This document shows, piece by piece, positions 1 to 58,732 of a stretch of 58,732 nt of DNA; position 1 is the first letter of the stretch; each line of letters opens with the position of its first letter. The position numbers and the translations under genes are program-made. The notes beneath the pieces are model-generated. The model saw only the letters and a list, made by a program, of their open reading frames with translations, was not told the origin of the DNA and did not search any database. Origin of the DNA: Syntrophobacterales bacterium (GTDB taxonomy: Bacteria; Desulfobacterota; Syntrophia; Syntrophales; UBA5619); NCBI GenBank assembly GCA_019429105.1, contig JAHYJE010000023.1, positions 1-58,732 on the forward strand. The letters are read 5' to 3'.

Positions 1-309
1 TGCCTTTCTCTGGGCAGGAGTCCCTTCATCGAATCGGTCAAGAAACGCGAGGGGGCTCCTTTTACTTCCCCTCACCCTTCTTGGCTAAATCAGATTATTT
101 GTCCACCATTTTCTGTGGCCGTGCTCAATGTGGAAACGCTGATCTCCACGCGGCACAAGAGGGGCTATAAGCTCAACTTTGCCAAAGAAAACGTACTGAT
201 CCTAAAAAAGCAGGATATCCTTTTGATTGCTTTGGCCGTCATTTTACGGTGGAATGAGCTTTTCTCCGACTTCATTCTGGATATAGAAGAATTGCTCATT
301 CTTTGCTGA
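1..309 (+). other. Open frame running in from the window edge, unrecognised
   Basis: A frame is open from base 1 to a TGA at 307–309, so it could be the 3' end of a gene that begins outside the window. A GTG at 115 would give 64 residues ending in a hydrophobic stretch (ILLIALAVIL) and an acidic tail. I recognise no domain and see no convincing ribosome-binding site. Its place next to clear gene fragments suggests decayed accessory DNA. It may equally be non-coding. Confidence 0.2.
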
Positions 310-385
310 GGGCGCCAGAAAAGCAGTTGATATTCAGTGGCGAAAGAGTTACATTGTGCTCAGTTAATTATGGAGGTAATGTTCA

Positions 386-625
386 ATGAGAACAATTGAA
401 ACAACCGCACGGGTGGGGAAGAACCGCAAGGCAAACCTGCTTTTGGAATTTCCGCCGGACGTTTCTCCGGGCGACTACAGAATGCTTGTGGTGGTAGATG
501 AAAAGGCGATCGGTCCCGGCGACAACGGACATGTGGCCTTTGAATGTCAGACTTGGGACTGGAACGGCTGGCCCAAAAATACAACATTCCGGCGGGAAGA
601 AATCTATGGCGAAAACGGACGATAA
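386..625 (+). CDS. Antitoxin-like protein preceding a PIN toxin fragment
   Basis: This 79-residue protein starts at an ATG preceded by GGAGG (371–375). Its beginning (MRTIETTARVGKNRKA, then PPDVSPGDYRMLVVVDE) resembles the small proteins commonly encoded just upstream of PIN-domain toxins, whose N-termini read like MxTIETTATV…PPDxPPGEHRVVVVIDE. Such proteins are treated as antitoxins that bind and neutralise the partner RNase. The toxin frame begins inside this gene (20-bp overlap), the usual translationally coupled arrangement. The partner is truncated, so the pair is probably a dead toxin–antitoxin module. The antitoxin role is inferred from family resemblance and context. Confidence 0.6.
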   Translation: MRTIETTARVGKNRKANLLLEFPPDVSPGDYRMLVVVDEKAIGPGDNGHVAFECQTWDWNGWPKNTTFRREEIYGENGR

Positions 626-812
626 ATTCTGCTTCCTCGATACAAACATCATTGTGTATGCTTCGGACAGCAGTTCTCCCTGGCATCAGTCTTCTCGAGA
701 GAAGATCAAGAAGCTTCTCAGCGACGGATTCCGTTTGTTCATCAGTCCCCAGATATTGAGGGAGTATGTCTCGGTTGCCAGCCGGTCTACAGGAACCGAG
801 AAACCTACTTGA
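606..812 (+). pseudogene. Truncated PIN-domain (VapC-like) toxin
   Basis: The frame opens at ATG 606, overlapping the antitoxin by 20 bp, and encodes 68 residues. It shows the start of a PIN domain: the first acidic motif in FCFLDTNIIVYA (Asp of LDTN), then a helix and ISPQILREYVSVASR, typical of the first half of VapC-like ribonucleases. Intact family members have about 130–140 residues with three or four acidic active-site residues. Here the frame ends soon after REYVSVASR, so the later acidic residues are missing and no nuclease activity is expected. The break coincides with a switch to phage-like sequence before 827, suggesting a recombination junction near 775–785. Confidence 0.65.
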
Positions 813-826
813 GCACGGCAAGATAA

Positions 827-1024
827 ATGGCACGATCACGGATACTGAAGCCAGAATTCTGGAGCGACGAGAAGCTTGCCACGGTGCCGAGGGAGGCGCG
901 CCTTACCTTCGCGGGACTCTGGACCTGTTCCGACGACTACGGCGTCACCAAGGGACATCCCGCCTGGCTCAAGGCGCAAATCTTTCCCTATGACGTTGAT
1001 CTGCCGCTTACGGAGTTCCTTTAA
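827..1024 (+). pseudogene. 5' fragment of a phage-type gene
   Basis: The 65-residue product begins MARSRILKPEFWSDEKLA and continues with EARLTFAGLWTCSDDYGV and a KGHPAWLKAQIFPYD segment. This is the conserved N-terminus of many prophage proteins lying near replication genes, usually 200 residues or longer with a winged-helix or DnaT-like part. The frame stops after LPLTEFL, so only the 5' third remains. A TAA at 824–826 abuts the ATG, as expected for the end of a preceding phage gene. Together with the broken PIN gene this marks decayed prophage DNA. Family assignment rests on N-terminal resemblance only. Confidence 0.55.
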
Positions 1025-1298
1025 GTGGTAATCCTCACTTCTATTCCATATCAAATATAGCGGACTTGTAGGTGGACACAATAACCAGCGCATGTCTTTG
1101 GGGCTAACCATTACGGGTCGAACTCTGCTACAAAACCGAACCGACCGCCTTCGCTGACTACAATAATAAGTCGTTGAAATCTCAGCAATGTAAATGCTGT
1201 TAGAAAAAACCCCGCAGAGATTATGGTCGCTATCGGAAAAGAAAATCTTATAAGAACGCCACAGCGACATTAAGAAGCTCTTGCCGGACACTCAATTC

Positions 1299-1652
1299 TC
1301 AATACCATCGCTCATATCCAGCCTCATGTAGCGCCGTGGCTATCTCATTCAATGATTTCCTGCCAATCTTCCTGATCTTCAGTATCTTTACCGCACTCAT
1401 ATCGGCAATAATTTGAGGGTTCTCCAATATGTCTTCTGAACCGAAATATTCAGTTAATGCAATTTGAACCTTCTTTGATAATCGCTTTTTGAAAACTGGG
1501 GATGAATCGAAATTATCTTTTAGTTCCTTCAACCTGAGGTATATATGCCGTGCTCTTTCTATACTGATATCAAAGTCTTTTGCTATTTTACTGTATGTAG
1601 CTCCGGATTCCCTCATGGCGAAGATTTTTTCATTTCTTTCAGGTAGATTCAT
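1299..1652 (-). CDS. Small protein with sigma4-like HTH and RNA polymerase alpha-CTD-like domain
   Basis: 117 residues from the ATG at 1652; a TTG ten codons upstream is less likely. Residues about 5–40 (MRESGATYSKIAKDFDIS then IERARHIYLRL) look like a helix-turn-helix of the sigma region 4 type. Residues about 55–115 (LSKKVQIALTEYFGSEDI, then MSAVKILKIRKIGRKSLN and EIATALHEAGY) look like the helix-hairpin-helix fold of the RNA polymerase alpha C-terminal domain. Such a protein could bind promoter DNA or polymerase. No full sigma factor or rpoA is nearby, and the neighbours are mobile-DNA fragments, so it may be a phage or plasmid regulator. The domain calls come from reading motifs. Confidence 0.55.
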   Translation of the reverse strand: MNLPERNEKIFAMRESGATYSKIAKDFDISIERARHIYLRLKELKDNFDSSPVFKKRLSKKVQIALTEYFGSEDILENPQIIADMSAVKILKIRKIGRKSLNEIATALHEAGYERWY

Positions 1653-1733
1653 GGAGTAACTCTTAAATATTTTCCAAAGCAATATTATGATCGCAATGAT
1701 TATCCGGCAAGAGCTGGCAACTGCCCCTTAAAT

Positions 1734-2048
1734 TCAGCCTCTTTTATCCCTCTTTACGCCTGGCAGAAACGCTGTAAATGCCTTCACCAATGACGCTATC
1801 TGTCCGAAAAACATCTGCTGCATCTCTGCCGCCAGATGATTTCCCGGCGCCACACCCTCAAACTCCTCTGACGTGAACTTGCTGTTTTCAAACTTCTTCT
1901 CTTTGGCTTTTACGTAAGTGTTTCCGCCCACAGAAGATACTTCCCGATAGGAATACCGGAATGATAGAAACGGGCTGTTTCTTTTGACAGGATTGAGAAT
2001 CTCCAGTTGTTTCACACGATCATCTTTGATTTCGGGTCTTTTTTCCAT
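1734..2048 (-). CDS. Hypothetical protein
   Basis: From the ATG at 2048 this encodes 104 residues beginning MEKRPEIKDDRVKQLEILNP. The middle is charged and aromatic (FLSFRYSYREVSS), with many lysines around residues 45–60, and the C-terminal third is amphipathic (AAEMQQMFFGQIASLVKAF). I see no signal peptide, membrane helix or known catalytic motif. An upstream extension is open but hydrophobic and unlike the rest, so the internal ATG is preferred. It is convergent with nothing recognisable and lies between the sigma4/alpha-CTD protein and an IS stub. Function unknown. Confidence 0.45.
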   Translation of the reverse strand: MEKRPEIKDDRVKQLEILNPVKRNSPFLSFRYSYREVSSVGGNTYVKAKEKKFENSKFTSEEFEGVAPGNHLAAEMQQMFFGQIASLVKAFTAFLPGVKRDKRG

Positions 2049-2194
2049 CTCAGCCTCTTTTTTGTTCGTAACAATCCGCAACTGAAATTGATTGTTTATA
2101 TCAGACACATCATAGATCGAAATTGTGATAAGGTAAAGGGAAACGATATCATTCACAGCAAAAGGACTGATCAGCATGCAGTAAACAACCGCAC

Positions 2195-2269
2195 TCACGG
2201 ACCTTCAGGACCAGATAGAACGTTTGCCTTAAAAGCCGCCTCATGACTCTTGTGTATGTTGCCTGCCAT
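2195..2269 (-). pseudogene. 5' stub of an IS3-family transposase orfA
   Basis: A 24-codon minus-strand frame begins at ATG 2269 behind a strong AGGAGG and reads MAGNIHKSHEAAFKANV before leaving the family pattern and stopping. IS3-family OrfA proteins start the same way (M-x-x-x-x-H-K-x-x-x-x-x-F-K-A-x-V) ahead of a helix-turn-helix. A stretch at 2321–2340 (TGTCCAGATTTTGGGG…) resembles an IS3-type terminal repeat and would be the insertion-sequence end. Everything downstream of codon 17 or so is lost. It is a remnant, not an active element. Confidence 0.45.
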
Positions 2270-2340
2270 AATTTCCTCCTTTTCCTCCGTTATGGCAGCC
2301 TGCCATGCACCAGGTTGCCCTGTCCAGATTTTGGGGAGTG

Positions 2341-3213
2341 TTATAGCCAACGGTTAGTCTGGCGGTCGGATTCTCAAGGGACTTGCGCCTACTGCGCCGG
2401 TGAATATCCCGTAAGACGGGTTCGTCGGACGGTAACAAACTGTCAAGAACTCTGAAATTGCTGGTCCGCAACAAATTGGATGCACAATCATGATTATTCT
2501 GCTATACTTCACATTGCGTGGTAGTTCACTGAAATACCGTCCAGAGCGGTACATTTTCAAACCGCCCGCTTTAGGGCAATATAAGGTTGCCACTGATATT
2601 TTTGGGGATATCACTGAGAACATCTATTCTCTAATAGCAATAAATACAATATATTAACATATCATTTCGACTCCCGCCGCCGCCCTGATTTCAGGAACTC
2701 AGGTAATTCCCGTTGTCAGTTTTGCAAGGGGAATTACCTTTCCCCTTTACCTGCAAGCCGATCTTAAATCATCGTCAGTATTCCTTCCCGGATACCGTTC
2801 CAAGGCTTTATTGGGATAGCTCGTGGCAGCCCATTTTATTCTTCCCGGTGAACGATATTTTCTCAAGGCCCGGACGGATGAATGGCAAATTCTGCAATAA
2901 AGTTATCGGGACGATTCTTTTGCAAAAATAGGGTTTAGGCGCGGGAAACTGTTTGTAAGATGATGGCATATTGTTTGCGTATAGAATAGGGAGGGGATAG
3001 TCAACGAATGGACTTTTTAGCAAGACAGTCAAGCTTTTGCCCACAATATCGTGGGACTCAACAGCGGGCTTCAGCGAATAATCTCCTAATAATATAGCTA
3101 AGTTGAAAACCCCGGGCGGGATACACAATATAAATTTGATGCTGGAGATAACTCATGTAAGCAAATGCCTATAGTGAAAATCCAAAGAGGTTCAACGTCA
3201 AAATTCTGTTTGA
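2341..3213. other. Long non-coding or decayed stretch
   Basis: About 870 bases between the IS stub and the flagellar cluster contain only short, compositionally poor frames on both strands. None has a ribosome-binding site or recognisable motif. Base composition changes abruptly several times, with an AT-rich segment near 2600–2660. This fits remnants of mobile DNA. The promoter of the flagellar cluster is probably in its last 200 bases, but I cannot point to clear hexamers. Confidence 0.4.
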
Positions 3214-3414
3214 GTGGGCAAAAAGAAGTGTCAATATTTTGAGCCTTGGGCGAAATTACAGGCGATATTCTCTGACTTCTCGCCGGCTCAAAGGGTTTCG
3301 CTGGCGGCGGTCGTGATCACATTCCCGGCAGCGGCCTTATCGTTTACTGAAGCGGGCCGGTTGATTACAGGGTGCTTTTCTCATAGCTTTCCGGTGAATA
3401 TGCCTGCGGTATGA
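3214..3414 (+). pseudogene. FliF N-terminal remnant (MS-ring protein stub)
   Basis: A GTG-initiated frame of 66 residues contains KLQAIFSDFSPAQRVSLAAV followed by a short hydrophobic stretch. This resembles the FliF N-terminus, a cytoplasmic segment leading into the first membrane helix. Intact FliF is over 500 residues, with ring-building domains and a C-terminal tail that binds FliG; all of that is absent. The TGA overlaps the next ATG (ATGA, 3411–3414), so the stub may now act as a translated leader coupling ribosomes to fliG. The FliF call rests on about 30 residues and on position. Confidence 0.4.
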
Positions 3415-4391
3415 TTGGCAAACTCCGGGAAAAGCAGGGGTTCGATTCGCCGGCGGCGAGAATCGTCAAAATAATGACTAATAAAACTGCCTTATGGCAG
3501 GCGTGCCCGATCTTTTCAATATCGCCGGGCATGACAAGTCGAATGGGACGATCAGCTATGCGAGAAAAAAAGCGGTTGGCAAAACGGCTCTGCCGGATGG
3601 GTCAGCCGGCACAGGCAGATGCCCCGCAGATATTGGGGGATATCTCAAGCGACAGAGATTCGGAAAACCCGATTCTTGAAAAATTAAGGGGTGTTGACCC
3701 AGGGATACTGGCAGAATTCACAAAAAAGGAACATCCTCAGACGATAGCGCTGATTATGGCCCATCTGCTTCCCGGACAAGCGGCGGAAATTTTGGAGTGC
3801 TATTCGCCGACCCTGCAGTGCGAGATAATCAGGAGGATGGCAATTCTGAAGGAAGTGCCGTTGGAATTCATTGAGGAGGTAGCCAATACGCTGGAAAAAG
3901 AGATACCCGCAAACGCATCAGGCGAGCGCAAGCTTGGCGGCGCACGTTTTATAGGAGAGATATTGAAAAAGATGGGTCCCGCCAGCAATAGGGCGGTTAT
4001 TTCCGCCCTTGATAAGATGGAGCCTGAGATTGCGTCCGCGGTTCGTAATTTCATGTTCAGTTTTGACGATGTCCTCAAACTCGATGACAAAAAAATGCAG
4101 GTGCTGTTGGGCGAGATCAGTTCCGAGGATCTTTCTCGTGCCCTTAAACTGGTTGATGAAAACGCACGGGATAAAATCTATCGCAACATGCCCAAACGGA
4201 AAGCGAAAATTATGAAGAAAAAGATCCGGATGATGCCCCCGGTACGACTTGCGGATGGGGAGTCCAGCCAAAGGAAGATAATTGAAACAATCATGAAACT
4301 TGAGGAAGCGGGGAAGATCGGTATTCGGCGAGGAGGGATGGATATAGATGGCGAACATATTGAGTCAGGAAGAGATTCGAGCCCTTCTTAG
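3411..4391 (+). CDS. fliG: Flagellar motor switch protein FliG, atypical N-terminus
   Basis: 326 residues. From about residue 90 it is clearly FliG: NPILEKLRGVDPGILAEF, the EHPQTIALIMAHL motif of the middle domain, then a C-terminal part (SFDDVLKLDDKKMQVLLGEI) that in FliG carries the torque-generating helix touching the stator. Residues 1–90, where the FliF-binding domain should be, are basic, cysteine-containing and unlike FliG_N. With the FliF stub just upstream, this looks like an internal deletion that removed most of fliF and the fliG 5' end. The start is uncertain; ATG 3411 overlaps the stub's stop. The 3' end overlaps fliM by 44 bp. Confidence 0.75.
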   Translation: MIGKLREKQGFDSPAARIVKIMTNKTALWQACPIFSISPGMTSRMGRSAMREKKRLAKRLCRMGQPAQADAPQILGDISSDRDSENPILEKLRGVDPGILAEFTKKEHPQTIALIMAHLLPGQAAEILECYSPTLQCEIIRRMAILKEVPLEFIEEVANTLEKEIPANASGERKLGGARFIGEILKKMGPASNRAVISALDKMEPEIASAVRNFMFSFDDVLKLDDKKMQVLLGEISSEDLSRALKLVDENARDKIYRNMPKRKAKIMKKKIRMMPPVRLADGESSQRKIIETIMKLEEAGKIGIRRGGMDIDGEHIESGRDSSPS

Positions 4392-5346
4392 AGGTATCCC
4401 CGGAGAAGAAACAGAGGCCGCCGGAGAAACTGCTTTGGAGGGCGCTGTTCCTTATGATCTGACGAGTCAGGAAAGGATCATGCAAAGGCGGATGCCGAAC
4501 CTGGAGATGGCAAACGATAAATTCGCCCGAATATTCAAGGGAACGATGTCTTCTATCCTGAGAAGGGTCGTAAACATAAAAATCATTTCGACAGAGATGC
4601 TGAGATTTTTGGAATTTACAAATACGCTTGCAGCTCCGACCAGCATGCATCTGTTCAGGATGGAGCCGCTGCGGGGAAGCGCCCTTTTTGTATTTGAGTC
4701 CGAGATTATTTTTACCCTGGTCAATTTACTTTTTGGCGGCTCCGAAACCACTCCCGATAAGATTGAGGGGCGGGAGTTTACCCCCATTGAGAACAACCTG
4801 ATAAAAAAAATAGCCCTCAGCGCTTTGTCTGATCTGGAAACCGCCTGGAAGTCGTTGCTTGATATAGAAATTACCTATCTGCGCTCGGAGATTAATCCCC
4901 GGTTTGTGCAGATCGTCTCCCCTGCAGACGTAGTTATCGTGATCAATTATGAGGTGGAATTGGGGTATACAACAGGCGTAATGTCCATGTGCATTCCCTA
5001 TTCATCCCTTGAACCCATCAGGGAAAAACTGCAGGCCGGCTTTCAGTGCGAAAAGGTGAAAGTGGATAAGATATGGGAGGGAAGGCTTAAGGATTATCTG
5101 ATGATGGTCGGCTTGGACATTGCGGTGGAGTTGGGAAAAACCGAGATAAAGGGCAAGGATTTGGTAAAACTCCAAAAAGGGGATGTCATACGTTTGAATC
5201 AATTAGTGGCGGCTCCGCTGACCGCATTTGTGGAAGGTGTCGCAAAGTACAAGGTAGAGCCTGGTTATCACAAGGGCAATATGGCCGGGCGTATTACAGA
5301 ACTAATTGCCAAAGAGGATATTGCTTATGGATCAGAAGGAGCTTGA
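4348..5346 (+). CDS. fliM: Flagellar motor switch protein FliM
   Basis: 332 residues, full FliM length. The N-terminus carries the CheY-P-binding peptide (ILSQEEIRALLRGI). The CheC-like middle domain follows (about 50–240, including LRGSALFVFESEIIF and LLFGGS), then a C-terminal SpoA domain (about 250–325) that binds FliN. The ATG is preceded by GAGGAGGGATGG and lies inside the end of fliG. FliM forms the C-ring wall and passes the chemotaxis signal to FliG. No key region is lost, in contrast to the damaged fliF and fliG upstream. Next comes fliN with a 20-bp overlap. Confidence 0.9.
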   Translation: MANILSQEEIRALLRGIPGEETEAAGETALEGAVPYDLTSQERIMQRRMPNLEMANDKFARIFKGTMSSILRRVVNIKIISTEMLRFLEFTNTLAAPTSMHLFRMEPLRGSALFVFESEIIFTLVNLLFGGSETTPDKIEGREFTPIENNLIKKIALSALSDLETAWKSLLDIEITYLRSEINPRFVQIVSPADVVIVINYEVELGYTTGVMSMCIPYSSLEPIREKLQAGFQCEKVKVDKIWEGRLKDYLMMVGLDIAVELGKTEIKGKDLVKLQKGDVIRLNQLVAAPLTAFVEGVAKYKVEPGYHKGNMAGRITELIAKEDIAYGSEGA

Positions 5347-5809
5347 TCGTTCAAGGAACGGGATGCCTGAGTCTCCCCGGAGCGGCAAAAGGGCAGCCAA
5401 AAAGGACAGAGGTGGTAATCTTTTGGGGAACGATGTACAGAAGAAAGCATTGAAATCAAAGAAAGAGGCGACCAATGCGGAGGCAGATAAGGGTTGTTTT
5501 GATGAGCTTGTCCACAATCGTCCAAACAAAAGCCCGAATGATAAAGGTTCGCTGGATATGGAGTTTCTGCTGGATATTCCCCTCAATTTGACGGTTGAAC
5601 TCGGCAGAAACCGCCTATTGATAAACGAGCTGCTGCAGCTTGGGCAGGGATCGGTAATAGAGCTTACAAAACTCGCCGGAGAACCGATGGACATATACGT
5701 CAACCAACGCTTGATCGCCAGGGGCGAAGTGGTCGTTGTCAATCAAAAATTCGGGGTACGCCTGACGGATATTGTCTCCCCCGCCGAACGGAGCAGCAGG
5801 TTCAAATGA
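5327..5809 (+). CDS. fliN: Flagellar motor switch protein FliN
   Basis: 160 residues from ATG 5327, which sits inside the end of fliM behind AGAGGA. Residues 1–70 are a lysine-rich, probably disordered linker. Residues about 75–155 form the SpoA domain: LDMEFLLDIPLNLTVELGR, LLQLGQGSVIELTKLAGEP, DIYVNQRLIARGEVVVVN and FGVRLTDIVSP. This is the conserved FliN core that assembles with FliM at the base of the C-ring and, in many species, docks the export ATPase complex. Length and motif order match functional FliN. Confidence 0.9.
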   Translation: MDQKELDRSRNGMPESPRSGKRAAKKDRGGNLLGNDVQKKALKSKKEATNAEADKGCFDELVHNRPNKSPNDKGSLDMEFLLDIPLNLTVELGRNRLLINELLQLGQGSVIELTKLAGEPMDIYVNQRLIARGEVVVVNQKFGVRLTDIVSPAERSSRFK

Positions 5810-5911
5810 AAGGATGGTCGGCAAAATTTCCAGGCGTCAAGTTTCAGGTGTCCGGCCCGACACTTGACCGTATTCCGGAGGGATTGGCCGTCAGGGGGTG
5901 AGGAGACAGAG

Positions 5912-6778
5912 ATGGAGGAGGCGTTGATACTGAAAAAAATAAAAAGCGAAGAGGTTCCGAAAAATAGAAGGACCGAATCGCCGGGGGGAAAAAGTTCCTC
6001 CAAAACAAGGGTTATTTCGGTAACCAGTGGTAAAGGGGGCGTCGGGAAGACCAATATAGCCGTCAATCTTGCTGTTTCCTTGGCGCGGATGCGTAAGAAA
6101 ACCCTGCTTCTCGATGCTGATGCGGGGTTGGCAAATATTGATGTAATCCTGGGTCTGACGCCTGAATATAATTTGTATCACGTATTGAAAGGGGAAAAAA
6201 GTTTTTCCGAAACGGTTATCAAAGGTCCCGGAGGGATCATGATTCTGCCTGCTTCATCGGGGATGGCGGAAATGGCGGAACTCTCAGCGGGACAAAAATT
6301 GACGCTTCTGGATGGGTTAAACGATCTTCGCAGCAGGATTGAATTCATGCTTGTTGATACGGCTGCGGGCATTGCCGGGAATGTCATGTATTTTAACGCG
6401 GCGGCCAGGGAAATTATCGTTGTGGTCTCTCCTGAGCCGGCCTCCCTTACCGACGCTTATGCCCTGATTAAGGTACTTTATCAGCGCCATGCCAAAAAAA
6501 GGTTCCGTCTGATCGTAAATATGGTAAAGAACCCGGCCGAAGCAAAAGAGGTTTGGGAGAGACTGAGCAGGGCCACCGACCATTTTCTTAACTTGACGGT
6601 AAATTATCTTGGACATGTTGTCAGCGACGAAAAGATTACGGAAGCGGTTCGCCGGCAAAAGGCGTTTGTAGAACTGTTTCCTGACTCTCCGGCAAGCAGG
6701 TGCATTCAGGAAATTGCCGAAAAGCTCGCAGAGGAGAGTCCCGATTACGAGGACGACGGGAACATATCATTTTTTTGA
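5912..6778 (+). CDS. flhG: FlhG/FleN-type MinD-like ATPase
   Basis: 288 residues from ATG 5912 behind TGAGGAGACAGAG. After a charged N-terminal tail it has the deviant Walker A motif SGKGGVGKTN, DADAGLANIDVILGL and the Walker B/switch DTAAGIAG, all typical of ParA/MinD proteins; the LANID signature marks the FlhG group. FlhG controls flagellar number and C-ring assembly, usually with FlhF, and binds FliM/FliN. Its place right after fliN fits that role. No flhF is visible here. A second FlhG-like gene lies at 38190–38933. Confidence 0.85.
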   Translation: MEEALILKKIKSEEVPKNRRTESPGGKSSSKTRVISVTSGKGGVGKTNIAVNLAVSLARMRKKTLLLDADAGLANIDVILGLTPEYNLYHVLKGEKSFSETVIKGPGGIMILPASSGMAEMAELSAGQKLTLLDGLNDLRSRIEFMLVDTAAGIAGNVMYFNAAAREIIVVVSPEPASLTDAYALIKVLYQRHAKKRFRLIVNMVKNPAEAKEVWERLSRATDHFLNLTVNYLGHVVSDEKITEAVRRQKAFVELFPDSPASRCIQEIAEKLAEESPDYEDDGNISFF

Positions 6779-6840
6779 AATTGTTGCTGGCCTGTTGCTG
6801 GCAGCCAGATATTTTTTATAATCATGACAAGGTGAACTGC

Positions 6841-7611
6841 ATGGATAAGGCCGACATTTACGAGAAACTGAATCAGCTTTTTGTTGAAGACATTATGGGG
6901 AAGATAATCCCCGGGGCTATTCATAACCTTTCCAACCCCCTCGGCGGCATAATAGGCAGAGTTCAGTTGATGCAGGCACGCACCTCGAAGAGTTTTGAGG
7001 CAATCGAGGTACAGCACCCTGAATTATATAAGGAGCTTGCCCTGGACAAGATAAAAAAAGACGTATCCATCCTTGCCGGAGAGTCGGAAATGATGCTTTC
7101 GATATTCAGAAACTTCGAGGGAAAGATTTTAGCGCTTTCCGCCCGTGGCCGGGAGATGATCGATATATCCAAAATGATCGCGGCGGAGCTCAAATTTGCC
7201 GATTTCTATCTGGATTTTAAGCACGAAATTAATATGACGGTGACGTTTAAGGATAACCTGCCAGTCATTTCGGGAGAAGGTCCCGGTTATTCCCTCTGCA
7301 TCTCCGCCTTGATCAATTCCGCCCGGCAGAGGATGCAGAGTATGCCGGAAAAAGAGTTGACCGTTTCTGTTGATTATGACGATGTTGATATCAATATCGT
7401 TTTTCAGGACAGCGGTGAGAAGATTACCAATTCCTGTTACAAGCTTTCCGGCGGGGCAGAAATTTTTCCCGAGATAAAAAAACTTCCTGCTGCAGAGCAT
7501 GGTTTGTATTACGCTTTTATGCTGCTTAAGAGCTACGGTTTCCAGATAGACGTGGATGCCCGCAGGGGGAGGAACATTATCTCGCTGCGCCTGCCTTATA
7601 AGACAGTTTAG
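6841..7611 (+). CDS. Histidine-kinase-like protein of the flagellar switch cluster
   Basis: 256 residues, starting at ATG 6841. Residues about 20–45 contain GAIHNLSNPLGGIIGRVQLM, an H-box-like dimerisation helix with a candidate phospho-acceptor His in HNLSNPL. The rest resembles a GHKL ATPase domain, with an N-box-like SALINSARQRM and DSGEKI, but the G-boxes are weak. No sensor domain or membrane helix is present, so it would be cytosolic. It follows flhG by 62 bp in the same direction. It may be a degenerate kinase or phosphotransfer partner for the response regulator at 8006; that pairing is inferred from proximity. Confidence 0.55.
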   Translation: MDKADIYEKLNQLFVEDIMGKIIPGAIHNLSNPLGGIIGRVQLMQARTSKSFEAIEVQHPELYKELALDKIKKDVSILAGESEMMLSIFRNFEGKILALSARGREMIDISKMIAAELKFADFYLDFKHEINMTVTFKDNLPVISGEGPGYSLCISALINSARQRMQSMPEKELTVSVDYDDVDINIVFQDSGEKITNSCYKLSGGAEIFPEIKKLPAAEHGLYYAFMLLKSYGFQIDVDARRGRNIISLRLPYKTV

Positions 7612-7643
7612 CCGCAGAAGGTCATCCCAATCTTAAAAAATAT

Positions 7644-7671
7644 TAAAGTTTTTGCATTTTATCGCCGATCA
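7644..7671 (+). promoter_or_regulatory. Sigma28 (FliA)-like promoter
   Basis: TAAAGTTT (7644–7651) and GCCGATCA (7664–7671) are separated by 12 bases. The enterobacterial FliA consensus is TAAAGTTT, 11 bases, GCCGATAA. The match is 8/8 and 7/8, with one extra spacer base. It lies 36 bp upstream of the small gene at 7708, a sensible distance for late flagellar transcription. Confidence 0.6.
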
Positions 7672-7707
7672 ATGATATGCTTGGGCAAATAAGTGGGGGA
7701 GGGTTAT

Positions 7708-7941
7708 ATGGCAGCATCATTGTACAGTGTTGACAGCATGATAAATGCTTACAACAAGCATCAGCGGGTTAAGGCCAGGCACATTTCTTCTGCTGATGAG
7801 GGCGGAGAAAAAAAAGACAAGTCCGCTGATAAAGTTTATCTGTCAAAACAGGGTATTGAGGCGGAAGATATCTGCAATAAGTTAACGGACAAGCTTATCG
7901 ATACCATGCTGAAAGACGACAAGAAAAAAATGAAGGCATAG
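7708..7941 (+). CDS. Small FlgM-associated-like protein (DVU0524-type)
   Basis: 77 residues from ATG 7708, behind GGGGGAGGG and a sigma28-like promoter. It begins MAASLYSVDSMINAYNKHQ, has a lysine- and aspartate-rich middle, then a predicted helix IEAEDICNKLTDKLIDTML. The pattern (short N-terminal helix with N-AYNK, a VYLSKQGIE-like motif, C-terminal helix) recalls the DVU0524 family found beside flgM in sulfate reducers, and more distantly anti-sigma28 FlgM itself. A role tied to late flagellar gene control would fit the promoter. The family assignment is from memory and could be wrong. Confidence 0.5.
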   Translation: MAASLYSVDSMINAYNKHQRVKARHISSADEGGEKKDKSADKVYLSKQGIEAEDICNKLTDKLIDTMLKDDKKKMKA

Positions 7942-8005
7942 GCGTCGATTCTGTTTCCTCATTCTTTTCCCATATTTTCTCTTGAAATCGGAAGGGTGGC
8001 TGATT

Positions 8006-9493
8006 TTGCCTGATGTCGTAAAAATGGAAAAAGTGAAGAGTAAGGTTGTTCTGGTTGTAGATGATTACGCGCCCACACGGAACCTGATTGTCGAGGCGCT
8101 TGAGCAGCAGGGGAATTATGAAGGACTGGAAGCCGAAAACGGGATTGAGGCGATCAAGTTTTTAGAGAAAAACCCCTGCGAAATGGTCATTACCGACGTC
8201 ATGATGCCCGGCATGGGCGGCATGGAATTGCTGCAGTCGATGCGGGAGAGGGATTTTTATATTCCGGTTATCATGATGACCTCCCGGCCCGCTGTTGACC
8301 TTACTGTCTCCGCGATGAAAAACGGTGTCGTTGATTTTCTGCAGAAGCCGTTTGATATCGATAAACTGCTTTTTAAGGTCGATTTGTATCTCCGGGAAGG
8401 TTCTGTTCCCAACCCGGTCTCCCCCCAGGATTCCCTGGCCATGAAAGAGGAACGGGAGCAACTCTCCCTGAAAAGTTATGTCTATGAAGCGGTGGAGCGG
8501 GCCGCCGGGGATAATGACGAGATTTTTCAGACCATTGTCGAGTTGGCTATGAGGATTGTCGATGGGGAAAGCTGCGCGCTTTTGCTCTACGACAAGGAGT
8601 ACCGTAAATTTTATCCGAAGGCCCAGAAGGGGGAGGATTATGATTTTTACCGGTCAAACACCGCCTCGACCATAACCGGTATTTATCAGGAGGCGATCGA
8701 TAAAAAAGACGCGGTGATGGTGCATTCCGATAGTGATCCCTTTATCTTGCCTTCGCTGATTTGCGCGCCCCTGCTGATACGCGGGAGCGTTTTGGGAGTG
8801 CTTAGCATCCGGAAGAAGAGAACTGGCGGGGTATTTACCAAAAACGATCTCCATCAGATTTTGAGCCTGGCGAAAAGGGCCTCCCTGAATCTCGAAAACA
8901 AAATCCTCTATGAAAGCATGTATGATAATTTGACGAGTACCTTTATGGCGCTCGTGGCGGCGATTCAGGTGCGGGATCATTACACGGAGGAACATTCCCG
9001 CCGCGTTGCAGAAACATCCGTTAAGATAGCCCAAAAAATGTGCCTGCCGCCTCCCGAGGTGGAACGGCTGCGGATCGCCTCGCTGCTCCACGATCTTGGG
9101 AAAATATCGATTCCCGACAACGTGCTTCTCAAGCCGGGCAATCTTACCGAAAAAGAATTTGAAATTATCAGGCAGCATCCCCTTACCGGCGATGCTATAC
9201 TGAGTTACATTCCCCTGCTTGACGATGAGCGGTTGATAGTTCGTCACCACCATGAACGGTGGGACGGCGGGGGCTATCCCGATGGTTTTGCCGGGAATGA
9301 TATCCCGCCTTTGGCGCGGATCATGGCGGTTGCGGATTCCTTCGACGCGATGACGAGCGATCGTCCCTACAGAAAAGGATTGCACCATGAAACGGCAATC
9401 TACGACATTAAAACAAACAAAAACAAGCAGTTCGACAAAAAAATTGTGGACGTTTTTCTGGGAATTCTGGAGGATGATAATAGCTTTTCCTGA
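8006..9493 (+). CDS. Response regulator with GAF-like and HD-GYP domains
   Basis: 495 residues from a TTG at 8006 with GAAGGGTGG six bases upstream; ATG 8024 is the alternative. Residues 8–125 are a receiver domain with the phospho-acceptor Asp in MVITDVMMPGMGG. Residues about 160–310 look like a GAF sensor. Residues about 315–490 are an HD-GYP c-di-GMP phosphodiesterase with EEHSRRVAE, the HD pair in LLHDLGKI, and HHHERWDGGGYPDGF. It should lower c-di-GMP on phosphorylation. It lies just after the sigma28-dependent small gene, suggesting a link to motility. Its TGA directly abuts a MITE-like repeat at 9494. Confidence 0.85.
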   Translation: MPDVVKMEKVKSKVVLVVDDYAPTRNLIVEALEQQGNYEGLEAENGIEAIKFLEKNPCEMVITDVMMPGMGGMELLQSMRERDFYIPVIMMTSRPAVDLTVSAMKNGVVDFLQKPFDIDKLLFKVDLYLREGSVPNPVSPQDSLAMKEEREQLSLKSYVYEAVERAAGDNDEIFQTIVELAMRIVDGESCALLLYDKEYRKFYPKAQKGEDYDFYRSNTASTITGIYQEAIDKKDAVMVHSDSDPFILPSLICAPLLIRGSVLGVLSIRKKRTGGVFTKNDLHQILSLAKRASLNLENKILYESMYDNLTSTFMALVAAIQVRDHYTEEHSRRVAETSVKIAQKMCLPPPEVERLRIASLLHDLGKISIPDNVLLKPGNLTEKEFEIIRQHPLTGDAILSYIPLLDDERLIVRHHHERWDGGGYPDGFAGNDIPPLARIMAVADSFDAMTSDRPYRKGLHHETAIYDIKTNKNKQFDKKIVDVFLGILEDDNSFS

Positions 9494-9625
9494 GAGCCAA
9501 TTGCAAAACTATTTGTCATTCCCGAATGCTTCTATCGGGAATACGGTTTTTCAATCAGTTATAACCAGATTCCCGCTTAAAATCATTGCGGGAATGACAG
9601 AATGTGAGAGTTTTGCAATTGGCTC
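9494..9625. repeat. MITE-like element, copy 1 (132 bp, no 21-bp units)
   Basis: Terminal inverted repeats GAGCCAATTGCAAAACT (9494–9510) and its exact complement (9609–9625) enclose two hairpins of the ATTCCCG…CGGGAAT type, at 9518–9542 (11-base loop) and 9569–9595. The hairpins resemble the dRS3-like ATTCCC/GGGAAT repeats of other bacteria. Copies 2 and 3 (37101, 48239) share the whole backbone but each carries two extra 21-bp units. The element begins at the base after the HD-GYP stop codon, where it may act as a 3' transcript end. No coding capacity and no clear target duplication. Confidence 0.85.
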
Positions 9626-9658
9626 AGTATTCCTGATTTTTTTTGGGGGGGGTAGTTG

Positions 9659-10447
9659 ATGCGACTGAACGATTTATTCAGTTTGCGCGGCAAGGTCGCC
9701 TTGATTACGGGCGGGGGCCGGGGGATAGGGAAATTCATCGCAACCGGTTTTGCCGAGGCTGGCGCCGATCTCATTCTCGTCTCCCGGAAGATGAAAAACC
9801 TGGAAGCGACGGCGAAGGCCCTTTCCGAAGAATTTGGCGTCAGGGCAATTCCCCTTGCCTGCGATGTCGGAAGCCCCGACGATATCGAGGCGATGCTGAA
9901 AAAGTCGCAGGAACTCTTTCCCCGGATCGATGTTCTTGTGAACAACGCCGGCGCTTCCTGGGGGGCGCCAACACTGGATTTTCCGCTTGAGCAGTGGGAT
10001 CGCCTTTTTGCTGTGAACGTGCGCGGGGTCTGGATAATAACCCAGAAGGTGGCGCAGCTTATGAAAGAGCAGGGCGGCGGCAATATCATCAACATCTCGT
10101 CTGTGATGGGTTTCCGGGGGTCTGAAGAGCTGGTGCATCCAGCGGTTCCCTACAACTCCACAAAGGCGGCGATAAATCTGCTGACGATGAATCTGGCAGT
10201 CAAGCTTGCCCCTTATCATATCCGCGTCAATGCGATTGCCCCCGGCTTTTTCCGGACCGACATGATGGCCTATATTGAAAAGCCGGAATTCAAGGCCGCC
10301 CATGACCTGACGCTGGCCGCCATCCCGCTCGGCCGCATCGGCGATATTGACGACATGAAGGGGCTTGCCGTTTTTCTTGCCTCCAACGCCTCCGCCTACA
10401 TGACCGGGCAGATACTGATCAACGACGGCGGCATGCTTGCGAAATAG
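9659..10447 (+). CDS. Short-chain dehydrogenase/reductase (classical SDR)
   Basis: 262 residues from ATG 9659, preceded by a G-rich ribosome-binding site. It has the NAD(P)-binding TGGGRGIG near the N-terminus, NNAG at about 90, the catalytic Ser in INISSVMG, and Tyr-x-x-x-Lys in YNSTK. The C-terminus (LASNASAYMTGQILINDGG) is typical of the FabG/gluconate-5-dehydrogenase branch. It oxidises or reduces an alcohol/ketone group with a nicotinamide cofactor in the cytosol; the substrate cannot be read from sequence. It stands alone, about 180 bp ahead of the NUDIX gene. Confidence 0.85.
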   Translation: MRLNDLFSLRGKVALITGGGRGIGKFIATGFAEAGADLILVSRKMKNLEATAKALSEEFGVRAIPLACDVGSPDDIEAMLKKSQELFPRIDVLVNNAGASWGAPTLDFPLEQWDRLFAVNVRGVWIITQKVAQLMKEQGGGNIINISSVMGFRGSEELVHPAVPYNSTKAAINLLTMNLAVKLAPYHIRVNAIAPGFFRTDMMAYIEKPEFKAAHDLTLAAIPLGRIGDIDDMKGLAVFLASNASAYMTGQILINDGGMLAK

Positions 10448-10625
10448 CAAAAATAAAAATATCAATCACAGCTTGTGTTTTGTGCAATAATTGGGGATGG
10501 GTATAAGGATAATCCCCCATGACGGCCTGCCGCCCCAAAGCAGGATGAAAATTGGCGGGACGCGCCTTGTCGCGTCCGGGGCGGCTTTATGGGCATTAAG
10601 CTTCGCTTTCAGTTAAGGAGAAACA

Positions 10626-11450
10626 GTGAATAAAGAACCGGCAGATGCCGCAACCGTTGTTCTGCTTTCCCACCGATCTTCGGGCGGTTGCGAGGTATTC
10701 CTTATGAAACGGGTGAAGAGCCGCACCTACCGGGAGGAAATCTATGTTTTCCCCGGCGGCCTGCTGGAGGAGGCCGATCTCGATCCGGAATTGGAGGGCT
10801 GTGCGGGGGAATTCAGCGGTGTAAAAGCGCAGCGTCTTCTCCAGGAACCTGATATTTCTGAATCTTTGGCCCTTGGCCTGTTTATGGCGGCGATAAGGGA
10901 AACATTTGAAGAAGCCGGGGTTCTGCTGGCGCGTGCTTCCTCCGGGGGAGTCGTTGACCTGGTGGAACCGGCTGCGGCCTCCCGTTTTGCCGGCTATCGG
11001 CGGGAAATCTATCAGCGGCGGCTGTCCTTGCGCGAGTTGGCAAGCACGGAGAAACTGGTTTTTGCGCCTGATCTGCTTGTTCCCTATTCGCATTGGATAA
11101 CACCGGAGATTGTCCCCCGTCGTTTCAACGCCCGCATTTTTTTGGCGCTTCTCCCTGCCGGTCAGAAGCCGGAGCATGACAATCTCGAACTGACTGATTC
11201 CTGCTGGCTGACCCCCGAACGGGCGATTGCCGCCTACAGCGCCCGCCGGATGTTCATGATGCCCCCCACCATCAGGACCATTGAGGAACTGAATGAATCC
11301 CCCGATGCCGAAGAATTATTGACGACATCCCGCAGTCGAAAAATAGAGGTCATCCTACCCGAGGCGGTCCGGATGGCAGAGGGTTTAAAGGTGCGTCTGC
11401 CGGATGGTCGGGAATATTTCCCCGCGCCGAAGTCGCTGGAGGCAAACTGA
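10626..11450 (+). CDS. NUDIX hydrolase family protein
   Basis: 274 residues starting at GTG 10626 behind AAGGAG. The Nudix box is split by an insertion: PGGLLEEADLD, then about 40 residues, then AAIRETFEEAGVLL, giving the REx2EE metal-binding part. This long-insert form resembles the NUDT7/NUDT19-like group, which hydrolyses CoA derivatives and related pyrophosphates. The later part (FNARIFLALLP, LTDSCWLTPERAI) fits the same fold. It ends 4 bp before the histidine kinase start, so the two are probably cotranscribed. Exact substrate unknown. Confidence 0.75.
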   Translation: MNKEPADAATVVLLSHRSSGGCEVFLMKRVKSRTYREEIYVFPGGLLEEADLDPELEGCAGEFSGVKAQRLLQEPDISESLALGLFMAAIRETFEEAGVLLARASSGGVVDLVEPAAASRFAGYRREIYQRRLSLRELASTEKLVFAPDLLVPYSHWITPEIVPRRFNARIFLALLPAGQKPEHDNLELTDSCWLTPERAIAAYSARRMFMMPPTIRTIEELNESPDAEELLTTSRSRKIEVILPEAVRMAEGLKVRLPDGREYFPAPKSLEAN

Positions 11451-11454
11451 TTCC

Positions 11455-14400
11455 ATGATGCGCAGCCGTTTTACAATCAGGAAAGTCTTGACGTTAAACT
11501 TCATTCTTGTGGCCATTGTGCCCCTGGCGCTGGTCGGCGCCATTGCTCTCCAGATATTTTCCAGAACGATAGAGCAGGATATATCCAATAGAAACGTACA
11601 GATTGCCCTTGCACTGTCGGGAGAAATAGACAGATTCATCGCCGAACCGCTCCGGGTTCTGGCGCTTGTCAACGACCGCAGTGGATACACGCGGCAAGGC
11701 GTCAATCATGATGATTTCCTGCGCCTGCTGCAGGGTCGGTTCGCTGTTTTTGAACGGATTGAATTAGTCGATCGGCAAGGTAGAATAAGATATACGGGGC
11801 CTTTCCAAAAAGAGCGGATAAACACGGATATATCCGGACAGCCCTTTTTCCGGGAAGCTCTGGCAACGGGGCAGGTTGTCTTTTCGGATACCTTCCCCTC
11901 CTTGTTGACCGATTTGCCGACAATCGCCGTGGCCCTGCCCGGGAAAGAGACGGTTGCCTTAGGCTATCTCAACCTTGCCGAGCTTAAAGGCATTATCAAT
12001 AAGGTCAGCATCGGAAAGACCGGTTATGCCGTCGTCTTCGACCGGCTCGGCAACATCATTGCCCATCACGAACAGCGGCTTGTTGACGAGCGCGTAAACA
12101 TCAAGCAGGCCGAACCGGTCAGGCGGGCCTTAAACGGTGAAACCGGAACCTTTCCCTACATTTTCCGCAATCAACAAAAAATTGGCAGCACGGCGATTGC
12201 CTCCGCCACCGGCTGGGTGGTGTTGGTAGCCCAGTCCAAGGAAGATGCTTTTGGCAAGATTGCGGAAATGAGAACCATCTATCTGGCGAGTGTGGCGGCC
12301 GTGGCCTTGCTGGCATTGCTTTTAGCCGCTCTGGTTTTAAAAAAACCCCTGCGGTCCGTGTCCGGTCTGGTTGCCGCCGCAAAAAAGATTGCCGAGGGGG
12401 ACTACCGGCTCGAAGATATGCTGCCCAGTTATCCGGAAATAGATTTGCTGGCGGACGGATTCAAAGGGATGGTCGAGGAAATAGCCAATCGCGAGAATGC
12501 CCTGTTGAAGACAGAAGAACGATACCGGAATCTTGTCGAGGGGAGCTTTGAAGGGATATTCGTCCAGAAGGGCCTGAAGATAATCTTCGTTAATCAGCGC
12601 CTTTGCGAGATGCTGGGCTACGAGGAAAACGAGTTGCTCAAGGAGGAGCATTGGCGCATCTATGCTCCCGAATATCGCCAAATTACAAAGGAGAGAGCCA
12701 TAGCGCGCCTGAAAGGCGAGGTTGTGACGCCGCGCTATGAGGTAAAGCTGTTGCGGAAGGACGGATCTTCTTTTGCGGGGGAGATCTCGGCCCGGGTTAT
12801 AAAGATCGAAAATGAGCCGGGCATCCAGGTCTGGGTAAGGGACCTCTCGGAGCAGAAAAGGGCGGAGCAGGAGAGGGCGCTTTCCGAACAACGCTTCGGG
12901 CAACTTTACAATTCCGTTTCCGATCTGATCTACACTCAGGATTTTGAGGGTCGTTTTCTCTCGGCGAACAGGGCGATGTTTGATTTCTTTGGTTATGCCG
13001 ACTATGAATTTATCGGGAGAAAAACTACCGATTTCATGAAACCGGAGATGGCCCCTCTTTTTGAAACCGAATACCTGGAAACGATCATGAAACTGGGACA
13101 TTATGAGGGGACATCCGCCTATTTTACCAAGGACAAAGATATTGTCTATCTCGAGTACAAAAGCGATCTTGTCCGTCCCCCGCAGGGTGAGCCTTTTATC
13201 AGCGGCATCGCCCGGGATGTCACCGAACGTATTCTTGCCGGCAGGGCGATCCGGAAAAGCGAGGAAAATATGCGGGCGGTGCTGGATGCCTCCCCCAATC
13301 CGATTGTGGCTTACGATCCGGCCGGGCGTGTTCGTTTTATCAACAGGGCTTTCACCAACATTTTCGGTTGGACGCTGGACGATTTGCAGGGGAAAACGAT
13401 TCCTTTTGTACCGGATGATCAGAGGGACAAAACAGTGGGACCCATCAGGGAACTGTTCAGGAGGAAAGAGCCGACGCCCATAACGATGGAAACAACGCGT
13501 CTGACCAAGGATGGAACAATTCTTGATATTTATGTAAGCGCCGCGTTGATCCTCGACTCGAAGGGAGAGCCGGCGGGGATGGTTGCGTCGCTTTCGGACA
13601 TAACGCAAAAGAAGAAGCTGGAGGCGCATCTTCAGCAGGCGCAGAAGATGGAGGCAATCGGTCTCCTCGCCGGCGGCATTGCCCATGATTTCAACAACAT
13701 GCTGATGGGAATCCAGGGTAACGTTTCGCTTGCCCTCCTCAATGCGGGCCTGGATGACAAGCTGCGCCGGAACATCGAGAACATCGAAGCGCTGGTGGGC
13801 AGGGGGGCAAACCTGACGAGGCAGCTTTTAGGGTTTGCCCGGGGCGGGAAGTACGAGGTCAAGCAACATGATTTAGGTGAGATACTGAAGGAAGAGGGGG
13901 AGCTTTTTGGCGACACCAGAAAGGACATAGTGATAGAGATAAAGTCTGAGCCGGATCTATGGAAGGTCGAGGCTGATCGTTCCCAGATGGAGCAGGTGTT
14001 GATGAATCTCTTCGTCAATGCCGGTCAGGCGATGCCCACCGGGGGCCAGCTTTATCTGAATGCCAAAAATGTCATTATCGATGATAATTTTGTAAGGCCC
14101 TTCGATATCAGTACCGGCAGGTATGTTGTGGTTTCAGTTATGGACACGGGCCAGGGAATGGACGAAGCCACGAAAAAAAGGATATTTGAGCCGTTTTTTA
14201 CAACCCGGGAAAGGGGAAAAGGCACCGGGCTCGGCCTTGCCTCCGTTTACGGGATAATTAAAAATCATGGCGGCTTTATTAACGTTTACAGTGAACCAGG
14301 CAAGGGCGCATCCTTCAATATTTACCTGCCGGCAAGCAATTCCGGGACGGCAAAAATTGAACCGAAATCCGGAAGAGAAGCGGGATTTATCGCAGGAGAG

Positions 14401-14784
14401 GGAACTATCCTCCTGGTCGATGACGAGCAGATGATTCTGGATGTCGGAAAAGTGATGCTGGAAGCCATGGGGTATAAGGTTTTGACTGTTGCCGACGGCA
14501 GTGAAGCGATCGCAAAATTCACCGCCGTCAAAAACGGGGCAGGGGAGGTGGAAAAGATCGATCTGGTGATTCAGGATATGATTATGCCGGAGGTGGGGGG
14601 CGGCGCTGTTTTTGACCGCTTGAAGGAGATCGATCCGAATGTAAAGGTACTCCTTTCCAGCGGTTACAGCATCAACGGCCAGGCCAAGGAGATACTCGCC
14701 CGCGGCTGTCGGGGTTTCCTGCAGAAGCCGTTTTCGATGGAGGCGCTGAGCCGCAAGGTGTCTGAGGTTATGAACGCGCCGTGA
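11455..14784 (+). CDS. Hybrid sensor histidine kinase (Cache–HAMP–PAS×3–HisKA–HATPase–REC)
   Basis: 1109 residues from ATG 11455. A first membrane helix (LTLNFILVAIVPLALVGAIA) is followed by a periplasmic dCache-like sensor (about 45–275), a second helix (SVAAVALLALLLAALVL) and a HAMP linker. Three PAS domains lie at about 350–480, 485–610 and 615–740. The H-box is GGIAHDFNNMLMG, then an ATPase domain with NLFVNAGQAM, DTGQGM and GKGTGLGLA. A C-terminal receiver (about 985–1105) has the acceptor Asp in VIQDMIMPEVGG. It probably senses an extracytoplasmic ligand and passes phosphate internally. No partner regulator is adjacent. Confidence 0.9.
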   Translation: MMRSRFTIRKVLTLNFILVAIVPLALVGAIALQIFSRTIEQDISNRNVQIALALSGEIDRFIAEPLRVLALVNDRSGYTRQGVNHDDFLRLLQGRFAVFERIELVDRQGRIRYTGPFQKERINTDISGQPFFREALATGQVVFSDTFPSLLTDLPTIAVALPGKETVALGYLNLAELKGIINKVSIGKTGYAVVFDRLGNIIAHHEQRLVDERVNIKQAEPVRRALNGETGTFPYIFRNQQKIGSTAIASATGWVVLVAQSKEDAFGKIAEMRTIYLASVAAVALLALLLAALVLKKPLRSVSGLVAAAKKIAEGDYRLEDMLPSYPEIDLLADGFKGMVEEIANRENALLKTEERYRNLVEGSFEGIFVQKGLKIIFVNQRLCEMLGYEENELLKEEHWRIYAPEYRQITKERAIARLKGEVVTPRYEVKLLRKDGSSFAGEISARVIKIENEPGIQVWVRDLSEQKRAEQERALSEQRFGQLYNSVSDLIYTQDFEGRFLSANRAMFDFFGYADYEFIGRKTTDFMKPEMAPLFETEYLETIMKLGHYEGTSAYFTKDKDIVYLEYKSDLVRPPQGEPFISGIARDVTERILAGRAIRKSEENMRAVLDASPNPIVAYDPAGRVRFINRAFTNIFGWTLDDLQGKTIPFVPDDQRDKTVGPIRELFRRKEPTPITMETTRLTKDGTILDIYVSAALILDSKGEPAGMVASLSDITQKKKLEAHLQQAQKMEAIGLLAGGIAHDFNNMLMGIQGNVSLALLNAGLDDKLRRNIENIEALVGRGANLTRQLLGFARGGKYEVKQHDLGEILKEEGELFGDTRKDIVIEIKSEPDLWKVEADRSQMEQVLMNLFVNAGQAMPTGGQLYLNAKNVIIDDNFVRPFDISTGRYVVVSVMDTGQGMDEATKKRIFEPFFTTRERGKGTGLGLASVYGIIKNHGGFINVYSEPGKGASFNIYLPASNSGTAKIEPKSGREAGFIAGEGTILLVDDEQMILDVGKVMLEAMGYKVLTVADGSEAIAKFTAVKNGAGEVEKIDLVIQDMIMPEVGGGAVFDRLKEIDPNVKVLLSSGYSINGQAKEILARGCRGFLQKPFSMEALSRKVSEVMNAP

Positions 14785-14842
14785 AATTACCGTTGAAAAC
14801 GATGCTTTCAAAATATTGAATTTATTGCGTTTATATTCACTC

Positions 14843-14859
14843 CCCTTCAAGGGGAGGGC
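14843..14859. repeat. Short GC-rich hairpin between convergent genes
   Basis: CTCCCCTTCAAGGGGAG forms a perfect 8-bp stem in the 142-bp space between the kinase and ppdK 3' ends. It lacks a clear T-run on either strand. It may still end or protect both transcripts. Confidence 0.35.
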
Positions 14860-14926
14860 AAGGGTGGGGATGGGTTCGCCCCGCATTTTCATTCTCCGTC
14901 TCTGTGCGCCTCGCAAGGGCAGGCGA

Positions 14927-17656
14927 TTATGCTGCCGCTTTTCCGGCCTTGATCGCCGCCTGGGCGGCGGCGAGGCGGGCAATCGGCACCCGGAACGGGG
15001 AGCAGCTTACATAGGTGAGGCCCAGTTCATAACAGAACTCGACGGAGGCCGGGTCTCCCCCGTGTTCTCCGCAGATGCCTATCTTGAGATTCGGGCGAGT
15101 CGCACGTCCTCTTTCGACGGATATCTTGATCAACTGGCCGACGCCGTCGCGATCGATCGTCTGGAACGGATCGGCGGGGAGGAGTTTTTTGTCAAGGTAA
15201 TCATGCATGAAGCCGCCGATGTCGTCGCGGCTGAAGCCGAAGGTCATCTGGGTCAGGTCGTTGGTGCCGAACGAGAAGAATTCGCAGTTCTTCGCCATCC
15301 GGTCGGATAAAAGCGCGGCGCGAGGGATCTCGATCATTGTGCCGTATTTGTACTCCAGTTCCTTCATCCCGAATTTTTCCATGACCTCCTTGTAGATGCG
15401 GTCGGTTACCCGCTTGGTCGTTTCGGTCTCGGAGACGTCGCAGGTGACAGGCACCATGATCTCCGGCAGGCATTTTCTGCCCTCTGCGACAAGTTCTGCC
15501 GCTGACTCGAAGATCGCGCGCACCTGCATCTCGGTGACTTCCGGGTAGGTGATGCCGAGGCGAACCCCGCGGTGCCCCATCATCGGGTTTGATTCGTGGA
15601 GTTCCTCGCCCCGTTTTTTTACCTCCTCCGGGGTTATTGCAAGCGAGCGGGCAAGCTCTGCCTGCTTTTCGGCGTCTTGCGGTACGAATTCGTGCAGCGG
15701 CGGGTCGAGGAGCCTGATTGTTACCGGGAGCCCCTCCATAGCCTTGAGCGTCCCTTTGATGGAGGCCTTGACGAATGGATAAAGTTCGTTCAGGGCGGCT
15801 TTTCTTTCTTCCCCGGTATTGCTCAAAATCATCTTGCGCAGGAAGAAGAGGGGCTCAGCGGAGCCTTCGCCATAGAACATGTGCTCGGTGCGCAAAAGCC
15901 CGATCCCCTCGGCGCCGAAGGCGCGGGCGACGGTTGCGTCCCTTGGGGTGTCGGCGTTGGTGCGGACGCCCATTGTGCGAAACTTGTCCGCGAGGGTCAT
16001 GAACTGCTGGAAACGGGGGTTTTCGGTCGCATCCATCATTGGGAGAGCGCCTCGGTAAACATGCCCCCGTGTGCCGTTCAGCGTGACGATGTCGCCTTCT
16101 TTCAAGACGATAGAGGAACCGCTGATTTTTGCGGTTTTGGTTTTGGCGTCCACCTGCAGGCAGCCGGCGCCGACGATGCAGCATTTTCCCCAGCCGCGGG
16201 CAACGAGGGCCGCATGCGACGTCATGCCGCCCCGGGCGGTGAGGATGCCGACTGCCGCCCGCATCCCTTCGACGTCCTCCGGGTTTGTTTCTTCGCGGAT
16301 CAGGAGGCACTTCCTGCCGGCCCGGGCGGAGGCCACTGCGTCTTCGGCGGTGAAGACAAGCGCCCCGGATGCCGCTCCCGGCCCGGCCGGAAGCCCCTTG
16401 GCAATGGCTGCGTGTCTGGCTTCGGCACTAGTGTCGATTATCGGATAGAGCAGCTCAACCAACTGCACCGGGTTAACGCGCGTAACGGCTGTTTTTTCGT
16501 CGATGAGTCCCGCCTCAAGCATATCGAGGGCCATGTTCAGGGAGGCAATGCCGGTGCGTTTGCCGACGCGGCACTGGAGCATCCAGAGCTTTCCCTCCTG
16601 GATGGTGAATTCGATATCGAGCATATCCCGGTAGTTCTTTTCGAGTTTATTGCGGATGTCGTCCAGCTCCTCGTAGGTTTCCGGCATGGCGTGCTGGAGG
16701 CTGACAAGGTGTTTGTTCTGTTCGTTTTTGGTGTCGTCGTTGATCGGACTCGGGGTGCGGATCCCGGCGACGACGTCTTCGCCCTGGGCGTTGACGAGCC
16801 ACTCGCCGTAGAACTTGTTGTCCCCGGTGGCGGGGTCGCGGGTGAAGGCCACTCCCGTTGCGGAAGAGTCGCCCATGTTGCCGAAGACCATTGCCTGGAC
16901 GTTGACGGCGGTTCCCCAGTCGTCCGGGATGCCCTCTATCCGCCTGTAAGAAATGGCCTTTTTCCCGTTCCAGCTCTTGAAGACCGCCGCGATTGCCCCC
17001 CACAACTGCTCCAGCGGGTCGTCGGGAAAGGGTTTGCCAAGGTGTTTTTCGATCAGTTTCTTGAAATCTTCCGCGAGTTTCTGAAGTTCCTCGGCGGTAA
17101 GCTCCGTATCGGACAAATAGCCTCGGCGGTGTTTCACCTCGTCGAGTTTTTCATCGAGCAGCTTGCGGATGCCCTTTCCCGTTGCCGGTTCCAGCCCTTC
17201 CGCCTTTTCCATGACGACGTCGGCGTACATCATGATCAGCCTGCGGTAAGAATCCCAGACGAAGCGAGGGTTTCCGGTCTTGGCAATCATCCCGGGGATG
17301 GTCGCGGTGCAGAGTCCCACATTCAAAACGGTGTCCATCATGCCGGGCATGGAGGAGCGCGCCCCGGAGCGGCAGGAGACAAGCAGCGGATTGACCGGGT
17401 CTCCGTATTTCATCGCCATGATCGCCTCTGTTTGCCTGAGGGCGGCGGGAACCTGTTCTTTCAGCTCTCCGGGAAGTTTGCAGTCATTTTCGTAATAGGC
17501 GGTGCAGCACTCCGTGCTGATTGTGAAGCCCGCCGGCACGGGAATCCCCAGCGCGCACATCTCGGCGAGATTGGCGCCCTTGCCTCCCAAAAGATTCTTG
17601 TCGCTTGCCTTGCCCTCGGCGGCGGCGCCGCCGAACGTGAATACGTACTTCGTCAT
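14927..17656 (-). CDS. ppdK: Pyruvate, phosphate dikinase
   Basis: 909 residues, full length. The N-terminal ATP-grasp part contains LLGGKGANLAEM and RSGARSSMPGMMDTVLNVG. The swivelling phospho-His domain has GGMTSHAALVARGWGKCC with the catalytic His. The C-terminal PEP-binding TIM barrel includes GIGLLRTEHMF, MMGHRGVRLGI and FGTNDLTQMTFG. It interconverts pyruvate, ATP and phosphate with PEP, AMP and pyrophosphate, giving either gluconeogenic PEP or extra ATP in energy-limited anaerobes. ATG 17656 follows GGAGATTCTGC. It is the last gene of a minus-strand run after LemA (24-bp gap). The antisense strand carries a long spurious open frame. Confidence 0.95.
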   Translation of the reverse strand: MTKYVFTFGGAAAEGKASDKNLLGGKGANLAEMCALGIPVPAGFTISTECCTAYYENDCKLPGELKEQVPAALRQTEAIMAMKYGDPVNPLLVSCRSGARSSMPGMMDTVLNVGLCTATIPGMIAKTGNPRFVWDSYRRLIMMYADVVMEKAEGLEPATGKGIRKLLDEKLDEVKHRRGYLSDTELTAEELQKLAEDFKKLIEKHLGKPFPDDPLEQLWGAIAAVFKSWNGKKAISYRRIEGIPDDWGTAVNVQAMVFGNMGDSSATGVAFTRDPATGDNKFYGEWLVNAQGEDVVAGIRTPSPINDDTKNEQNKHLVSLQHAMPETYEELDDIRNKLEKNYRDMLDIEFTIQEGKLWMLQCRVGKRTGIASLNMALDMLEAGLIDEKTAVTRVNPVQLVELLYPIIDTSAEARHAAIAKGLPAGPGAASGALVFTAEDAVASARAGRKCLLIREETNPEDVEGMRAAVGILTARGGMTSHAALVARGWGKCCIVGAGCLQVDAKTKTAKISGSSIVLKEGDIVTLNGTRGHVYRGALPMMDATENPRFQQFMTLADKFRTMGVRTNADTPRDATVARAFGAEGIGLLRTEHMFYGEGSAEPLFFLRKMILSNTGEERKAALNELYPFVKASIKGTLKAMEGLPVTIRLLDPPLHEFVPQDAEKQAELARSLAITPEEVKKRGEELHESNPMMGHRGVRLGITYPEVTEMQVRAIFESAAELVAEGRKCLPEIMVPVTCDVSETETTKRVTDRIYKEVMEKFGMKELEYKYGTMIEIPRAALLSDRMAKNCEFFSFGTNDLTQMTFGFSRDDIGGFMHDYLDKKLLPADPFQTIDRDGVGQLIKISVERGRATRPNLKIGICGEHGGDPASVEFCYELGLTYVSCSPFRVPIARLAAAQAAIKAGKAAA

Positions 17657-17680
17657 GCAGAATCTCCTTTTTCCTCTATT

Positions 17681-18259
17681 TTATTGAAATTTTACCTGTG
17701 GCACGGCTTGGGCGGCCGCCGGCGCCTCAAAGAAGGCGGCCTTTGTGAAGCCGAACATCCCGGCCACCATATTGGCGGGGAAGCTGCGGATCAGCACGTT
17801 GTAGGTTTGTACCGCTTCGTTGTAACGCTTTCTCTCGACGGCGATCCGGTTTTCCGTTCCGGCCAGCTCATCCTGGAGCCGCAGAAAATTTACATTGGAC
17901 TTTAAATCCGGGTACTTTTCGACAACGACCAAAAGCCTGCTCAAGGCGCCGGTAAGCTCGTTATTGGTCTTTATTTTATCGGGAACGTTTGACGCCCCGC
18001 CTACCCGGGCGCGCGCGTTGGTCACCTCGACAAGCACGTCCTTTTCCTGTTTCGCATAGCCCTTGACCGTTTCCACCAGATTCGGGATCAGGTCGTATCG
18101 GCGCTGGAGCTGATTTTCCACCTGCGCCCAGGACGCCTTGACCCCCTCGTCAAGGGTGACGAACTGGTTGTACGTGCCCTTGAAAAAGGAGTAAAAGGCG
18201 CCGACCAACAACACGATCACGATGACGGCGATCAATAATATTTTCTTTCCACTTGTCAT
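17681..18259 (-). CDS. LemA family protein
   Basis: 192 residues. One N-terminal membrane helix (ILLIAVIVIVLLVGAFYSFF) precedes the LemA signature: TLDEGVKASWAQVENQLQRR, YDLIPNLVETVKGYAKQEKD, then FLRLQDELAGTENRIAVERK and YNEAVQTYNVLIRSFPANMV. The fold is a helical bundle exposed on one face of the inner membrane. The biochemical role is unknown, but lemA commonly lies beside TPM-domain (YgcG-like) genes, as here, with a nucleotidyltransferase-like gene between them. A ribosome-binding site (AGGAGG) precedes ATG 18259. Confidence 0.9.
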   Translation of the reverse strand: MTSGKKILLIAVIVIVLLVGAFYSFFKGTYNQFVTLDEGVKASWAQVENQLQRRYDLIPNLVETVKGYAKQEKDVLVEVTNARARVGGASNVPDKIKTNNELTGALSRLLVVVEKYPDLKSNVNFLRLQDELAGTENRIAVERKRYNEAVQTYNVLIRSFPANMVAGMFGFTKAAFFEAPAAAQAVPQVKFQ

Positions 18260-18292
18260 AACATCCTCCTGTGTTTTTTTATATTCGTTGAT

Positions 18293-19024
18293 TTACACTT
18301 CCAGCCGGTCTATCTGTTTGCAGAGGCGGCCGACGGACAGCAAATAGTTTTGGAAGAGCGTTTTTATTTCCGCTGCGGAAAAATGATCGGCCCCCCTCCG
18401 GACATCCTCGCAATTAAGAAAGACGTGCGCGTTGAAACCAAAGGCATCCCCTGCGGCAGTTATAATGTCTCGTTTATTGTCGGGAATTTCCATACCTTTC
18501 ATATAGAGCAGGGCGCCGAAGAGGGAGATGAAAGAGGTCAGCGAAAGGCCGATCAGCTCCTTGATTTTTCTAGGTTTTCCTTCCGTCGCCAGCCAGCCTG
18601 TCCGCAAATGCAGTAGTTTTCCGCGGAGTTCCCGCTCGATCTGGAGACGGACGTACTTATTGTCGAACGTAAGCGGCGCCAGCAGGTCTTCGCCGTAAAC
18701 GAGCCTGTAGCGGTGTTTGATGTTCAAGAATTCCACCGGGTACGAGTCCAGGGCGCCGGATATGTAAGAAGGGGTGAAGAAGAGGGGCTGCGCTACCGCG
18801 CTTTTGCTCCACCTCTTGACAATTTCCATAGCGTTTTCCAGCGATTCGACGCCCTTTTCGGTCAGGGTTATCATGAAATTGAGGTCCGATTTGCCGGGCA
18901 GGTAATCAGCCCCGGCACCGCTGCCGTAAAGAATAATTGACAGCAGTTCATCGCCAAAAACCGCCTGGCAGTCAGCGATGATAACAGGGAAAATATCTTC
19001 AGGTTTTTTCGGTATTTTGGACAT
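18293..19024 (-). CDS. Nucleotidyltransferase-fold protein with an altered acidic motif
   Basis: 243 residues. Residues about 28–52 read LLSIILYGSGAGADYLPG then KSDLNFMI, the polymerase-beta-type nucleotidyltransferase signature G-S-(x)n-S-D-x-D. The second Asp is replaced by Asn (SDLN), which would remove one metal ligand. A helical C-terminal domain follows (about 125–240), as in substrate-binding domains of this superfamily. It lies between the TPM and lemA genes, 33 bp from lemA and 15 bp from the TPM gene, so it is very likely cotranscribed. Either the enzyme is inactive or another residue supplies the ligand. No substrate can be proposed. Confidence 0.65.
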   Translation of the reverse strand: MSKIPKKPEDIFPVIIADCQAVFGDELLSIILYGSGAGADYLPGKSDLNFMITLTEKGVESLENAMEIVKRWSKSAVAQPLFFTPSYISGALDSYPVEFLNIKHRYRLVYGEDLLAPLTFDNKYVRLQIERELRGKLLHLRTGWLATEGKPRKIKELIGLSLTSFISLFGALLYMKGMEIPDNKRDIITAAGDAFGFNAHVFLNCEDVRRGADHFSAAEIKTLFQNYLLSVGRLCKQIDRLEV

Positions 19025-19039
19025 GTGCCACCCCCTTTT

Positions 19040-19822
19040 TCAGAATCCGCGGCTCGAGCCGCCCCCGCCGCTCATCCCGCCGCCAAACCCGCCGAAGCCG
19101 CCGCCGAAACCGCCGCCGCCGCCGCGCCTTCCCCCGCCGCCGCTGGTCATCAGCAACAGCAGAATCCAGGGCAGCATGGCCCGGCCCTGTTTTGTCCCGA
19201 GGAGAAATCCCGCGGCGACAATCAGCAATAATAATTGGAAAATGCTTATTTTTCTTTGCGGTCTCGCCTGCCGTTGGGGCGGGCTGTTTACGCCTCCGGC
19301 GCCGATGGTTACGCCGGCGTCTTTGGCGACGATCGTGGCAATAATCGATAATGTTTCATAAAGGCCCTTGCCGTAATCGCCGGCGCGAAAATTGGGAACG
19401 GCGTACTGATCGAGAATTTCGCCGGTCAGGCCGTCGGGCAGGATGCCCTCCACCCCGTAACCTGTTTCGATGCGAACCCGCCTTTCCTTTACGGTCAGAA
19501 GGATCAGCGCCCCCTTGTCCTCGCCTTTTTTCCCGATTCCCCACGACTGGTAAAGGCGGTTGGCATAGTCGTTCAGGTCGCCCTCCCCGATTGTGGGTAC
19601 GGTGGCGACAACCAGAGCCGTTCCCGTGCTTTGAAAAATTTCCCGGGCGATATTTTCCATTGGGGCTTTATAGGCGTCCGGAATTACGCCGGCGAAGTCG
19701 TTGATCGCCCCCGCTGGTTTCGGAAAGGCGGCATCGGCTGCCGCAGCCATTGACGTGAAAGTCAGGAAGGCCAGGGCAAACAGCAGAAAGACGATTATTT
19801 TGAAGGAGTATTTATTTTTCAT
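19040..19822 (-). CDS. TPM-domain (YgcG-like) membrane protein
   Basis: 260 residues. An N-terminal signal (IIVFLLFALAFLTFTSMAAA) precedes a TPM domain (about 35–165): INDFAGVIPD, GTALVVATVPTIGEGDLNDY, LYQSWGIGKKGEDKGALIL and RRVRIETGYGVEGILPDGLT. A membrane segment follows (about 215–230), then a tail of about 30 residues made mostly of glycine with Phe and Ser, ending SRGF. This is the standard layout of the family; related domains include an acid phosphatase from plants. It is the first gene of the TPM–nucleotidyltransferase–lemA–ppdK run. Function in bacteria is not settled. Confidence 0.85.
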   Translation of the reverse strand: MKNKYSFKIIVFLLFALAFLTFTSMAAAADAAFPKPAGAINDFAGVIPDAYKAPMENIAREIFQSTGTALVVATVPTIGEGDLNDYANRLYQSWGIGKKGEDKGALILLTVKERRVRIETGYGVEGILPDGLTGEILDQYAVPNFRAGDYGKGLYETLSIIATIVAKDAGVTIGAGGVNSPPQRQARPQRKISIFQLLLLIVAAGFLLGTKQGRAMLPWILLLLMTSGGGGRRGGGGGFGGGFGGFGGGMSGGGGSSRGF

Positions 19823-19860
19823 CCATGTATCATAACCATAAGAGAGTAAAATAGCAACCG

Positions 19861-20151
19861 CTACAGAGTCTCATCCAGCGGCATGATGAAAAGGCGGACG
19901 CCGGCATGGGGACTTTCGCTTTCCAACTCGCCGATATATTTACGGATAAGCGGGAGTTCCTCATCAGGAAGGGTGAAAAAAAGGACATTATTTTTACCGG
20001 GCCAGATGTGCGTGCCCAGCTTCGGTTCGGTTTGGGTTCCCTCGCCGCGGGCCTCGACCATCTTGGTGTAACCGTTGATTCCCGCTTCCTTGACAACCGC
20101 AATTACCAGCTCATCGGCTGCCTCTGCATAGACAAGCATGCACATCTTCAT
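19861..20151 (-). CDS. PII-like transporter-associated protein
   Basis: 96 residues starting KMCMLVYAEAADELVIAVVK, with GINGYTKMVEARGEG, GTHIWPGKNNVLFFTLPDEE and a C-terminal RLFIMPLDETL. The beta-alpha-beta pattern and the T-loop-like variable part recall small PII-like proteins encoded beside RND pumps in anaerobes (PG0541-type). Its ATG overlaps the stop of the RND pump gene (ATGA at 20148–20151), so the two are translationally coupled. PII proteins bind adenine nucleotides and regulate transporters; a regulatory role on this efflux pump is inferred. The conserved GlnB tyrosine region is not apparent. Confidence 0.6.
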   Translation of the reverse strand: MKMCMLVYAEAADELVIAVVKEAGINGYTKMVEARGEGTQTEPKLGTHIWPGKNNVLFFTLPDEELPLIRKYIGELESESPHAGVRLFIMPLDETL

Positions 20152-23100
20152 GGTTTTTCACCTTTCTGCGTCATTTTATAAATGACGTCCTTTTTTACTA
20201 TGCCGCTTTTCACTTTTTTGTTCCGCGTGAAGAAATTCTGGAAGTCGTCAAAAAGGTCGTAGGCGGCAGGAACCACGACCAAGGTCAGAAAGAGGGATGT
20301 CAGCAGGCCGCCGATCACCGCGATCCCCATCGGCGCCCTTGTCTCGGCCCCTTCCCCCACCCCGAAGGCAACCGGAATCATCCCGAAAACCATCGCAAAG
20401 GTTGTCATCAGAATCGGCCTCAGCCGGACCGGGCCGGCATGGAGGATTGCCTCGCGTTTGGAATAGCCGCGTTCTCGTAAAATGTTTGCGTAATCGACAA
20501 GGAGGATCGCGTTTTTCTTGACGAGCCCCATTAACAGAATCAAGCCGATGAAACTGAAAATGCTCAGAGTCTGCCCGGTTAAAAGCAGCGCGCCGAAGGC
20601 CCCGATAAAGGAAAGGGGCATAGCCAGCAGCACCGTGAACGGATGGACAAAACTTTCGAACTGGGCGGCCAGCACCATGTAGGCCATGCCCACCCCAAGC
20701 ATGATCGCGAACGTTAGAAAGCCGAAAGATTCCGCCATTGTATCTGCTTGCCCGCTGTATTTGGGGATGTAGTCGGGGGGCAGGATGCCCGCGGCGATTT
20801 CGTTCAAATCGGTCATGGCCGCGCCCAGCGGTTTGTCTTCCAGACTGGCGAAGAGGGTGATTGCCCGCTGCCGGTCAACCCGGTTGATGACGCTGGGCCC
20901 GCCTCCCTCGTGAATCCGGATCAGGTTGCGCAGCTCAACGAGGTTCCCGCTCTTTGAGCGCACGTAAAGCAGACCGAGGTCGTCGGGATTGCGCCTGTCT
21001 TCGGGATTGAGGCGGATGCGCAGGTCGTAGCGCTTGCCCCGGCTGTCGTCCTTGAACTTGGTAACCTCCGCCTCGCCGCTGACGAGCAGGTTGATCGCTT
21101 CGGCAATAGTCGCCACGTCAACGCCGAGATCGGCAGCCTTGTCGCGGTCGATTGTCACCTTCAGCTCCGGTTTTCCCATTTCGAGCGAGGTGTCAATATC
21201 GACGAATCCCTGTTTTTTTGCCAATGTCGAGGAAATCTGCCGGGTATAATCCCGAAGCGCCTCGATATCGTTTCCCCGGATGCTGTACTGGATCGGCACC
21301 TGCCGCTGCCCGCCGCCGATCATCGAAAAATCCTCGGCCGAGGCTTTAAGGCCGGGGAATTGGCGTAATCTTTGACGAATTTCCTTTTTCAGATCCATTT
21401 GAGTTTTGGCGCGCTCGCTTTTCGGCTTCAGCGAGACCATCATCAGCGCCCGATACACCGTCCCCCCGATTCCCTGAACGTAATAAACCGCCCGTACCTC
21501 CGGCATTCCCCGGACGATCTGCTCCGCCGGACGGAATAGTTCATCCGCCTTGGCGACCGAGTAGTCGATCGGCGCCTCGAGACGGACGATGAACTGCCCC
21601 TGATCTTCCGGAGGGGTGAACTCCTTGCCGAGGAAGCGGGTCATGTAAATGCTGCCGACAAAAAGGACAAGCGCTCCGATCAGCATTAGCCCTCGATGAT
21701 TCAACGAAAAGCTCAGGACATGGCGGTAGCCGGTTTCCACTTTCTTATAGCCGTTTTCGAAGAGCGCGGAAAAGCGGCTGGTTATGGCAGGGCGGGAAGC
21801 AGCAGCGGCGCCTTTATGAATATCAACGCGTTTGAGAAAGATAGAGGCAAGCATCGGCGTCAGCGTAAAGGAAACCAAGAGCGAGATAAGCACCGAAAAG
21901 ACGACCGTAAGCGCGAACTGGATGAAAAAGCGGCCGATCATCCCCTTCATGAATGCGACCGGCAGAAAGATCGCGACGATCGCGAAGGTAGTCGCCATGA
22001 CGGCCAGGCCGATCTCCGAGGTGGCAAATGTCGCCGCCTCGCGCGGGGCCATTCCCTCTTCGACATGCCGGTAGATGTTTTCGATGACGATGATCGCGTC
22101 GTCGATCAAAAGGCCTACGGAGAGGGTGAGGGCAAGCATCGTCATGTTGTTGAAGGTGAAATCGAAGGCGCGCAAAAGCGCAAAGGTGGAGATGATCGAG
22201 ATCGGGAGCGCCACGGCGCTGATCAGCGTCGTCCGGACGTTCCGCAGAAAGATGAAGACGGCGAGAATGGCAAACAGGCTTCCCAGAACAAGGTGTTTTT
22301 TGACCTCGTCGATCGAGCGGCGAATGAAGTTGGACTGGTCGATCGCGATGTTGAGGGTCATCCCCGGCGGCAGCGTGGCGCGGATATTCTCAATTTCCTT
22401 CCTGACCGCGTTGACGACGGCGACGGTGTTCGTTCCCGACTGTTTCTGAATCCCCATTGCCACCGCCGGTTCGCCGTTGAAGCGGACTATGGAGCGTTGT
22501 TCCTCCATCCCGTCTTCCGCCCGGCCGACGTCGCGCAGGCGGATCGGGGCGCCCTTGTCATAGGCAACGACCAGCTCGTTGAAAGCGGCGACGTTGGGGA
22601 ATTCCCCTTTGATTTTGACCGTGTACTCCTTAGTCAGGCTCTCGATCCGGCCGGCCGGCAGTTCGACGTTCTGCCTTTTGAGGGCGGAAGCTATATCGCC
22701 GGCTGTCAGTCCGTAGGCCTTGAGCCTTTGCGCGTCGAGCCAGACCCGCACCTGCCGGAGCCGCAATCCCCAGAGCTGGATGTCGCCGACGCCGTTTATC
22801 CGCTGGAGTTTTTCCTTGAGCACCTCATCGACGTAGGTGGATATATCCCTGACCGATTTCTGCCCGGCCAGATTCAGCCACATTACCGCCGTTGCGTCGG
22901 GATCTACCTTCGCGATCCGTGGTTCTTCGATGTCGTCGGGGAGCTTGTTGCGGATCAGCGCGACCTTTTCCCGGACATCCTGCACGGCCAGATCGATGTC
23001 CCGCTCCAGGACGAACTCCACTGTGATGCGCGAACCTCCTTCGGTGCTTCTCGACGTGATCGATTTTACCCCGTTAATCGTATTTACCGCCCCTTCGATC

Positions 23101-23297
23101 TTGTCGGTGATGTCAACGTCAATCACCTCGGGACTTGCTCCATTGAGGTGGGTGGAAATGGTCACGATCGGGAAATCGACCTTCGGAAAGAGATCGACGC
23201 CGATTTCCGGATAACTGACCACGCCCAATACCACCAAGGCCATGATGAACATGGTGGCAAAAACCGGTCTTTTGACGGAGGTGTCAGCGAGCCACAT
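20148..23297 (-). CDS. RND efflux transporter, AcrB/MdtB-like inner-membrane pump
   Basis: 1049 residues with the twelve-helix RND layout. The first helix (VFATMFIMALVVLGVVSYPE) precedes the first porter domain. The central helices hold LTLSVGLLIDDAIIVIENIY, with the paired acidic residues of the proton relay. The second half repeats the pattern (GVGMAYMVLAAQFESFVHPF, LLMGLVKKNAILLVDYANI) and ends VVVPAAYDLFDDF. It exports compounds using proton motive force as part of a tripartite envelope pump. It is encoded between the adaptor (14-bp overlap) and the coupled PII-like gene. The substrate is unknown. Confidence 0.92.
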   Translation of the reverse strand: MWLADTSVKRPVFATMFIMALVVLGVVSYPEIGVDLFPKVDFPIVTISTHLNGASPEVIDVDITDKIEGAVNTINGVKSITSRSTEGGSRITVEFVLERDIDLAVQDVREKVALIRNKLPDDIEEPRIAKVDPDATAVMWLNLAGQKSVRDISTYVDEVLKEKLQRINGVGDIQLWGLRLRQVRVWLDAQRLKAYGLTAGDIASALKRQNVELPAGRIESLTKEYTVKIKGEFPNVAAFNELVVAYDKGAPIRLRDVGRAEDGMEEQRSIVRFNGEPAVAMGIQKQSGTNTVAVVNAVRKEIENIRATLPPGMTLNIAIDQSNFIRRSIDEVKKHLVLGSLFAILAVFIFLRNVRTTLISAVALPISIISTFALLRAFDFTFNNMTMLALTLSVGLLIDDAIIVIENIYRHVEEGMAPREAATFATSEIGLAVMATTFAIVAIFLPVAFMKGMIGRFFIQFALTVVFSVLISLLVSFTLTPMLASIFLKRVDIHKGAAAASRPAITSRFSALFENGYKKVETGYRHVLSFSLNHRGLMLIGALVLFVGSIYMTRFLGKEFTPPEDQGQFIVRLEAPIDYSVAKADELFRPAEQIVRGMPEVRAVYYVQGIGGTVYRALMMVSLKPKSERAKTQMDLKKEIRQRLRQFPGLKASAEDFSMIGGGQRQVPIQYSIRGNDIEALRDYTRQISSTLAKKQGFVDIDTSLEMGKPELKVTIDRDKAADLGVDVATIAEAINLLVSGEAEVTKFKDDSRGKRYDLRIRLNPEDRRNPDDLGLLYVRSKSGNLVELRNLIRIHEGGGPSVINRVDRQRAITLFASLEDKPLGAAMTDLNEIAAGILPPDYIPKYSGQADTMAESFGFLTFAIMLGVGMAYMVLAAQFESFVHPFTVLLAMPLSFIGAFGALLLTGQTLSIFSFIGLILLMGLVKKNAILLVDYANILRERGYSKREAILHAGPVRLRPILMTTFAMVFGMIPVAFGVGEGAETRAPMGIAVIGGLLTSLFLTLVVVPAAYDLFDDFQNFFTRNKKVKSGIVKKDVIYKMTQKGEKP

Positions 23298-24411
23298 GAA
23301 CCGGCGCTCCTTCCATCAGATTGTTCTGCCCCACGATTACGACAACCTCCTTATCCTGCAGGCCTGCGACGATCTCCATGTATTCGCCATACTTGCGGCC
23401 TGTTTTCACGTTTTTCTCCCTGGCCTTGTCCCCCTCGACGACAAAAAGCTTTGTTGTGGAGTTGTCGTAGATGAGGGCGGTAACAGGAACGACAACCCGC
23501 TCCTTTGCGGGGCCGGTATAAAGGGTGATCCGCGTAAAGAGGCCAGGCTTGAGACGTCCGTCGGCATTGGCGACCTGCGCCTCCACCTGGAGGGTGCGGG
23601 TGCGCTCATCGAGGGCGGGCAGGATGGCGGAAAGCCGGCCGCGAAATTTGTGATCGGGAAATGAATCAGTAATGAAGACAATATCCTGTCCCAGTTTTAG
23701 ACTTCCGACATCCTTTTCGGAGACGGAAAAGATCAGCTTCAGCAGATCGGTCCGGACGATTGACGCCAAAAAGGAGCCATTGCGGACGTAATCGCCCGCC
23801 GTTGCCCTTTTTTCCTTGACGGTTCCCGCAAGCGGGGAAAAGATTCTGGTGCGGGCAAGCCGTTCTTTTGCCAGGTTTTGTCCGGAGTGGGCCCGGGCGA
23901 CCTCCGCCTCGGCCAGCTTGACGCGCGCGGCTATATCGTCAAATTGCTGCTTAGTCAAAAGCTCCTCCCGGTAGAGGGCCTCCTTGCGCTCATACTCCTG
24001 CCTGGCGTTGGCAAGGCCCGTTTCACTCTGGGCAAGCTGGGCAGCCGCCTGTTCGAGCGCCAGCCGATAATCCGTGGGCCGGATCTCGGCGATTGCCTGA
24101 CCCTTCTTGACGAAGTCGCCCTCATTAACGGAAATTGAAGCGAGAATGCCGTCCAACTCGGAGCTGACAGTGACTTGATCGCGGGGTGCAAGCGAACCTA
24201 TTGATTCTACGAACGGTCGGAGCGAGCGTGTCTCCGCTGCCTGCACCCGCACGTTTACCGCCGCCTGTTTGCGAACCTTTTCCGGCGGTTTAGTGCAGCC
24301 GATGAAGCCGATTATAATAAATACGATTAGCATCAAGATGGTCTGCCGATTGCTGAAGATATCTGGCGACAGAGCCTCGTGTCGATCCGGGAACATCCGG
24401 TTTTTACTCAT
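23284..24411 (-). CDS. RND efflux periplasmic adaptor (membrane fusion protein)
   Basis: 375 residues. A membrane/lipoprotein signal ILMLIVFIIIGFIGC ends at a lipobox-like Cys, so it is probably lipid-anchored. A first biotinyl-lipoyl half is seen in SSELDGILASISVNEGDFVK, an alpha-helical hairpin at about 110–180, the second lipoyl half RIFSPLAGTVKEKRATAGDY, and beta-barrel and membrane-proximal domains to the end (ARTRIFS…VPVTALIYD). It links the RND pump to the TolC channel. The pump gene starts 14 bp before this one ends. Confidence 0.9.
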   Translation of the reverse strand: MSKNRMFPDRHEALSPDIFSNRQTILMLIVFIIIGFIGCTKPPEKVRKQAAVNVRVQAAETRSLRPFVESIGSLAPRDQVTVSSELDGILASISVNEGDFVKKGQAIAEIRPTDYRLALEQAAAQLAQSETGLANARQEYERKEALYREELLTKQQFDDIAARVKLAEAEVARAHSGQNLAKERLARTRIFSPLAGTVKEKRATAGDYVRNGSFLASIVRTDLLKLIFSVSEKDVGSLKLGQDIVFITDSFPDHKFRGRLSAILPALDERTRTLQVEAQVANADGRLKPGLFTRITLYTGPAKERVVVPVTALIYDNSTTKLFVVEGDKAREKNVKTGRKYGEYMEIVAGLQDKEVVVIVGQNNLMEGAPVHVAR

Positions 24412-24534
24412 TTACCGCTCCTTCTAATGCTGATTTTTCCCTCTTGTTTTCACGCGAAATGCATGCCGATAAATTGGTGATTGATATATAAATGGTTTCC
24501 TTCCAGGCAACCTCGACGGGCATTCAACATCTTT

Positions 24535-24555
24535 TTATGAACATTAAACTTCGTT
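24535..24555 (-). repeat. 21-bp repeat unit (single, inverted), between tolC and adaptor genes
   Basis: One unit in the minus orientation (complement core CGAAGTTTAATGTTCATAA) lies in the 182-bp gap between the outer-membrane channel and adaptor genes, just upstream of the adaptor. Its sequence is identical to the minus-oriented units in MITE-like copies 2 and 3 and to the second ispD unit. Confidence 0.85.
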
Positions 24556-24593
24556 TTCATCATTCTTTGCGCCGGTACGCCGTCAGGAGGGTT

Positions 24594-25922
24594 TCACTTT
24601 TCCGGTGCCGGGATGACAACTGCCGCCAGGGCCCACGGCAGACCGGCGGCTTTTTTGAGACGAAGCGATGCCAGTTGGAGACTATAAGCTGTCGCTGCCG
24701 CCTTCCTTTCCGCTGAAACCAGCAGCGTATTGGCATCCAGCAAGTCAAGGCTATTGGCCAGCCCTACTTCAAACTGTCGAAAAACCGCATGATAATTTTC
24801 GCGGGCAAAAAGCAGTTGGTCTTCGAGAAAGCGCAGGATGCCCTGCTGCGTCGTCAGCTCCAGGTGGGCAGCCTTCACCTCAATGGCAATCTCCTTTTTT
24901 GCATCCTCTATTCGCAGATCTGCCTGGCGTTCGCGCACCCTCGCCTCGGAAACGTCTGCCTTCCTGAGGCCACCGTCGAAAAGCGGAAAATTCAGGGCGA
25001 TTCCCCCATAAAAACTATCCCGGTTGAGGCTGTTGGTAGCCGGTTGCTGATCGGCGCCAGCATACGCTCCGGTAACGGTCAGCGAGGGCAGAAACGCCCC
25101 TTGGGCAAAGCTGATCTGGCTGCTTGCCATCTTTTTTTGCATCCTTAGGCTTTTAATTTCCGCCCGACGAACGAGAGCTTGCTTCTGGAGTTCGTCCAGT
25201 TCCGGGATCTCAACTTTTCGGGCAGGTTCCGGCTGGAGCGTGAAGGGGGGCTTAATTCCTACCTGGCTGGCCAGGACGGCGATCGCCAGCTCGATGGTAT
25301 TTTGAGCCCGGAGCTGATCGGATTTTGCCCCGGAAAGCTCGCTTTCGGCACGCAGCAGCGCCGTTTTGGTCACATCGCCGATGCGCAGCCGTTTTTCGGC
25401 CGCATCCCGATAGCGGCTCAACCGCTCCAGATTCACAGATGCGATCTCGAGATTACGCCCGGCCAGCAGGACGTCGTAATAGGCCGCCGCGACATTGCCT
25501 ATCAGGTAATCATCGCGCAGCGCCTCGACATCATAACGGGTTTTGAGCAGCGATTGCCGGGAAATTTCGAGCGCCGTCAACTCGCGGCCGCTGAGCGAAA
25601 GGGTTTCGTCCATCCTGACGCCCCAGGTGGAGGCGCTCTCCGGCTGCAAGACGCTGCCGGCGTTGGTAAATTTACGTTCGGAATACCGTGTCATGCCGGC
25701 GGCAGCCGTCAGGCGTGGATACAGGTAGGCGCGGGCCTTTTCGGTGCCGATTTCCGCAAGCGCGATGTTCTGCTCGGCGAGCTTCAACTTTTCCGAGGAG
25801 ACCAGGGCGATTCGGCAGAGATCCTCCAAGGTATAAGAATCGGCAAAAAGTGGGGCGGGCGCAGCCGCCATAATCAACAGCAGGATTCCTGCCTGCATAA
25901 ATCTCATACTTTGCTTCATCAC
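24594..25922 (-). CDS. TolC-family outer-membrane efflux protein
   Basis: 442 residues with a signal peptide (MRFMQAGILLLIMAAAPAPL…FADS). Two OEP repeats follow, rich in long helices: YTLEDLCRIALVSSEKLKLAEQ in the first half, and SISFAQGAFLPSLTV-like and GIALNFPLFDGGLRKADV in the second, where the FPLFDGG turn is typical of the outer-membrane barrel strand. It forms the outer channel of the tripartite pump. It is the first gene of the minus-strand tolC–adaptor–RND–PII-like run. The gap to the adaptor gene contains one 21-bp repeat. Confidence 0.9.
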   Translation of the reverse strand: MMKQSMRFMQAGILLLIMAAAPAPLFADSYTLEDLCRIALVSSEKLKLAEQNIALAEIGTEKARAYLYPRLTAAAGMTRYSERKFTNAGSVLQPESASTWGVRMDETLSLSGRELTALEISRQSLLKTRYDVEALRDDYLIGNVAAAYYDVLLAGRNLEIASVNLERLSRYRDAAEKRLRIGDVTKTALLRAESELSGAKSDQLRAQNTIELAIAVLASQVGIKPPFTLQPEPARKVEIPELDELQKQALVRRAEIKSLRMQKKMASSQISFAQGAFLPSLTVTGAYAGADQQPATNSLNRDSFYGGIALNFPLFDGGLRKADVSEARVRERQADLRIEDAKKEIAIEVKAAHLELTTQQGILRFLEDQLLFARENYHAVFRQFEVGLANSLDLLDANTLLVSAERKAAATAYSLQLASLRLKKAAGLPWALAAVVIPAPEK

Positions 25923-26074
25923 TGTTCCTTAATATGAAAATACCCCGTCCGCCATCCTTTCCTTAAACGGAAGAGGGCTTTTTCGAGAGTGATTTTCATC
26001 CTTCGCAATGTCTGTCGCGGGCATGATCTGAAACTTAAAAAAACCGGCTAAACCATATTTTACGGGGGGATGGT

Positions 26075-26230
26075 ATGAAGAGCGCCCGCAATTGTCAAGG
26101 GAAATTTATCCTCATCTTTTTCTTGATCTTGACAGTTGCAACGATTTTGTTTAAGCTTCTGTCCCAATGTGCAACCGGTCATTATCAGAAGATGAGCCGG
26201 GCGGCGGAAACGGGGATGGTGAAACTCTAA
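26075..26230 (+). CDS. Possible small membrane protein (51 aa)
   Basis: In the 405-bp gap between tolC and the ABC importer, ATG 26075 has ACGGGGGGATGG just upstream and opens a 51-residue frame. It has a basic start, one hydrophobic helix (FILIFFLILTVATILF), two cysteines and a polar tail ending MVKL. The layout is that of a single-pass small membrane protein. I recognise no family, and conservation is unknown. The rest of the gap holds only a possible promoter near 26298. Confidence 0.35.
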   Translation: MKSARNCQGKFILIFFLILTVATILFKLLSQCATGHYQKMSRAAETGMVKL

Positions 26231-26277
26231 AAGCTTCGCCATTGCCCCGTAGAATGAATGACCACGCGGACGGAAGG

Positions 26278-26303
26278 TTGGACAAATTCAAAGGTTTTAT
26301 AAT
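26278..26303 (+). promoter_or_regulatory. Possible promoter of the amino-acid importer
   Basis: A perfect TATAAT (26298–26303) lies 24 bp before the binding-protein ATG. TTGGAC (26278–26283) precedes it with a short 14-base spacer. The -10 match is good, the -35 and spacing poor. Confidence 0.35.
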
Positions 26304-26327
26304 TAAATTTTGAGGGGAGTGGAGTTT

Positions 26328-27089
26328 ATGAAGAAAAAATCGATTTGGGGAGTTTTTTTCGGGTTGTTGACGGTTTTCATGGCGCTTGCGGTTTCGGCTG
26401 TTGCCGCGGAAAAGGTCTATATCAACGGGATCGATGCCAATTTCCCGCCTTTTGCGTATGTTGACAAGGCCGGCAATCCGGATGGCTTCGACGTCAAGGC
26501 GCTGGACTGGATTGCCAAGGAGATGAAATTCAAGGTCAAGCATCAGCCGATGGATTGGGACGGCATTATCCCCAGCCTGAAGGCAAAAAAGATCGACATC
26601 GTTGCCTCCGGGATGAGCATTACCGAGGAGCGCAAAAAACAGGTTGATTTTACGAATGCCTACTGGAAGATCAAACAGGTGCTCGTTGCGAAGAAGGATG
26701 CCGCGGTAACCGCCGAGAAGGCCCTTGCCGACGGCAACAAGATCGGCGTGCAGCGCGGCACCACCGAGGCCAAGTGGATCGACGAGAATATGCTCAAAAA
26801 GGGCGGCAAGAAGTTCGAACTCGTCCAGTATGATTCAGCGCCGATGGCAATCGAGGATGTGGTGAACGGACGGATTATTGCAGCCGCGATGGATGACGCC
26901 CCGGCGCTCGATGCGGTCAAAAAGAAGCCCGTCAAGATTCTGGGCGGTTTCGGGATGAAGGATGAGGAGTTCGGCTACGCAGTGCGCAAGGAGGACAAGG
27001 AGTTTCTGAAAAAGCTCAACGATGGTCTGAAGAAACTCATGAAGTCGCCCTACTGGGCTGAGCTGAAAAAGACTTACCTTGACAAGTAA
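26328..27089 (+). CDS. ABC transporter substrate-binding protein, polar amino-acid type (SBP_bac_3)
   Basis: 253 residues from ATG 26328 behind GGGGAGTGGAG. A signal peptide (SIWGVFFGLLTVFMALAVSA then VAA) leads to a family-3 binding protein: NFPPFAYVDKAGNPDGFDVK, WDGIIPSLKAKKIDIVASGM, SITEERKKQVDFTNAYW and VQRGTTEAKWI. Such proteins deliver amino acids or similar zwitterions to a permease pair. It is followed by a terminator-like hairpin (27237) before the first permease gene, which would make it the most abundant product of the operon. The exact ligand cannot be read. Confidence 0.9.
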   Translation: MKKKSIWGVFFGLLTVFMALAVSAVAAEKVYINGIDANFPPFAYVDKAGNPDGFDVKALDWIAKEMKFKVKHQPMDWDGIIPSLKAKKIDIVASGMSITEERKKQVDFTNAYWKIKQVLVAKKDAAVTAEKALADGNKIGVQRGTTEAKWIDENMLKKGGKKFELVQYDSAPMAIEDVVNGRIIAAAMDDAPALDAVKKKPVKILGGFGMKDEEFGYAVRKEDKEFLKKLNDGLKKLMKSPYWAELKKTYLDK

Positions 27090-27236
27090 TTTTGGCGCGG
27101 AGTAAATCAGAACAGCGCTTTGAAAAATGCTGAATTACCGGGGCGAAGAAAAACTCTTAAGACAGATGCCGGAAGTTCAGCGTGCCGACGCCTTTTAAAA
27201 TTGTGCGTTTCGTTTTTTCCGTAGAAGCGCGTATCG

Positions 27237-27264
27237 GGAAGGCCCCTCCAGAAAGGGGCCTTCC
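27237..27264 (+). terminator. Hairpin after the binding-protein gene
   Basis: GGAAGGCCCCT (27237–27247) pairs perfectly with AGGGGCCTTCC (27254–27264), giving an 11-bp stem with a six-base loop, followed by AATTTT. It sits between the binding-protein gene and the permease start at 27285. It is probably a partial terminator or transcript-stabilising hairpin that raises binding protein over the membrane components. Confidence 0.6.
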
Positions 27265-27284
27265 AATTTTCAAGGTTTTGTTAA

Positions 27285-27956
27285 ATGCCGGAAAGTCTGC
27301 TTGCCATTAGTGACGCCCTCCCCTATCTGCTGCAGGGCTCACTGGTAACCATCGCCGTGGTCGCCGGGGCACTGAGCTTTGGTTTTCTGATCGGTGTCCC
27401 GCTGGCGGCCGGACAGGTCTATGGCGGCGCGGCGATTCGCCGGAGCGTCGGAGTTTATGTCTGGTTTTTTCGCGGCATTCCGCTGCTTGTTTTTCTTTTT
27501 CTCTTTTACTTCGGGCTCTGCACGGCGCTGGGGATCAACCTCTCGGCCTTTGCCGTCGCGATCATTGTGCTGGGGCTCATCAGCTCTGCTTACCAGTCCC
27601 AGATAATTCGTGGGGCGATTCAGGCGCTGCCGGAGGGGCAATTGAAGGCGGCGCGGGCGCTGGGGATGAGCGATTTTACGGCGATTGGTTTCATTATCAT
27701 TCCCCAGGCGCTGCGGCTTTCCATCCCCGGCTTTTCCAACGAATACTCCATTCTGCTGAAGGATTCGGCGGTTACCTACGCGCTCGGCGTGGCCGAGATC
27801 ATGGCGCGCACGCATTTTGTGGCGACCAGAACCTATCAGCATTTCCCGCTCTATTTTGCGGCGGGGGTTATTTTCATGATCCTGACCTGGCTGGGGGTAA
27901 AGGGATTGCGGATTTTGGAAGACAAGGTAAGAATCCCCGGCTATTCAAATAATTGA
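27285..27956 (+). CDS. Amino-acid ABC transporter permease (first)
   Basis: 223 residues, mostly hydrophobic, with about five membrane helices, e.g. GSLVTIAVVAGALSFGFLIG and IPLLVFLFLFYFGLC. The loop that couples to the ATPase reads EGQLKAARALGMSDFTAIGF and then IIIPQALRLSIPGFSNEYS, the EAA motif of HisM/GlnP-type permeases. It should form a heterodimer with the product of 28725–29402. It lies between the binding-protein and ATPase genes, with a 13-bp gap to the ATPase gene. Confidence 0.9.
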   Translation: MPESLLAISDALPYLLQGSLVTIAVVAGALSFGFLIGVPLAAGQVYGGAAIRRSVGVYVWFFRGIPLLVFLFLFYFGLCTALGINLSAFAVAIIVLGLISSAYQSQIIRGAIQALPEGQLKAARALGMSDFTAIGFIIIPQALRLSIPGFSNEYSILLKDSAVTYALGVAEIMARTHFVATRTYQHFPLYFAAGVIFMILTWLGVKGLRILEDKVRIPGYSNN

Positions 27957-27969
27957 ACTCAGGAGTGAT

Positions 27970-28728
27970 ATGACGTCTCCTATTTTGCGGATTGAAAATC
28001 TCTCGAAAAGATATGGGCAGCGGGAAGTGCTGAGGGGCGTGTCCCTGGAAGTGGACAAAGGCGATTTAAAAATTCTCATCGGCCCCTCCGGCGCGGGGAA
28101 GAGCACCTTTCTGCACTGCATCAATTTTTTGGTGAAGCCGGATCAGGGGCGCGTCTGGTTAGACGAGCGGGAAATCCATCCCGAGCGCAAGCGCGAGCTG
28201 TACGCCTATCGCCAGAAGGTGGGGATGATTTTTCAGGATTTCAACCTGTTCGATCACCTAAGTGCCTTCGAAAATGTCCGGATCGGTCTTGTCAGGGTCA
28301 AGGGGATCGGCAAGGTGGAGGCGGGGGCGCGCGCAAGGCTGGAGCTCGAGCGAGTCGGCCTGAAAGAGCACATGCAGAAATACCCTGCCCAGTTGTCGGG
28401 GGGTCAGAAACAGCGGGTCTCGATCGCCCGGGCGCTGGCCATGGATCCGGAGGTGATGCTTTTGGACGAGCCCACCTCGGCCCTCGATCCGGAATTGATC
28501 GGCGAGGTGCATGCGGTCATCCGCGATTTGGGAACGAACGGGATGACGATGATCATGGCAACTCACCAGATTGGCTTTGCCAGTTCGCTGGCAAGCGAGA
28601 TCATCTTTATGGAGGACGGCCTTATCGTCGAACGGGGAACGCCCGACAAGATCTTCAACAACGCCGAACATTCGCGAACCCGCGAATTCTGCTCGAAAAT
28701 TACCGATCTTTACGGGGAACGCGGATGA
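27970..28728 (+). CDS. Amino-acid ABC transporter ATPase
   Basis: 252 residues with every hallmark of a HisP/GlnQ-type ATPase: Walker A GPSGAGKST, Q-loop GMIFQDFNLFDHLSAFENV, signature LSGGQKQRVSIARAL, Walker B VMLLDEPTSALDPE and the H-loop MATHQIGFA. It powers import through the two permeases. The stop overlaps the next permease ATG by 4 bp (28725–28728), so translation of the two is coupled. Confidence 0.93.
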   Translation: MTSPILRIENLSKRYGQREVLRGVSLEVDKGDLKILIGPSGAGKSTFLHCINFLVKPDQGRVWLDEREIHPERKRELYAYRQKVGMIFQDFNLFDHLSAFENVRIGLVRVKGIGKVEAGARARLELERVGLKEHMQKYPAQLSGGQKQRVSIARALAMDPEVMLLDEPTSALDPELIGEVHAVIRDLGTNGMTMIMATHQIGFASSLASEIIFMEDGLIVERGTPDKIFNNAEHSRTREFCSKITDLYGERG

Positions 28729-29402
28729 CCGAGTGGCTGCTTTATATCCAGACAGAGGTTCTGCCCGCCCTTTTCCGGGGCTTCGGAGTCAGCCTGCAGC
28801 TGATCGTCCCCTCGGCGCTCTTCGGCCTCACAATCGGAATAGCCGCCGGGGTTCTCAGGGTATACGGCAGTCGTCCCGTCCGCAGGGCGGCCGATGTCTA
28901 TGCGGTGCTTTTTCGGGGGATTCCGCTTGTCATCCAGCTTTTCATCTGGTATTTCGGCCTGCCCTATTTCAACATCTATCTTAGCCCGTTTGTCGCCGCG
29001 GTTTTGGGATTTTCCCTCTGCAGCGGCGCCTACAATTCGGAATATGTACGGGGGGCGCTTTTGTCGATCAAGCGGGGGCAGATGCTGGCCGCCGAGTCGC
29101 TCGGGTTCAGCAAATTCCGGATGATTGCCTCGATCATCCTGCCGCAGGCGGTGCGCCGGGCCCTCCCCGGCTGCGGGAATGAGGTTATCTATCTGATAAA
29201 ATATTCTTCTTTGGCCTACATGGTGACCTGCATCGAACTTACCGGCGAAGGGAAGATCATCGCCTCCAACTCCTTTCGGTTTACCGAGGTATTCCTGATT
29301 GTCGGGATCTTTTACCTGCTGATGACGTCGGTTGCGGGATTGATCCTTGCCCGGGTGGAAAATCATTTGCAGATCCCCGGCTTCGAACAGCAGCGGACGT
29401 GA
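28725..29402 (+). CDS. Amino-acid ABC transporter permease (second)
   Basis: 225 residues of HisM/GlnP type. Hydrophobic helices include FGVSLQLIVPSALFGLTIGI and FLIVGIFYLLMTSVAGLILA. The EAA loop is KRGQMLAAESLGFSKFRMIA with IILPQAVRRALPGCGNE. It is the partner of the permease at 27285–27956 and the last gene of the binding protein–permease–ATPase–permease operon. Confidence 0.9.
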   Translation: MTEWLLYIQTEVLPALFRGFGVSLQLIVPSALFGLTIGIAAGVLRVYGSRPVRRAADVYAVLFRGIPLVIQLFIWYFGLPYFNIYLSPFVAAVLGFSLCSGAYNSEYVRGALLSIKRGQMLAAESLGFSKFRMIASIILPQAVRRALPGCGNEVIYLIKYSSLAYMVTCIELTGEGKIIASNSFRFTEVFLIVGIFYLLMTSVAGLILARVENHLQIPGFEQQRT

Positions 29403-29756
29403 AGTATATCCGGTATCTTGCTTGTCGCAATTCCTTTTCAACACAGGAAATATCAATATTTTGGCAAGATATTCAAATATTTACGCTTAAAAATGACGCG
29501 AGATGCCATAAGATTATATAGTTATATAGATATACGTTTATAAGATATGTTCTGTAAGCATCCGGAATATCACTGTAAAAAATGATCATTGGTAAAGCGC
29601 TTGACAAATAAAACAACTTGTAGTCGATCAATCACGCGGATGCATCATCAACCCCGAAAAAATAAAGCGCCGGTTTCATGCGTTTACCGCGCGTATCTGG
29701 AACGGCGAAGTTAATCTCAAGGGCCATGAATTTTACTGAAAAAGGAGGATCGACGA
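29403..29756. other. AT-rich regulatory stretch upstream of the TRAP operon
   Basis: This 354-bp gap contains no gene. It is AT-rich, with repeated TATATA-like runs around 29513–29545. It holds a candidate operator (29527–29546) resembling the palindrome over the gntR promoter, a TTGACA at 29601–29606 with no good -10 at the right distance, and a small palindrome aaTGATCAtt near 29580. A ribosome-binding site AAAGGAGG precedes dctP. Confidence 0.5.
29527..29546. promoter_or_regulatory. Candidate GntR operator upstream of dctP
   Basis: The core TATACGTTTATA (29531–29542) differs by one base from the core TATATGTTTATA of the perfect palindrome over the gntR promoter (38118–38129). The outer bases match less well (TAGA…AGAT against TTTG…CAAA). 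It lies about 215 bp before dctP, which would place the TRAP importer in the same regulon as the catabolic genes. Confidence 0.4.
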
Positions 29757-30764
29757 ATGAAGAAGCATAGTTGGGGAAAGGTTTTGTTTGCAGCCGCGGT
29801 ATTTGTGGCGGCCCAGGCAATATGCGGGCCGGCGGCATTGTGGGCGAAGACGGAAATAAGGCTGTCGAATCAGTTGCCGCCTTCCCACCACATTTCGAAG
29901 GGGCTGGCGGTATTTGCCGAAAAGGTAAAGGAGTATTCCAAAGGTGCGGTTGAGGTGAAGGTGTTTGATTCCGCCCAGCTTTTCAAGGATACAGAGATTG
30001 TCGAGGCGCTTCAGGAAGGGCTGGTCGATTCCGGGCTTGTTCCCATCAACAAATGGTCGGGGATGATTCCCGCGGCCGATGTCTTTGAGATGCCGTTTAT
30101 TTTTAAGGATTTTTCTTCAACGAAGCAATTCATCGAGGGAGGGGCAGGGGAGCTGCTCGACGCGGAGTTCCAGAAAAAGGCCGTTAAAACCTTGTTTTGG
30201 GTTGATTATGGCTACATCCAGTTTTTCAACAACAAACGTCCTCTAACAACCCCCGCCGATTTCAAGGGACTGAAGATGAGATCCTTCAGCAGCGGCGATG
30301 CCGAGACGCTCCGGGCGCTGGGCTCGGCGCCTACGGTCATGAGTTCCTCGGAGATGTATATGGCGCTCCAGCGGGGAACGGTTGACGGGGCGACAACCGG
30401 AATGCCGGCCGCGGTTTCCCGCAAGCTTATGGAAGTGCAGAAGTACATGACGGAGGCAAACTATACGACGGCGCAATTTGCCGTGCAGGCGAACCTCAAA
30501 AACTGGCAGAAGCTGCCAAAGGATCAGCAGGAAGCTGTGTTGAAGGCAGGGGACTACGCCGCCGCCTGGATCCGCGGGGCGATCGCCGATTCGGAAAAAA
30601 AGGCCAGGGAGACGCTTGTAAAGGCGGGGGTGACGATTCAGACGCTGACGCCGGCAAACCGCAAGCTGTTTATCGCGGCGACCGAGCCGGTACGCAAGAA
30701 CTTTGCCGCCAAGACGGGCGCTTTGGCCAAAAAACTGATGGATATTGCGCTGGGCATGAAATAA
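29757..30764 (+). CDS. dctP: TRAP transporter substrate-binding protein (DctP family)
   Basis: 335 residues with a signal peptide (VLFAAAVFVAAQAICGPAAL then WAK). The DctP fold is seen in TEIRLSNQLPPSHHISKGL, FDSAQLFKDTEIVEALQEGL, FKGLKMRSFSSGDAETLRAL, where the Arg usually forms the carboxylate salt bridge, and SSEMYMALQRGTVDGATTGM. It captures an organic acid in the periplasm for the DctQM permease. The gene starts behind AAAGGAGG and is followed by a strong hairpin. The nearby catabolic genes suggest a hydroxylated or branched dicarboxylate, but this is inference. Confidence 0.9.
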   Translation: MKKHSWGKVLFAAAVFVAAQAICGPAALWAKTEIRLSNQLPPSHHISKGLAVFAEKVKEYSKGAVEVKVFDSAQLFKDTEIVEALQEGLVDSGLVPINKWSGMIPAADVFEMPFIFKDFSSTKQFIEGGAGELLDAEFQKKAVKTLFWVDYGYIQFFNNKRPLTTPADFKGLKMRSFSSGDAETLRALGSAPTVMSSSEMYMALQRGTVDGATTGMPAAVSRKLMEVQKYMTEANYTTAQFAVQANLKNWQKLPKDQQEAVLKAGDYAAAWIRGAIADSEKKARETLVKAGVTIQTLTPANRKLFIAATEPVRKNFAAKTGALAKKLMDIALGMK

Positions 30765-30768
30765 TTAA

Positions 30769-30809
30769 GAGGGACGGTGCGGTGCGCGCTTGCCGCCGCA
30801 CCGTCCCTC
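30769..30809 (+). promoter_or_regulatory. Strong hairpin between dctP and dctQ
   Basis: GAGGGACGGTGCGG (30769–30782) and its exact complement (30796–30809) form a 14-bp GC-rich stem with a 13-base loop. There is no T-run after it, so it is more likely an mRNA-stabilising or partial-termination structure keeping the binding protein more abundant than the membrane subunits. Confidence 0.6.
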
Positions 30810-30871
30810 AAAAGCGCTAAAGACGCTGCGGCTGATTTTCCCTGTCTCCGGGAAAAGTGAAAGGGCGTGCC

Positions 30872-31387
30872 ATGATGGAGAAAATACGGGCGATCATTGA
30901 AAAAAGCAACCTCTATTTAGGAATCATCAGCGGGATGGGGATCCTTTTCATGGGACTGATTCTGGCTTACGAGGTTGTCTGCCGCTATATTTTTAACGCG
31001 CCGACGATCTGGACACAGGAGGTTTCCATCTACCTGTTCATGTGGACGATGCTCGCGGCTTCGTCCTATACGCTTCAGACCGGGAAGCACGTGCGGGTAG
31101 ATTTACTCTTGGAGAGAATGCGCGTCAGAAAAAGGCTGATTGCGGAGGGGGCGACCGGCATTGTCGGCGCCTTGTATTGCCTGATCGTTGCGCAGCAGGC
31201 CTGGCAGATGCTGGCCATGTCGATTAAATACGGAAAGCTGTCGGCCACCCCGCTGCGGGTGCCTCTGTGGATGCCTCAGTCGGCCCTGCTGATCGGTTTT
31301 GTGCTGCTTACCCTGCAATTTATCATAATCGTTCTGGGTAGGTTAATGGAATTGCGCGCCATCGGAAACAGGGGGGCAGTCAGATGA
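30872..31387 (+). CDS. dctQ: TRAP transporter small permease (DctQ family)
   Basis: 171 residues from ATG 30872 (a second ATG follows at once). It has four hydrophobic helices, with the DctQ pattern GMGILFMGLILAYEVVCRYI, the conserved TIWTQEVSIYLFMWTMLAAS and LQTGKHVRVDLLLERM. DctQ is the small membrane subunit of sodium- or proton-driven TRAP importers, paired with DctM. The stop overlaps the dctM ATG by 4 bp, so translation is coupled. Confidence 0.88.
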   Translation: MMEKIRAIIEKSNLYLGIISGMGILFMGLILAYEVVCRYIFNAPTIWTQEVSIYLFMWTMLAASSYTLQTGKHVRVDLLLERMRVRKRLIAEGATGIVGALYCLIVAQQAWQMLAMSIKYGKLSATPLRVPLWMPQSALLIGFVLLTLQFIIIVLGRLMELRAIGNRGAVR

Positions 31388-32661
31388 TAACATTTCTCAT
31401 TATCCTTGCCCTCATTTTAATTCTGCTTTTTGCCGGATTGCCGGTGGCCTTTTCCCTCGGCTCGGCCTCGGTGCTGCTGCTTTTTTTTTACGACCTGCCG
31501 CTGAAGATTATCGGCAGCACCGTTTTCGGCTCGTTGGACAGCTTCGTTCTTTTGGCCATTCCCCTGTTTGTCATGATGAGCCAGGTGCTGCTCGACGGCC
31601 GGATCGGGGATGACCTCTTCGATACCGTCAATGTGTGGGTCCGCCATCTGCCGGGAGGGCTCGCGATCGCGACCGTTATTGCCTGCGCGTTTTTTGCGGC
31701 GATCACCGGCTCCGGGGCTGCCTCGGCCGCGACGATCGGAATGGTGGCGTATCCGGCGATGCTGGCGCGGGGATATGACAAGAAATTTACGCTGGGACTA
31801 TTGGGAACCGGCGGTACGCTGGGGATCCTCATCCCGCCCAGTATTCCGCTAATCATATACGGCGAGGTGGCCGAGGAGTCCGTAGGCAGGCTCTTCATGG
31901 CCGGAGTCATTCCCGGGGTTGTCCTGACGACTATCCTGGTTCTGTACGCGGCCTTTCGCAGCGTCAGGGGAGGTTATCAGCGTCTTGAGCCAGCGTCCTG
32001 GCCGGATCGGCTGCGGGTGACGAGAAAGAACCTCTGGGGCATCATGCTGCCGGTTATCATTCTGGGCGGCATTTACAGCGGTGTTTTTACGCCTACCGAG
32101 GCCGCCGCTGCCGGACTGGTTTACAGCCTCTTCATCACGCTGTTCATTTATCGCACCATTCGCTTACGCGATATTCCCCAGATTGGCCTCAAATCGGCAG
32201 CCACTTCGTGCATGATTGCGATGATCATCACCGGGGCGATGCTGTTCGGCAGGGTGATGACGCTCCTGGAGATTCCCCAGCAGCTCACGGAACTGATTAT
32301 TCAGTGGAAGCTTTCCCCGCTCATGTTCGTGGTGGCGATGAATATTCTGATGCTTCTTCTGGGGTGCATCCTGGAGACCGTCTCTATTATTCTGCTGACG
32401 ATGCCGCTGGTTGTTCCGATCATCCATACGCTGGGGATCGACCCGATCTGGTACGCGATCGTGCTTACGGTCAACATGGAGATGGCGCTGGTGACGCCGC
32501 CCGTCGGGATGAACCTCTACGTCATCAGCGGGCTTGCCCCGGAAATCCGCATGGCGGAGGTGATCCGGGGCATAACGCCCTTTATCATCATCCTCGTTTC
32601 TTTCCTTATTTTAACGATCGCCTTCCCGGCGATGAGCACCTGGCTGCCGTCGCTTATGTAA
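31384..32661 (+). CDS. dctM: TRAP transporter large permease (DctM family)
   Basis: 425 residues, about twelve hydrophobic helices. Family motifs include ILLFAGLPVAFSLGSASVLL, LDSFVLLAIPLFVMMSQVLL, ACAFFAAITGSGAASAATIG and GTLGILIPPSIPLIIYGEV, and the C-terminal region MEMALVTPPVGMNLYVISGL. It forms the transport channel with DctQ, fed by DctP. It ends 16 bp before the convergent stop of the isopropylmalate-dehydrogenase-like gene, so importer and enzymes face each other. Confidence 0.92.
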   Translation: MITFLIILALILILLFAGLPVAFSLGSASVLLLFFYDLPLKIIGSTVFGSLDSFVLLAIPLFVMMSQVLLDGRIGDDLFDTVNVWVRHLPGGLAIATVIACAFFAAITGSGAASAATIGMVAYPAMLARGYDKKFTLGLLGTGGTLGILIPPSIPLIIYGEVAEESVGRLFMAGVIPGVVLTTILVLYAAFRSVRGGYQRLEPASWPDRLRVTRKNLWGIMLPVIILGGIYSGVFTPTEAAAAGLVYSLFITLFIYRTIRLRDIPQIGLKSAATSCMIAMIITGAMLFGRVMTLLEIPQQLTELIIQWKLSPLMFVVAMNILMLLLGCILETVSIILLTMPLVVPIIHTLGIDPIWYAIVLTVNMEMALVTPPVGMNLYVISGLAPEIRMAEVIRGITPFIIILVSFLILTIAFPAMSTWLPSLM

Positions 32662-32677
32662 TTGTTTCGATGCCCGT

Positions 32678-33751
32678 TCATTCTTGGGCAATGTATTCGG
32701 CAATCAGGTCGCCTGCTTCCCTTGTCCCCATTCCCATGCTGCCGGAAGCGAGGCTGCGGATGTCCTGGATGAGCGCTTTTTTTACCGCAGTTTCGATGCG
32801 CACTGCCGTGGCGGATTGTCCCAGATGTTCGAGCATCATGGAGGCCGCCATGATCGCGGCCAGCGGATTGATCACGTTTTGCCCGGCATATTTGGGCGCC
32901 GAACCGCCGATGGGCTCAAACATCGAAACCCCGGCGGGGTTGATGTTGCCGCCGGCGGCGATTCCCAGCCCACCCTGGATCATCGCGCCGATGTCGGTGA
33001 TGATGTCGCCGAACAGATTGTCGGTGACGATTACGTCGAACCATTCCGGGTTTTTGATCATCCACATGGAAACCGCGTCAACATGAGCGTAATCTATTGT
33101 TATATCGGGATATTCTGCTGCCACCAGATGAAATGTCCGTTCCCAGAGATCAGACGCATAGGTCAAAACGTTCGTTTTACCGCAGAGCGTCAGTTTCTTG
33201 CGTTTGCCGCGTTTTCTACAGTATTCGAAGGCATAGCGAATACAGCGCTCGACGCCGTAGCGGGTGTTGATCGATTCTTGGATTGCCACCTCCTCTTTAG
33301 TCCCTTTTCTTAGAAATCCTCCCCCGCCGGTGTACATTCCCTCCGTGTTTTCCCGGACGACGGCAAAGTCTATCTCTTTGGGGCCCTTGTTTTTCAACGG
33401 CGTTTCCACGCCGTCATAGAGGGTAACCGGTCGGAGGTTGATGTACTGATCCAGCCGGAAGCGCAGCTCCAAAAGGAGACCCTTTTCCAGGATGCCCGGC
33501 TTCACGTTCGGGTGACCGATTGCCCCGAGCATAATCGCGTCCATCTTGGCAATTTCCGCAAGAACGCTTTCCGGAAGGATTTCGCCTGTCTTGAGAAACC
33601 GCTCGCCGCCGAGATCGTAGTGGTGCAGATCGAAGTGGAGCTGATCGCGGCTCCCGGCCGCTTCCAGGGCTTTCAGAGCCTCCCGGATCACCTCCGGGCC
33701 GGTCCCGTCGCCGGGAAGGACGGCGATTGAAAAGGTCGTTTTTCCGCTCAT
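32678..33751 (-). CDS. Isopropylmalate/isocitrate dehydrogenase family protein
   Basis: 357 residues, starting behind AAGGAGACAAAAC. It shows LPGDGTGPEVI (nucleotide fold), NLRPVTLYDG, VVRENTEGMYTGGGGFLRKG, the catalytic-Lys region CGKTNVLTYASDLW, the metal-binding TDNLFGDIITDIGAMIQGG, and EPIGGSAPKYAGQ. The TEGxYTGxGG form resembles LeuB and malate/tartrate dehydrogenases rather than isocitrate dehydrogenase. The reaction would be NAD-dependent oxidative decarboxylation of a 3-substituted malate. No leuA, leuC or leuD is nearby; instead it follows a lyase and CoA-transferase set. A catabolic role is therefore likelier than leucine synthesis. Confidence 0.8.
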   Translation of the reverse strand: MSGKTTFSIAVLPGDGTGPEVIREALKALEAAGSRDQLHFDLHHYDLGGERFLKTGEILPESVLAEIAKMDAIMLGAIGHPNVKPGILEKGLLLELRFRLDQYINLRPVTLYDGVETPLKNKGPKEIDFAVVRENTEGMYTGGGGFLRKGTKEEVAIQESINTRYGVERCIRYAFEYCRKRGKRKKLTLCGKTNVLTYASDLWERTFHLVAAEYPDITIDYAHVDAVSMWMIKNPEWFDVIVTDNLFGDIITDIGAMIQGGLGIAAGGNINPAGVSMFEPIGGSAPKYAGQNVINPLAAIMAASMMLEHLGQSATAVRIETAVKKALIQDIRSLASGSMGMGTREAGDLIAEYIAQE

Positions 33752-34007
33752 GTTTTGTCTCCTTATCCTGTGGTGGAATTATGCATCAAATTCACCGTTG
33801 GGCGCCGGCGGCTGCGATGCTGGTTTAAAGAATGATTGCGGGGGGATGGTCATCCCCGTTTTTTGCGTTTGCCCGCCTGGTTAATTCTGACTTGACAAGA
33901 ACCGCCTTAAATTCCTTCTTTGGCAAAAAAACAAGTAATGCGCGAATTGCTGTCGCTGAATGTTCAAGTTATCTTTCAGGCGCAATTATATTTCCATTGC
34001 GCGCTGA
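33752..34007. other. Gap inside the catabolic cluster with a plus-strand hairpin
   Basis: No gene is seen in these 256 bases. GGGGATGGTCATCCCC (33842–33857) followed by G and six T's looks like a factor-independent terminator on the plus strand, although no plus-strand gene precedes it; it might stop antisense transcription. On the minus strand the isopropylmalate-dehydrogenase-like gene has its own good ribosome-binding site but no clear promoter. Confidence 0.4.
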
Positions 34008-34865
34008 TTACGAGAATTTCTTTTCCAGGGCGCGCATCTCGCCTACGCCTATAAGGTTGTTGAACTCTTCAAAGCTGACGAGGTCTTCAAGACAATCCTC
34101 CGTGGAGCCTTTCTCCCGCAAATGGGTCAAGACCTTCATCATTGCCCTGGTTGCCGCGTACAGGGTTGAAACCGGATAGATCGCGATCTTGAAGCCGATT
34201 TGCTCCAGTTCCTCCGCGGAAAGAAAAGGCGTCTTCCCCTTTTCGACCATGTTGGCGATAAGCGGCAGCCGCAGCTCGCGGGCGATCTCCTTCATCTCCG
34301 CTAGCGTCTGCGGCGCTTCGACGAAGAGCACATCCGCGCCGGCCTCGGCATAGGCAACCGCTCGGGCGAGTGCGTCCTTCAGGTTGGTTACCGCCCGGGC
34401 ATCGGTGCGGGCGACAATGACGAAATCTTCGGACTGCCTGGCATAAACGGCGGCCCGTATCTTTGCCGCCATTTCTTCCCGGGGGATGAGCTGTTTTCCT
34501 TCCATGTGTCCGCAGCGCTTCGGAAAAACCTGATCCTCCAGTTGCAGACCGGCGACGCCCGCTTTTTCGAACTCTTGCACAGTCCGTATTACGTTCAAAA
34601 CCCCGCCGTAGCCGGTATCTCCATCGGCGATAAACGGGATAGCAACGGCGGAAGCCATATTCCCTGCTTGACTGACCACCTCCGACATCGTCATCAGACC
34701 AATGTCGGGCTGGCCAAGAACGCTTGCAGCGGCGCCATAGCCGGTCATATAGACGGCGGAAAAACCCGCCTTTTCCACCAGGCGCGCGGACCAGGCGTCG
34801 AAAGCGCCAGGGGCGCGCACAAGGCCCGGTTTCTGGAGAAGATCGCGTAATTTCTTCCTTTTCAT
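34008..34865 (-). CDS. Isocitrate lyase/PEP mutase family lyase (methylisocitrate- or dimethylmalate-lyase-like)
   Basis: 285 residues. The TIM-barrel markers are APGAFDAWSARLVEKAGF, FIADGDTGYGG (metal-binding DxDTGYG), GLQLEDQVFPKRCGHMEGK with the catalytic Cys of the KKCGH motif, and VARTDARAV. The Cys-containing loop marks a C–C lyase rather than PEP mutase. Known relatives cleave 2-methylisocitrate, 2,3-dimethylmalate or act on oxaloacetate. The neighbours (CoA transferase, HMG-CoA-lyase-like, IPMDH-like) suggest a substituted malate. The ATG at 34865 has AGGAGG upstream. The start of CaiB lies 57 bp further upstream in the same direction. Confidence 0.82.
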   Translation of the reverse strand: MKRKKLRDLLQKPGLVRAPGAFDAWSARLVEKAGFSAVYMTGYGAAASVLGQPDIGLMTMSEVVSQAGNMASAVAIPFIADGDTGYGGVLNVIRTVQEFEKAGVAGLQLEDQVFPKRCGHMEGKQLIPREEMAAKIRAAVYARQSEDFVIVARTDARAVTNLKDALARAVAYAEAGADVLFVEAPQTLAEMKEIARELRLPLIANMVEKGKTPFLSAEELEQIGFKIAIYPVSTLYAATRAMMKVLTHLREKGSTEDCLEDLVSFEEFNNLIGVGEMRALEKKFS

Positions 34866-34921
34866 GCTCCAATGCCTCCTGTTCCTGAATTTATCCTTAT
34901 GTAAGTCGTCTGTCCCTGCTG

Positions 34922-36130
34922 TCAGTTTTCAGTGGCGCCAGGAGCGGCAAAGACAGCGCCTGCCTCGAGCAAAGCGTCTATTTCTGCTTCCCGATAGCCC
35001 AGTTCACGCAATACCGAAACGGTATGCTCGCCGATCTGGGGCGACGGTTTATGCAGTCGGGCGGACGTCCTGGAGAACTTGACTGGAAATCCCGGCATCT
35101 TGACCGGCCCGCCGGGTTGAGCCGACTCGATCGCCATCTCCTGATGGAGCACCTGGGGATCGGAAAAAACCTGTTTCAGATTGTTCACTGGACCGCAGGG
35201 CACCCCGGCCTGGTTGAGCAGGTCGATCCACTCGTCCCGTTTTTTGGTCTCTATTATTCCCTGAATTATTTCATTTATTTCACTTCTGTTCTGACGGCGT
35301 TTCTGCTGGGTGTCGAAACGCGGGTCGGCGGGGAGATCGTCCCGTTTCAGAACGGTGCAGAGCTGACGCCAGTTTTTTTCAGCGCTGGGAGCGATGGCGA
35401 CGGGACCGTCAGCGGCATCGAAAAGTCCGTACGGAGAGACAACCATGTGATCATTGCCGTTGCGGGGCGGAAGCTCCCCGGTCGCGAAATAGGCGGAAGA
35501 AGCAAAAGTGAACATGCTGATCAACCCGTCCACCATCGCGGTCTGGATTTCCTGGCCCCGTCCGCTCTTCTCCCGCTCCCGCAGGGCGGCCAATATTCCG
35601 AACGCCGCATAGAGCCCGGCTATCGTGTCGCTGATGGGGACTCCGACCCGGAGCGGCGGCATCTGTTCGTTGCCGTTGAGGCTCATAAAGCCCGACATCG
35701 CCTGGGCGATGAAATCGAAGGCGGGGCGATCCTTGTAGGGGCCCGATTTGCCGAAGCCGCTGATTGCGGCGCAGATCAAGGAGGGGTTCAGCGCGCTCAA
35801 TTCGTTGTACCCGAGGCCAAGGCGGTCCATCACCCCCGGCCGGAAATTTTCCACAACGATATCAGCTTTTTCGGCGAGGCGCCGAATGATTTCCTTGCCT
35901 TCCGGTTTTTTCATGTCAACCGTAATGGCTCTTTTATTTCGGTTGAGGTTTACGAAATAGGGATTTTCGCCCTTGCCCATGATCCCGGTAACGCGGGACG
36001 GATCGCCTTCAGGCGCCTCTATTTTGATAACGTCCGCCCCCAGATCGGCCAAGAGCATTGTGCAGAAGGGGCCTGAGACGACCCTGGTCAAATCAAGAAC
36101 CTTCAATCCTGTAAGCGGCATGGATGGCAA
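34922..36130 (-). CDS. CaiB/BaiF-type (class III) CoA transferase
   Basis: 402 residues. N-terminal PLTGLKVLDLTRVVSGPFCT and LGADVIKIEAPEGDPSR, VNLNRNKRAITVDMKKPEGK, VVENFRPGVMDRLGLGY, and RPAFDFIAQAMSGFMS, with the Asp that becomes the acyl-anhydride nucleophile. The C-terminal domain (NQAGVPCGPVNNLKQVFSDP) is also standard. The enzyme would move CoA from a donor to a carboxylate, probably the imported acid, making it ready for the downstream lyase. It begins 16 bp after the HMG-CoA-lyase-like gene ends, so cotranscription is very likely. Donor and acceptor cannot be read. Confidence 0.88.
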   Translation of the reverse strand: MPSMPLTGLKVLDLTRVVSGPFCTMLLADLGADVIKIEAPEGDPSRVTGIMGKGENPYFVNLNRNKRAITVDMKKPEGKEIIRRLAEKADIVVENFRPGVMDRLGLGYNELSALNPSLICAAISGFGKSGPYKDRPAFDFIAQAMSGFMSLNGNEQMPPLRVGVPISDTIAGLYAAFGILAALREREKSGRGQEIQTAMVDGLISMFTFASSAYFATGELPPRNGNDHMVVSPYGLFDAADGPVAIAPSAEKNWRQLCTVLKRDDLPADPRFDTQQKRRQNRSEINEIIQGIIETKKRDEWIDLLNQAGVPCGPVNNLKQVFSDPQVLHQEMAIESAQPGGPVKMPGFPVKFSRTSARLHKPSPQIGEHTVSVLRELGYREAEIDALLEAGAVFAAPGATEN

Positions 36131-36146
36131 CTCCTGTTCTTTAAAA

Positions 36147-37085
36147 TCAATGGGTTATCCCGCAGATTCCTGCCGCCAGCAGAGGATCGCGGGGGCCGCT
36201 TTTCATTACCTGCCCGGGCAGCGTTCTGCCGAGAATTGACTCAAGCTGCCGTGCGGCTTCGATAATTTTCCGCAGATCGATGCCGGTATCATACCCCATG
36301 TCTTCCAGCATGAAAACCACATCCTCCGTGGGAAGGTTGCCGGCGGCCAGCGGAACGTTCGGGCAGCCGCCGATCCCGCCCAGAGCCGTGTCGAATGTGT
36401 CGGCGCCCGCTTCGAGCGCTACGTAGAGATTGGCCATCGCGGTGCCCCGGTTGTTGTGCAGATGGAGAGAGTAGGGGATTTGGGGGAAGCGGCCCGTGAA
36501 GCCCTTTATCATTCTGATGATTCTGGCCGGCGTCGCCATTCCCGTCGTATCGGCAAGAATTACCGAGGCTGCGCCGCCATTGATATAGGCGTCGGCGAGG
36601 CGATAAACCTCTTCATCCGACACATCGCCCTGGTACGGACAGCCGAAGGCGACGGCCAGGGCGCCCATCACCGGTTTGTTCCGCTCCCGGGCAAGCGTAA
36701 AGATTGCCTGCAAATCCGTCACCGACTCGGCCACGGTCCGGCGCACGTTTGCCAGATTATGGGCATCAGTTGTGGAAATCACCACTACCAGCTTGTCCGC
36801 GCCGTGGTCGAGCGCGAGCTGGGCCCCCTTGAGGTTCGGGACGAGCGGGCTGTGGATGCATCCGTTTTTGGGGAGTCCCGCCATAACTTCCGCCGCGTCG
36901 CGCATCTGGGGTATCGCCTTGGGGCTCACAAAGGAGGTGGTTTCCATCTCTGTTATCCCCGCTTCGAGCAACTGGCGGATGATGGCGATTTTTTTTTCGG
37001 TCGGGACGAATTCCGGCCAGGACTGGAAACCGTCGCGGGGCGCGACCTCGCGAATATGTATCTTTCCGGATTCTGACGATTTCAT
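36147..37085 (-). CDS. Hydroxymethylglutaryl-CoA lyase family protein
   Basis: 312 residues of the HMGL-like TIM barrel. It begins with the catalytic REVAPRDGFQSWPEFVPTE (Arg-Asp of R-D-G), followed by ETTSFVSPKAIPQMRDAAEV, ISTTDAHNLANVRRT, the metal site SLHLHNNRGTAMAN and the catalytic-Cys loop GIGGCPNVPLAAGN, then TEDVVFMLEDMG. The family cleaves 3-hydroxy-3-methyl-type acyl-CoAs such as HMG-CoA or citramalyl-CoA. It is the first enzyme gene after gntR, with a MITE-like element filling the gap between them. Its ribosome-binding site AGGGGAGA lies directly against the element. Confidence 0.85.
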   Translation of the reverse strand: MKSSESGKIHIREVAPRDGFQSWPEFVPTEKKIAIIRQLLEAGITEMETTSFVSPKAIPQMRDAAEVMAGLPKNGCIHSPLVPNLKGAQLALDHGADKLVVVISTTDAHNLANVRRTVAESVTDLQAIFTLARERNKPVMGALAVAFGCPYQGDVSDEEVYRLADAYINGGAASVILADTTGMATPARIIRMIKGFTGRFPQIPYSLHLHNNRGTAMANLYVALEAGADTFDTALGGIGGCPNVPLAAGNLPTEDVVFMLEDMGYDTGIDLRKIIEAARQLESILGRTLPGQVMKSGPRDPLLAAGICGITH

Positions 37086-37133
37086 TTAAATCTCCCCTCT
37101 GAGCCAATTGCAAAACTATTTGTCATTCCCGAA

Positions 37134-37154
37134 AGCGGAGCTTAATATACACAA
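37134..37154 (+). repeat. 21-bp repeat unit inside MITE-like copy 2 (left)
   Basis: Variant unit with core GCGGAGCTTAATATACACAA. It interrupts the first hairpin loop at exactly the point where copy 1 reads CCCGAATGC. It is the most divergent unit in the window. Confidence 0.8.
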
Positions 37155-37197
37155 TGCTTCTATCGGGAATACGGTTTTTCAAGCAGTTAGAACCAGA

Positions 37198-37218
37198 TTA
37201 TGAACATTAAACTTCGTT
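37198..37218 (-). repeat. 21-bp repeat unit inside MITE-like copy 2 (right, inverted)
   Basis: Consensus unit in minus orientation, placed between AACCAGA and TTCCCGC, which are contiguous in copy 1. With the left unit it makes the element mirror-symmetric. Confidence 0.85.
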
Positions 37219-37276
37219 TTCCCGCTTAAAACCATTGCGGGAATGGCAGAATGTGAGAGTTTTGCAATTGCCTCCT

Positions 37277-38011
37277 CTAAAAAGATATTTTCGTTTTATA
37301 GACGTACAGGTCGCCGCGAAAATGGATGCAGGAGACTTCGACCGGCGCTTGGGAGATGTCCATGTAGGTATTTTCAACAAGGAACAGCGCCTCTCCGAAA
37401 CCTATTCCCAGTTTTGCGGAGGTATCGATGTCGGCGACGGTTGCGCGCACCATTTGTTCGACGCTGGCCAACTGAACGCCGCAATGATCGCGAAAGACGG
37501 TGAGAAAGGGCTGTTTTAAGAACATTTCCTTATTGACGCCGGACATCAGCTCGGGAAGAGCGTAGTTGACGATAAACGAGGCAGGATGTCCATTTAACTT
37601 TCTGATCCGCTTCATGCGCCATATCGGGGCACTGCCTTTTGCGTGGAGCAACTCGGCTATCCTGTGGGGACAGGGAACGGTGGCAAGCTCCAGCACCTCC
37701 GTCTCCGTCTGCAAATTTCCGGTCAGCGCGGAATCGGCCCAGTTCCAAAAATTGCCGGACAATTTAAGTTCCACAATTTCCTCGGGGCGCTTGGTAACCC
37801 TTGTTCCCACGCCCTGTTTCGGTTCTACATACCCCTCCTCAACGAGGATGCTCATCGCCTTGCGGATAGTTATGGCGCTTACCCCGAATTCCTGTTCAAG
37901 ATCGCGGGCGGGGGCGAGCAGCTCCCCGGCCCGGTATTCCTCCTGCAGGATGCGGCCTTTCAGTGTTTCGGCAAGCTGGACGTAGATGGGTGCTTTTCGA
38001 TTGTCGCTCAT
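37277..38011 (-). CDS. GntR-family regulator, HutC/UTRA type
   Basis: 244 residues from ATG 38011. Residues 1–70 form the winged helix (APIYVQLAETLKGRILQEEY, then GVSAITIRKAMSILVEEGYV and EPKQGVGTRVTKR). Residues about 85–240 are a UTRA effector-binding domain (IWRMKRIRKLNGHPASFIVN, GFGEALFLVENTYMD). Such proteins repress local catabolic or transport genes until an effector binds. Its own promoter is covered by a perfect palindrome (38114–38133), and a related site precedes dctP, so it probably controls both the enzymes and the importer. An in-frame upstream extension is open but lacks domain character. Confidence 0.88.
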   Translation of the reverse strand: MSDNRKAPIYVQLAETLKGRILQEEYRAGELLAPARDLEQEFGVSAITIRKAMSILVEEGYVEPKQGVGTRVTKRPEEIVELKLSGNFWNWADSALTGNLQTETEVLELATVPCPHRIAELLHAKGSAPIWRMKRIRKLNGHPASFIVNYALPELMSGVNKEMFLKQPFLTVFRDHCGVQLASVEQMVRATVADIDTSAKLGIGFGEALFLVENTYMDISQAPVEVSCIHFRGDLYVYKTKISF

Positions 38012-38113
38012 GGCAGGAAGTGTCCCGGAAAGATAGTTTTTAATGATAGCAAACGCATATACTGAAAAAAGTCGGCTTTCCACTAAACAACGCCGGTAGC
38101 GGAGGACAAGCAA

Positions 38114-38133
38114 TTTGTATATGTTTATACAAA
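38114..38133. promoter_or_regulatory. Palindromic operator over the gntR promoter
   Basis: TTTGTATA-TGTT-TATACAAA is a perfect 8-bp inverted repeat with a four-base centre, of the size and style bound by HutC-type GntR repressors. It covers the -10 box of the gntR promoter, so binding should block transcription (autorepression). Confidence 0.75.
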
Positions 38134-38152
38134 TATCATGTCTGACTGTCAA
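38124..38152 (-). promoter_or_regulatory. Sigma70-type promoter of gntR and the catabolic operon
   Basis: On the minus strand TTGACA (38152–38147), a 17-base spacer and TATAAA (38129–38124) form a near-consensus promoter. The start codon of gntR is 113 bp downstream. The -10 lies inside the palindromic operator. Confidence 0.75.
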
Positions 38153-38189
38153 GAAAAATATAAATCAATAAAAAATTCGGGCAAGCGAT

Positions 38190-38933
38190 CTACCAAGTGC
38201 GAACCTTTTCTGCTATTTTTTTGAAATTATTTGCCATCCCGGAATGGGGGGAGGCAAGGACGGCTATTTTCTGCGTGAGGATAGACTGGGATGCCAGTTC
38301 ATCGTTGAGGATATGGCCGGTATAATGGAGATCGAAGCCCAGAAACTTTTTGCAGATGGAATTGATATGGTTGAAAAGCCGCATCGCCTCGTTTTCGTTG
38401 GCTACGGCATTGGCGATAATGCCGAAATCCTTGCGCTCAAATACCTGAAACATCACCTTGATCATGGAATAGGCGTCGGTCAGGCAGGTAAGCTCCTTGT
38501 TGATGATAACGATGTTTTTGGAGGCGAGCAGATTGAACTGCAGCACAACCTCGGAAATGCCGGCGCCGGTGTCGAGCATGATGATATCGTAATCGGTGAA
38601 CTCCAGGATCATCGTTTTTACCAATTCGATCTTTTCAAAAAGGAGCTGCGCCATATCCCTGACCCCGGAACTTGACGGAATCAGATCGAAGCCGCCTTTT
38701 GTCGGAATCACTATATCCCGCAGGTTTTTGTCTCCAAAAATCACATCCTGCAGCGTATGAGGAGGGTTAATTCCCAGCATAATATCAATATTGGCCAGTC
38801 CCAGATCGCAATCCACGACAAGGATTTTCTTTTTTGTCTGGGCCAGCGTCGCGGCCAGATTGAGGGTGGTGAATGTCTTGCCGACGCCGCCCTTCCCGCT
38901 GGTTACCGAGAGGATTAGAGGCTTTTTTTTCAT
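38190..38933 (-). CDS. Second FlhG/MinD-like ATPase
   Basis: 247 residues. The deviant Walker A is SGKGGVGKTFTTLNLA, followed by DCDLGLANIDIMLGINPPHT and the switch LDTGAGISE. The LANID motif places it in the FlhG group like the protein at 5912–6778, but without that protein's charged N-terminal tail. Its ATG overlaps the stop of the GGDEF gene (ATGA), coupling it to c-di-GMP signalling. It may act in polar or flagellar positioning, or be a MinD-like protein with another target. It is the last gene of the mtaB–rnc–era run. Confidence 0.8.
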   Translation of the reverse strand: MKKKPLILSVTSGKGGVGKTFTTLNLAATLAQTKKKILVVDCDLGLANIDIMLGINPPHTLQDVIFGDKNLRDIVIPTKGGFDLIPSSSGVRDMAQLLFEKIELVKTMILEFTDYDIIMLDTGAGISEVVLQFNLLASKNIVIINKELTCLTDAYSMIKVMFQVFERKDFGIIANAVANENEAMRLFNHINSICKKFLGFDLHYTGHILNDELASQSILTQKIAVLASPHSGMANNFKKIAEKVRTW

Positions 38934-39628
38934 TGCTTTTCCATTTCGTTTATTTCGGCAAAGCGCACAAAAAGCGCTTTTCTTTCCGCATTATTGACGG
39001 CGGTGTTTTCAGCTTTCGCATCGAGGTCGTGGAAGATATGGTTTTTACCTGTTTTTTTTGCCTGGCAAAGATTGCCGTCCGCTTGTTGGAAAAAGGCGTC
39101 AACACTCATCTTGTGAGACGATTTATAAATGGCAAGGCCGACACTGACCGACACGCGTTGGCCTCCCGCCGTATAAGCCGTGAAATCAATGCTTTTCAGA
39201 GAATTTTTGATTCGTTTGGCGACACCGATGCCCTCGGTAAGCCCGGAGGAGGGCATGATTATGAAAAACTCGTCCCCGCCGAAACGGCAGGCAAAGTCGG
39301 TTGGTCGGACGCTTTTACCCAAGATGCCGGCGAACTGAGACAGGAGCTGGTCTCCGATATAATGTCCGAAGGTATCATTGACATTCTTGAAGTTGTCCAG
39401 GTCCAGAGCAATCAAGGTGCAGGGCTGACCGGTGCGTCTGGCCCGAGTAGTTTCCACCTCCAGTTGCAGGTAAAAGAAGCGCTTGTTGTACAAACCAGTC
39501 AGCTCATCGGTAAGAAGCAGGGATTTCAGCCGCTCGTTCTCATTTTCCAGTTCCGTTACCCGCCTTAGCAGCTCATCGGGAGTTTTTTCTCGCATTTTAT
39601 TCTCAGGCATTTTTAACCCAACTTTCAT
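38930..39628 (-). CDS. Diguanylate cyclase (GGDEF protein)
   Basis: 232 residues. A short N-terminal coiled coil (ELLRRVTELENENERLKSLL) precedes LLTDELTGLYNKRFF and a complete GGDEF domain: ALDLDNFKNVNDTFGHYIGD and the active-site GGDEF. The inhibitory I-site RPTD lies five residues before it, so product feedback is likely. It makes c-di-GMP from two GTP. Its ATG overlaps the era stop and its stop overlaps the FlhG-like ATG (both 4 bp), a tight coupling of a ribosome-assembly GTPase, a c-di-GMP enzyme and a positioning ATPase. It has no sensor domain beyond the coiled coil. Confidence 0.9.
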   Translation of the reverse strand: MKVGLKMPENKMREKTPDELLRRVTELENENERLKSLLLTDELTGLYNKRFFYLQLEVETTRARRTGQPCTLIALDLDNFKNVNDTFGHYIGDQLLSQFAGILGKSVRPTDFACRFGGDEFFIIMPSSGLTEGIGVAKRIKNSLKSIDFTAYTAGGQRVSVSVGLAIYKSSHKMSVDAFFQQADGNLCQAKKTGKNHIFHDLDAKAENTAVNNAERKALFVRFAEINEMEKQ

Positions 39629-40545
39629 TCTTGACGTCCCGGTCCCTTGTTTTCCATATATCCGAATTCCTTCAGTAAACGAGGGTCGCTGGTCCAGTCT
39701 TTCGCCACGCGGACAAAGAGTTCCAGAAAGACCCGGGAAGCGAAGAACCTCTCCATCTCCAGCCGCGCCTTTGTGCCTATCTCCTTGAGCATCGCGCCCC
39801 CCCTGCCGATGACGATCCCCTTTTGTGAATCCTTTTCCAGATTGATCGTAGCCTTGATGCGGATCATGTTTTTGGCCTCGTCTTCCTGGAAGGAATCAAC
39901 GACGACAGCGGTAACGTATGGTATTTCCTGATGCAGACGAAGGGTGATCTTTTCTCTGATGATTTCGGCGGCGATAAAGCGCTCGGAGCGGTCTGTCATC
40001 ATCTCTTCGGGGAAGTAGCGGGGCCCCTCGGGAAGGAGTTTCCAAATCTCGGAGACAAGGTGCGCTACTCCGTCATTTTTTAAGGCGGAAACGGGAATGA
40101 GCTCGCGAAACTGGTAAAGGGCGCTGAAGGAGTCGATAAGGGGCAGAAGGCGCTGCTTTTCGATGAGGTCGGTCTTGTTGATAACCAGGATTACGGGTTT
40201 TGTAAGACCTGCCAGCGATTCGATGATGAAGCGGTCGTCACTGCGCGGCGCCTCCCCCGCTTCGACTAAAAGCAGAAGCAGATCGACATCGCCGATGGTT
40301 CCGGAGGCCGTCTCCACCATGGCTTTTCCCAGGGGAGTCTTGGCCTTGTGAATGCCGGGCGTATCGAGAAAGATCAGTTGCCCTGGGTTCGGCTCATCAA
40401 GGTTTTTTATCCCCATGATCCGGTTGCGCGTCGTCTGGGGTTTACGGGTGGCAATGGCGATTGTTTCCCCTACGAGTTGATTGAGCAGGGTGGATTTGCC
40501 GACGTTGGGCCGTCCGATGATGCCGATGAAGCCTGATTTGAACAA
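39625..40545 (-). CDS. era: GTPase Era
   Basis: 306 residues if translation starts at the TTG at 40545, which has GGAGG six bases upstream and gives the usual Era start (FKSGFIGIIGRPNVGKSTLL). A longer frame opens at TTG 40596 but has no good ribosome-binding site. G1 GRPNVGKST, G2 RKPQTTRNR, G3 DTPGIHK and G4 NKTD are all present. A C-terminal KH domain (IVIGRGGAMLKEIGTKAR) binds 16S rRNA. Era acts in 30S subunit maturation. It lies downstream of rnc, the classic rnc–era association, with a radical SAM gene between them. Confidence 0.93.
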   Translation of the reverse strand: MFKSGFIGIIGRPNVGKSTLLNQLVGETIAIATRKPQTTRNRIMGIKNLDEPNPGQLIFLDTPGIHKAKTPLGKAMVETASGTIGDVDLLLLLVEAGEAPRSDDRFIIESLAGLTKPVILVINKTDLIEKQRLLPLIDSFSALYQFRELIPVSALKNDGVAHLVSEIWKLLPEGPRYFPEEMMTDRSERFIAAEIIREKITLRLHQEIPYVTAVVVDSFQEDEAKNMIRIKATINLEKDSQKGIVIGRGGAMLKEIGTKARLEMERFFASRVFLELFVRVAKDWTSDPRLLKEFGYMENKGPGRQE

Positions 40546-40690
40546 GTCTGCCTCCGTTTTAAAGGAAAAACTCCCGGCCCTATCCACCTTTCGCAAATAA
40601 AGCGGCCCGTATTGATATCACGCCGGGACTATCTATGCAAACATTTTCCCGAACGCTGAGCGCCGCCGGCGAAAAACGACAGCCGACCGT

Positions 40691-41746
40691 TCAAAGTTCG
40701 TCAATCCTTCCCGAAAAATCCGTCCTTAATTTTTTGCCCTCGTCGTCAATGACCAGGGTTCCCCTTGCCAGCAAGGGATCAACCTCCACCTGGATATTCT
40801 CTACCCGATAGTTTTCCTTCAGCGCGGCAAGGTTTCCCTGCCGCAGCCCCCGGAGGTTGGAGACGTCTTGCGGGGAGACGATAAATTTGATTTCTTTTTT
40901 TCTTCCAGCGGCAACATTGAGGAGCGCTTCGGCCATTTCAAGAAAGATTGCCGCCTCGACAAGCGCTCGGAAGGCCGGATGAAAAGGCCCACCGAGCACG
41001 GCGCCCGGCTTTTCCAGCTCGCCCGTTGTCTGCAGGCCCAGGCGGATAACGGGAATGCCCGCTATTGTAAACTTTTTGAGAGCCTCTTTGGACAGTTCCG
41101 TTGCCTCCAAAAGAGTAAGCGGCCGGTATTTTTTCTTTATGAAATCCCGGGCCAGGGTTGTGTTTGCAAGGACAATGGTCGGGTGAATCCGCACTGTGTC
41201 GGGACGCAGGGCGATCGCCGTTTTCACCGTTTTGGCGAAGCGCTCCGGGGTGTCCCCGGGAAGCCCGACCATCAGGTGAATCCCGGTTGTAAAATCCCCT
41301 TCCTGGAGCAGTTTTATCGCCCGGATATTGTCCGCCGCGGTATGCCCCCGCCGGGACTGAAGCAGAACCGCGTCGTCAAAGGACTGCACCCCTATTTCGA
41401 CGGCAGCAACGCCCGACCGCTTTAAAAAAGCGAGATTATCGGGGGCGATCTCGTCCGGGCGGGTGGAAATCCGGATGCTTTCAACCCTGCCTTCCCTCAA
41501 AAAAGGGGCGGCAAGCATAAGCAGTCTTTCCTGTTCCGCCTGCTCCAGGCCGGTGAAGGTACCCCCGTAAAAGGCGATCTGAACGGGGCCCTGCTTGCGG
41601 GAGGGCTTGGCCAGATGGGTGAGGATGATGTCGTTGAAGTCATCAGCGGTTATTCGGGCCGGATGGCAGCCCGCGGTAAGGATTTCATTGCAGAAGATGC
41701 AGCGATGCTTGCAGCCCCCGTTCATGATGAAGATCGGAATGATCAC
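40691..41746 (-). CDS. Radical SAM protein, Elp3-like
   Basis: 351 residues. CKHRCIFC near the N-terminus is the CxxxCxxC cluster motif. FYGGTFTGLEQAEQERLL, STRPDEIAPDNLAFLKRSGV and VEIGVQSFDDAVLLQSRRGH follow the Elp3/HemN-like pattern, and IHLMVGLPGDTPERFAKTV lies further on. No acetyltransferase domain is attached, so it is shorter than Elp3. Members of this group occur next to rnc in Deltaproteobacteria; their substrate is not known to me, though RNA modification is plausible. Its ATG overlaps the rnc stop by 4 bp. Confidence 0.82.
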   Translation of the reverse strand: MIIPIFIMNGGCKHRCIFCNEILTAGCHPARITADDFNDIILTHLAKPSRKQGPVQIAFYGGTFTGLEQAEQERLLMLAAPFLREGRVESIRISTRPDEIAPDNLAFLKRSGVAAVEIGVQSFDDAVLLQSRRGHTAADNIRAIKLLQEGDFTTGIHLMVGLPGDTPERFAKTVKTAIALRPDTVRIHPTIVLANTTLARDFIKKKYRPLTLLEATELSKEALKKFTIAGIPVIRLGLQTTGELEKPGAVLGGPFHPAFRALVEAAIFLEMAEALLNVAAGRKKEIKFIVSPQDVSNLRGLRQGNLAALKENYRVENIQVEVDPLLARGTLVIDDEGKKLRTDFSGRIDEL

Positions 41747-42468
41747 CCGCCTGTTTCCCCTTGCTTCCGCCGGAGGGTTAAAAGCGCCGTCCGCGCCGCT
41801 TGCTTTTCGGCCTCTTTCTTGCTTTTCCCGCTTCCCGCAGCAATGAACCTTTCTCCGATAAAGAGGCCCATTTCAAAGAGCTTGTCGTGGTCAGGGCCGG
41901 TTTCGGACAGTACGCTGTAGCGGGGCACTGTTTTGAAGAGGAGCATGCTTCGCTCCTGGAGGGAGGTCTTGTAGTCAAGACAGGTTGAGTCGGCATCACC
42001 CTCCCGGAGCAGGGGTTCAAAGATTGTGCCGAGCAAGGCGGCGGCGCATTCAAAGCCCTTGTCCAGAAAAAGCGCAGCGATAACGGATTCAAGGGCGTTT
42101 GCCAAAAGCGACGGTTTTGTCCTTCCCCTGGAGGCCTCTTCCCCTTTTCCCAGCAGCAGGTGCTCTCCGATTGTGAATTTACGGGACAGCTCGGCAAGCG
42201 GATGTTCGTTAACGGCAGAGGCGCGGAGTTTTGAGAGTTGCCCCTCTGTGTAAGTAGGGAATATTTTCATCAGCATGTCGCTTACAATCAACTGCAATAC
42301 CGCGTCTCCGAGAAACTCCAGCCGCTCATTGTCGCCATTGGCTATGGATTCGTTTTCATTGGCGAAAGATCGGTGGGTAAGCGCCCGGTTGAGGAGGGAC
42401 TTATCGGTGAAATTCCAGCCGAGACGCGCTTCGAGTTCGGCAAGGCTTCGCAGTCGTTCATTATCCAT
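41743..42468 (-). CDS. rnc: Ribonuclease III
   Basis: 241 residues from ATG 42468 with GAGGA upstream. The catalytic signature is NERLEFLGDAVLQLIVSDML; the second acidic region is NALESVIAALFLDKGFE. A double-stranded RNA-binding domain starts at DYKTSLQERSM and ends with KSKKEAEKQAARTAL. It cleaves double-stranded RNA in rRNA processing. It sits between mtaB (19-bp gap) and the radical SAM gene (4-bp overlap) in the minus-strand run that leads to era. Confidence 0.95.
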   Translation of the reverse strand: MDNERLRSLAELEARLGWNFTDKSLLNRALTHRSFANENESIANGDNERLEFLGDAVLQLIVSDMLMKIFPTYTEGQLSKLRASAVNEHPLAELSRKFTIGEHLLLGKGEEASRGRTKPSLLANALESVIAALFLDKGFECAAALLGTIFEPLLREGDADSTCLDYKTSLQERSMLLFKTVPRYSVLSETGPDHDKLFEMGLFIGERFIAAGSGKSKKEAEKQAARTALLTLRRKQGETGG

Positions 42469-42487
42469 TGTTTCGATCCTCAAAATG

Positions 42488-43891
42488 TCAACAATCTATG
42501 ACGTTCGCAAGGAGGCGCTCACCGTCCAGAGATTCCGGGACAACTCTGACGATGCTGTTGACTTTCACCCCGTTGCCGCGGACGGCCACGGGGATGTAGT
42601 TTTCTGAAAATCCGGTCGGGCGCCCTGTCCCTTTATCGGTTCGGCGTTCGATGAGCACCTTGAGCGGCTTTCCTATGAAGCCCTCCGCAAAGCTGCGACG
42701 CTTTGCCGCTCCCGCTTCCCGAAGCAGCTTTACACGGTTTTTCTTCACATTATCAGCGACTTGTTCAGGCATCGTCGCCGCGGGCGTGCCTGGCCTGCGG
42801 GAGAAGGGAAATGCGTGCAGGTAGGCCAGAGGCAGCTCTTCGATCAAACTTAGAGTTTCGGCGAACTCCTCCTCCGTCTCTCCGGGGAAGCCCGCGATCA
42901 CGTCTATCCCGATGGCAAGACCAGGAATTGCGCGTTGGAGCTTCAGGACGAGTTCCCGGAAAAAGGCCGCATCGTAATTGCGCCGCATCTGCTTAAGGAT
43001 TCTGTTGCTGCCGCTTTGCAGCGAAAGGTGCAGATGGGGGCAGATAATATCAGAGCCCCCGATCAGGGAAAGCATTCCCGTTGTCACCTCGCGCGGTTCC
43101 AGGGAGCTGATGCGGAGACGTTCAACCAGTTGTTTTTCCACAATTTCCTTCAGAAGGGAGGTAAAATTGGCGGGAGGGCGTAGGTCGCGTCCCCAGGCGC
43201 CGAGATGGATTCCGGTCAGGACGATCTCCCGATAGCCGTGGGCGGCAAGTCGCGCCAGCCTCTGCATGATCTCTTCCGGAAAAAGGCTGCGGCTTGTTCC
43301 CCGCGTGTAGGGCACGATGCAGTAACTGCAAAAGGCGTCGCAGCCATCCTGAATCTTCAGGAAAGCCCGGGTATGTTCGGGAAAAACCGCGGCGCCCAGC
43401 GGGGAGATGGCCTTTTCGTTGCGGATATCGCCGACAATAATTTCATTTATGGCGATCTCAGAAAAGAAGCTTGCTTCCCCACTATTTGTTAAATTCAAGC
43501 TGCGCTTGCCCGCCTGAAGCAGCAGATCGGGGATCAAGGCCTTTTCGGTGTTGCCGATGACGAAATTAACCCCGGCCAGCGAGGATAGTTCCCGGGGCGC
43601 TCGTTGAGCGTAGCAGCCGGTGACGATAATTATTGCCTCCGGATTCTTTCGGAGAGCCCGGCCGACGAGCTGTCGGGATTGATAATCGGTTTTTCCTGTA
43701 ACTGTGCAGGTATTGATTATATAGGCATCCGATTTTTCCTTGAACGGGACAATCGTCAATCCCCGGGCGCCAAGCATTGCGGATATTGACGCCGATTCGC
43801 ACTGGTTTAACTTGCAACCGAGGGTGGCAACCGCCGCCGTCACGATTTCCCCGATTTTTTTTGGATCTTTTTGTGCAGTCAATCTTGTCAT
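42488..43891 (-). CDS. mtaB: tRNA t6A37 methylthiotransferase MtaB
   Basis: 467 residues. The N-terminal UPF0004 domain has its three cysteines (TLGCKLNQCES and INTCTVTGKTD, then VTGCYAQRAP). The radical SAM core has QDGCDAFCSYCIVPYTRG with the CxxxCxxC cluster, followed by LTGIHLGAWGRDL and DVIAGFPGETEEEF. A TRAM domain ends the protein (about 405–465). It adds a methylthio group to t6A37 of tRNAs reading ANN codons. The GCKLNQCES motif separates it from MiaB and RimO. It is the first gene of the minus-strand run ending with the FlhG-like gene. Confidence 0.92.
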   Translation of the reverse strand: MTRLTAQKDPKKIGEIVTAAVATLGCKLNQCESASISAMLGARGLTIVPFKEKSDAYIINTCTVTGKTDYQSRQLVGRALRKNPEAIIIVTGCYAQRAPRELSSLAGVNFVIGNTEKALIPDLLLQAGKRSLNLTNSGEASFFSEIAINEIIVGDIRNEKAISPLGAAVFPEHTRAFLKIQDGCDAFCSYCIVPYTRGTSRSLFPEEIMQRLARLAAHGYREIVLTGIHLGAWGRDLRPPANFTSLLKEIVEKQLVERLRISSLEPREVTTGMLSLIGGSDIICPHLHLSLQSGSNRILKQMRRNYDAAFFRELVLKLQRAIPGLAIGIDVIAGFPGETEEEFAETLSLIEELPLAYLHAFPFSRRPGTPAATMPEQVADNVKKNRVKLLREAGAAKRRSFAEGFIGKPLKVLIERRTDKGTGRPTGFSENYIPVAVRGNGVKVNSIVRVVPESLDGERLLANVIDC

Positions 43892-44278
43892 TTCCTTTTT
43901 TAGCCCTTCCTCTAATCGCCGGAGCTCGCATTGTCAAGTAAAACTGCTTTTTTAACCGCGGCGCTGTTGCAGCAAGACATTTCCGCGGATTTCCAAATCA
44001 ATGGCACAAGCCACTTTGGCGACCATTTGGAGAATTGTCTGAAAAATACGCCAAGGCGAAGCTTGATATTCCGAAACATTATTGACAATTGTTCCCGACT
44101 TAGTGTATCTCACAGGCCAATCAGCTCGTTATTGGACTTCATCAACAGGGAAATTGCGATTTCTGCCCTGAGCAGCGCTGTAACTTACAGGGCAACCGGC
44201 AAGCGGACAACGATTCATCAATGCTTTAAGGGGAGACGATTATGAAAATAGATATTTGCAGGAGGTTATTGATATAGT
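43892..44278. other. Divergent intergenic region
   Basis: This 387-bp stretch separates mtaB (minus) from the membrane protein at 44279 (plus). A plus frame at 43931–44245 is open, but its composition and lack of a ribosome-binding site argue against it being a gene. Promoters for both sides must lie here; I cannot identify convincing hexamers. GCAGGAGG (44260–44267) is the ribosome-binding site of the downstream gene. Confidence 0.4.
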
Positions 44279-44731
44279 ATGGAGAGAATAATCGGCATTG
44301 CCTCCGAATACCATCTAATCGCCATAGCGATAGGTTTTTTGGTTTTGCTGGTGGTCTATTTCCTCCTCAAAAGCCTGATGAAAATCGCCCTCTTTGTATT
44401 GATAATCGTAATCGCGATCGGGGGTTATTTTTACTTCCAGCACCCGGGGACAGACCAGGCAAGCGTTAAAGACGCCTTCAACAGGGCGAAAGCCGATTCC
44501 GAAAGGGTTGTGGAAAAGGGGCGAGATGCCTGGGAAAAGGGTGAAAAGTTGGTGGGGGAGGGCAAAGAGGCATACGAAAAAGGGAAAAAAACCATAGAAA
44601 ACGGCAAAGAGTTGCTTGATAAGGGGGTCGAAAAGGGGGACGATTTTGTTGAAAAAGTGAAAAAGGTTGTGAGAAAAATATATCTTCTTTTCGAGACGAA
44701 AACTGATGACGGCGCACAGCAGAAAAAATGA
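44279..44731 (+). CDS. Membrane-anchored protein with a lysine-rich helical repeat tail
   Basis: 150 residues. Two adjacent hydrophobic helices (LIAIAIGFLVLLVVYFLL and IALFVLIIVIAIGGYFYF) anchor it. Residues about 65–130 form a charged helix of imperfect repeats: EKGRDAWEKGEKLVGEGKEA, YEKGKKTIENGKELLDKGVE. The spacing of about 11 residues with K-G steps recalls amphipathic LEA- or apolipoprotein-like helices. This could hold lipid or act in stress protection, but no family is recognised. It starts at ATG 44279, about 11 bp after GCAGGAGG. Confidence 0.6.
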   Translation: MERIIGIASEYHLIAIAIGFLVLLVVYFLLKSLMKIALFVLIIVIAIGGYFYFQHPGTDQASVKDAFNRAKADSERVVEKGRDAWEKGEKLVGEGKEAYEKGKKTIENGKELLDKGVEKGDDFVEKVKKVVRKIYLLFETKTDDGAQQKK

Positions 44732-44801
44732 CTTGCAGTAAAATATTAACGCTTTGCCGGGTGCGGGTTGCTGACACTCGGACAGGAGTCCTCTCCTCTT
44801 G

Positions 44802-45299
44802 CTATGATCTTCCTATTTCCAAAAGATTGTCCCATTCTATTGCCGGGAATGTCGCAAGCAGGCTGTGGTCGTCTTGGACGAGGCGATAATCGAGATTTCG
44901 AAAAATGGATTGCGCGACCTCGTAAGTAGGTTCCGGAAGAACGACGGTGTCTTCGCTTCCCTGGTAGAGCGTGACCGGCAACTGAAGCGGGACGCGGCAG
45001 CGGGCGTGGAAGTCTGCATAGGCGAGGGCCGGGGCGAGCAGCACGAGACGCCGGACGCGCTTTTCGTTTTCACAGGCGAAAATTGCCGCCATGAGACCGC
45101 CGAAACTTGAGCCAACTATGATTATATTGTCTTTACTTCCAATATATTCCGAGAGTTTGCTCATCCTTTCATTTAACGTTCCCTGGTAGTCGCCGACCAT
45201 CATCTCCGGGTATCTTTTTCTGAAGTAGCTTCCCTTGGTTCCCTGGCTGCTGCTGTCCAATCCGTGGATAAATACGCGTGTAATATCGTCCATTCCCAT
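44802..45299 (-). CDS. YqiA/YcfP-type alpha/beta hydrolase
   Basis: 165 residues, a compact alpha/beta hydrolase. It starts with VFIHGLDSSSQGTKGSYF (oxyanion loop). The nucleophile elbow is GSSFGGLMAAIFA (Ser of G-x-S-x-G). An acidic residue lies near YQGSEDTVVLPE and the catalytic His in DDHSLLATF. This matches the small YqiA-like esterase group, whose natural substrate is poorly known. It is transcribed away from the DUF1015 gene, with 159 bp between the starts. Confidence 0.75.
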   Translation of the reverse strand: MGMDDITRVFIHGLDSSSQGTKGSYFRKRYPEMMVGDYQGTLNERMSKLSEYIGSKDNIIIVGSSFGGLMAAIFACENEKRVRRLVLLAPALAYADFHARCRVPLQLPVTLYQGSEDTVVLPEPTYEVAQSIFRNLDYRLVQDDHSLLATFPAIEWDNLLEIGRS

Positions 45300-45407
45300 A
45301 CTCCCGTTTTTTTAAAAAATTCTGCAAGAATTATTGCTTTCCTTATCCCGGTATGTTAGGAATTTGCAAGCAAAATGAATGAAACGGCGGCCGTTTTTCA
45401 TACAAAA

Positions 45408-45416
45408 TGCTATAAT
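45408..45416 (+). promoter_or_regulatory. Extended -10 promoter before the DUF1015 gene
   Basis: TGCTATAAT contains a perfect -10 hexamer (45411–45416) with the TGN extension, 43 bp before the start codon. No good -35 is found 17 bp upstream, as is usual for extended -10 promoters. Confidence 0.55.
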
Positions 45417-45458
45417 TATCAATAATTGACGCGCCGTTCGGAAAGAAGGGAGAGGAAG

Positions 45459-46784
45459 ATGTCAATAGTTGAGCCGTTCAGGGCGCTGCGGCCGCGGGGT
45501 GAATTTGTCGGCGCAGTCGCTGCGCTTCCCTATGATGTTATGAGTGTGGAGGAGGCGCGGCAGCAGATCAGAAAAAATCCGCTCAGTTTCCTGCGGGTGG
45601 AGAAGGCCGGATGCGATTTTCCCGTTGGAGAGGAAGCTGCTGAACAGATTGTCTGCCAAAGAGCCAAGGACAATCTGGAAAGGATGATTAAAGAGGGAAT
45701 CCTTGGTCAGGATGAATCCGCCTCGTTTTATCTCTATCGCCAGCAAATGGGAGGGCATGTGCAAACGGGCGTCGTGGCCTGTGTCAGCGTTGATGAATAC
45801 AGAAAAGGCCGGATAAAAACCCATGAGCTTACCCTGGAAGCCAAGGAAAAGGGACGGACGCTGCATATCGACTGCATCGGGGCGCAGACCGGGCCGGTAT
45901 TTCTTACCTATCGGGGGCAAGAACAGATAGACAGCTTACTGGCAAAGGTGGCAAAACAGGTTCCCGAGTATGATTTTACGGCGGACGACGGAATTCGTCA
46001 CACTGCGTGGATAATTGATGAGCTTGCGGATATAAAGGCGCTTCAAACGGCCTTTTTGCCGGTTGAGTGCCTTTACATAGCCGATGGCCACCACCGCGCC
46101 GCCGCCGCCGTCCGGGTAGCCGGTCTGCGGGCGGAACTTTCGTCCGGGAAATCGAAGATTAATGTTCATAAAGCGAGGCTTGATGTTCATAAAAAGGCCC
46201 TCAACGAGCCTGATGTTATGCTGGCGGTACTTTTTCCCAGCGATCAGTTGCGGATCATGGATTACAACCGTGCCGTCAGGGATTTAAACGGCCTTGCCAG
46301 GGACGAGTTTCTGGAAAAGATAGAGGATAAATTTCTGATAGCAAAAAATTTTCCGGAGAAAGCGGAGCTTAATGTTCATAAATCGCAGCTTAATGTTCAA
46401 AAATTGCCCCGGCGACCCCATGACTTCGGCATGTATCTGCAGGGGAAATGGTATCTTCTGTCGGCCCGTGAAAAGGCGCTGTCAAAGGCAAAACTGGCCG
46501 ACGCGCTTGATGTTTCCGTTTTGCAGGATAACATCCTGGGGCCGGTTCTCGGGATCGATAATCCGCGCACGGATAAGCGAATTGCCTTCATTGGAGGGGT
46601 GCGCGGTGCAGCCGGTCTGGAGAGTATTGTTGACAGAGATGGTTTTGCCGTCGCCTTTTCCCTTTTTCCGCCGACAGTTGAGCAGATGATGGCCGTGGCT
46701 GACGCCGGGATGGTCATGCCGCCCAAATCCACCTGGTTTGAGCCGAAGCTGCGGAGCGGCTTGTTCGTCCATCTGATCGATTAG
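45459..46784 (+). CDS. DUF1015 family protein with two in-frame 21-bp repeat pairs
   Basis: 441 residues from ATG 45459 behind GGGAGAGGAAG. DUF1015 motifs are seen: PFRALRPRGEFVGAVAALPY and DVMSVEEAR near the start, LYIADGHHRAAAAVRVAG in the middle, and VMLAVLFPSDQLRIMDYNR. The family's reaction is unknown. Two 42-bp head-to-tail repeat pairs are inserted in frame, at 46151–46192 (adding KSKINVHKARLDVHK) and 46361–46402 (adding KAELNVHKSQLNVQK). Both fall in regions likely to be surface loops, after the HHR motif and before the RRPHDFGMYL strand. The frame stays open throughout, so the protein is probably made with both insertions. Confidence 0.82.
   Translation: MSIVEPFRALRPRGEFVGAVAALPYDVMSVEEARQQIRKNPLSFLRVEKAGCDFPVGEEAAEQIVCQRAKDNLERMIKEGILGQDESASFYLYRQQMGGHVQTGVVACVSVDEYRKGRIKTHELTLEAKEKGRTLHIDCIGAQTGPVFLTYRGQEQIDSLLAKVAKQVPEYDFTADDGIRHTAWIIDELADIKALQTAFLPVECLYIADGHHRAAAAVRVAGLRAELSSGKSKINVHKARLDVHKKALNEPDVMLAVLFPSDQLRIMDYNRAVRDLNGLARDEFLEKIEDKFLIAKNFPEKAELNVHKSQLNVQKLPRRPHDFGMYLQGKWYLLSAREKALSKAKLADALDVSVLQDNILGPVLGIDNPRTDKRIAFIGGVRGAAGLESIVDRDGFAVAFSLFPPTVEQMMAVADAGMVMPPKSTWFEPKLRSGLFVHLID
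46151..46192 (+). repeat. 21-bp repeat, tandem pair inside DUF1015 gene (first)
   Basis: Two head-to-tail units (46151–46171 and 46172–46192), cores CGAAGATTAATGTTCATAA and CGAGGCTTGATGTTCATAA. In the gene's frame they encode two seven-residue steps ending in NVHK and DVHK. The 42 bp keep the reading frame. Confidence 0.9.
46361..46402 (+). repeat. 21-bp repeat, tandem pair inside DUF1015 gene (second)
   Basis: Two head-to-tail units (46361–46381 and 46382–46402), cores CGGAGCTTAATGTTCATAA and CGCAGCTTAATGTTCAAAA, encoding AELNVHK and SQLNVQK in frame. One base change turns His into Gln in the second step. Confidence 0.9.
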
Positions 46785-46786
46785 CC

Positions 46787-47560
46787 ATGAATGGCAATTT
46801 TTTGCAGCAAGAAGGGGAGAAGATCGATCGGATCCTCGCCGGTCGGCTCCGGATCATTCAGAAGGAGAGGGGTTATCGCTTTTCGATAGATGCCCTCTTG
46901 CTTGCCCATTTCGTCATTTTAAATGCCGGCGATGACATAATTGAGCTGGGAACGGGCAGTGGGATTGTTGCGCTTATCCTGGCGCAACATCCTGGTCTCG
47001 GGCGTGTTTTGGGGATCGAGATTCAGGAACAGCTTGTTGCCATTGCCCGGAGCAATGTGTCCCTGAACGGCCTGACCGACAGGGTTGAAATCAGACAGGC
47101 CGACGTCCGCTTTCCGGAATCACTCTGTCGGCCGCAAGCCTTTTCCGTCGCGGTATTCAACCCCCCTTACCGGCGGATGCGCTCGGGCAGGCTCAATCCC
47201 GACGCGGAGAAGGCCGCCGCCCGCCACGAAGTCTTCGGAACGGTGAATGATTTTATCGCCGCGGCCGCTTTCGTCCTGCGGCCGGGCGGACGAATGTTTG
47301 CAATTTATCCGGCGACCAGAATGGTGGAGTTGATCGCCCGGATGCGCTCATTCCGGATCGAACCCCGGCGGCTGCGACTTGTCTATTCCCGAGCTGGCGG
47401 GGCGGCTGTTTTTGTGCTCGTGGAGGGAACAAAGGGGGGCGGGGAGGGTCTGGACGTTCCACCACCGCTTCTCATTTACGAGTCAAACGGGGAATATACG
47501 GCCGCAATGAACGATATTTTCAGGGAGCTTGCCGCTTTTGAATCGCCCGGCGCCGACTGA
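46787..47560 (+). CDS. tRNA1(Val) A37 N6-methyltransferase-like protein (TrmN6 family)
   Basis: 257 residues. A class I SAM-binding fold has IIELGTGSGIVALILAQ (motif I) and VLGIEIQEQLVAIARSNVSL. The catalytic NPPY is in VAVFNPPYRRM, as in adenine-N6 and glutamine methyltransferases. N-terminal GYRFSIDALLLAHFV is typical of the YfiC/TrmN6 group that modifies A37 of tRNA(Val). It starts 2 bp after the DUF1015 stop and is probably cotranscribed. Its 3' end overlaps the convergent DciA-like gene by 41 bp. Substrate assignment is by family only. Confidence 0.82.
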   Translation: MNGNFLQQEGEKIDRILAGRLRIIQKERGYRFSIDALLLAHFVILNAGDDIIELGTGSGIVALILAQHPGLGRVLGIEIQEQLVAIARSNVSLNGLTDRVEIRQADVRFPESLCRPQAFSVAVFNPPYRRMRSGRLNPDAEKAAARHEVFGTVNDFIAAAAFVLRPGGRMFAIYPATRMVELIARMRSFRIEPRRLRLVYSRAGGAAVFVLVEGTKGGGEGLDVPPPLLIYESNGEYTAAMNDIFRELAAFESPGAD

Positions 47561-48026
47561 TCTCCGTGATCATCGTCCTTTCGATCGCCGCTCGGAGTTC
47601 CGGATCCCCGATCGCCGTGAGGCTCTGCTCCACCATTTGCCGGTCTCGCAACCGGAGCTTCTGGATGACCAAAGCGGGGGGGTACTTGTCGGGCGCCTGG
47701 GAAGGGCTCTCAGGAACCTCGCCGATCGAGAAAGAAAGACGCCGGAATTCTTCTGTGCCGGACAGTTCGTTAAGCTTGACGAGGATTTCCTCCTTGAGAA
47801 ACTGCAGTTGATGAAGCCAGACCGTGGTGGAAACGATCACGTACAGCGAACCCCTTTTGAGATTTTCCGGCAGGGTGCGCGAGGCGATCAGGGGGCCAAC
47901 AGCTCGCTCCCACAAATCTAAAAGGCGGCGGTCGGTCCTTTTGTGGGGAATGTCCATTTTTTTTAGAACCTTGTGGAGGATATCCCCGAGCGGTTCCGGT
48001 TTTCTGGATGAAGTTCTCTTGCGCAT
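47520..48026 (-). CDS. DciA-like (DUF721) protein
   Basis: 168 residues from ATG 48026. The KH-like DUF721 region is EPLGDILHKVLKKMDIPHKR and RLLDLWERAVGPLIASRTLP, then RGSLYVIVSTTVWLHQLQFL. DciA proteins load or recruit the replicative helicase DnaB in bacteria lacking DnaC. The C-terminal part (about 105–168) is a basic tail specific to this protein. It is convergent with the methyltransferase gene, with overlapping 3' ends. Confidence 0.75.
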   Translation of the reverse strand: MRKRTSSRKPEPLGDILHKVLKKMDIPHKRTDRRLLDLWERAVGPLIASRTLPENLKRGSLYVIVSTTVWLHQLQFLKEEILVKLNELSGTEEFRRLSFSIGEVPESPSQAPDKYPPALVIQKLRLRDRQMVEQSLTAIGDPELRAAIERTMITEISRRRAIQKRQAP

Positions 48027-48182
48027 GATCTCTTTTCTCACATTTTGCGGTTGCGGGTCAAGCAGCAGGGTTTCCCCGGGTTAAAATATTTCTCTTGACC
48101 TCTTCGCTGTTGCCGGGTTAGCAGAAATAAACGCTGCATTGGCTTGACAAGGGCGCATTTTGCAAGAGGGAGGGAAAACCGT

Positions 48183-48341
48183 ATGAGTTTAACAGCCATG
48201 ATCGACAGTATCAAGGGACAACCCGATTACAAACGGGAGAGCCAATTGCAAAACTATTTGTCATTCCCGAAAGCGGAGCTTAATGTACACAATGCTTCTA
48301 TCGGGAATACGGTTTTTCAAGCAGTTAGAACCAGATTATGA
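48183..48341 (+). pseudogene. Start of a gene interrupted by a MITE-like element
   Basis: A good ribosome-binding site (GAGGGAGGG) precedes ATG 48183 and the frame MSLTAMIDSIKGQPDYKR. It then enters the MITE-like element at 48239 and runs through it to a stop at 48341. Beyond the element, 48413–48440 reads RDVVTKVEI and stops. The two flanking pieces recall the ends of the small MoaE-like proteins of Deltaproteobacteria (start M-x-x-x-x-MI-x-x-IK-x-x-P-D, end …VVTK-x-E), so the body of the gene may have been lost. This identity is a weak guess; the interruption itself is visible. Confidence 0.4.
48272..48292 (+). repeat. 21-bp repeat unit inside MITE-like copy 3 (left)
   Basis: Variant unit with core GCGGAGCTTAATGTACACAA, located in the first hairpin loop at the same base as in copy 2, from which it differs by one base. 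Confidence 0.8.
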
Positions 48342-48356
48342 ACATTAAACTTCGTT
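48336..48356 (-). repeat. 21-bp repeat unit inside MITE-like copy 3 (right, inverted)
   Basis: Consensus unit in minus orientation before the second hairpin, identical to the one in copy 2. Confidence 0.85.
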
Positions 48357-48461
48357 TTCCCGCTTAAAATCATTGCGGGAATGACAGAATGTGAGAGTTT
48401 TGCAATTGCCTCGGGATGTTGTAACGAAGGTTGAAATATAAGGAATTTTCAGGATGGGAAT

Positions 48462-49118
48462 GTGGCGGACATCTTTCAAAAACAAAGACTAAAAATGGTT
48501 GACATCCAGGTTCGGGGAAGGGGGATCTCCGATCAGCGGTTGCTCAGGGCAATGGAGAAGGTTCCGCGCCATCTTTTCATCGCGGAGGGCTTGCGCGATC
48601 AGGCGTACAACGACCGTCCCCTTCCCATTGAAGAGCAGCAGACGATCTCGCAGCCCTATATCGTGGCTTTGATGTCCGCAGCACTGGAGCTGACGGGAAG
48701 AGAAAGGGTGCTGGAGATCGGAACCGGTTCCGGCTATCAAACCGCGGTTCTTGCCGAACTGGCCGAACGGGTCTTTTCCATCGAGCGCATTGCCGCTTTG
48801 GCCGCCGGGGCAAGAAGGATTCTCGATGCCCTCGCTTATTTCAATGTTGCCATCCGCGTTGGCGACGGAACCTTCGGGTGGCGCGAGGAGTCGCCTTTTG
48901 CGGCTATCATGGCGACCGCCGGCGCCCCGCAAGTTCCCAGACTGTTAATCGAACAGTTGGCCATCGGCGGCCGTCTGGTGATTCCTGTGGGGGGACGCAA
49001 TTCCCAAACCCTGCTCAGACTGACCAGGCTCTCGGATGATCCTGAAGATGTGAAGCAGGAAGAACTATGCGGGTGCCGTTTTGTAGATCTGATTGGTGAA
49101 CACGGATGGAAAAACTGA
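48462..49118 (+). CDS. pcm: Protein-L-isoaspartate O-methyltransferase
   Basis: 218 residues from GTG 48462 behind AGGATGGG. PCMT motifs are clear: VPRHLFIAEGLRDQAYNDRP, LPIEEQQTISQPYIVALMSA, VLEIGTGSGYQTAVLAELAE (SAM motif I) and FAAIMATAGAPQVPRLLIEQ. It methylates isoaspartyl residues in damaged proteins so that they can revert. It overlaps the following NlpD-like gene by 13 bp, the usual pcm–nlpD arrangement. surE, often upstream of pcm, is absent; a MITE-like element lies there instead. Confidence 0.93.
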   Translation: MADIFQKQRLKMVDIQVRGRGISDQRLLRAMEKVPRHLFIAEGLRDQAYNDRPLPIEEQQTISQPYIVALMSAALELTGRERVLEIGTGSGYQTAVLAELAERVFSIERIAALAAGARRILDALAYFNVAIRVGDGTFGWREESPFAAIMATAGAPQVPRLLIEQLAIGGRLVIPVGGRNSQTLLRLTRLSDDPEDVKQEELCGCRFVDLIGEHGWKN

Positions 49119-50065
49119 ACAAAGAGTTTTATCGACCTGTTCCCCCCGAGGGAAGATGGGGCGCCCTTGCCTTTTTTCTGCTTTTCATCATTTCCTGTTC
49201 GGGGTTGCCCTTTAAGGAAGCCGGACCGAGCGGGGTTTATCACCGGGTAAAAAGCGGGGAGACACTTTTTGCCATTGCCAAAGCATACCACACAGATCTG
49301 CAGGGCCTGGCCGAGATTAACAATATAACCAATCCTTCTTTGATCGAGAAGGACAGCGTGATCTTTATCCCCCACGCACAAATGGTTATCGACGAAATAG
49401 AAATTATTGCCAGAGCTAAAAAAACTAAGACAAAAAGCACCGTAAAGGAACCAGTCCTTGAAAAGAGAACCGTCCCCACTGGCCCAGTTGTTCAAGATTC
49501 CCGAAAAAAATCGGACGTTGCCGAAAAAAATCGGACAAATGCTGCAGGCGACCTTCTGAAGGAAGAGACCATACATCCCTCCCGGGATGCCGCCAAAAAA
49601 AGCGCCGCGGGAAGTCCCGAAGAAAAAATCACATTGTTGAAACCCGAGAAAGCTGCGGATAAAAATGAAAAACAGGAGCAGGTGCGTTTTAATAAAAACA
49701 TTTTCATTTGGCCGGTTAAAGGAAAGGTTGTCTCTTTTTTTGGCGTTCAGCCCAACCGGATGGTTTTCAACGGGATTCGGATTGCGGCGCCTGAAGGCGC
49801 CGTCGTTGTTGCAGCCGGGGATGGCGTTGTCATCCATTCGGATCCTTTAAAATATTATGGCGAGACGATGATCATCCAGCATGCGGATGATTATGCATCT
49901 GTTTATGCCAATCTGGGCGTCCGCATTGCCGTTTTAAACGAGCGGGTGAAAAAGGGCGACAGGATTGGTTTTATCGGCAGCGACTCCGGAACGGGGGAGG
50001 CAACTCTCCATTTTGAGATCAGAAATAAAAATAAGGCCAGAAATCCCCTTTTTTTCCTTCCCTGA
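49106..50065 (+). CDS. NlpD-like LysM/M23 lipoprotein
   Basis: 319 residues. A hydrophobic signal with a lipobox-like LLFIISC predicts a lipoprotein. A LysM domain (about 47–95) reads VYHRVKSGETLFAIAKAYHT and INNITNPSLIEKDSVIFIP. A lysine-rich linker follows (about 105–190). The M23 domain (about 200–318) has FIWPVKGKVVSFFGVQPN, a partly altered first metal motif (NGIRIAAPEGAVV; the usual HxGxD His is absent), and LHFEIRNKNKARNP. The missing His suggests an inactive, NlpD-type activator of amidases rather than a peptidase. Two 21-bp units follow the stop. Confidence 0.85.
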   Translation: MEKLNKEFYRPVPPEGRWGALAFFLLFIISCSGLPFKEAGPSGVYHRVKSGETLFAIAKAYHTDLQGLAEINNITNPSLIEKDSVIFIPHAQMVIDEIEIIARAKKTKTKSTVKEPVLEKRTVPTGPVVQDSRKKSDVAEKNRTNAAGDLLKEETIHPSRDAAKKSAAGSPEEKITLLKPEKAADKNEKQEQVRFNKNIFIWPVKGKVVSFFGVQPNRMVFNGIRIAAPEGAVVVAAGDGVVIHSDPLKYYGETMIIQHADDYASVYANLGVRIAVLNERVKKGDRIGFIGSDSGTGEATLHFEIRNKNKARNPLFFLP

Positions 50066-50066
50066 A

Positions 50067-50108
50067 AACGTAAATTAATGTTCATAAATCGTAGATTAAT
50101 GTTCATAA
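50067..50108 (+). repeat. 21-bp repeat, tandem pair after the NlpD-like gene
   Basis: Two head-to-tail units (50067–50087, 50088–50108), cores CGTAAATTAATGTTCATAA and CGTAGATTAATGTTCATAA, start one base after the NlpD-like stop codon. They lie in the 195-bp space before carD, upstream of its promoter. Confidence 0.9.
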
Positions 50109-50199
50109 AACGAAAAAGCCTTGTCGAACATATAAAAAACTGATTTCCGGCAAGGGGAGTTCATAACCCGCAAGCTTCTCGAAACATCGCGAATCGTAT

Positions 50200-50228
50200 T
50201 GACTATTCTTGAAAAACCTGATATCATC
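50200..50228 (+). promoter_or_regulatory. Sigma70-type promoter of carD
   Basis: TTGACT (50200–50205), a 17-base spacer and TATCAT (50223–50228) match the housekeeping consensus at 10 of 12 positions. The carD ATG is 33 bp downstream. It probably drives carD and the following PIN/TRAM–ispD–ispF genes. Confidence 0.7.
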
Positions 50229-50260
50229 GCTCTCCAAAACTAAACACTATAGGTGTAAAA

Positions 50261-50746
50261 ATGTTCAATGTTGGAGATTTAGCGGTATATCCGGCACAGG
50301 GAGTGGGAATCATCGAGGCAATTGAAAACAGGGAAGTGGGAGGCGCCAGGCAGAAGTTCTACATAATGAAAATTATGAGCAATGGGATGAAAATCATGAT
50401 CCCCCTGGATGGCGCCCAGACTGCTGGTTTGCGCAAGGTGATCAAGGAAAAGGAGATCCCCAAGATATACGAGATTCTGAAAAACAGGGATTTTACGATT
50501 GACAAGCAGACGTGGAACAAAAGATACAGGGAATATCTGGAAAAGATAAAAACGGGTTCGGTATTTGAGATAGCCAGGGTTCTGCGGGATCTTTGCGTTC
50601 TTAAAATCGACAAGAACCTCTCTTTTGGTGAGCGGAAGATGATGGATACGGCCAAGGGGCTGCTCGTCAAGGAGATTTCCGTTGCGGCCAATGCCGAGGA
50701 GGCGAAGATCGAAGAGGATATCAATACGATCTTTACCGTGCAGTGA
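50261..50746 (+). CDS. carD: CarD family transcriptional regulator
   Basis: 161 residues. Residues 1–60 are the RNA-polymerase-interacting domain (MFNVGDLAVYPAQGVGIIEA and FYIMKIMSNGMKIMIPLDGA). The helical C-terminal domain (about 70–160) contains IYEILKNRDFTIDKQTWNKR and LSFGERKMMDTAKGLLVKEI. CarD binds the polymerase beta subunit and stabilises open promoter complexes, with wide effects on rRNA and growth genes. The order carD–PIN/TRAM–ispD–ispF is common in Deltaproteobacteria and Firmicutes. Confidence 0.93.
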   Translation: MFNVGDLAVYPAQGVGIIEAIENREVGGARQKFYIMKIMSNGMKIMIPLDGAQTAGLRKVIKEKEIPKIYEILKNRDFTIDKQTWNKRYREYLEKIKTGSVFEIARVLRDLCVLKIDKNLSFGERKMMDTAKGLLVKEISVAANAEEAKIEEDINTIFTVQ

Positions 50747-50841
50747 AGTTTTATCCCGCCTGTCAGGGGGAAGGAGTTTTTTCAGATGAAGGGGGGTGAA
50801 TAGCACTGATTGTAAAGGCGATACTGATTATTTTATGTTCC

Positions 50842-51807
50842 TTGAGCGGTTATTTCATCGCCTATCACAGCTATTACGACTGGTGGAAATGGATCGTCGG
50901 CGTTTTTGTCGGGGCGCTGGCGGCGGTGCTGGTAATCCAGATTGAGAAGATTGCCCGCCGGGTTTCATTGCGGGTTATCCTTGGCGGCGTAGTTGGGATG
51001 CTTATTGGTCTTTTAATTGCTTTTTTACTTGCCTATGGTTTGAATTTCGTCAGCAATATTATGGAGAACCGCCAGGTTGTCCCCTGGATTTATACGCTTC
51101 TTACCGCGGCGTTGGGTTATATGGGGCTGGTTCTCGGCTCGCAGAAGGTCGAGGAAGTCAGCATGTTCGGCTGGGGGCCCGCTCGGGAAATCAGTGATTA
51201 CCGGATACTGGATACCAGCGTGATTATCGATGGGCGGATTGCCGATATTGCCGATACCGGTTTTCTGGAAGGCAATCTGATTGTCCCCCGTTTTGTGCTC
51301 GATGAACTCCAGTACGTTGCCGATTCCGCCGATTCCCTAAAAAGGGCGCGCGGCCGGCGAGGGCTCGATATCCTCAACCGGATGCAGCGCAGCAGCGGGA
51401 TTTTTATCGATGTCGTAGATCATGATTTTCCGAAGATCAAAGGCGTTGATTCTAAACTTGTCGCCCTGGCGAAAAAGACGAATGGCCGGATCATCACCAA
51501 TGATTTTAACCTCAACAAGGTTGCAGAACTTCAGGGGATAAAGATTCTCAATGTCAACGAGCTGGCCAATGCCCTGAAGCCGGTTGTTCTACCGGGTGAA
51601 CTGATGACGGTGAAAATAATCAAGGATGGCAAGGAACCGGGGCAGGGGGTTGCGTATTTGGAAGACGGCACCATGATCATTGTTGATAACGCGCAGCGCT
51701 ATCAGGGAGAGAATGTCGAGGCCCTGGTGACCAGTGTTTTGCAGACAACCGCCGGCCGGATGATTTTTTCCGAAATGAAGACGGCGGCAAACGATAAAAA
51801 ATCGTAA
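50842..51807 (+). CDS. PIN/TRAM-domain membrane protein (YacL-like)
   Basis: At least 321 residues. Membrane helices occupy the first 105 or so ([55 protein letters not shown]). A PIN nuclease domain follows ([59 protein letters not shown] with DFNLN), then a TRAM RNA-binding domain ([20 protein letters not shown]). The TTG at 50842 lacks a ribosome-binding site and cuts into the expected first helix. The frame is open back to 50800, where GGGGGG precedes ATA, CTG (50806) and ATT (50809), so a non-canonical start there is likely. It follows carD and precedes ispD. Confidence 0.85.
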
Positions 51808-51854
51808 ATACTTCGAGTATTTGCCATTCGCCGTTAGTTTCCCAGGTCTGCGGC

Positions 51855-52613
51855 ATGAAAACGAAGTTTAATGTTCACAAAACGAAGTTTAATGTTCATA
51901 AAACAGTGGCGATAATACCCGCCGGGGGAGCGGGAAGGAGAATGGGCGGCAGCATCTCCAAACAGTACCTGCTCCTTTTGGGGAAACCGGTTCTTGTTCG
52001 CGCCTTACAGCCATTTCAGGATTCACCATTAATAGATGAAATAATTCTCGCCGTTCCGGAGGAAGATGTTGCGCAGGTGCGGAAAGAAATTGTTGAAAGA
52101 TACTCCCTTTCGAAGCTTGAGCGCGTTGTTGCAGGGGGGAATGAACGACAGGATTCCATCAGAAATGCGCTTGCCTGTATTGCCGATGAAACGGAGATCA
52201 TTGTCATTCATGACGGAGTCCGGCCGCTTGTCACGACCGAGCTGATTGAGAGGGCAATCGAAAGTGCGGGAAAGCTGGGCGCTGTTGCGACGGGCATTGG
52301 CATCCGGGATACGGTGAAACGGGTCGCTAAAACAGGAAAAATCGAAGAGACAGTGCTTAGGGACGGTTTGTGGCTGGCGCAAACGCCCCAGGCCTTCAAG
52401 AGGGACATTCTTCTTGCCGCTTACCGCGTGGCGGAGGAAACGGGATTTTACGGTACCGACGACGCCTCGCTCGTCGAGAAGGCCGGAATCCCCGTCTGGA
52501 TGATTCCCGGCGACAGGGAAAATCTCAAGGTGACGACGCACGAGGACATGATGATCTGCGCAAGGATCCTGCAGTACCGGGAAAAAGACTTGAGCGATAT
52601 CGGGCGGCTCTGA
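51855..52613 (+). CDS. ispD: 2-C-methyl-D-erythritol 4-phosphate cytidylyltransferase
   Basis: 252 residues. The start ATG (51855) is followed at once by two 21-bp repeat units, so the protein begins MKTKFNVHKTKFNVHKT before the normal IspD opening VAIIPAGGAGRRMGGSISKQ. The unmodified gene would have begun M-K-T-V-A-I-I. The rest is standard: VVAGGNERQDSIRNAL, VIHDGVRPLVT and LWLAQTPQAFKRDILL, then GTDDASLVEKAG. It makes CDP-methylerythritol in the non-mevalonate isoprenoid pathway. Its stop overlaps the ispF ATG (TGATG). No strong ribosome-binding site is visible upstream. Confidence 0.92.
   Translation: MKTKFNVHKTKFNVHKTVAIIPAGGAGRRMGGSISKQYLLLLGKPVLVRALQPFQDSPLIDEIILAVPEEDVAQVRKEIVERYSLSKLERVVAGGNERQDSIRNALACIADETEIIVIHDGVRPLVTTELIERAIESAGKLGAVATGIGIRDTVKRVAKTGKIEETVLRDGLWLAQTPQAFKRDILLAAYRVAEETGFYGTDDASLVEKAGIPVWMIPGDRENLKVTTHEDMMICARILQYREKDLSDIGRL
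51860..51901 (+). repeat. 21-bp repeat, tandem pair at the 5' end of ispD
   Basis: Two head-to-tail units (51860–51880, 51881–51901), the closest to consensus, begin six bases after the A of the ispD ATG. They encode KFNVHKT twice in frame, extending the IspD N-terminus by 14 residues. Confidence 0.92.
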
Positions 52614-53086
52614 TGAAAACCGGCTTCGGATATGACAGCCACCGCCTTACGGCTGGACGCAGACTTATCCTGGGGGGGGTGGAGATTCCCTCCGAAAAGG
52701 GGCTCGCCGGCCATTCAGATGCCGATGTTCTTGTGCACGCCGTTTGCGATGCGCTAATTGGCGCCCTGGCCATGGGCGACATCGGCAGGCTTTTCCCCGA
52801 TAGCGACCCCGCCTTCAAGGATATTTCCAGTCTGATTTTGTTGAAGCGGGTCGGGACGCTGGTTTCTGAACATGGTTATCAGGTGCGCAATATCGATGCG
52901 ACGATCGTTCTGGAGAGGCCGAAATTGGCCGGCTATCTGCCCGTGATGGCGCAAAATATTGCCGACGTTCTGGCGATTTCCGGGTCTGCTGTAAGCGTCA
53001 AGGCCAAAACAAATGAAGGAATGGGGATGATCGGTGCAGGAGAAGGGGCCGCGGCATTTGCCGTTATCTTGATCGAAGAAGCCTGA
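52613..53086 (+). CDS. ispF: 2-C-methyl-D-erythritol 2,4-cyclodiphosphate synthase
   Basis: 157 residues, the normal IspF length. The ATG at 52613 shares a base with the ispD stop. The N-terminus GFGYDSHRLTAGRRLILGGV carries the D-x-H metal ligands, followed by GLAGHSDADVLVHAVCDALI and the conserved LFPDSDPAFKDISS. The C-terminal NEGMGMIGAGEGAAAFAV is also typical. It converts CDP-ME-2-phosphate to the cyclic diphosphate. ispD and ispF are adjacent and coupled, with no fusion. Confidence 0.95.
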   Translation: MKTGFGYDSHRLTAGRRLILGGVEIPSEKGLAGHSDADVLVHAVCDALIGALAMGDIGRLFPDSDPAFKDISSLILLKRVGTLVSEHGYQVRNIDATIVLERPKLAGYLPVMAQNIADVLAISGSAVSVKAKTNEGMGMIGAGEGAAAFAVILIEEA

Positions 53087-53098
53087 CGGCAGCCGGAA

Positions 53099-53119
53099 AT
53101 CGAAGATTGATGTTCATAA
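53099..53119 (+). repeat. 21-bp repeat unit between ispF and pgk (first)
   Basis: Single unit with core CGAAGATTGATGTTCATAA, 13 bp after the ispF stop. Confidence 0.85.
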
Positions 53120-53176
53120 ACTGAAAAAGGGTTTTCCCGATATTTCCGCAGGGCAGGGGCCGCTTATAACTCAGAA

Positions 53177-53197
53177 ATCGAAGATTAATGTTCATAA
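53177..53197 (+). repeat. 21-bp repeat unit between ispF and pgk (second)
   Basis: Single unit with core CGAAGATTAATGTTCATAA, ending 18 bp before the pgk start and just before its AAGGAGG ribosome-binding site. It is separated by 57 bp from the first unit, and both lie in the pgk leader. Confidence 0.85.
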
Positions 53198-53215
53198 ATT
53201 GATTAAGGAGGCAGC

Positions 53216-54409
53216 ATGAAATTCATAGACGAATTAGACATTCATAAAAAAAAGGTGTTGTTTCGCTTCGATTTTAACGTTCCTCTGGACAGTTCTCAAA
53301 ACATTACCGACGATATCCGCATCCGGTCGGTCCTCCCCTCGATAAATTACGCCCTCGATGAAAAGGCCAGGGTGATTATCGTTTCGCATCTTGGCCGTCC
53401 CAAGGGGAAGGTTGTGCCGGAGATGAGTCTGGCTCCGGTGGCGAAACGCCTTTCGCGGCTTCTGGGCAAGGATGTCCAGTTTGCCCCGGATTGCATTGGC
53501 GAGGATGTCCGCCGGAGGGTGGACGCCTTGCAGGCCGGCGACGTGCTGCTTTTGGAAAACCTGCGATTTCATAAGGAGGAAGAGAAAAACGACGAGGCAT
53601 TCGCCGCCGAACTGGGCGGTCTGGCTGATATTTACATTGACGACGCTTTCGGCAACGCCCATCGTGCGCATGCCTCCAACGTCGGCATTACCCGGTTTGT
53701 GAAGATGCGCGGCGCAGGGTTTCTGATCAAAAAGGAGATTGAATATTTCGGCGGGGCGCTGGAAAAACCGGCCCGGCCGTTTGTCGCTATTGTCGGCGGT
53801 TCCAAGGTCTCAGGAAAGCTGGAGGCCGTTGCCAACCTGATTCGGAAGGTTGACAAGATCATCCTGGGCGGGGGCATGGCCTTTACGTTTCTGAAGGCCC
53901 TCGGCTACGGCATCGGTAAATCCGTTGTGGAGGACGAGCTGATCGGCAGGGCGGCCGAGGTGATGAAGGCGGTAAAGGAGCTGGGTGTAAAGCTCTATCT
54001 GCCGGTTGACTGCGTGATCGCGGAAAGCAGGGAAGCGGGCGCCCAGATCAGGGTAGTGCCCGTTCAGGAGATTACTCCGGGCTGGATGGGGCTGGATATT
54101 GGCCCTGCAACGGTAACCCTCTTTGCCGAGGTGTTGGAAAATGCCAAGACGATCCTCTGGAACGGGCCGATGGGCGTCTTTGAGATACCGGCCTTCAGCC
54201 ACGGCACAACAGCGATGGCAAGAACTCTCGCGAACTCCGCGGCGGTAACGATTGTGGGCGGCGGCGATACGGACGTGGCCATCCAGCAGGCCGGCGAAAG
54301 CGACAAGATTACCTATATTTCAACCGGCGGCGGCGCCTCGCTGGAACTGCTTGAGGGCAAGGTGTTGCCGGGGATAGCCGCTTTGGAGCCGGACGGCCAA
54401 GAGGCGTAA
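53216..54409 (+). CDS. pgk: Phosphoglycerate kinase
   Basis: 397 residues, full length. N-terminal VLFRFDFNVPLDSSQNITDD binds the phosphoglycerate. Also present are VIIVSHLGRPKGKVVPEMSL, DDAFGNAHRAHASNVGITRF, PFVAIVGGSKVSGKLEAVAN, and the nucleotide-binding ILWNGPMGVFEIPAFSHGT and VGGGDTDVAIQQAG. It interconverts 1,3-bisphosphoglycerate plus ADP with 3-phosphoglycerate plus ATP. No gapdh precedes it; its leader carries two 21-bp repeats and AAGGAGG. truA follows after 27 bp. Confidence 0.95.
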   Translation: MKFIDELDIHKKKVLFRFDFNVPLDSSQNITDDIRIRSVLPSINYALDEKARVIIVSHLGRPKGKVVPEMSLAPVAKRLSRLLGKDVQFAPDCIGEDVRRRVDALQAGDVLLLENLRFHKEEEKNDEAFAAELGGLADIYIDDAFGNAHRAHASNVGITRFVKMRGAGFLIKKEIEYFGGALEKPARPFVAIVGGSKVSGKLEAVANLIRKVDKIILGGGMAFTFLKALGYGIGKSVVEDELIGRAAEVMKAVKELGVKLYLPVDCVIAESREAGAQIRVVPVQEITPGWMGLDIGPATVTLFAEVLENAKTILWNGPMGVFEIPAFSHGTTAMARTLANSAAVTIVGGGDTDVAIQQAGESDKITYISTGGGASLELLEGKVLPGIAALEPDGQEA

Positions 54410-54436
54410 CGAGCAGGACGAGAGAGTTCGAGATAT

Positions 54437-55198
54437 TTGGATTCGCAGGTTAAAGACGGCAGGAGAAATATCCGGCTGACAGTCGAATATGATGGCACTG
54501 ATTATTGCGGCTGGCAGTGGCAGAAAAACGGGCTTTCCCTTCAGCAGGTTATAGAGGAGGCAATCGGCCGGATCACTGGGGAAAAAATCAGGATCAACGG
54601 CTCGGGGAGGACGGACAGCGGGGTACATGCCTGGGGCCAGGTTGCCAATTTTCATACAAATTCAATACTTCCGGAAAAGAGCCTCCTGCTGGGGATCAAC
54701 AGTCTGCTGCCGCCGGATATCGCCGTCCGCGAGCTGGAGGAGGCCGACCCTGAGTTTCACGCCCGTTTTTCCGTAAAGAGCAAGGTTTATCTGTATTATA
54801 TTTGCAACCGTCCGGTCCGGCCGGTCAGGGAAAGGCGTTACTCCTGGTTTATCTGGGAGCCTCTTTGTGTCGAGAAGATGCGGGAGGCTCTAACTGTTTT
54901 TCAGGGAAGGCATGATTTTACCTCGTTTTGTTCAACCCATACCGACAGCGCCGATCACGTGCGCACAATTCTTGGCGCGACTCTGGAAAAAGACGCCGGG
55001 GAGATGATAACGATCTCGATCGAGGCGGATGGGTTTTTGCGCTACATGGTGCGGGCGCTCGTTGGCACGCTTGCCTATGCGGGGCTGGGAAAATGCACGC
55101 AAAAGGAGGTGGCCGCGATTCTTGAGGCAAAAGACAGGCGCAGGGCCAAACTGACCGCGCCGCCGCAGGGATTGTTTCTCAAACAGGTCAATTATTGA
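54437..55198 (+). CDS. truA: tRNA pseudouridine(38–40) synthase TruA
   Basis: 253 residues from TTG 54437. RLTVEYDGTDYCGWQWQKN opens the family fold. The catalytic Asp is in SGRTDSGVHAWGQVANF. YLYYICNRPVRPVRERRYSW and DFTSFCSTHTDSADHVRTI follow, and the end is RAKLTAPPQGLFLKQVNY. It isomerises U38, U39 and U40 in the anticodon stem. The start codon is unusual, but no ATG exists before the conserved region. Confidence 0.92.
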   Translation: MDSQVKDGRRNIRLTVEYDGTDYCGWQWQKNGLSLQQVIEEAIGRITGEKIRINGSGRTDSGVHAWGQVANFHTNSILPEKSLLLGINSLLPPDIAVRELEEADPEFHARFSVKSKVYLYYICNRPVRPVRERRYSWFIWEPLCVEKMREALTVFQGRHDFTSFCSTHTDSADHVRTILGATLEKDAGEMITISIEADGFLRYMVRALVGTLAYAGLGKCTQKEVAAILEAKDRRRAKLTAPPQGLFLKQVNY

Positions 55199-55219
55199 TG
55201 AAGATGCCATCCCCGGGAG

Positions 55220-55294
55220 ATGAGAAATTGGGAGGTTGCGTTCAGGGATTATCTGACGCAGATCGGCGCGCTTGAAGCCGGCATGATTGATTGA
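55220..55294 (+). CDS. Possible tiny ORF between truA and the MBL gene
   Basis: ATG 55220 opens 24 codons (MRNWEVAFRDYLTQIGALEA then GMID) with CCCGGGAG just upstream. The composition looks protein-like, but nothing homologous comes to mind. It could be a leader peptide or a leftover of a longer gene. Its stop lies 10 bp before the next start. Confidence 0.2.
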   Translation: MRNWEVAFRDYLTQIGALEAGMID

Positions 55295-55304
55295 GGGTGC
55301 GAAA

Positions 55305-56066
55305 ATGGTTTACGCGGTTCCCGACGGCGGCTTTGTTCGTTCCTGGGTAATTGCGACCGGGGATGGTCTGATTGTTGTGGATCCGGGCAGCGTTGGTGCT
55401 GCCGAATCGGTAAAGGCTTTCATTCGCGGGAAACCGGGCTGGAAAATGGGAGACGTCCGAGGGATTGTTGCCACCCATTTCCACATCGACCATATCGGCG
55501 GAATCGGGCGGCTGCTGCGGGCCTGCCCGGAAGAAACGGTTGTGTTTTTTCACCGGCGCATCCAGGATTACCTGACCGGCGAGCAAGATTTGCCCCGTCT
55601 GCATAACTGGTCATCCGAATTCCTGCCGGTCGCCCTGAAAAGCCTCCGGCTTTGCCGACACCCGCTCCAGTTTGTCGTGGAAAGCCTGGCCGGCATCCCG
55701 CTTTGGGGATTCGGGAACCGTTTTCGTCCGCCGATTCCACGCGAAAAAATTCGCTGGCTTTGCAAGGAGGAACTGAAGCGTTGTGCGCTTGGGTTCGGAG
55801 ACTGGGAAGTAATTGCAACGCCCGGCCATACCGCCGATTCCCTTTCCCTGTACAGCGAATCATCCCGAGAGCTTATCTGCGGCGACCTGATCTTGAATAT
55901 GGACCGCGACGGCGGCCATCTCAATACCTTTTGTGAAAACGTGGAGGAGACGGAGGAGACATTCATCTCTCTTGCCGCCTCCATCCAGCCCCGGACCATT
56001 TACCCCGCGCACGGGGAGGAAATTCATCACGGAACCAACGCCCTGCTTTTGGTAAAAACTGGTTAG
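55305..56066 (+). CDS. Metallo-beta-lactamase-fold hydrolase
   Basis: 253 residues from ATG 55305 with GAGGGTG upstream. The metal site is ATHFHIDHIGGIGRLL (HxHxDH form HFHIDH), and further metal ligands lie in ATPGHTADSLSLYSESSREL with ICGDLILN (the bridging Asp) and IYPAHGEEI. The family includes glyoxalase II and diverse hydrolases. Residues about 110–165 form an insert with basic and aromatic residues (HPLQFVVESLAGIPLWGFGN). It lies between truA and mutL in the same direction. Substrate unknown. Confidence 0.82.
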   Translation: MVYAVPDGGFVRSWVIATGDGLIVVDPGSVGAAESVKAFIRGKPGWKMGDVRGIVATHFHIDHIGGIGRLLRACPEETVVFFHRRIQDYLTGEQDLPRLHNWSSEFLPVALKSLRLCRHPLQFVVESLAGIPLWGFGNRFRPPIPREKIRWLCKEELKRCALGFGDWEVIATPGHTADSLSLYSESSRELICGDLILNMDRDGGHLNTFCENVEETEETFISLAASIQPRTIYPAHGEEIHHGTNALLLVKTG

Positions 56067-56185
56067 ACAGGGTAGCGCTGATATTTTTGCCCCCAGTGAC
56101 CGCCGGGATCTTGCCATCTGTTCGGCCAGGATTTGCAGGGGACAAAAATGCTGACGCCGGTGGAGGCCTTTGACAAGGTGTTAAA

Positions 56186-58126
56186 TTGTCCAATAAAATA
56201 ATAATTTTGCCGGAGACGTTGACCCACCGGATTGCGGCGGGCGAGGTGATCGAGCGGCCGGCTTCGATTGTCAAGGAACTTGTCGAAAATTCCCTTGATG
56301 CCGGGGCGACTGAGCTTGCGGTGGAGCTCGAGAAGGGGGGAACCCAGTCGATTCGCGTGACGGACAACGGGGAGGGGATGGGGCCGGACGATATCCTTTT
56401 GGCCTTTTCCCGCCACGCCACGAGCAAGATCACCCAATTCGACGATTTGTACAGCGTGCGCTCCTTCGGGTTCCGGGGCGAAGCCCTGCCGAGCATTGCC
56501 TCGATCGCCCGCGTGGAAATCACGAGCCGTCCGGCGGAGCGGCCCTTCGGCGCGCGCCTTGTTATTGAGGAGGGGGAGTTGAAAGAGCAGTCAGAAGCCG
56601 GGTGTCCGGTTGGCACATCCATTCTCGTGACTTCCATATTCGAGCCGATTCCCGTGAGGAAAAAGTTTCTGAAGGGAGACATGACGGAGCAGGGCTACTG
56701 CCTCGACTGGATTACCCGTCTGGCCCTGGCCCGTCCGGATATCCGCATCCAGATGTCGGCAAACGGCAAAACTAAGCTTAATATCCCCGCCGCCCGCGAC
56801 CTTTCGGAAAGAATTGCCCTGACGATGGGGGCTGATTTCCGGGAGCAGCTTGTGGAAACGTCGCAGGAAAAAAACGGCGCGTCGGTTTATGGTTTTGTCT
56901 CCCGCCCGGAATTTACCCGCTCCAATGCAACCCAGATGTACATCTATGTAAATGGCAGATTCGTAAAGGATTCTTTTCTGAGCCATGCGGTGATGACCGC
57001 GTATCGCCGCCTCATCGAGCCGCGCCGCTACCCGTTGGCGGTAATTTTCGTTGACGTTCCGGCCGGCGAGGTTGACGTAAATGTGCACCCGACCAAGATG
57101 GAGGTGCGTTTCCGTAACCCCCGCGAGATATATGGTCTCATTGTGGAAACGCTGGGAGAGGCAATCGGGGTCGGGTTTGCGGAGAAAGGCGGTTCGGCAG
57201 CATATAACCGCACCGATAATCGCACGGCCGTCGTGGCGCCTGGTTCATATAATGATCGTGTCGAAGAGGCCCTGAAACGCTACCGGATTTCTTCCGGTAC
57301 GCAGAAACTCTACTTTGGCGGTCAGCCGGGACTAAGTTCCGAGACGCCGTCATTTTTCCCGGAGCGTCAAACGCATCCGGCCGTGGATGATGAGCGGGCG
57401 CCTGCAATGTCGGAGCGCCCGGCAGCTTTGTCCGAATTGTCCAAAATGCCGGCAGGGCTGATGGGAATTAATGATTCAACGCCTGAACAGCCCCGCGAAA
57501 ATGTTCCTGATGAGGGAGACGCTGCGGTCGGGGAACATTATTTTACTAATCTGCTTTATCTGGGGCAGGTAGAGGGGACATATCTTGTCTTCGCGGGTGA
57601 GGAAGGGCTGGTAATTATCGATCAGCATGCCGCCCATGAGCGTGTTTTATTTGAGAAAATGAGAAGGCAGGCCGAGGCGGCAAAGGAGCGCGGCGCCGGG
57701 CAGCGCCTGCTGCTCCCGGAGGTGATCAGCCTGCCGCCGCGGGAGCTTTCCCTGCTTGTCGAAGCTATTCCAATCCTTGCGGATGTCGGAATGGAGATAG
57801 AGCCGTTCGGCGGCGACTCGGTTGTCGTCAAATCAGTGCCGGCCTTTTTCGCGGATTCCGATGTGCGAACGATGATTGCCGATCTGCTGTCCGAATGCGG
57901 CGGGGTTGACAAGAATATTCCGCTGCTCGAACGACGCGACCGGATATTTTCCTCCCTTTCCTGCCGGGGCGCAATCAAGGCCAATCAGCGGATGAGCGCC
58001 GCCGAAGCGGAGAGCCTCTGCCGGGAACTGGACCGCTTTCCGGGGATTGCCACCTGTCCGCATGGCCGCCCGTTGAAGATCGCCTTTTCCAAATATGCGC
58101 TGGAAAAGCTTTTCAAGAGGAGATAA
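56186..58126 (+). CDS. mutL: DNA mismatch repair protein MutL (endonuclease type)
   Basis: 646 residues from TTG 56186. The N-terminal GHKL ATPase has RIAAGEVIERPASIVKELVE, NSLDAGATELAVELEKGGTQ, VTDNGEGMGPDD and SFGFRGEALPSIASIA. After a linker (about 340–450), the C-terminal domain carries the endonuclease motif DQHAAHERVLFE (DQHAx2Ex4E), SCRGAIKANQRMS and CPHGRP. Such MutL proteins nick DNA themselves, as in organisms without MutH. It is followed after 6 bp by miaA, an order seen in many bacteria. Confidence 0.95.
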   Translation: MSNKIIILPETLTHRIAAGEVIERPASIVKELVENSLDAGATELAVELEKGGTQSIRVTDNGEGMGPDDILLAFSRHATSKITQFDDLYSVRSFGFRGEALPSIASIARVEITSRPAERPFGARLVIEEGELKEQSEAGCPVGTSILVTSIFEPIPVRKKFLKGDMTEQGYCLDWITRLALARPDIRIQMSANGKTKLNIPAARDLSERIALTMGADFREQLVETSQEKNGASVYGFVSRPEFTRSNATQMYIYVNGRFVKDSFLSHAVMTAYRRLIEPRRYPLAVIFVDVPAGEVDVNVHPTKMEVRFRNPREIYGLIVETLGEAIGVGFAEKGGSAAYNRTDNRTAVVAPGSYNDRVEEALKRYRISSGTQKLYFGGQPGLSSETPSFFPERQTHPAVDDERAPAMSERPAALSELSKMPAGLMGINDSTPEQPRENVPDEGDAAVGEHYFTNLLYLGQVEGTYLVFAGEEGLVIIDQHAAHERVLFEKMRRQAEAAKERGAGQRLLLPEVISLPPRELSLLVEAIPILADVGMEIEPFGGDSVVVKSVPAFFADSDVRTMIADLLSECGGVDKNIPLLERRDRIFSSLSCRGAIKANQRMSAAEAESLCRELDRFPGIATCPHGRPLKIAFSKYALEKLFKRR

Positions 58127-58132
58127 CCGGTT

Positions 58133-58732
58133 ATGTCCGCCCCTGATGTTCTTCGCGACCGGCTGATTTGCATTCTCGGGCCGACCGGCGTCGGAAAGTC
58201 CGCGTTTGCCCTGAAGCTGGCCGAGTATTTTCGGGGAGAAATCGTCAGCGCCGATTCACTGCAGGTTTATCGGCAGATGGATATCGGCACGGCGAAGCCG
58301 ACCCCGGAGGAGCGGCGGCGCATTCCCCATCACCTGCTCGATGTCGTGGAACCGGATCAGCCGTTCGACGCCTCGCGCTATCTGGAAATGGCAACAAAAA
58401 CGATAACATGCCTGCATCAGGCGGGAAAACAGCCATTCGTCGTCGGCGGAACCGGCCTTTATGTCCGGGCGCTTCTGGGAGGGTTGATAGACGGGCCGCC
58501 GGCGGATGAAGCGCTGCGCAAAAAGCTGAAGGCAACGATCAGTGAGAAGGGAAAGGATTATCTCTACGAAATGCTCGAAAACAGGGATCCCCGCGCCGCC
58601 GCGGCTATCCATCCCCACGACGGCATCCGGATCATCCGCGCCCTGGAGGTGCTGGAGCTGACAGGTCGCTCCATCGTTGCGCATCAGCAGGAACACTGCT
58701 TTAAAAATGCCCCCTGGGAATCCCTGCGGATT
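58133..58732 (+). CDS. miaA: tRNA dimethylallyltransferase MiaA (5' part, runs off the window)
   Basis: The first 200 codons from ATG 58133 are present. The P-loop ILGPTGVGKSAFALKLAEYF, the conserved EIVSADSLQVYRQMDIGTAK (Asp for catalysis), PHHLLDVVEPDQPFDASRYL and VVGGTGLYVRALLGGLIDG identify MiaA. HDGIRIIRALEVLELTGRSI lies near the window end. MiaA adds a dimethylallyl group to A37 of tRNAs reading UNN codons. The last ~110 residues lie beyond 58732. Confidence 0.93.
   Translation, partial: MSAPDVLRDRLICILGPTGVGKSAFALKLAEYFRGEIVSADSLQVYRQMDIGTAKPTPEERRRIPHHLLDVVEPDQPFDASRYLEMATKTITCLHQAGKQPFVVGGTGLYVRALLGGLIDGPPADEALRKKLKATISEKGKDYLYEMLENRDPRAAAAIHPHDGIRIIRALEVLELTGRSIVAHQQEHCFKNAPWESLRI

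Follow-up and report, generated by a model that had tools for sequence, protein, structure and literature searches.

Two 21-bp repeat arrays lie in frame in a DUF1015 gene

The window, by which we mean the whole 58,732-nt stretch of DNA that was analysed, contains on its plus strand a gene of 441 codons at positions 45459 to 46784 including the stop codon (coding 45459-46781). Its product matches the Pfam family DUF1015 (PF06245) over the full length of the profile (1-325/325) with an E-value of 2.4e-98. This gene hosts two insertions, each consisting of two 21-bp units on the plus strand. Array 1 occupies positions 46149 to 46193, including the target bases AAA; it is preceded by a G and adds 14 amino acids (KSKINVHKARLDVH). 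Array 2 occupies positions 46359 to 46403 and likewise adds 14 amino acids (KAELNVHKSQLNVQ). Read in frame, the units encode KSKINVH-KARLDVH in array 1 and KAELNVH-KSQLNVQ in array 2. An earlier note on this DNA had described two in-frame 21-bp pairs in one DUF1015 gene, which the unit reading and the Pfam match confirm; its coordinates (46151-46192 and 46361-46402) were correct up to a 2-base rotation, the limits given here including the terminal AA(N).

In an alignment with 29 DUF1015 relatives from the order, a 14-column gap was found at both array positions in every relative (29/29), among them a protein from the same genus with 67% identity. The two segments thus behave as the insertions that the note had predicted. 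A DUF1015 relative from a viral-contig collection was also missing both segments. The window protein retains every column that is invariant among 20 DUF1015 proteins, and the gene therefore does not look dead; the claims that it stays open over 441 codons and that the insertions are tolerated were both borne out. The site of array 1 coincides with a stretch that varies in length among the relatives. An AlphaFold2 model of the protein, built on a two-sequence alignment, had a pLDDT of 32, too low for the model to be used, and a PDB sequence search for a DUF1015 structure found none.

The unit is dispersed and occurs in head-to-tail chains

The consensus of the unit is AAANCGNAGN'TTNATGTTCAY, followed by AA and one further base, both of which belong to the target. 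When up to two mismatches were allowed, the 14-base core of the unit (TTAATGTTCATAAA) was found 15 times in the window, compared with 0.35 expected from shuffles, and the full unit with up to three mismatches was present in 279 copies in its own 3.1-Mb genome, compared with none for a reversed control pattern. The occurrence of the unit is therefore not a matter of chance. For closer comparison, stretches surrounding units were drawn from this genome. Among 225 units compared, variation was confined to the two N, the middle base of the loop, base 13, base 21 and the target base; every other position was constant to at least 93%. A search of Rfam gave no match in the window.

An insertion comprises one to four units, head to tail, and the 37 multi-unit arrays that we identified are all chains of this type with a 21-bp period. 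Adjacent units within arrays differ less from each other than random ones do (1.58 versus 2.66 differences at five variable sites), yet neighbours are often different, which suggests that both local duplication and repeated insertion may act. Slippage may explain changes in copy number within arrays only. We give almost no credence to the idea that a short repeat native to DUF1015 was duplicated by slippage at this locus. The tandem arrangement and the resemblance between neighbours would suit such a local expansion, but the same 21-bp unit recurs in unrelated genes, in REP repeats and in other genomes, the DUF1015 relatives contain no precursor at the array sites, and the two units of array 1 differ at several variable sites.

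Whole units are inserted at G^AA

For about three dozen filled sites an empty counterpart was available, being either a further copy of the host repeat concerned or a related locus; the compared genomes are drafts or metagenome-assembled. The difference between filled and empty copies was 21 bp x n at G^AAN, with the third base following that of the target. In one such pair CCGTCG-AAA-GACGG becomes CCGTCG-AAAGCGAAGCTTCATGTTCATAAA-GACGG, and in another ACACGG-AAT-CCAG becomes ACACGG-AAAGCGAAGCTTAATGTTCATAAT-CCAG. Whole units are inserted at a preferred G^AA, without loss of target bases and without any duplication other than that of the ambiguous AA. From these comparisons between repeat copies and relatives we infer that the unit moves. 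Several pairs have identical flanks, suggesting that the unit has been active recently, and its mobiliser should therefore be findable.

Of 120 deduplicated sites, 74% had a G immediately before the unit; in general, G precedes AA in 32% of cases. The commonest context was TG^AA, which fits the many insertions that directly follow an ATG start codon and the single insertion at a TGA stop codon (50065). Hairpin loops were also considered as targets, since many REP loops are hit, but this idea was rejected: with repeat families removed, 19 of 89 sites had a stem of at least 4 bp, compared with a background of 18.5%.

The core of the unit matches a GNA-triloop mini-hairpin

The stem of the unit comprises 4 bp plus 3 bp and its loop 3 nt. 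In the predicted DNA fold of a single unit the stem is CAT.AAGC/GCTT.ATG, with a z-score of about -2 relative to shuffles, a modest gain for a short hairpin. Complementarity between the two N positions holds in 194 of the 225 units (86%), compared with 107 expected in a count that ignores the shared descent of subfamilies; the pairs are G-C, A-T, T-A and, once, C-G. Within the hairpin core C, G, A and G are each 94-98% constant in these units, while the loop middle N is free. Because of the complementary N positions and the free loop middle, the core can be described as N-C-G-N-A-G-N', a putative GNA-triloop DNA mini-hairpin in which the C-GNA-G core is followed by a complementary next pair. 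Such a mini-hairpin is known to be extraordinarily stable whatever its middle base (PMC4686876). Compensatory change within the mini-hairpin suggests that selection acts on the DNA in its single-stranded form, and on the basis of this motif the unit would be recognised as a single-stranded hairpin.

Further units in the window

A second gene with a two-unit array is a LysM/peptidase-like gene (49106-50065), where the array lies at the TGA stop codon (50065 to 50109, plus strand) and insertion at TG^AA restores the stop. Another two-unit array (51858 to 51902, plus strand) directly follows the start codon of ispD (51855-52613). One unit is present at the same site in a genome of the same genus, so that the two units here and the one there reflect either common descent or parallel insertion. 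Single plus-strand units are located shortly downstream of an ispF-like ORF that ends at 53086 (53097 to 53120) and upstream of the start, at 53216, of a phosphoglycerate-kinase-like ORF (53175 to 53198). On the minus strand there is a single unit at 24534 to 24557 and a slightly degenerate one at 10586 to 10609. The stretch 46149-53198 thus holds six intact arrays in 7 kb, every one on the plus strand.

The window also contains three copies of a longer repeat that consists of two TGTC-type REP palindromes and is itself a target of the unit. Two copies, at 37096-37279 and 48234-48417, each carry one unit on the plus strand (37132 to 37155 and 48270 to 48293) and a second on the minus strand (37197 to 37220 and 48335 to 48358). 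The third copy, at 9489 to 9630 on the plus strand, is empty of both units and 42 bp shorter than the filled copies.

Across the genome to which the window belongs (G000), arrays were clustered and co-oriented: 10 pairs lay less than 5 kb apart, all on the same strand, where 1.5 were expected. Seven of its 31 intact arrays fall in the window compared with 0.6 expected, a figure that is not independent because the window had been singled out by the first stage of the work. Units were slightly more often on the G-rich strand (96/150), which may be due to gene orientation.

Host genes read the unit in several phases

In a separate count by gene, 37 arrays, including a few degenerate ones, could be placed in 34 host entries; Pfam recognises nearly all of these, and the recognised host genes number about 30. 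The hosts include UvrC, RecC (twice), RecB, riboflavin synthase, IspD and LpxK. Relative to its homologues UvrC contains a clean insertion of 7 residues, and RecC contains two clean insertions, one of 14 residues read antisense and one of 7 residues read in sense. The clean insertion in one RecB (L124) spans 16 columns and adjoins the conserved NWRS helicase motif. The records concerned are L201 / L284 (G000 C19) for recC, L124, from another MAG, for recB, and L194 for uvrC. RecB of G000 itself may contain, in a linker of variable sequence, an antisense unit that has decayed (IIMNIHRR). In LpxK (L037:178-1281) antisense units at the very start of the gene appear to provide the start codon and the first residues (MIMNIKLRFMNIKLRF). 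CarA (L240) may contain a degenerate unit; it was not counted as a shown host because the profile gap is not clear.

A length of 21 bp corresponds to exactly seven codons, and the unit is free of stop codons in sense phases 0 and 2, in antisense phase 0 and, if base 13 is C, in sense phase 1; genes therefore often stay open after an insertion. The phases used in host genes are these stop-free ones. The unit is read as KAKLNVHK in sense phase 0, KRSLMFT in sense phase 2 and MNIKLRF in antisense phase 0, while in sense phase 1, where a C at base 13 is needed to abolish the stop, the variants that have this base are read as ESAASCSQ. That both pairs are read in the same phase, as the earlier note had it, holds within the DUF1015 gene but fails as a general rule for unit insertions, given that three sense phases and one antisense phase are used in Pfam-recognised genes. 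The proposal that the element supplies a charged linker peptide fails likewise as a general rule, four peptides being translated from one repeat.

The suggestion that other phases or the reverse sense might be selected against is weak as a general claim. Among 19 internal arrays, whose assignment may be biased by the choice of ORFs by length and Pfam match and of which the two in recC are not independent, 12 were in sense phase 0 (6.0 expected, p = 0.004) and one was antisense (6.4 expected, p = 0.004). The other phases do, however, occur in genes. This excess and deficit are compatible with some selection for a hydrophilic reading. Arrays were also frequent just after start codons, where N-terminal arrays need caution because the true starts may lie downstream.

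These biases, together with the frequent location right after start codons, are what would be expected if the peptide were functional, a charged heptad linker under selection in proteins. We consider this very unlikely, since the same DNA yields four different peptides, many units lie outside genes or within REP repeats, and the covarying positions of the unit track DNA pairing rather than amino-acid type. As judged from the sequences, the unit is a DNA-level insertion that is tolerated where a stop-free phase exists. It does not appear to be the supplier of one charged peptide, because it is read in several phases in Pfam-recognised genes, with clean gaps in the relatives.

A probable mobile repeat as a likely passenger in DUF1015

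A very small repeat of codon-multiple length that invades genes is a real and clear case. For the DUF1015 segments, the reading we favour (probability about 0.82) is that they represent a dispersed, probably mobile 21-bp palindromic repeat, which would have been inserted via a single-stranded DNA hairpin and is most likely a neutral passenger. The unit would act as single-stranded DNA, its core forming the GNA-triloop mini-hairpin, and a candidate enzyme would recognise this mini-hairpin and insert the unit at G^AA; a Y1/HUH-like nuclease is the usual precedent. In DUF1015 two copies would have landed in tolerant places, and insertions that disrupted essential folds would have been lost.

Relation to known repeats and the search for a mobiliser

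The closest known kinds are intragenic REPs and Rickettsia palindromic elements (RPEs), from which the unit family is distinct and much smaller. As summarised in PMC10969869 and PMC2229807 (Ogata et al. 2000, 2002), RPEs are palindromic elements of about 105-150 bp that have long stems and carry inverted repeats at their ends. Like RPEs as portrayed there, the unit is palindromic and dispersed, and it lies in frame in many unrelated, often essential genes as well as between genes, with orthologues that are without it; in-frame insertion into a conserved gene with such orthologues was found for DUF1015, UvrC, RecC and RecB. Unlike RPEs in those accounts, it measures 21 bp x n, lacking their size, long stems and terminal inverted repeats. 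It has instead a 4+3 bp stem with a GNA triloop, is arranged head to tail, targets G^AA and is translated in several phases.

GTAG REPs carry a GTAG tag at the foot of the stem, and CGTC REPs a CGTC, TGTC or CCTC tag, a stem of 8-9 bp, a loop of 4-5 nt and a 3-bp tail (PMC3733652). In REPs head-to-head and tail-to-tail dimers predominate while head-to-tail ones are negligible (PMC3733652), and Di Nocera et al. (2013, PMC3733652) noted a preference of intragenic REPs for uvr and recBCD genes. The unit shares with REPs its size class, palindrome, species-restricted families, multi-unit arrays and intragenic insertion, notably in uvr and recBCD genes. It differs in its head-to-tail arrangement and strict 21-bp period and in having no GTAG or CGTC tag, no RAYT association was found for it, and it inserts into TGTC-type REPs. 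Tests for the GTAG tag, for the CGTC tag, stem and loop, for REP-like dimer orientation and for a transposase flanked by repeats found none of these features in the unit, which does not belong to the GTAG or CGTC class because tag, stem, loop and array type differ.

That the unit is nevertheless an ordinary REP family moved by a resident RAYT/Y1 (PF01797) transposase seems unlikely to us. Its size, palindrome, scatter and intragenic placement recall REPs (PMC3733652), and G000 contains three intact RAYT-like Y1 genes and one decayed fragment (C30, C54, C61, C35). Yet no tag is present beside the stem, the tandems are of the type that is negligible in REPs, and in the analysed stretches of G000, G001 and G003 the intact Y1_Tnp genes have no unit beside them. 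Moreover, of the unit-bearing genomes G154 has no Y1_Tnp match at all and G152 only a broken one, while many Y1-bearing genomes of the family are without the unit. A dedicated Y1/RAYT transposase for the unit is poorly supported.

REPIN/RAYT systems and IS200/IS605-type single-stranded DNA elements are characterised by a short hairpin, a one-sided target preference and no clear target duplication. By analogy, the unit would resemble them in all three respects. It differs in that no transposase partner or autonomous copy was found, and it is far smaller than the known non-autonomous IS200/IS605 derivatives.

We regard it as improbable that the unit began as the end of an insertion sequence. In other Syntrophales MAGs a multi-copy element has the unit at a distance of about 60 bp from the right end, and it occurs with shared flanking sequence in three taxa (L063, L069 and L118), in L069 alongside a transposase-like ORF. 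However, two of the three taxa show a mismatch at the N.N' pair, that ORF has no match in G000, G001, G152 or G153, and the unit may equally be an old insertion into the element. Records with this element are L063, L069, L072, L118, L123, L127, L129 and L131.

To return to the probable mobile repeat, it might tentatively, and at distinctly less than even odds, be assigned to a previously undescribed minimal class of mobile DNA. Such 21-bp elements would have a GNA mini-hairpin and a short tail as their sole information, would be inserted at G^AA without RAYT or IS200, and would alter host proteins genome-wide, including RecBC and UvrC. If this is true, minimal mobile DNA alters precisely those enzymes that are responsible for processing DNA ends and lesions. 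To our knowledge, the unit is the smallest protein-invading repeat described; a literature search covering open-access text found no paper describing it. Thanks to its period of exactly seven codons, one could measure over dozens of genes at once how well proteins tolerate repeated insertions. With its units in recB, recC and uvrC, an unrelated family repeats, in a small sample of 19 internal arrays, the pattern that Di Nocera et al. saw for REPs (PMC3733652).

The unit family is all but confined to the order around Syntrophales

Among 155 genomes of the order, the unit was abundant only in the two genomes of this genus; beyond these it was found sporadically in one further genus and in a few individual genomes. 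Two-unit arrays were found only in G000 and G153 among 395 genomes across the phylum. The viral contigs searched contained no exact unit. In a scan of the genomes of 84,980 species, matches were found almost only in Syntrophales-type MAGs, and Smithella sp. M82, which was in the scan, belongs to the same order as judged from matching coordinates. The unit family is therefore essentially restricted to the order around Syntrophales. A planctomycete record (L109) and a Chthoniobacter record (L124) also carry units. Both are probably mis-binned contigs; the RecB of L124 shares 38-45% identity with members of the order.
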